From positions 1-18,281 of the forward strand of contig CAKSHT010000024.1 of NCBI GenBank assembly GCA_934457235.1: DNA of 18,281 nucleotides. The letters run 5' to 3'. The notes beneath the pieces were generated by a model that saw only the letters and a list, made by a program, of their open reading frames with translations, was not told where the DNA came from and ran no database searches. This document shows positions 1 to 18,281 of this stretch, piece by piece (positions within the stretch are counted from its first letter, which is position 1; the number at the start of each line of letters is the position of its first letter). The stretch comes from an uncultured Oscillospiraceae bacterium (GTDB lineage Bacteria; Bacillota; Clostridia; Oscillospirales; Ruminococcaceae). The position numbers were made by a program, and so were the translations under genes.

Positions 1-851
1 ATGTACGCTGCGGAACGGTCAACCTTTGTCGGATCCTTTCCGGAGAATGCGCCGCCGCCGTGGCGTGAATATCCGCCGTAGGTGTCAACGATGATCTTTC
101 TGCCGGTGAGTCCGCTGTCGCCCATAGGACCGCCTACAACGAAACGTCCGGTGGGGTTGATGTAGTACTTGGTCTCGGCGTCCAGAAGCTCTGCGGGAAC
201 GGTGGTCTTGATGATCTTTTCGATGATGTCAGCACGTATCTGCTCAAGCGTAGCGGAAGCCATGTGCTGGGAGGATACAACTATGGTATCAACGCGGAAC
301 GGCTTTCCGTCGCGGTATTCGATAGTCACCTGGGTCTTTCCGTCGGGGAGAAGATATGGAATAGTGCCGTCCTTGCGTACCGCGGTGAGCTTCTTTGCGA
401 GTTTGTGTGCAAGGCTTATTGGCATAGGCATAAGTTCGGGAGTTTCTGTGCACGCATAGCCGAACATCATGCCCTGGTCGCCGGCGCCGGTGTCGTGTGC
501 GTTCTGCTCACGACCTTCAAGCGCGTTGTTTACGCCCATTGCGATATCCGGGGACTGCTTGTCGATGGTGGTGAAAACCGCGCAGCTGTTTGCGTCAAAT
601 CCGTACTCGGAGCTGGTGTAGCCGATTTCGCGTACGGTGTCACGGACGATCTTCGGGATATCTACCTGTGCTGTTGTGGTGATCTCGCCCATTACCGTTA
701 CCATACCGGTGGTGGTGAGAGTTTCGCAGGCAACTCTGCCCATGGGATCCTGCTCAAGGATAGCGTCCAGAATAGCGTCGGAGATGTTGTCGCAGATCTT
801 GTCGGGGTGGCCTTCGGTTACGCTCTCGGAGGTGAAGAGATATTTGCTCAT
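1..851 (-). CDS. metK: S-adenosylmethionine synthetase (MetK), N-terminal part, truncated by window edge
   Basis: Makes S-adenosylmethionine from methionine and ATP in the cytoplasm. Reading the minus strand from the ATG at 851 gives [18 protein letters not shown], the family N-terminus with the GHPDK motif. It is followed by [12 protein letters not shown], the ATP-binding signature, and by [12 protein letters not shown] near the window edge, the phosphate-binding loop. About 283 codons are present of the roughly 390-400 usual for the family; the C-terminal part lies outside the window and nothing visible is broken. An AAAGGA ribosome site lies about 8 nt before the ATG. The gene sits behind a SAM-I riboswitch and terminator, so SAM feedback on its own synthesis is expected. 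The many plus-strand open frames here are shadows. Identification is very secure. Confidence 0.97.
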
Positions 852-889
852 TGTTTTTCCTTTCTACAGTACATACCTTTCTTATAAAC

Positions 890-914
890 AAAAAACTCAC
901 TCTGTAGGAGTGAG
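890..914 (-). terminator. Intrinsic terminator of the metK SAM riboswitch
   Basis: On the minus strand CTCACTC (914-908) pairs with GAGTGAG (902-896) around a 5-nt loop and is followed by six T (895-890). The 5' arm also pairs with GGAGTGA at 933-927, giving a competing antiterminator. This is the expected expression platform of an S-box leader: with SAM bound the P1 helix keeps its strand, the antiterminator cannot form and transcription stops. Confidence 0.92.
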
Positions 915-933
915 CCGAATTTCGTATCACTCC
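907..933 (-). promoter_or_regulatory. Antiterminator helix of the metK riboswitch
   Basis: On the minus strand GGAGTGA (933-927) is perfectly complementary to TCACTCC (913-907), with a 13-nt loop. The helix shares its 3' arm with the terminator and abuts the 3' strand of P1 (GATGAG, 938-933), so it is mutually exclusive with terminator formation and competes with P1 at its edge. Confidence 0.8.
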
Positions 934-1070
934 TCATCTTTCGGCAGTTATACCGCCGCAGGAAGTAGCACCTTTTCCCTCCGTGCGAAACGCACATCAA
1001 CAGGAGAGGTTGCCGGGCTTCATAGGGACCAGTCCCCCGCTTTACGCCAGAAGCCGCTCTTGATAAGGTT
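933..1070 (-). ncRNA. SAM-I (S-box) riboswitch aptamer upstream of metK
   Basis: The minus strand shows the S-box core blocks in order: CTTATCAAGAG, then GGGGGACTGGTCCC, then TATGAAGCCCGGCAACC, then AAGGTGCTACTTCCTGC, and finally GAAAGATGAG. P1 forms between CTTATC (about 1068-1063) and GATGAG (938-933). All conserved blocks are recognisable, with only minor deviations from the usual GAGGGACTGGCCC. The gene downstream is metK, a classic S-box target in Firmicutes. The ligand is SAM, and binding favours the downstream terminator. Confidence 0.96.
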
Positions 1071-1084
1071 TTTTGTCGATATTA

Positions 1085-1113
1085 AGTATAGCATATACTA
1101 ACGCCTTTGTCAA
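1085..1113 (-). promoter_or_regulatory. metK promoter
   Basis: On the minus strand TTGACA (1113-1108) is separated by 17 nt from TATACT (1090-1085), giving a near-consensus sigma-A promoter. Transcription would start about 8 nt before the riboswitch P1 helix, as expected for an S-box leader. Confidence 0.88.
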
Positions 1114-1140
1114 TAGGGAATAACATATAAATTCTTATGT

Positions 1141-1156
1141 ATTCCGGTGCCGGAAT
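1141..1156. repeat. 16-bp palindrome upstream of the metK promoter
   Basis: ATTCCGG and CCGGAAT flank TG, so the 7-bp arms are perfect. It lies about 28 bp upstream of the metK -35 box and downstream of the 1170-1201 hairpin. It could be an operator or a small cruciform or hairpin; no regulator of metK is visible here and S-box genes normally need none. Confidence 0.4.
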
Positions 1157-1169
1157 TTGGCGCTTTAGG

Positions 1170-1201
1170 AATAAAACAGCGGCTTTGATTCCGAAACCGC
1201 T
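1170..1201 (-). terminator. Likely intrinsic terminator for minus-strand transcription from the MATE gene
   Basis: On the minus strand AGCGGTTT pairs with AAAGCCGCT (one bulged base) around a short loop, followed by GTTTTATT. It is the first hairpin with a T-rich tail downstream of the MATE gene at 1366-2751. The MATE transcript would therefore include the 120-nt element in its 3' untranslated region. The tail is imperfect. Confidence 0.55.
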
Positions 1202-1321
1202 CAGGCTGTCGATAAAGGCACATCTGCGTCGTCAGTTGCCGTTCGGCAGGCACTAAGCCTAGCCAAACAGCAACTTCCTAGCATCTGCACCTTTCTCGGC
1301 AGCCTGGGATAGTTACTTTTT
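1202..1321. repeat. 120-nt dispersed structured element, copy 1
   Basis: This segment and 5587-5706 have the same length and align end to end, from CAGGCTG to a final TTTTT. Shared blocks include GATAAAGGC, TTCGGCAGGCAC, TAGCATCTGCA and GCCTGGGATAGTT. The core stem pairs 1234-1247 with 1262-1275 (12 of 14 pairs), and CAGGCTG (1202-1208) pairs with CAGCCTG near the 3' end. Several stem positions differ from copy 2 but stay paired. It may be a structured RNA or a small non-autonomous repeat; the active strand is uncertain. I do not recognise a named family. Confidence 0.75.
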
Positions 1322-1331
1322 CAACAAGCAG

Positions 1332-1355
1332 GGCGGCTCCGCTTCCGGAACCGCC
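1332..1355. other. GC-rich hairpin just after the MATE stop codon
   Basis: GGCGGCTCC (1332-1340) and GGAACCGCC (1347-1355) pair with one mismatch around a 6-nt loop, 10 bp before the MATE stop codon in plus coordinates. On the minus strand no T run follows directly, so as a terminator it is weak. The clpB terminator occupies the same place next to copy 2 of the dispersed element. Confidence 0.6.
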
Positions 1356-1365
1356 GTATATTTAT

Positions 1366-2751
1366 TTATGCCGCGCTCTTTCTGAGCTTTTCCGGGATAT
1401 CCTCCGACCCGCACCGTGTTTTCCGCAGTGCGATAAAGAAGTAGATTATTTCCGCGATGGCGGTGATCGACCAGGAGAAGCTGTACAGCAGGTACAGCGA
1501 GGTTATCGTCTGAAACCACTCGAAAACCGTATACACCCATATCACGCGGAAAACGCATGAGCCTATCAGTACGATTATCGTCGGTGCAATGGTTTTTCCG
1601 ATACCGCGGGAGGCGGCGATGGTGCAGTCCATGAACGCGCCCAGGGCGTAGCTCCAGCCCATGATGCAGATACGCTCCATTCCCGCGTCGATTACCTCCT
1701 GCTTGTCGGCGAACAGCGAAAGAAACTCCCTGCCGAAGATCATCAGCAGTCCGCCGAGCAGCGCCCCGACAGCCACGGAGTATGTCAGGCTGACGAAGTA
1801 GCTGCGTTTCATGCGGGATTTGTTTCCGGCGCCTCGATTCCGGCTGACGAAGCTTGCGCACGCCGTGTAGATCGCCGCCTGTACATTGAATATTATGGCG
1901 TCCGCATTTGCGGCGGCGGAGTTTCCGGAAACGGTCATCGCGTCGAAGTGGTTCACGCCGGTCTGCACAAAAAGATTCGCGATTGCAAACACCGCGTTCT
2001 GTATCCCGGCTGGAATGCCGAGCATAAGCACGTCGGCACAGGCGATGCGGCTTATGTAGCGGCGCGCCGGCTTTACGGCGCAGCAGTCCCGGCGCCTGCA
2101 AAGATGTATCATTATCAGCGCGGCGGAAAGATACTGCGCGATAACGCTGGCGATGGCGACGCCCTCCGCTGCCATTCCGCAGACTATCACGAAAAACAGG
2201 TTCAGTGCGACGTTCAGCACTCCGGCGATGGAGAGGTAGACGAGCGGACGGCGGGTCTCGCCGCAAGCGCTGAGAATTCCGTTACCGAAGTTGTATATCG
2301 CCATCGCGGGCATTCCAATGGAGTATATCCTCAGATACGCCACGGCGCTTGGCATAAGCTCGTCCTTTGTTTTCAGCAGGGAGAGCACAGGCTCGGCGAG
2401 TACCATGCATAAAAGGCACATGACAAATCCGATGATGGTGCACACCAGCAGCGAGGAGTGTACCGTCATGCGGACGCCCTCGTCGTCCGCGGCGCCAAGC
2501 CTGTGTGCGGTGCGGACGTTCACTCCCGCGCCCATACCGATAAGAAAGCCGGTGAACAGCGATACAAGCAGCGTTGTGGAGCCTACCGCCCCTAGCGCTA
2601 TGTAATCCGCAAATTTCCCGGCAATTGCGACGTCGCTGAGGTTGAACAGCACCTCCAGCACCTGCGTCAGCATCAGCGGCAGGCTGAACAGAAGTACATT
2701 CTTCCACAGCGAGTCTGAGTTCATATCTATAGAACACGTCTTTGTATTCAT
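1366..2751 (-). CDS. MATE family efflux transporter
   Basis: A 461-residue integral membrane protein expected to export cationic or amphipathic compounds in exchange for Na+ or H+. The N-terminus LWKNVLLFSLPLMLTQ is the usual MATE entry helix, followed by LEVLFNLSDVAIAGKF, the family DxxxxG-type loop, and about twelve hydrophobic segments arranged as two homologous six-helix halves. The length is normal. A sigma-A promoter lies at 2820-2848. GGAAG about 10 nt before the ATG is a moderate ribosome site. It diverges from a second MATE gene at 2966. The substrate cannot be read from sequence, and a specific name such as norM or mepA is not justified. Confidence 0.93.
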   Translation of the reverse strand: MNTKTCSIDMNSDSLWKNVLLFSLPLMLTQVLEVLFNLSDVAIAGKFADYIALGAVGSTTLLVSLFTGFLIGMGAGVNVRTAHRLGAADDEGVRMTVHSSLLVCTIIGFVMCLLCMVLAEPVLSLLKTKDELMPSAVAYLRIYSIGMPAMAIYNFGNGILSACGETRRPLVYLSIAGVLNVALNLFFVIVCGMAAEGVAIASVIAQYLSAALIMIHLCRRRDCCAVKPARRYISRIACADVLMLGIPAGIQNAVFAIANLFVQTGVNHFDAMTVSGNSAAANADAIIFNVQAAIYTACASFVSRNRGAGNKSRMKRSYFVSLTYSVAVGALLGGLLMIFGREFLSLFADKQEVIDAGMERICIMGWSYALGAFMDCTIAASRGIGKTIAPTIIVLIGSCVFRVIWVYTVFEWFQTITSLYLLYSFSWSITAIAEIIYFFIALRKTRCGSEDIPEKLRKSAA

Positions 2752-2819
2752 TTGTCTGCTTCCTTGCCCCTTGAATTATCCTGAATCAATATCTTTATAG
2801 ACCGTTGAACCGACAACAT

Positions 2820-2848
2820 ATCATATCACTTTCTGCAGGAATTGTCAA
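2820..2848 (-). promoter_or_regulatory. Promoter of the minus-strand MATE gene
   Basis: On the minus strand TTGACA (2848-2843), a 17-nt spacer, then TATGAT (2825-2820). The predicted start near 2813 gives a leader of about 60 nt, too short for the larger riboswitch classes, and no terminator lies in it. Confidence 0.8.
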
Positions 2849-2890
2849 GCAGGGTGCTGTGCCCCGGCACATGAATTCTGGTGCAGGGTG
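2849..2890. promoter_or_regulatory. Candidate operator between the divergent MATE promoters
   Basis: TGTGCC-CC-GGCACA (2858-2871) is a perfect 6-bp-arm palindrome between the two -35 boxes. It is flanked by direct copies of GCAGGGTG at 2849-2856 and 2883-2890. Position and symmetry suggest a regulator site serving both genes, but no regulator gene is adjacent, so this is inference. Confidence 0.4.
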
Positions 2891-2904
2891 ATATAAAAAC
2901 TGTA

Positions 2905-2933
2905 TTGACAAACTTCCGGCGCGGATATATAAT
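2905..2933 (+). promoter_or_regulatory. Promoter of the MATE-kinase fusion gene
   Basis: TTGACA (2905-2910), 17 nt, TATAAT (2928-2933): an exact consensus sigma-A promoter. A GGGAG ribosome site at 2956-2960 lies 5 nt before the ATG at 2966, giving a leader of only about 25 nt. Confidence 0.93.
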
Positions 2934-2965
2934 GAAGTAACAGAAAGAACAAAACGGGAGAATTT

Positions 2966-4918
2966 ATGGATACATCAGAATTATTCGGCAAGGAAAAGAT
3001 CAGCAGGGTACTGTTGAAGCTGGCGCCGCCGGTCATGCTGGCGCAGCTTATCCAGGCGCTTTATAACATCGTTGACAGCCTGTTCGTCGCGAATTATTCG
3101 CAGTCCGGGCTGACGGCGCTTTCGATAATCTACCCGATACAGCTTCTTATGATAGCGCTGGCGGTGGGCACCGGAGTTGGAATAAATACGGTCATGGCGG
3201 CAAGACTAGGCTCCGGCAGACGCGCGGAGGCCGATGAATACGCCGGGGTAGGCACTCCGCTTGCAGTGGCCTTATGGGCTGTTTTCGCGGCGGTCTGCTG
3301 GGCGATAATGCCGGCGTATGCAAAGATGTCCACCTCAACGCCGGAGGTCATAGAGGATGTCGTGGCTTACGGAAGGATAGTGTGCGTATTCAGCTTCGGT
3401 CTGTTCCTGGAGAGCGTATGGACTAAGATTCACCAGGCGGACGGAAATATGAAGCGCCCGATGATAGCGCAGATAGTCGGAGCGCTGACGAATATTGCGC
3501 TTGACCCGCTGCTCATTTTCGGATTGTTCGGGCTTCCGGAGATGGGGATCTCCGGCGCGGCGGTTGCTACTGTTATCGGGCAGATAGTCGCGGCGCTGGT
3601 GGTCATGAAGAAAGGCGTCAGAAAGCCGCCGGAGCTGAACAAATTCCCCAAGCATATCGGAACTATCTACCGTCTGGGCACGCCGAATATCCTTATGCAG
3701 TCGGCGTATACCCTGTACATTTTCGGATTGAATCTGATACTCGCCACATTCTCCGACCAGGCGGTGACAGTTCTTGGATTGTACTACAAGTGGCAGACGA
3801 TAATCTTCATTCCGCTCGGTTCGATGCAGACTTGTATAGTCCCGGTGATAAGCTTCAATTATGCCGCCCGGAACATCGACCGCTGCCGTAAAACGCTTTC
3901 CACATCGATGATATTCGGCATGGCGCTGCTTTCAATCGGCACGCTGTGCTTTGAGTTCATTCCGAGCGAGCTGCTGCACGTGTTTTCTCAGGACGAGCTG
4001 GTCATAAGCATCGGTATCAACGCGTTCAGAATTATCGGCATAAGCTTTATTCCACTGGTTTCGTCGCTGACGTTCCCGGTGTTTTTCCAGGCGGTGGGGT
4101 CAAGCGCCAAAAGCTCCATGCTTACGGTGATAAGAACGGTGTTCCTGTTCGTTCCGCTGGCGTTCCTGTTCTCGCGGTTCGGTCTGGATTACTTCTGGCT
4201 GACGTTCCCGGTGACTGACTCCATCACAAGTATCGTGGGTTTTGTACTTTACCGGAAGTTCCTTAAAAAGCCGTACGTTACGCATGCCAAGAGACCGGAG
4301 GACGTGCAGGCTGTCATAAAGCCGTCCCACCCCGGCGTTATTGTGACCATCGCGAGGGAACACGGCTCCTCCGGAAAGCAGATAGGAAAGCTCGTCAGCG
4401 AGAAGCTCGGCATTCCGTTCTACTACAAGGAAATGACCGCGCTTGCTGCGCAGGAGAGCAGGCTTGACAAGGAGTTCATCTCGGATATCAACCGCAATTC
4501 TCCGGAGCGCCACCAGGAGCTTTATCTGAGCACGAAAGTAGTTCAGCACGCGGTGCAGGCACAGAACAAGGTGATTTGCAGGATCGCGGAAAACGGAAGC
4601 TGCGTTATCGTGGGAAGGGCCGCAGACCATATTTTACAGGGTCACAAGGACGTTGTAAGGGTGTTTATATACGCCCCGGAGGAATACCGTATCGGGCGTG
4701 TGATGGAGGTCTATGGTGACAGCCGCCAGCAGGCGGAGCAGAATGTCCGGCGCTCGGACGAAGCGCGCGGAGCGTATTACCGCAGTATGTCCGGCAGGGA
4801 GTGGGGAGATCACCGGAATTACGACCTCATGCTTGATTCGTCGATAGGCGTAGAGGAAACGGCGAAGCTCATCACGGAGTACATACACGCAAAGGAGCAC
4901 CATAAGGTGCAGAAGTGA
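2966..4918 (+). CDS. MATE transporter fused to a C-terminal cytidylate-kinase-like domain
   Basis: 650 residues in two parts. Residues 1 to about 440 are a complete MATE transporter of about twelve helices, starting with KISRVLLKLAPPVMLAQ and ALYNIVDSLFVANYS. After a short charged linker, residues about 456-640 resemble the cytidylate-kinase-like family (Pfam Cytidylate_kin2). The visible motifs are the P-loop REHGSSGKQIG (464-474), VIVGRAADHIL near 550, RSDEARGAYYR and WGDHRNYDLMLDSS. The kinase domain must be cytoplasmic, at the inner face. Its substrate is unknown; it may bind nucleotides to control transport, or phosphorylate something the transporter handles. The DIP1984-family gene follows after 12 nt, so the two are probably co-transcribed. 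The domain calls are secure; the functional link is inference. Confidence 0.93.
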   Translation: MDTSELFGKEKISRVLLKLAPPVMLAQLIQALYNIVDSLFVANYSQSGLTALSIIYPIQLLMIALAVGTGVGINTVMAARLGSGRRAEADEYAGVGTPLAVALWAVFAAVCWAIMPAYAKMSTSTPEVIEDVVAYGRIVCVFSFGLFLESVWTKIHQADGNMKRPMIAQIVGALTNIALDPLLIFGLFGLPEMGISGAAVATVIGQIVAALVVMKKGVRKPPELNKFPKHIGTIYRLGTPNILMQSAYTLYIFGLNLILATFSDQAVTVLGLYYKWQTIIFIPLGSMQTCIVPVISFNYAARNIDRCRKTLSTSMIFGMALLSIGTLCFEFIPSELLHVFSQDELVISIGINAFRIIGISFIPLVSSLTFPVFFQAVGSSAKSSMLTVIRTVFLFVPLAFLFSRFGLDYFWLTFPVTDSITSIVGFVLYRKFLKKPYVTHAKRPEDVQAVIKPSHPGVIVTIAREHGSSGKQIGKLVSEKLGIPFYYKEMTALAAQESRLDKEFISDINRNSPERHQELYLSTKVVQHAVQAQNKVICRIAENGSCVIVGRAADHILQGHKDVVRVFIYAPEEYRIGRVMEVYGDSRQQAEQNVRRSDEARGAYYRSMSGREWGDHRNYDLMLDSSIGVEETAKLITEYIHAKEHHKVQK

Positions 4919-4930
4919 CGGAGGTTACAC

Positions 4931-5389
4931 ATGAAACTGGCAGTAGCATTATCGGAGCGCGCGGATATCCAGCGCCGTCTGTCGGAGCTTTCGGAAAGGC
5001 TCGCAAATAACGCAAAGGTGCAGGAGGGCGACGTTCCGGCGGAGGAGCCGAAGAAGCTCCTCGCAGAAATGGACATACTCATAAACCGACTGGAAACGCT
5101 GATATTCCAGATAAACATAACGAACAGCCAGACCTGCGCTGACGGAAATTCAATGACTCTGCTTCTTGCCAGACGCGACTGCATGAAAAAGCGCCTGGCA
5201 ATGCTGCGCGGATTTCTGGACTGTGCCAGCAGCAAGGTAGACCGATATTCCCGGACAGAGATAGCTGTGCACAGCACGGTGGACGTTGCGGAACTCCAGA
5301 AGGAAGCGGACAGGCTCTCAAAGGAGCTGCGAAACCTGGACGAAAAGATACAGGAGCTGAACTGGACGACGGATCTTATCGAAGCGTGA
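4931..5389 (+). CDS. DIP1984 family protein (septicolysin-like annotation, function unknown)
   Basis: 152 residues, soluble, highly charged and largely helical. The N-terminus MKLAVALSERADIQRRLSEL, followed by EEPKKLLAEMDILINRLE and INITNSQT, matches the DIP1984/DUF6847 family. Members are sometimes labelled septicolysin without good functional evidence. The C-terminal third, from about VDVAELQKEADRL onward, looks like a coiled coil. An ACGGAGG ribosome site overlaps the region just after the MATE-kinase stop and the gap is 12 nt, so it probably shares that transcript. It has no signal peptide or membrane segment, so a secreted toxin role is not supported. Confidence 0.85.
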   Translation: MKLAVALSERADIQRRLSELSERLANNAKVQEGDVPAEEPKKLLAEMDILINRLETLIFQINITNSQTCADGNSMTLLLARRDCMKKRLAMLRGFLDCASSKVDRYSRTEIAVHSTVDVAELQKEADRLSKELRNLDEKIQELNWTTDLIEA

Positions 5390-5586
5390 GCGTTTATACG
5401 CAGGTAATCCGGCGGTAGTGGGCGAGATCTCAGCGGTTGAGAATGAGCCGCACTCACATTGGGTATGTTCGGGCGCATACTCTTATTCAAACAGTGCAAG
5501 CCCAGTATTGTTACAAATGCACACAAATATCGCATTTTTACTACCAGATCGTCAGATCGCCGGGTGAGGGAGGGAACGGGGAAGCG
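5390..5586. other. Non-coding stretch with small hairpins, no gene recognised
   Basis: Between the DIP1984 gene and copy 2 of the dispersed element. It begins with GCGTTTATACGC, a 4-bp hairpin right after the stop codon. It also holds CTCA-GCGGT-TGAG, GCGG/CCGC and GTATG/CATAC inverted pairs, and GTGCA/TGCAC further along. None has a T run, so no terminator for the plus-strand pair is evident. Open frames crossing this stretch on either strand lack coding character. Confidence 0.5.
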
Positions 5587-5706
5587 CAGGCTGCTGATAA
5601 AGGCGCGTCTGCGGCGTTGGCAGTAGTTCGGCAGGCACAAAGCTTAGCCGAACTACTGTTTTCTAGCATCTGCATTTTTCTCAGAAGCCTGGGATAGTTG
5701 CTTTTT
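5587..5706. repeat. 120-nt dispersed structured element, copy 2
   Basis: Same length and block order as copy 1 at 1202-1321. The core stem is perfect for 12 bp: CAGTAGTTCGGC (5621-5632) pairs with GCCGAACTACTG (5647-5658). An AGGC...GCTT pair with one G-U extends it inside the loop. CAGGCT at the 5' end pairs with AGCCTG near 5690. As with copy 1, it lies directly beyond a GC-rich hairpin after the 3' end of a minus-strand gene, here clpB. Open frames crossing it on both strands are judged spurious. Confidence 0.78.
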
Positions 5707-5707
5707 G

Positions 5708-5743
5708 AAAAAACAATGGGCTGTGCATTTCTGCACAGCCCAT
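5708..5743 (-). terminator. clpB intrinsic terminator
   Basis: On the minus strand ATGGGCTGTGCA (5743-5732) pairs perfectly with TGCACAGCCCAT (5727-5716) around a GAAA tetraloop, followed by TG and six T. It starts 4 nt after the clpB stop codon. On the plus strand the hairpin is followed only by GATTTTATT, so it may act weakly in that direction as well. Confidence 0.95.
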
Positions 5744-5747
5744 GATT

Positions 5748-8360
5748 TTATTCTTCAACATGCTGGACGTAAGAGGTAAGCTCTCCGTTCTGCTCGTCGA
5801 TGGTGATGGTATCGCCCTGGCGTACCTCATCGCGGAGTATCTCCTTAGCGACCATAGTTTCTACATTACGCTGAATGTATCTCTTGAGCGGACGTGCGCC
5901 GAAGCTCGGATCGTAGCTTGCGTCTACGATAGCCTGCTTTGCGGAATCTGTAATCTCAAGGGATATCTGCTTGTCCCTGAGTCTCTGCTTGAGGGAAGCA
6001 GCCAGCAGGTCGATTATCTTGAATATCTCTTCCTTACGCAGCGGCTTGTAGAATATTATCTCGTCAAGACGGTTAAGGAATTCCGGTCTGAACGACTGCT
6101 TCAGCAGTGCGTCAACGGATTTCTTGGCTTCGTCGGATATCTCGCCAGCGTCGTTTATGCCGTCAAGAATGAACTGAGAGCCAAGGTTGGACGTAAGGAT
6201 TATTATTGTATTGCGGAAATCCACAGTACGACCCTGACCGTCGGTGATACGTCCGTCGTCAAGCACCTGGAGAAGAACGTTGAATACGTCCGGGTGAGCC
6301 TTTTCGACCTCGTCGAACAGAACAACGGAATAGGGCTTGCGGCGTACTGCCTCAGTGAGCTGACCACCCTCCTCATAGCCGACATATCCCGGAGGCGCGC
6401 CTATAAGTCTGGACACGCTGTACTTCTCCATATACTCGCTCATATCAAGACGGACGATACTGTGCTCGTCATCGAACAGAGCCTCTGCAAGCGCCTTTGC
6501 AAGCTCAGTCTTGCCGACGCCGGTAGGTCCGAGGAACAGGAACGAGCCGAGCGGTTTCTTCGGGTCGTTGATACCCGCACGGGAGCGCATGATAGCTTCG
6601 GTCACGCGGTCAACCGCTTCGTCCTGACCGATTACTCTCTTGTGAAGCGTGTCGCCCAGGGCAAGTATCTTCTCACGCTCACCCTCCACCAGCTTGGATA
6701 CCGGAATGCCGGTCCATCTGGAAACTATGCGCGCTATCTCGTCCTCGCCGACCTTGTCGCGCAGCAGGCTGTCATTCTTCGCCTGCTCTGCAAGCTCTTC
6801 CTCCCTGGCAAGCTCCGCCTGGAGTTTAGGCAGCGTGCCGTACTGGAGTTCAGCCGCCTTGTTCAGATTGTATTCGCGCTTTGCCTTTTCTATCTCGCCG
6901 TTGGTGTTTTCGATCTCCTTACGCAGATCCTGCACCTTTGAAATCGCATTTTTTTCGTTCTGCCACTTTGCTTTCATGGCATTGAATTTCTCGCGCTTCT
7001 CGGCGAGCTCCTTCTGGATATCAACAAGATGCTCCTGGGACAGCTTGTCGGTTTCCTTCTTGAGCGCCGCTTCCTCGATCTCGTCCTGCATGATGGAACG
7101 GCTGATCTCATCAAGTTCCTGCGGCATGCTGTCCATTTCAGTGCGTATCATAGCGCAGGCTTCATCAATAAGGTCGATAGCCTTATCCGGCAGGAAACGG
7201 TCGGTGATATATCTGTTTGAAAGCGTAGCCGCAGCGATTATCGCGCTGTCGTGTATCTGAACGCCGTGGAACACCTCGTAACGCTCTTTCAGACCTCTCA
7301 GAATTGATATGGTATCCTCAACGGACGGCTCGTTCGCCATTACCGTCTGGAAACGACGTTCGAGCGCCGGATCCTTTTCGATATACTTGCTGTACTCGTC
7401 GAGAGTCGTCGCGCCGATGCAGTGCAGCTCGCCGCGCGCCAGCATAGGCTTCAGCAGGTTGCCGGCGTCCATTGCACCGCCGTTCTTGCCAGCGCCGACG
7501 ATAAGGTGTATCTCATCAATGAACAGCAGGATACGTCCCTCGCTCTTCTTGACCTCGTTAAGGACTGCTTTCAGACGCTCCTCAAATTCACCCTGGTACT
7601 TCGCGCCGGCTATCAGAGCACCCATATCCAGTGAGAACAGCTTTCTGTCTTTCAGGTTGGAGGGAACGTCGCCGCGTACGATACGCAGTGCCAGACCCTC
7701 GACGATAGCTGTTTTTCCGACGCCGGGTTCGCCGATAAGGCAGGGGTTATTCTTCGTCTTTCTGGAAAGGATACGGATAACGCTTCTTATTTCGCTGTCA
7801 CGGCCGATTACCGGGTCGAGCTTGTTCTGACGTGCGAGTTCAACGAGATCCTGACCGTATTTGTTCAGCACGTCGTAGGTTTCCTCCGGCTCCTGGGAAG
7901 TTACCCTTGCGGAGCCGCGGATCTCGGAAATTGCTTTCAGCAGCTTGTCTTTAGTCACACCGAAGCTGCGGAAAATTCCCGCAACACCGCTGGAGGGCTT
8001 TTCAGCCAGCGCCAGGAGCAGATGCTCTACGCTGACGTATTCGTCTTTCATGCGGTCCGCCTGAGCCTGCGCCTCGGTGAGCGCCTTGTCAAGGTCGGGA
8101 GAAACGTAAATTTTACCCGCTTCTCTGCCGCTGCCGGAAACTCTCGGCATGCCCTCGATGAAATGAAGCGCCGCCTGCTGTACAGCATTGGCGTCCACGT
8201 TCATCTTTGTGAGCACCTGGGAAGCAAGGCTGCCGTCCTGGGTGAGCAGGGCATACAGCAGGTGCTCCTGTTCGACGCAGTTGTTCTGATAGCTTACAGA
8301 AACGTCCTGCGCGGACTGAATGGCTTCAAGTGATTTTTTTGTGAACTTGTTCGGATCCAT
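5748..8360 (-). CDS. clpB: ATP-dependent disaggregase chaperone ClpB
   Basis: A cytoplasmic AAA+ hexamer that threads aggregated proteins through its pore with DnaK. At 870 residues it is full length. In order: Clp N-domain (1-145); first AAA+ module with Walker A GEPGVGKT (210-217), pore loop KYQG (254-257), Walker B LLFIDE (278-283) and arginine fingers R335/R336; coiled-coil middle domain (about 410-530), which ClpC and ClpA lack at this length; second AAA+ module with GPTGVGKT (611-618), VVLFDE (679-684), pore loop GYVG (658-661) and arginine finger in FLNRLDE (R764). AAAGGAGG lies 8 nt before the ATG. It is preceded by an RHH gene 45 nt upstream on the same strand. No CIRCE or CtsR-type site is seen, so heat-shock control may run through that upstream unit. 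Confidence 0.98.
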
Positions 8361-8405
8361 AAAAATGCCTCCTTTATATCAATGTTCATTGTTCGTTGAA
8401 TTCTG

Positions 8406-9068
8406 TCAGATTATTACCTGCTGGCGGACTATAGACGCGGCGTAGCTCTTTTCGGCTGCCGCTTCCGCCTTTCGGCTGTCGGGGAGCTGTGCGAAGTAGT
8501 GTTTCATAGCCTCGTCCAGCATCGCCATGTAGTCTGCAACCGCTTGTCCCAGATCTTCATCCGAGATACCCAGCGGCGGCATGTTTAGCGTCCGCGTGAA
8601 TCGCCCCGGCTCTATCGCGAACATGATGTCCTGCGATATCTTCCCGGCGATGTACTTCTGCTCAAGCGATGTCCAGCAGGTGAAAAAACCGCTGAGGTCT
8701 GAAAACAGCTGCTCACTCTGGGTGCGCACCGTCACGCGGAGTTCTCCCGCGCGTTTGTTTCCGGCGCCGTAGACCTCCACCGAATAGCGCAGCGTGGGCT
8801 TGTAGCGGTATTTTAACGCGGTTTTGCATGCGACTGTCGCGGCGGAGGGCTGCTCGGTCAGATAAAAACCGGAGCCTACGGCGCTTCGTATCGCGGCGGT
8901 TATGCTTTTCAGCCGCATTTCCGGCGTGACGCAGCGGACTTTTTCGGCGAGAAGCTGATTGACCATCGCCGAGCGGCTCAGCCCAGATGCCGCCGCCAGG
9001 CTGTCCACGGCTTCTACAACGTCGTCCGACAGCACCAGGCTGTATATACTCTTGCTCGTTTTTTTCAC
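8406..9068 (-). CDS. Ribbon-helix-helix domain protein of unknown function, upstream of clpB
   Basis: 220 residues. Residues about 8-43 (IYSLVLSDDVVEAVDSLAAA, then SGLSRSAMVNQLLAEKV) fit a MetJ/Arc/CopG ribbon-helix-helix DNA-binding domain: one strand, then two helices. The remaining 175 or so residues are not recognised; they are mixed alpha/beta and soluble, with no membrane segment. The start is a GTG at 9068 with a run of seven G abutting it, which is poor spacing for a ribosome site; no better in-frame start exists before the RHH strand. It is 45 nt upstream of clpB on the same strand, with a consensus promoter and a 12-bp inverted repeat before it. An autoregulator that also controls clpB is a reasonable inference, not shown. 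Confidence 0.75.
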   Translation of the reverse strand: MKKTSKSIYSLVLSDDVVEAVDSLAAASGLSRSAMVNQLLAEKVRCVTPEMRLKSITAAIRSAVGSGFYLTEQPSAATVACKTALKYRYKPTLRYSVEVYGAGNKRAGELRVTVRTQSEQLFSDLSGFFTCWTSLEQKYIAGKISQDIMFAIEPGRFTRTLNMPPLGISDEDLGQAVADYMAMLDEAMKHYFAQLPDSRKAEAAAEKSYAASIVRQQVII

Positions 9069-9076
9069 CCCCCCGG

Positions 9077-9122
9077 CATTACCGATAGACTGGAGTATTT
9101 ACATTTTCTTCTATCGGTTATG
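9077..9122 (-). promoter_or_regulatory. Inverted repeat at the start of the RHH-clpB transcript, candidate operator
   Basis: On the minus strand CATAACCGATAG (9122-9111) and CTATCGGTAATG (9088-9077) are inverted copies, 11 of 12 bases matching, 22 nt apart. The outer arm overlaps the predicted transcription start near 9121. It could be an operator for the RHH protein, whose relatives bind paired short sites near their own promoters, or a 5' hairpin in the mRNA. Confidence 0.6.
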
Positions 9123-9127
9123 ATCAT

Positions 9128-9156
9128 ATTATACACCCTGATTATTAATTTGTCAA
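9128..9156 (-). promoter_or_regulatory. Promoter of the RHH gene and probably clpB
   Basis: On the minus strand TTGACA (9156-9151), 17 nt, TATAAT (9133-9128): exact consensus. Upstream on that strand, about 9157-9225, the DNA is made of A and T runs, which suits an UP element or intrinsic bend. No stronger promoter is seen in the 45 nt between this gene and clpB. Confidence 0.9.
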
Positions 9157-9238
9157 GAGATTTTAATAAAATTCTTTGCAAATTTCAAAAATTTTTTTTG
9201 TTTTTTGGACTTTAGTGCAAAAAATTACGCCATCCCCC

Positions 9239-9268
9239 TTGACAAACTGCCATGTTATATGATAAAAT
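9239..9268 (+). promoter_or_regulatory. Promoter of the DUF2325 gene
   Basis: TTGACA (9239-9244), 18 nt, TAAAAT (9263-9268). The start is predicted near 9275, which leaves a leader of about 150 nt before the ATG at 9425. TTAG half-sites at 9269-9276 overlap the start region. Confidence 0.75.
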
Positions 9269-9274
9269 TTAGTT

Positions 9275-9410
9275 AGTGGGGAATAACTCGGCGTAAGGCC
9301 GCACATCCTCACATCCAAACGATACTTACGGAACAGCCGGTGATCCGGCGCCCGGAATAATACTGTCACCATAAGCGGTGCTGTACGATTGAGTTAGTTA
9401 CAACTAATCA
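9275..9410 (+). ncRNA. Long folded leader of the DUF2325 gene, family not identified
   Basis: The leader begins GTGGGGAATAAC. It contains hairpin CGGC-GTAAG-GCCG (9289-9301), hairpin GCCGG-TGAT-CCGGC (9336-9349) and CACC/GGTG (9367-9380). The GTAAG loop is complementary to CTTAC at 9325-9329, a possible pseudoknot, and TAACTC near 9284 can pair with GAGTTA at 9391-9396, closing the whole leader. There is no terminator before the gene, so any control would act on translation or stability. It faintly resembles the yybP-ykoY manganese class, but not enough to call it. Confidence 0.4.
9394..9407 (+). promoter_or_regulatory. TTAG-N6-CTAA site before the DUF2325 gene
   Basis: TTAGTT-AC-AACTAA, with 6-bp perfect arms. 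It matches the TTAG-N6-CTAA form of the two sites before feoA and ends exactly 17 nt before the ATG, as the second feoA site does. It may be an operator for the DtxR-like protein encoded in the feo operon. Confidence 0.55.
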
Positions 9411-9424
9411 GAAAGGATGACCAC

Positions 9425-9709
9425 ATGAGCGTAGTAGTAATAGGAGGCAACGACAGAATGGCAACCAGATACAAGGATATCTGCGAAAGCTATCGCTGCA
9501 AGGCAAAGGTATTCACTCAGATGCCTGCGGATTTTGCCGCGAAGCTCGGCACACCGGATCTGATGGTAGTGTTCACGAATACATGTTCGCATAAGATGGT
9601 GAACTCCGTGAACCAGAAATCCGAGAAGCATGGGATACCGGTAGCACGAATCCACAACGCCAGCGTGAACGCGCTGAAATCTGTACTGGAGCAGTACACA
9701 AAGCAGTAA
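9425..9709 (+). CDS. DUF2325 domain protein
   Basis: 94 residues, soluble. It begins MSVVVIGGNDRM, a beta-strand with glycine loop, and carries FTNTCSHKM near residues 51-59, corresponding to the conserved Cys-Ser-His stretch of the DUF2325 family; IPVARIHNASVNAL follows. The family has no established function; the Cys and His could bind a metal or a cofactor. AAAGGA lies about 8 nt before the ATG. The TTAG-N6-CTAA site it shares with the feo operon points to an iron- or redox-linked role. No terminator is evident between its stop codon and the next promoter at 9755. Confidence 0.82.
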   Translation: MSVVVIGGNDRMATRYKDICESYRCKAKVFTQMPADFAAKLGTPDLMVVFTNTCSHKMVNSVNQKSEKHGIPVARIHNASVNALKSVLEQYTKQ

Positions 9710-9754
9710 CAGCCTGATAATTCTGTGAAATAGTCGTAAATCCCCCGCTAAAGG

Positions 9755-9783
9755 TTGCATTTTCGTGTGAAGTATGCTATAAT
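9755..9783 (+). promoter_or_regulatory. Promoter of the M23 peptidase gene
   Basis: TTGCAT (9755-9760), 17 nt, TATAAT (9778-9783). The leader is about 50 nt and ends with ACGGAG before the start codon. Confidence 0.82.
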
Positions 9784-9841
9784 TATTATAAGTGTAGAAA
9801 ATTCCTGACTTATTATCAGTCAAAATAACGGAGATGTGACA

Positions 9842-11587
9842 ATGACTTCAGAAAAAACAGCAGATACCGCCGTAATGTCCGTGTCAGACAGGATATCGGA
9901 CCTCGGCGAGTATCTGTTTACTGTATTGATGCTGATGCTGACCGCAGTCGGCAGTGCGCTGTCGCGGCTGCTAACTGCCCTCGGCAGACGTCTGGCGTGG
10001 GTCGGCGACAAGATACTTGTATTATTGAAAATGCTCGGTGAAAAGCTCCGTGCGCCGTTTATCCGATACATAAAGGCGTTCAGAATGGGTAATACCGAGA
10101 TTCGCCGCGCCAGGGAGGATGGAGTTGTCCCGGCATGCAAGGCGGGCTTTCGTATGGTCGGAAGAATACTTTTCGGAAAACGCGGTATGCTGGTGACGCT
10201 CTGTAACTGGGCGCTGCCGATAGTGAGCTGTGTATTCCTGTTCAGCGTGGTGAGCTATGCAAACAGCATGACCTATGCGCTGAGATTATCAGTAAATGGC
10301 GATTTCATGGGCTACGTCAGCGATGAATCCGTATTTAACGACGCTGAGAAGATAGTCCAGCAGCGTATAACGTACCTCGACAGCGACACCGAGATGTTCA
10401 GCTTCGACAGTGCGTACGAGGTCGAGATGGTGGGCTATGGCTCGACGCTGACCAAGTATCAGCTGGCGGATAAAATGCTGTCCTCCGTGGACGCAGAGAT
10501 CTCCTTCGCTTACGGTATGTACATCGGCGGCTCGTTCTATGGAGCGCTTGAAAGCAAGGATCGTGTCGAACAGACGCTTGACGATCTGCTTGACGTTTAC
10601 CGCGAGGGCGGCGATGAGACCGTCGAATTTGAGAGTAAGATAACCTACGAACCCGGATTGTATCTCACTGAGAGTATAGTCAGCGAGGATTCGATAATCA
10701 AGCTGATAACGACCAAAAAGACCGTTGCGGCATATTACACCGTGGTGGACGGAGATTCTCCGCTTGGCGTCATCAAGAAGCTTGGAATGAGCGAAGAGGA
10801 GCTTGCGAAGCTCAATCCGGATTTCTCGCTGGAAGCTTCTCTGTTCATCGGCGATAAGCTGCTTATCACGCAGGAAGAGCCGTTCCTTGCCGTCGCTGTC
10901 ACAAGAACGGAGACATACGAGGAAAGGACATCGTATGACACCGAGTACATAGACGACTCTACGCATTACCAGGGTTCCTCAACGATAATCCAGGATGGCG
11001 AAAAGGGCGTAGAGCGCGTGACTGCGAACGTATCGTACATCAATGGCGTTGAAACGCGCCGCAAGGTGCTTTCACGTGAAACGGTATCCGACCCCACGCC
11101 GGAGATAATCGCGCTTGGTACAAAGGAGATACCTACGGGAGTAACCGCAACCATACCGCAGAACAGACCTGTCGGGCAGTTCATCTGGCCGGTCGGCGGA
11201 TCCGACGGCGGTCAGATCAGCGAGATGATGTATGGCTACGGTGGATACTACAACCACGGCGGTATAGATATTGTCGCACCGTATGGCACGCCGATATTCG
11301 CGGCGGAATCCGGTACGGTAATTCTGGCACAGTGGTATTACGGTTACGGCAACTGCGTAATGATACAGCATGACAGCGGTATCGTCACGGTCTACGGACA
11401 TTCCAGCTACCTGCATGTTACGCAGGGACAGCGCGTCACCGCCGGTGAGCTTATCGCGGACGTCGGCTCTACCGGACAGTCCACGGCAAACCACTGCCAC
11501 TTTGAGGTAAGAATAAACGGCGTTCAGATGAATCCGATAAATTATCTGCCATATCACAAGAGAGCGGCATGGTGCGTGGAATATTAA
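9842..11587 (+). CDS. Membrane-anchored LysM-G5-M23 cell-wall peptidase
   Basis: 581 residues from the ATG at 9842. I prefer this to the GTG at 9836, because GGAG at 9830-9833 is 8 nt from the ATG but only 2 from the GTG. Residues 1-115 are a basic, partly amphipathic N-terminal region, followed by one membrane segment (about 116-138, WALPIVSCVFLFSVVSYA), so the rest lies outside. A LysM repeat occupies about 299-344 (YTVVDGDSPLGVIKKLGMS), a G5-like domain about 350-430 and an M23/LytM domain about 446-570. The zinc ligands are in NHGGID (H472, D476) and the second His of HCHFE (H553); catalytic H520 is in YGHSS. All key residues are present, so it should be an active endopeptidase cutting peptidoglycan cross-bridges. 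It has its own promoter and terminator. Confidence 0.92.
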   Translation: MTSEKTADTAVMSVSDRISDLGEYLFTVLMLMLTAVGSALSRLLTALGRRLAWVGDKILVLLKMLGEKLRAPFIRYIKAFRMGNTEIRRAREDGVVPACKAGFRMVGRILFGKRGMLVTLCNWALPIVSCVFLFSVVSYANSMTYALRLSVNGDFMGYVSDESVFNDAEKIVQQRITYLDSDTEMFSFDSAYEVEMVGYGSTLTKYQLADKMLSSVDAEISFAYGMYIGGSFYGALESKDRVEQTLDDLLDVYREGGDETVEFESKITYEPGLYLTESIVSEDSIIKLITTKKTVAAYYTVVDGDSPLGVIKKLGMSEEELAKLNPDFSLEASLFIGDKLLITQEEPFLAVAVTRTETYEERTSYDTEYIDDSTHYQGSSTIIQDGEKGVERVTANVSYINGVETRRKVLSRETVSDPTPEIIALGTKEIPTGVTATIPQNRPVGQFIWPVGGSDGGQISEMMYGYGGYYNHGGIDIVAPYGTPIFAAESGTVILAQWYYGYGNCVMIQHDSGIVTVYGHSSYLHVTQGQRVTAGELIADVGSTGQSTANHCHFEVRINGVQMNPINYLPYHKRAAWCVEY

Positions 11588-11597
11588 AATAAACCAA

Positions 11598-11626
11598 ACG
11601 GGGAAGCGGAAGCTTCCCCGTTTTTT
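11598..11626 (+). terminator. Terminator of the M23 peptidase gene
   Basis: ACGGGGAAGC pairs with GCTTCCCCGT around a GGAA tetraloop, followed by five further T. It lies 10 nt after the stop codon and separates this gene from the feo operon. Confidence 0.95.
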
Positions 11627-11750
11627 CTTCCTAAATGGATCAATACGCAGGATTTTGTGCAAAAATAACAAAAAAAGTTCCGGGTTTGCTTATCCTAACT
11701 TAATTAGTCACAAAATACTCAGATACACAGAGATTTTTTCGGAAAAAAAC

Positions 11751-11779
11751 TTGACAAATCGGGAGCAAGGTAGTATCAT
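11751..11779 (+). promoter_or_regulatory. Promoter of the feo operon
   Basis: TTGACA (11751-11756), 17 nt, TATCAT (11774-11779). The predicted start near 11786 lies at the left edge of the first TTAG-N6-CTAA palindrome, so a bound repressor would block initiation. Confidence 0.83.
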
Positions 11780-11787
11780 ATAACTGG

Positions 11788-11803
11788 GTTAGAAAAATCT
11801 AAC
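11788..11803 (+). promoter_or_regulatory. feo operator 1, at the transcription start
   Basis: GTTAGA-AAAA-TCTAAC is a perfect 16-bp palindrome containing TTAG-N6-CTAA (11789-11802) and overlaps the predicted start site. It is followed by seven T, but a terminator at the very start of a transcript makes little sense, so I read it as an operator. A DtxR-like gene lies in the same operon. Confidence 0.68.
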
Positions 11804-11821
11804 TTTTTTTAAAACTTAATG

Positions 11822-11837
11822 ATTAGCTCGCACTAAT
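11822..11837 (+). promoter_or_regulatory. feo operator 2, 17 nt before the first feoA start
   Basis: ATTAG-CTCGCA-CTAAT is a second TTAG-N6-CTAA site, centred about 34 bp downstream of the first. Its CTAA ends 17 nt before the ATG at 11854, the same distance as at the DUF2325 gene. It sits just upstream of the GGAGG ribosome site, so it could act on DNA or on translation. Confidence 0.58.
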
Positions 11838-11853
11838 ATATGGAGGATTGCTT

Positions 11854-12066
11854 ATGATGCCGCTTACACTTGCTTCAGTTGGCGAGGAAAACATGATAAA
11901 GAAGGTCGGCGGAAATCCTGAAACACGCAAGTTTCTGGAGAGTCTGGGATTTGTAGCAGGCGGTGCCGTAACGGTAGTCAGTGAGATATCTGGCAACGTG
12001 ATAGTGAAGATCAAGGATTCCAGGGTAGCCGTTTCAAAGGAAATGGCAGCCAGGATCATGGTATGA
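11854..12066 (+). CDS. feoA: FeoA domain protein, first copy
   Basis: 70 residues beginning MMPLTLASVGEENMIKKVGG, then FLESLGFVAGGAVTVVSE and VKIKDSRVAVSKEMAARIMV. This is the SH3-like FeoA fold with the family's LGF-x-xG turn. FeoA is a small cytoplasmic protein needed for FeoB-driven Fe(II) uptake. I start it at the ATG at 11854, 7 nt after GGAGG (11842-11846); the adjacent ATG at 11857 and a TTG at 11848 are alternatives. It is the first gene of the operon, 42 nt before the second feoA. Confidence 0.93.
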   Translation: MMPLTLASVGEENMIKKVGGNPETRKFLESLGFVAGGAVTVVSEISGNVIVKIKDSRVAVSKEMAARIMV

Positions 12067-12108
12067 CAGAACGGACAAGTTCATATATTTTCAAAGGAGG
12101 AAGGTTCA

Positions 12109-12327
12109 ATGGCAACACTGAAAGAAGCACAGGTCGGAGAAACCGTCACCGTCAAGAAGCTGAACGGTGCAGGCGCGATCAAGCGCAGAATAATGGATAT
12201 GGGTATCACAAAGGGTACTGAGATCTATATCCGCAAGGTCGCTCCGCTTGGAGATCCGATTGAGGTCACTGTAAGAGGCTACGAGCTGTCGCTCCGCAAG
12301 GCGGACGCTGAGATGGTCGAGATCTGA
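12109..12327 (+). CDS. feoA: FeoA domain protein, second copy
   Basis: 72 residues: MATLKEAQVGETVTVKKLNG, AIKRRIMDMGITKGTEIYIR, then VAPLGDPIEVTVRGYELSLR. It is a canonical FeoA, closer than the first copy to the usual sequence with RxMDMG and APLGDP. AAAGGAGG lies about 9 nt before the ATG. Paired, divergent FeoA proteins ahead of feoB are common in Clostridia; the two may bind different parts of FeoB. An intercistronic hairpin at 12335-12362 separates it from feoB. Confidence 0.96.
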   Translation: MATLKEAQVGETVTVKKLNGAGAIKRRIMDMGITKGTEIYIRKVAPLGDPIEVTVRGYELSLRKADAEMVEI

Positions 12328-12334
12328 GTGATCC

Positions 12335-12362
12335 GTACAGCCGCACTGATGTACGGCTGTAC
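12335..12362 (+). other. Hairpin between feoA and feoB
   Basis: GTACAGCCG (12335-12343) pairs with CGGCTGTAC (12354-12362) around a 10-nt loop. No T run follows, so it should not terminate. It may mark an mRNA processing site or protect the upstream feoA messages and so set relative amounts. Confidence 0.65.
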
Positions 12363-12415
12363 TGCGGAATCAGCAATTTCTGAATTTCTGAATAAAATCG
12401 AGAGGAGAAACACTA

Positions 12416-14941
12416 ATGGACATCAGAATAGCGCTGGCAGGTAATCCTAACTGCGGTAAAACAACGCTTTTCAACGCACTGACCGGTTCCAACCAGTTCG
12501 TAGGAAACTGGCCCGGAGTTACGGTAGAGAAAAAGGAAGGTAAGCTGAAAGGCAGAAAGGACGTTATAATTACTGACCTGCCTGGTATCTACTCCCTTTC
12601 CCCCTACACACTTGAGGAAGTTGTGGCAAGAAACTACCTCGTAGGCGAGCGTCCTGACGCGATACTCAATATCATCGACGGTACTAACCTTGAGCGTAAC
12701 CTTTACCTCACCACTCAGCTGGTTGAGCTTGGTATCCCGGTAGTTGCAGCCGTAAACATGATGGACGTCGTTAAGAAGAACGGCGACAAGATCAACACAG
12801 AACAGCTTGCCAAGGAGCTTGGCTGCGAAGTCTGCGAGATATCTGCGCTGAAGGGCACCGGTATCACCGAGGCGGCTGAAAAGGCTATCAAGGCTGCCGA
12901 GGCTAAGGAAAAGATGATCCCGCAGCACACATTCAGCGGAGCTGTCGAGCATGCGATCGCTCATATTGAGGAGGCTGCACTGCATGACCTGCCCGAGGCA
13001 CAGCAGCGCTGGTACGCTATCAAAATCTTCGAGCGTGACGAAAAGGTTCTTGATATGATCAAGATACCGAAAGACAAGATGGAGCACATCGAAAAGGATA
13101 TCCAGGCTGCCGAGGCAGAACTGGACGACGATGCAGAGTCCATCATCACCAACGAGCGTTACGTTTACATATCCACGATAATCAAGGGCTGCCTTACCAA
13201 GAAGAACAAGAACGGTCTGACAGTTTCCGATAAGATCGATAAGATCGTAACCAATCGCTGGCTGGGTCTGCCGATATTCGCGTTAGTTATGTGGATCGTT
13301 TACTATGTATCAATGGTAACGGTCGGCGCCAGCGCTACCGACTGGGCTAACGACGGTCTGTTCGGTGACGGCTGGTTCGCACTTGGAATAGGCAGAGGCG
13401 CATACGACGAGGCTTCTGAGGAGTACGGCGACGCAATGAGCGCTCTGGACGCATTCGGCGTTGCTCCCGACCTTGAGGACGAGGAGTTCGACGCTGACGC
13501 TGCGCTTGCTGACATTACTGCATTCACACCGTCTGAGAAGTCCGTGCCCTATGAGGTAGAGGACGAGGAAACGCTGGCAGTAAGCGAGATCACAGTATAC
13601 GCTTCTGAGATCCCCGCAGACGCTGACGATGAAGAAACCCTCGGCACCACATATGCTGACGCAGTGGCTTACTTCACTGAGAATGGCTTTGACGAGCCTG
13701 ATCCTGCTTCATATGGTCCGTGGGTACCCGGTATCCCGGTTCTGGTTGAGAATGGTCTTGACGCTATCAACTGCGTTGACTGGCTGAAGGGTCTGATCCT
13801 TGACGGTATCGTAGCCGGTGTTGGCGCGGTACTCGGCTTCGTTCCGCAGATGCTCGTACTGTTCATCTTCCTGGCATTCCTTGAGGCTTGCGGTTACATG
13901 GCGCGTGTTGCATTCGTACTCGACCGTGTATTCAGAAAGTTCGGTCTTTCCGGTAAGTCCTTTATCCCGATACTCATCGGTACAGGCTGCGGTATCCCTG
14001 GTATCATGGCTTCTCGTACCATTGAGAATGAGCGTGACCGCCGCATGACAGTAATGACCACTACATTTATCCCCTGCGGCGCTAAGGTCCCGTTCATCTC
14101 GATGATCGCGGGCGCTATCTTCGGCGGTTCTCCGTGGGTATCCACCGGCGCTTACTTCATCGGCATCGCAGCGATCATCGTTTCCGGTATCATTCTTAAG
14201 AAGACAAAGATGTTTGCAGGCGACCCTGCTCCGTTCGTTATGGAGCTTCCTGCTTACCATCTGCCTACAGTAGGCAATGTGCTCCGCTCAATGTGGGAGC
14301 GCGGCTGGTCCTTCATCAAGAAGGCTGGTACCATCATCACGCTCTCTACCATCTTCGTATGGTTCACCTCTTATTTCGGATTTGTTGACGGCACATTCCA
14401 GATGCTCGATGAGAGCCAGATGGAGTTCTCCATACTCGCTACCATCGGCGGCGCAATCTGCTGGATATTCGCTCCTCTTGGCTGGGGCAACTGGCAGGCT
14501 ACCGTTGCTGCGGTTACAGGACTTGTTGCTAAGGAGAACATCGTCGGCACTCTTGGCGTACTCTACGGCGGCGGAGATCAGTCCGTATATGCGGCAATGA
14601 GCGCAGCATTCACCGGAGTAAGCGGTATGTCATTCCTGATATTCAACCTGCTGTGCGCACCGTGCTTCGCAGCAATGGGCGCTATCAAGCGTGAGATGAA
14701 CAACAGAAAGTGGTTCTGGTTCGCTATCGGTTACGAGTGCGGCTTCGCTTATGTGATCGCCCTTATCGTAAATCAGCTCGGCAACCTGTTCACTGGCAGA
14801 CTGATGACTGCCGGCGCTGGCGCGGTTTGCAACATCATCAGCCTGGTATTTGCAGTAGCATTACTGGCTGGTCTGGTTTACATGCTGTTCAGACCGTACA
14901 AGGAATCTACCAAGCTCACTACAAAGGTTAAGGTAAAGTAA
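12416..14941 (+). CDS. feoB: Ferrous iron transporter FeoB with an acidic loop insertion
   Basis: 841 residues; it imports Fe(II) across the inner membrane under control of an N-terminal GTPase. G motifs: G1 GNPNCGKT (9-16), G3 DLPG (54-57), G4 NMMD (114-117), G5 SALKG (143-147). A helical GDI-like domain follows to about 280. The membrane part starts at LGLPIFALVMWIVYYVSM (284-301) and holds two gate regions: first GTGCGIPGIMASR (522-534), then FIPCGAKVPF (551-560). There is a C-terminal NLLCAPCFAAMGA helix. Residues about 328-445 insert an acidic, Asp/Glu/Ala-rich stretch between the first and second membrane segments, where most FeoB proteins have a short linker. Gene order and the GAGAGGAGA ribosome site support co-expression with feoA. 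Confidence 0.98.
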   Translation: MDIRIALAGNPNCGKTTLFNALTGSNQFVGNWPGVTVEKKEGKLKGRKDVIITDLPGIYSLSPYTLEEVVARNYLVGERPDAILNIIDGTNLERNLYLTTQLVELGIPVVAAVNMMDVVKKNGDKINTEQLAKELGCEVCEISALKGTGITEAAEKAIKAAEAKEKMIPQHTFSGAVEHAIAHIEEAALHDLPEAQQRWYAIKIFERDEKVLDMIKIPKDKMEHIEKDIQAAEAELDDDAESIITNERYVYISTIIKGCLTKKNKNGLTVSDKIDKIVTNRWLGLPIFALVMWIVYYVSMVTVGASATDWANDGLFGDGWFALGIGRGAYDEASEEYGDAMSALDAFGVAPDLEDEEFDADAALADITAFTPSEKSVPYEVEDEETLAVSEITVYASEIPADADDEETLGTTYADAVAYFTENGFDEPDPASYGPWVPGIPVLVENGLDAINCVDWLKGLILDGIVAGVGAVLGFVPQMLVLFIFLAFLEACGYMARVAFVLDRVFRKFGLSGKSFIPILIGTGCGIPGIMASRTIENERDRRMTVMTTTFIPCGAKVPFISMIAGAIFGGSPWVSTGAYFIGIAAIIVSGIILKKTKMFAGDPAPFVMELPAYHLPTVGNVLRSMWERGWSFIKKAGTIITLSTIFVWFTSYFGFVDGTFQMLDESQMEFSILATIGGAICWIFAPLGWGNWQATVAAVTGLVAKENIVGTLGVLYGGGDQSVYAAMSAAFTGVSGMSFLIFNLLCAPCFAAMGAIKREMNNRKWFWFAIGYECGFAYVIALIVNQLGNLFTGRLMTAGAGAVCNIISLVFAVALLAGLVYMLFRPYKESTKLTTKVKVK

Positions 14942-14956
14942 ACAAAAGAAATCAAT

Positions 14957-14991
14957 GGGCGGTCGGGGGAACTTGACCGCCCTGTGTTTTT
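14957..14991 (+). terminator. Terminator-like attenuator between feoB and the Cys-rich gene
   Basis: GGGCGGTC (14957-14964) pairs with GACCGCCC (14975-14982) around a 10-nt loop, followed by TGTGTTTTT. The tail is interrupted, so partial read-through is likely; the small genes downstream have no promoter that I can see. It would lower their expression relative to feoB. Confidence 0.6.
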
Positions 14992-15007
14992 GGGGGAGAT
15001 GCTCATT

Positions 15008-15229
15008 ATGCTGGAATTTCTGCAAAATAACTGGGGCAGCCTGTTAGTCGGCACTATTGTTCTGGCTGTTGTTGTGCTCATAATCGTAAAGCTTGTCCGT
15101 GATAAAAAGGCGGGCAAGTACACTTGCGGCGGCAACTGCGGTTCCTGTGGCGCGTGCAGCGGTAAATGCTCCGGCTGCGACGCCTGTTCCCGTGGGCACA
15201 CTCCAGGCGCTTCCGGGACAAAGAAATAA
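15008..15229 (+). CDS. FeoB-associated Cys-rich membrane protein
   Basis: 73 residues from the ATG at 15008. GGGGGAG at 14992-14998 is 9 nt away, whereas the in-frame ATG at 14999 abuts it. One membrane helix (about 11-29), then a basic stop-transfer stretch, then seven cysteines at 40, 44, 47, 50, 54, 57 and 60, almost evenly spaced in a Gly/Ser context. This matches the small Cys-rich proteins commonly encoded after feoB. The basic residues after the helix place the cysteines on the cytoplasmic side, where they could receive Fe(II) as it leaves FeoB. That role is inference; metal binding is likely. Confidence 0.9.
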   Translation: MLEFLQNNWGSLLVGTIVLAVVVLIIVKLVRDKKAGKYTCGGNCGSCGACSGKCSGCDACSRGHTPGASGTKK

Positions 15230-15264
15230 AAACCGCATGACGCGGCAATGGGAGGACGCAACAA

Positions 15265-15639
15265 TTGACCTACGCACAGAAAAAGTACCTATTCGCTATC
15301 TACAGACTGGGCATCAATGGAGGAGTTATAAGCTCCTCGGACGTGTCGCGGCTGGTGGGAGTGACCAAAGCCAGCACGGTGAAAATGACACAGAGGCTCA
15401 CGGACGAAGGGTATATCCTCAAGGAGCCATACGGAAAGATCTCGCTTACGGACGAGGGCGTAAAAGCCGCGTCATCGCTGTTTGCAAACAGCCTTATTCT
15501 TTGTGATTTTCTGAAAGACAAAGTGGGCATAGACGAGATCAACGCCGACAACGACTCTGTGAAGATCGTGGCACAGGTATCCGAGGATACCGTCGAGAAG
15601 CTTGTGAAATATGCTTTAGGAGATGTTGCAAATGCCTGA
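15265..15639 (+). CDS. DtxR/MntR-like regulator lacking the usual metal ligands
   Basis: 124 residues from a TTG at 15265, 9 nt after GGAGG. It contains an N-terminal winged helix (about 1-62: YLFAIYRLG, ISSSDVSRLVGVTKASTVKM, GYILKEPYGKISLTDEG) and a helical dimerisation domain, the two-domain MntR layout without an SH3 domain. Aligned by eye with Bacillus MntR, the positions of D8, E11, H77, E99, E102 and H103 are K7, F10, S76, N96, V99 and K100, so no ligand is kept. The single Cys is C80. It may sense another signal or act constitutively. It sits in the feo operon, whose promoter carries palindromic sites, and overlaps the next gene by 8 bp. The fold assignment is fairly secure; the sensing model is not. 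Confidence 0.82.
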   Translation: MTYAQKKYLFAIYRLGINGGVISSSDVSRLVGVTKASTVKMTQRLTDEGYILKEPYGKISLTDEGVKAASSLFANSLILCDFLKDKVGIDEINADNDSVKIVAQVSEDTVEKLVKYALGDVANA

Positions 15640-16018
15640 TCATCTGATAATGATACTTATAATCGCAGTGCTTGCTGTGATCTGCGTGATCGCGGTACTG
15701 AGTATAATAAAGCGCGGAAAGCAGGGTTGCTGCGGAGCCGGCGGCGGAGACATCGTGGAAAAGATAGTCAAGGACACCACTGGCTACAACCACAGCCGCA
15801 CTGTTAAGATCGGTGGAATGCACTGTGATAAGTGCGCGTCCCGAATTTCTGCGGCATTCAACCGGCAGGACGGAGTTTTTGCGGAGGTAAGCTGGAAGGA
15901 CGGCACTGCGGTTATAAAATCCAGAGAGCTGGTTCCGGAGGTAATGATCCGCAGCACCATCATGGGTCTGGATTACACGGTCGAGGAGATATCCGAGGAC
16001 ACTGAGAGCAGTACCTGA
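15632..16018 (+). CDS. Membrane-anchored heavy-metal-associated (HMA) domain protein
   Basis: 128 residues from the ATG at 15632, 9 nt after AGGAG; the ATG at 15623 abuts that site and is less likely. A single membrane helix (about 5-27), then KRGKQGCCGAGGG with a Cys pair (33-34), then an HMA fold (about 56-120) with the metal loop MHCDKC (M63, C65, C68), of the MxCxxC kind found in copper chaperones and P-type ATPases. The arrangement, basic after the helix, puts the domain in the cytoplasm. It overlaps the DtxR-like gene by 8 bp, so translation is probably coupled. It may hand metal on from FeoB or report metal status; its metal is unknown. Confidence 0.88.
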   Translation: MPDHLIMILIIAVLAVICVIAVLSIIKRGKQGCCGAGGGDIVEKIVKDTTGYNHSRTVKIGGMHCDKCASRISAAFNRQDGVFAEVSWKDGTAVIKSRELVPEVMIRSTIMGLDYTVEEISEDTESST

Positions 16019-16033
16019 GTATCATAGGCAATT

Positions 16034-16063
16034 AGCAGGAGGTTTAAATTCCTCCTGCTTTTT
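16034..16063 (+). terminator. Terminator of the feo operon
   Basis: AGCAGGAGG (16034-16042) pairs with CCTCCTGCT (16051-16059) around an 8-nt loop, followed by TTTT and ATT. It lies 15 nt after the last stop codon and closes the operon. Confidence 0.93.
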
Positions 16064-16071
16064 ATTCACAG

Positions 16072-16100
16072 TTGACAATTTTCCTAAATGGAGTTATAAT
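16072..16100 (+). promoter_or_regulatory. mutS2 promoter
   Basis: TTGACA (16072-16077), 17 nt, TATAAT (16095-16100): an exact consensus directly after the feo terminator. The leader is about 60 nt. Confidence 0.92.
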
Positions 16101-16165
16101 AAAAACACCTGTGTAAAAAATAAAAACCGGCTACATAATATCATATGTATGAAAAAGGTGAGAAA

Positions 16166-18281
16166 ATGAACAAATACTATAAGAAGCTGGAACTAGACAA
16201 GATACTGGAGCTTCTGGCGGAGCAGACATACAGCGACTCCTGCCGCGATAAGGCGCTGAAGCTTTCCCCGTCCTTTGACGAAGCTGAGATACGCCGTGAA
16301 CTGCAGAAAACAAACGACGCATTCAGCCTGTCCGCGAAGTTCGGAACTCCGCGATTCCGTAAGATAAAGGACATTTCGTTTTCGCTGCGCCGCTCCAGGA
16401 GCGGTTCAGCGCTCTCGTTCCGCGAGCTGCTGGACGTTGCGGATATCCTTCGCGAAACGAATATGCTCTGCGACTGGTTCGGTCAGTGCGAGAGCATGGA
16501 AAACTCCCTCTCGGAGTATTTCCGCGAATTGTATCCCATAAAGGACCTGGAGCAGCGTATCTCCGAGAGCATAATCTCTGAGGAGGAGATGTCCGATGCC
16601 GCCAGTCCGGAGCTTGCTTCCATCAGAAAGCGCATAGTGCGCCAGGGAATGAATATCCGCGAGCAGCTTGACAAGCTTATCAAGAGCCGCAGTACCCAGA
16701 AGTTCCTCCAGGAAGCCATCGTTACAATGCGTGACGGACGTTACGTAGTACCTGTCCGCAGCGAGTATAAGAACGAAATTTCCGGACTTGTACACGATAC
16801 CTCTGCCACCGGTCAGACGTTCTTCATCGAGCCTATGAGCGTTGTCGAGGCTAATAACGAAATACGCGTGCTGAAATCACGCGAGCAGGCGGAAATAGAG
16901 CGTATCACCCAGGAACTTTCCGCGATGGTAGGGGAGAACGCTGACAGCATTGCGAACAATTTCCGCGTGGCTCAGATACTTGAGCTGTACTTCGCAAAAG
17001 CCAATCTCGGCGCGAAAATGCGCGGTGTTGCTGCGAATATCGTTTCAGAACCCCGGATATCCCTGCGCCAGGCGCGTCACCCGCTCATCGACCAGAATTC
17101 CGTTGTTCCGATAACCGTGGAGCTTGGCGGAGCGTACTCAAGCCTTATGATAACCGGACCTAACACCGGCGGTAAGACAGTAGCTATCAAGACGATAGGA
17201 CTTCTCACGCTGATGACGATGTGCGGACTTATGATACCCGCCGGCGACGGTTCCGAGGTCGGAATATTCGGCGGTATCTACGTTGATATCGGCGATGAGC
17301 AGAGTATCGAGCAGAGTCTTTCCACGTTCTCGTCGCATATGGTGAATGTGGTCAGGATACTGTCCAAAGCCGACGACCGCAGCCTTGTGCTAATAGACGA
17401 GCTTGGCAGCGGTACCGATCCGGTAGAGGGCGCGGCGCTTGCTGTGTCTATACTGAGTACTCTGCGGGAGCAGGGCGCAAAGGTAGCGGCGACAACGCAT
17501 TACCAGGAGGTCAAGATGTACGCCCTTCAGACCGACGGCGTGGAGAATGCTTCCTGTGAATTTGATGTAAATACCCTAAAGCCGACGTACCGCCTTATTG
17601 TCGGAGTTCCCGGCAAATCCAATGCATTCGCGATATCCCAGCGGCTTGGAATGCCGGATTACGTCATCGACCGCGCCAAGGAGCTTGTCAGTACCGAAAA
17701 CCAGCGTTTCGAGCAGGTCGTTGACGCCCTTGAGAAATCCCGCCAGGAGCTGGAGGCGCTCAAGGAGAGCGCGGCTATATCCGAGCGCAATGCGAAAATG
17801 AACGAGAGTGAATTGAAGCAGAAGCTTTCCGACCTGGAGCAGCAGAAAGAAAAGGAACTTGAAAGCGCACGTCAGCGCGCCCTGTCCATCGTGGAGGAAA
17901 CACGTTTCCGTTCCAATCAGCTGCTGAACGAGCTTGAGGAACTGAAAAAGGTCAAGGACAAGGAAGCGCTCCGCCAGGGACTGAGCAATGCAAAGGGCAA
18001 GACCAACAGCACTCTCAACAAGATGCAGGACGATGCGAACCCCGTTGTACAGCGGCATCTGGATACCTATGTGCTGCCGCGTCCGCTCAAGGCAGGTGAT
18101 ACGGTAATGCTCGCAGATACCAGGAAAGAGGGCGTGCTGATGACTGTTCCGAATATGTCCGGCACATGCTACGTCCAGGTCGGCATGATGAAGATAAAGA
18201 CCAATCAGAAGAATCTGCGGCTCATCGACAACAAGAAGAAGCAGGCACCGCAGAAATCAGTCGGCGGCAGCGTTAAGAAGC
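16166..18281 (+). CDS. mutS2: Endonuclease MutS2, truncated by window edge
   Basis: The first 705 residues or so of a protein usually near 780-790 long; the C-terminal Smr nuclease domain lies outside the window. The N-terminus MNKYYKKLELDKILELLAEQ and the absence of the MutS mismatch-recognition domain mark MutS2 rather than MutS. Lever and clamp regions run to about 300. ATPase: Walker A GPNTGGKT (331-338), Walker B LVLIDE with D411 and E412, then LGSGTDP, and TTHYQEVK. A long coiled coil occupies about 510-610 and a KOW-like stretch follows (LKAGDTVML onward). Bacterial MutS2 acts on recombination intermediates and, in Bacillus, on collided ribosomes. I choose the ATG at 16166 because AAAGGTGAG precedes it; the in-frame ATG at 16145 has no ribosome site. 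Confidence 0.97.
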   Translation, partial: MNKYYKKLELDKILELLAEQTYSDSCRDKALKLSPSFDEAEIRRELQKTNDAFSLSAKFGTPRFRKIKDISFSLRRSRSGSALSFRELLDVADILRETNMLCDWFGQCESMENSLSEYFRELYPIKDLEQRISESIISEEEMSDAASPELASIRKRIVRQGMNIREQLDKLIKSRSTQKFLQEAIVTMRDGRYVVPVRSEYKNEISGLVHDTSATGQTFFIEPMSVVEANNEIRVLKSREQAEIERITQELSAMVGENADSIANNFRVAQILELYFAKANLGAKMRGVAANIVSEPRISLRQARHPLIDQNSVVPITVELGGAYSSLMITGPNTGGKTVAIKTIGLLTLMTMCGLMIPAGDGSEVGIFGGIYVDIGDEQSIEQSLSTFSSHMVNVVRILSKADDRSLVLIDELGSGTDPVEGAALAVSILSTLREQGAKVAATTHYQEVKMYALQTDGVENASCEFDVNTLKPTYRLIVGVPGKSNAFAISQRLGMPDYVIDRAKELVSTENQRFEQVVDALEKSRQELEALKESAAISERNAKMNESELKQKLSDLEQQKEKELESARQRALSIVEETRFRSNQLLNELEELKKVKDKEALRQGLSNAKGKTNSTLNKMQDDANPVVQRHLDTYVLPRPLKAGDTVMLADTRKEGVLMTVPNMSGTCYVQVGMMKIKTNQKNLRLIDNKKKQAPQKSVGGSVKK

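Follow-up and report, generated by a model that had tools for sequence, protein, structure and literature searches.

The window, by which we mean the whole stretch of 18,281 nucleotides analyzed here, contains two copies of a hairpin-forming repeat. Copy 1 is flanked by a MatE gene (minus strand, ending at 1366) and by a SAM riboswitch with a gene that we take to be metK-like, judging from its riboswitch. Copy 2 is flanked by a DUF6847 gene (plus strand) and by clpB (minus strand), which was assigned by its Pfam domains. The SAM riboswitch is found at 931 to 1069 on the minus strand, upstream of the presumed metK-like gene (Rfam RF00162, 57.6 bits), and positions 2966 to 4918 encode a MatE transporter fused to a cytidylate kinase-like domain. 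The features of the two copies are as follows:

1178 to 1201, no strand: left copy of a terminator-like palindrome (AGCGG..CCGCT), abutting the left end of the element
1202 to 1306, putative functional strand minus by wobble asymmetry (an RNA would run from 1306 to 1202): copy 1, 105-nt hairpin
1307 to 1331, no strand: right end of the mobile unit of copy 1, from aligned tails; the family consensus is GACTTTTTATACAAGCTG, and the sequence is more diverged here
1332 to 1355, no strand: right copy of the terminator-like palindrome, adjacent to the minus-strand MatE gene at its 3' end (1366)
5587 to 5691, minus, as the putative strand of the family: copy 2, 105-nt hairpin, whose own wobbles oppose the family trend
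5692 to 5706, no strand: right-end remnant beside copy 2, from aligned tails
5716 to 5743, minus: terminator-like hairpin identified by eye, beside the 3' end of the minus-strand clpB and adjoining copy 2

The two copies form the longest direct repeat of the window (1199 to 1330 and 5584 to 5715) and can be aligned without gaps (78% identity over 132 nt), as had been claimed in the original prediction, according to which both segments align along their whole span. That prediction described a 120-nt unit with a long core stem. The core pairing was found, but the stem is far longer, with 41 pairs over 105 nt in each copy; similarly, the unit does contain the hairpin but runs ~24 nt past it as a transposon-like right end. 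The compensatory changes noticed in the stem are real and were confirmed in the sequences of both copies. Numbered outward from the loop-side GGC, the pairs in copies 1 and 2 are, respectively, C.A and A-T (pair 8), C-G and T-A (pair 9), T-A and A-T (pair 11), and T-A and C-G (pair 12). The copies differ at 20 of the 82 paired columns and at 4 of the 23 unpaired columns. Compared with 200 shuffles, the folds had z scores of -7.4 (plus) and -9.1 (minus) for copy 1 and of -4.7 (plus) and -4.0 (minus) for copy 2, and both copies surpassed all shuffles on both strands.

Exact patterns derived from the window copies had no match in viral contigs or genome contigs, and a more general pattern had none in viral contigs. 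A blastn search of copy L106 against phages and plasmids (E <= 0.01) equally gave no match. Relatives were reached through the MatE-kinase protein, which led to 80 loci; the genomes of five of these loci were then searched and contained one clear diverged copy (L081), located directly 3' of a gene that is presumably secA-like. L081 shares few stem letters with the window copies, is paired throughout, and has the same internal motifs. Among these three sequences, 19 of the 41 pairs changed on both sides, compared to 6.4 in shuffles. The covariance model R1 was built from them on the plus strand, that of the original prediction. It had no match in the 80 loci around MatE-kinase relatives (E <= 1), the window and L081 being the sole matches, and none in the other four of the first five genomes (E <= 10). 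In a set of 100 genomes (one relative and 99 kin, G001 included), for which at most 39 candidates were scored per genome, R1 had matches at E <= 0.1 in at least 38; nearly all matches listed measured 105 to 106 nt. Six genomes had 19 to 86 matches each, a range that includes reverse-strand duplicates and length variants. A second model, R2, was built on the strand favored below (window minus type). In a sample of 394 genomes from the order, at least 9 were matched by R2, including three that were already known; with 10 candidates scored per genome, this count is a lower bound. G200 and G342 had five R2 matches each. The matches in these two genomes and in G335, G355, G401, and G424 lie inside other palindromic repeats or flanks, and most of them have, by eye, the G.A steps and a CUUUGUG-type tip. 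Distant hairpin relatives were also observed inside longer palindromic repeats with different outer ends (L192, L195, and L199). The proteins most similar to the TrpRS of L102 mostly bear the name Oscillospiraceae, where a name was given.

At the gathering cutoff, Rfam 15 had no match at the element in the window or in 20 loci, in accordance with the initial statement that no named family could be assigned. By E value, window positions 1080 to 1400 had two weak overlapping matches (E values of 3.8 and 4.8) far below the cutoff, and in 8 distant loci no match reached the gathering cutoff on an element. The 105-nt hairpin family is thus a large, dispersed structured family of Oscillospiraceae-like bacteria that is absent from Rfam 15, and a literature search of titles and abstracts, covering mostly papers outside subscription, retrieved no prior description of the element. 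Several variants were observed. In most of 20 length variants (L220 to L239), an additional small hairpin of the CGCATT..AACGC type is inserted into the upper helix or internal loop; L221 appears to contain one copy nested in another; and a copy of 173 nt after rubrerythrin in G013 (L272:1326-1498) exceeds the usual length by ~68 nt through an insertion in its upper part.

For the analysis of covariation, R1 was searched in 90 sources (E <= 1e-6). This provided 103 rows, of which 7 reverse-strand rows and the weaker neighbor L114:1743 were left out. The 95 copies kept correspond to 91 distinct sequences, 82 of them of 105 nt, and 49 representatives (<90% identity) drawn from the 105-nt copies were aligned without gaps. 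In these, 97.9% of 2009 pair cells were paired, compared to 77.7% in shuffles, rates that are biased upward because the copies are mostly best-scoring matches. Changes on both sides were seen at 33 of the 41 pairs (367 cells, compared to 88.6 in shuffles), and none of 500 shuffles reached any of the five measures. Sliding the partners by 1 to 3 columns gave 30 to 43% pairing. A consensus fold of the same alignment reproduced this structure and added an invariant G-C pair within the internal loop. Little variation is seen across copies at the mismatches, at the bulge, and at most positions of the loops. The covariation expected of a functional structured RNA is therefore present, beyond all controls. 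The original prediction would have been refuted by a genome search with only the two copies as its result and no covariation beyond chance; the covariance-model search that it suggested found many copies in related genomes, with covariation far beyond that of shuffles.

Wobble positions carry information on the strand. On the plus strand, the 82 copies contain 3148 Watson-Crick cells, 140 A.C, 34 G.T, and 40 others. Since A.C on the plus strand is G.U, a tolerated wobble, on the minus strand, the minus-type strand is favored by approximately 4:1. Grouping at 80% identity into 19 clusters gave 38 A.C versus 12 G.T on the plus strand, and 14 of the cluster representatives lean to the favored strand, 2 lean to the opposite strand, and 3 are tied. 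As R1 was built on the plus strand, its discovery of copies was biased against this result. Copy 1 agrees with the family (4 A.C and 1 G.T on the plus strand), and copy 2 is opposite to it (6 G.T and 1 A.C). The direction of the bias was identical in all four gene contexts (68 copies), with 39 A.C and 6 G.T in the (+,+) context. Read on the minus strand, the Y.Y mismatches of the plus strand become G.A, with a tandem G.A step at 22-23/83-84; the favored strand also has a bulged U, a loop of the UUUGU type, and, next to the internal loop, a second tandem G.A. Judging from these sequence comparisons, the plus strand, on which the original prediction was made, is probably not the functional one. 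Several known motifs were compared by eye with their general consensus. Kink-turn, hammerhead, and hairpin ribozyme readings of the internal loops were discarded, given that the tandem G.A steps are within helices lacking the 3-nt bulge and that a third helix is missing.

The element continues for ~24 nt past the 105-nt hairpin to a right end, resulting in a unit of ~129 nt. A conserved tail ending in ACTTTTTATACAAGCTG follows the hairpin in 27 copies and is missing from 57; the remaining copies are intermediate or of insufficient length. An insertion sequence (IS) in L130 with DUF772 and DDE_Tnp_1_6 transposase domains (PF05598 and PF13751) has ends that by eye are similar, not identical, to those of the element: CAGTCTGTATATAAACCCC compared to the element left end CAGACTGTATATAAAGCCCC (L110), and CAGCTTGTCCAAAAACCCC compared to the element right end CAGCTTGTATAAAAAGTC. 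The same 34-nt palindrome is present on both sides of this IS (by eye). The IS is without the element hairpin, since L135, which spans it, was matched by R1 (E <= 1e-6) only at a neighboring copy. PF13751 matches (E <= 1e-5) were found in 2 of 14 genomes, one of them (L131) broken by an internal stop. Flank duplications above the 99% null were present in 9 of 93 copies (~1 expected), and 7 exceeded every null value. The duplicated flanks are terminator-like palindromic stretches of 20 to 29 nt, with the left match at or within 2 nt of the border and the right match 17 to 26 nt after the hairpin; most copies had no duplication above the null. Copy 1 is among the nine: its left palindrome (1178 to 1201) has a flank-match score of 14, above the 99% null of 12 and below the highest null of 16, and it equals the right palindrome (1332 to 1355) at 18 of 24 positions, counted by eye. 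Copy 2 was absent among the best flank matches listed in this test.

IS1272 is a member of the IS1182 family, whose long duplications define the family. According to the accessible part of a study on IS1272, this IS targets inverted repeats or stem-loops, a structure-dependent transposition model has been proposed, and duplication of the whole stem-loop is one branch of this model (PMC5678879). The carrier is very likely a nonautonomous miniature inverted-repeat transposable element (MITE) with IS1182-type ends. The MITE-like repeat considered as an alternative at the outset has thus gained support as well, through these ends and the palindrome duplications in 9 of 93 copies. Target-site duplications in all copies, next to a transposase family, had been named as evidence against a functional RNA; duplications were found in the nine copies and an IS1182-type IS in one genome, and most copies showed no duplication. 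Two further observations concern mobility. A different repeat of ~230 nt in G001 (L097 and L098, with L091 being a part only) has the same ends as the element, and its copy in L097 shows a duplicated terminator palindrome (by eye). In G042 (L125 and L255), a rubrerythrin 3' fragment with an element lies ~10 kb from an intact element-free gene, as if flank and element had been copied together.

The fold appears to be maintained after insertion. The 86 copies of 105 nt can be divided into 24 with the tail, 53 without it, and 9 intermediates; their pairing on the favored strand amounts to 98.2, 97.6, and 98.4%, respectively. Measured against a hand-typed consensus, the divergence of the stems was 0.129 (tail), 0.209 (no tail), and 0.165 (intermediate) and that of the loops 0.063, 0.066, and 0.072; divergence is 2- to 3-fold lower in loops than in stems. 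We then compared seven orthologous sites at which the element has the same place and orientation in genomes that are 89 to 95% identical around the sites. Pairs with unaligned flanks (L162/L312, L170/L312, L202/L217, L307/L313, L310/L314, L100/L188, and L135/L307), pairs with L293, in which the motif search did not locate the element, and the inverted pair L173/L289 were left out. The element differed at 13 of 735 positions and the flanks, 60 nt each, at 48 of 837 (p = 4e-5). Without the L102/L202 element and with all flanks kept, it differed at 4 of 630 (p = 2e-8). There were thus 3 times fewer differences in the element than in its flanks, and 9 times fewer without the rewritten element. This exception, L102/L202, has 9 differences in 105 element positions compared to 8 in 119 flank positions, and four adjacent pairs are rewritten, two of which pair only on the favored strand, as G.U. 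Since elements change less than their flanks, resident copies look selected; selection is the simplest reading of this slow change, the seven sites being few, and we regard selection on the fold of resident copies as likely. The selection on structure and on conserved unpaired bases that was proposed initially is thus strongly supported by covariation, by pairing in copies without the tail, and by slowly changing sites.

Palindromes might also stay matched in the absence of selection, by template-switch repair and gene conversion among copies. The L102/L202 site makes conversion plausible, because its rewritten helix segment is also present in L310. Yet such a process would be expected to correct unpaired positions, whereas the mismatched columns 12/94, 22/84, and 23/83 and the bulged column 60 persist in 77 to 82 of 82 copies; the process is also at odds with the slower divergence of the loops and with the strand-specific wobble bias; we consider it highly improbable.

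One site suggests that the element can be inverted. Judging from their wider flanks (92% over 3.1 kb), L173 and L289 occupy the same site, and their borders agree and adjoin the same terminator. Of 105 element positions, 5 differ if one copy is inverted and 44 if not, and the 60-nt flanks differ at 42 of 119. Neither copy has the tail, and this is one of eight comparable sites. It is an apparent in-place inversion, and two independent insertions may be the alternative. Copy numbers at lower scores were also inspected with matches up to E <= 10, reverse-strand rows of the same places being omitted. With 150 of 937 candidates scored, G036 had at least 14 places at 87 to 117 bits and at least 4 at 38 to 55 bits; with 150 of 833 scored, G022 had at least 4 places above 100 bits and at least 23 at 20 to 55 bits, many of other lengths. 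The low-scoring places of G022 may be other subfamilies or decayed copies.

Integron attC sites and the ends of IS200/IS605 are precedents for single-stranded DNA hairpins that are recognized by shape. By analogy, the folded strand could be DNA, one strand of the repeat being extruded as a hairpin whose shape is recognized by a recombinase or the IS1182-type transposase, with the structure kept for mobility and with copies with altered outer stems still mobile. The wobble bias that ignores the direction of neighboring genes, the tolerance of G.T pairs in DNA, the near-constant length of 105 to 106 nt in the main group, and the apparent inversion in L173/L289 agree with such a role, as do the stem-loop targeting and the structure-dependent model of IS1272 in the part of the study cited (PMC5678879). 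However, the fold is kept in the 53 of 86 copies that miss the right end, resident copies differ less than their flanks between species, a DDE transposase acting on double-stranded ends would need no interior fold, and the IS in L130 does without such a hairpin. On balance we hold a DNA function to be unlikely, and we infer with some confidence that the fold acts as RNA rather than as single-stranded DNA.

The genomic context provided little guidance. By simple open reading frame calls, the genes flanking the 95 copies were oriented (-,-) in 36, (+,+) in 20, (+,-) in 22, and (-,+) in 11 cases, with one neighbor missing in 6; this preference is weak. In 18 of 95 copies, a likely start codon lies no more than 60 nt from the end of the favored strand; for the opposite strand, with the span widened to 85 nt to allow for the tail, this holds for 15 of 95. 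Reading of the neighboring proteins, which we take to include TrpRS, Lon, IMP dehydrogenase, rubrerythrin, and others, revealed no evident gene theme. Of 30 loci at rubrerythrin 3' ends from 50 matching genomes, 2 (L254 and L272) have the element immediately after the stop codon, so this site is not conserved across relatives; L271 and L263 have a copy at a greater distance, beyond the terminator, that of L263 being cut by the contig end. In L179 (G036), a 6S RNA match at 1266 to 1461 is close to an element copy. No conserved promoter motif was found on the favored strand beside the copies lacking the right end. The identical wobble bias in all contexts weakens a simple action in cis and keeps DNA and trans readings alive. 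Each copy might encode a stand-alone small RNA that acts in trans or titrates a protein, with dozens of paralogues per genome. High copy number, context-independent strand bias, and noncanonical motifs that are common to distant relatives (by eye) would suit this, but a conserved promoter is missing beside the copies lacking the right end, and promoter-like scores of >=9 upstream of the favored strand occurred in 22% of copies versus 16% of shuffles; we judge it quite unlikely.

The reading to which we give the best, roughly even, chance is that of a nonautonomous IS1182-type element with a functional folded RNA as its body. A miniature element of ~129 nt would insert at palindromic terminators, duplicating the palindrome, by means of a transposase that may act in trans. 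Its 105-nt body would be a structured RNA from the strand corresponding to the window minus strand, shaped as a long hairpin that is closed by a UUUGU-type pentaloop and contains an internal loop of 5 and 6 bases, a bulged U, one single G.A mismatch, and tandem G.A steps at two places. After insertion, it could form a recognized structure in untranslated regions and operon spacers, and an RNA-binding protein or nuclease, as an example of a possible partner, might thereby set transcript processing or stability. Two observations fit oddly with an RNA element of untranslated regions, namely, a bias that is independent of neighbor direction and the lack of a conserved promoter. A more speculative possibility, to which we attach less belief, is that several unrelated palindromic mobile elements of the order share one folded module with fixed noncanonical motifs. 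Each copy of the module would be maintained individually after its insertion, on one strand regardless of neighbor direction, and could be inverted at its site; the module would be a selfish or domesticated structured RNA (or single-stranded DNA) with a function that is genome-wide and not linked to a single gene.

The family adds a structured element beyond Rfam 15. Given dozens of diverged copies per genome, covariation, a strand call from wobbles, and orthologous sites, it is directly testable whether host, transposon, or neither benefits from this transposon-borne fold. Bacterial MITEs with folded transcripts are already known; to our knowledge, selection on the fold of individual resident copies has seldom been demonstrated.

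Comparison with known systems reveals a number of parallels. (i) Integron attC sites are folded imperfect palindromes with fixed extrahelical bases, variable stems, and one active strand, and their terminal R boxes have the sequences AAC/GTT. The element is also an imperfect palindrome with fixed bases and variable stems, but its fixed bases lie inside the hairpin, it has CAG..CTG ends, there was no sign of a cassette array, and R boxes at the hairpin ends were absent by eye in 34 copies. (ii) Like REP elements, it is a dispersed extragenic palindrome in high copy number. REPs are described, in the part of the source available, as 20 to 40 bp with GTAG or CGTC tags (PMC3733652); the element, with its 105-nt unit plus tail and CAG..CTG ends in most copies, does not correspond to this description. 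(iii) IS1182-type ISs have, like the element, CAGnCTGT/CAGCTTGT-type ends and insert at palindromes, and the IS of L130 has a whole palindrome on both sides, as in 9 of 93 element copies; in contrast, the element has no transposase gene and its interior is a conserved hairpin. As far as the accessible text goes, the target of IS1272 is reported to be replaced and not duplicated, whereas palindromes are duplicated at the nine element copies. (iv) BOX, like bcr1 and other Bacillus cereus repeats, ERIC, Correia/NEMIS, and RUP, is a dispersed MITE-like repeat, and so is the element; these repeats are from another host group and are compared with it by description, not by sequence. The closest published work concerns these B. 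cereus repeats and MITE motifs in general. In the sections available, transcripts contained 50.9% and 40.0% of the B. cereus repeats in two strains, and the folds of bcr10 and bcr18 are described as conserved (PMC3446304); some MITEs are stated, again in part of the source, a review of MITE motifs, to carry transcribed RNA structures that act on mRNA (PMC2229807). The element is set apart from these repeats by the covariation of its stem, its nearly fixed mismatches, and the assignment of its strand from wobble pairs.
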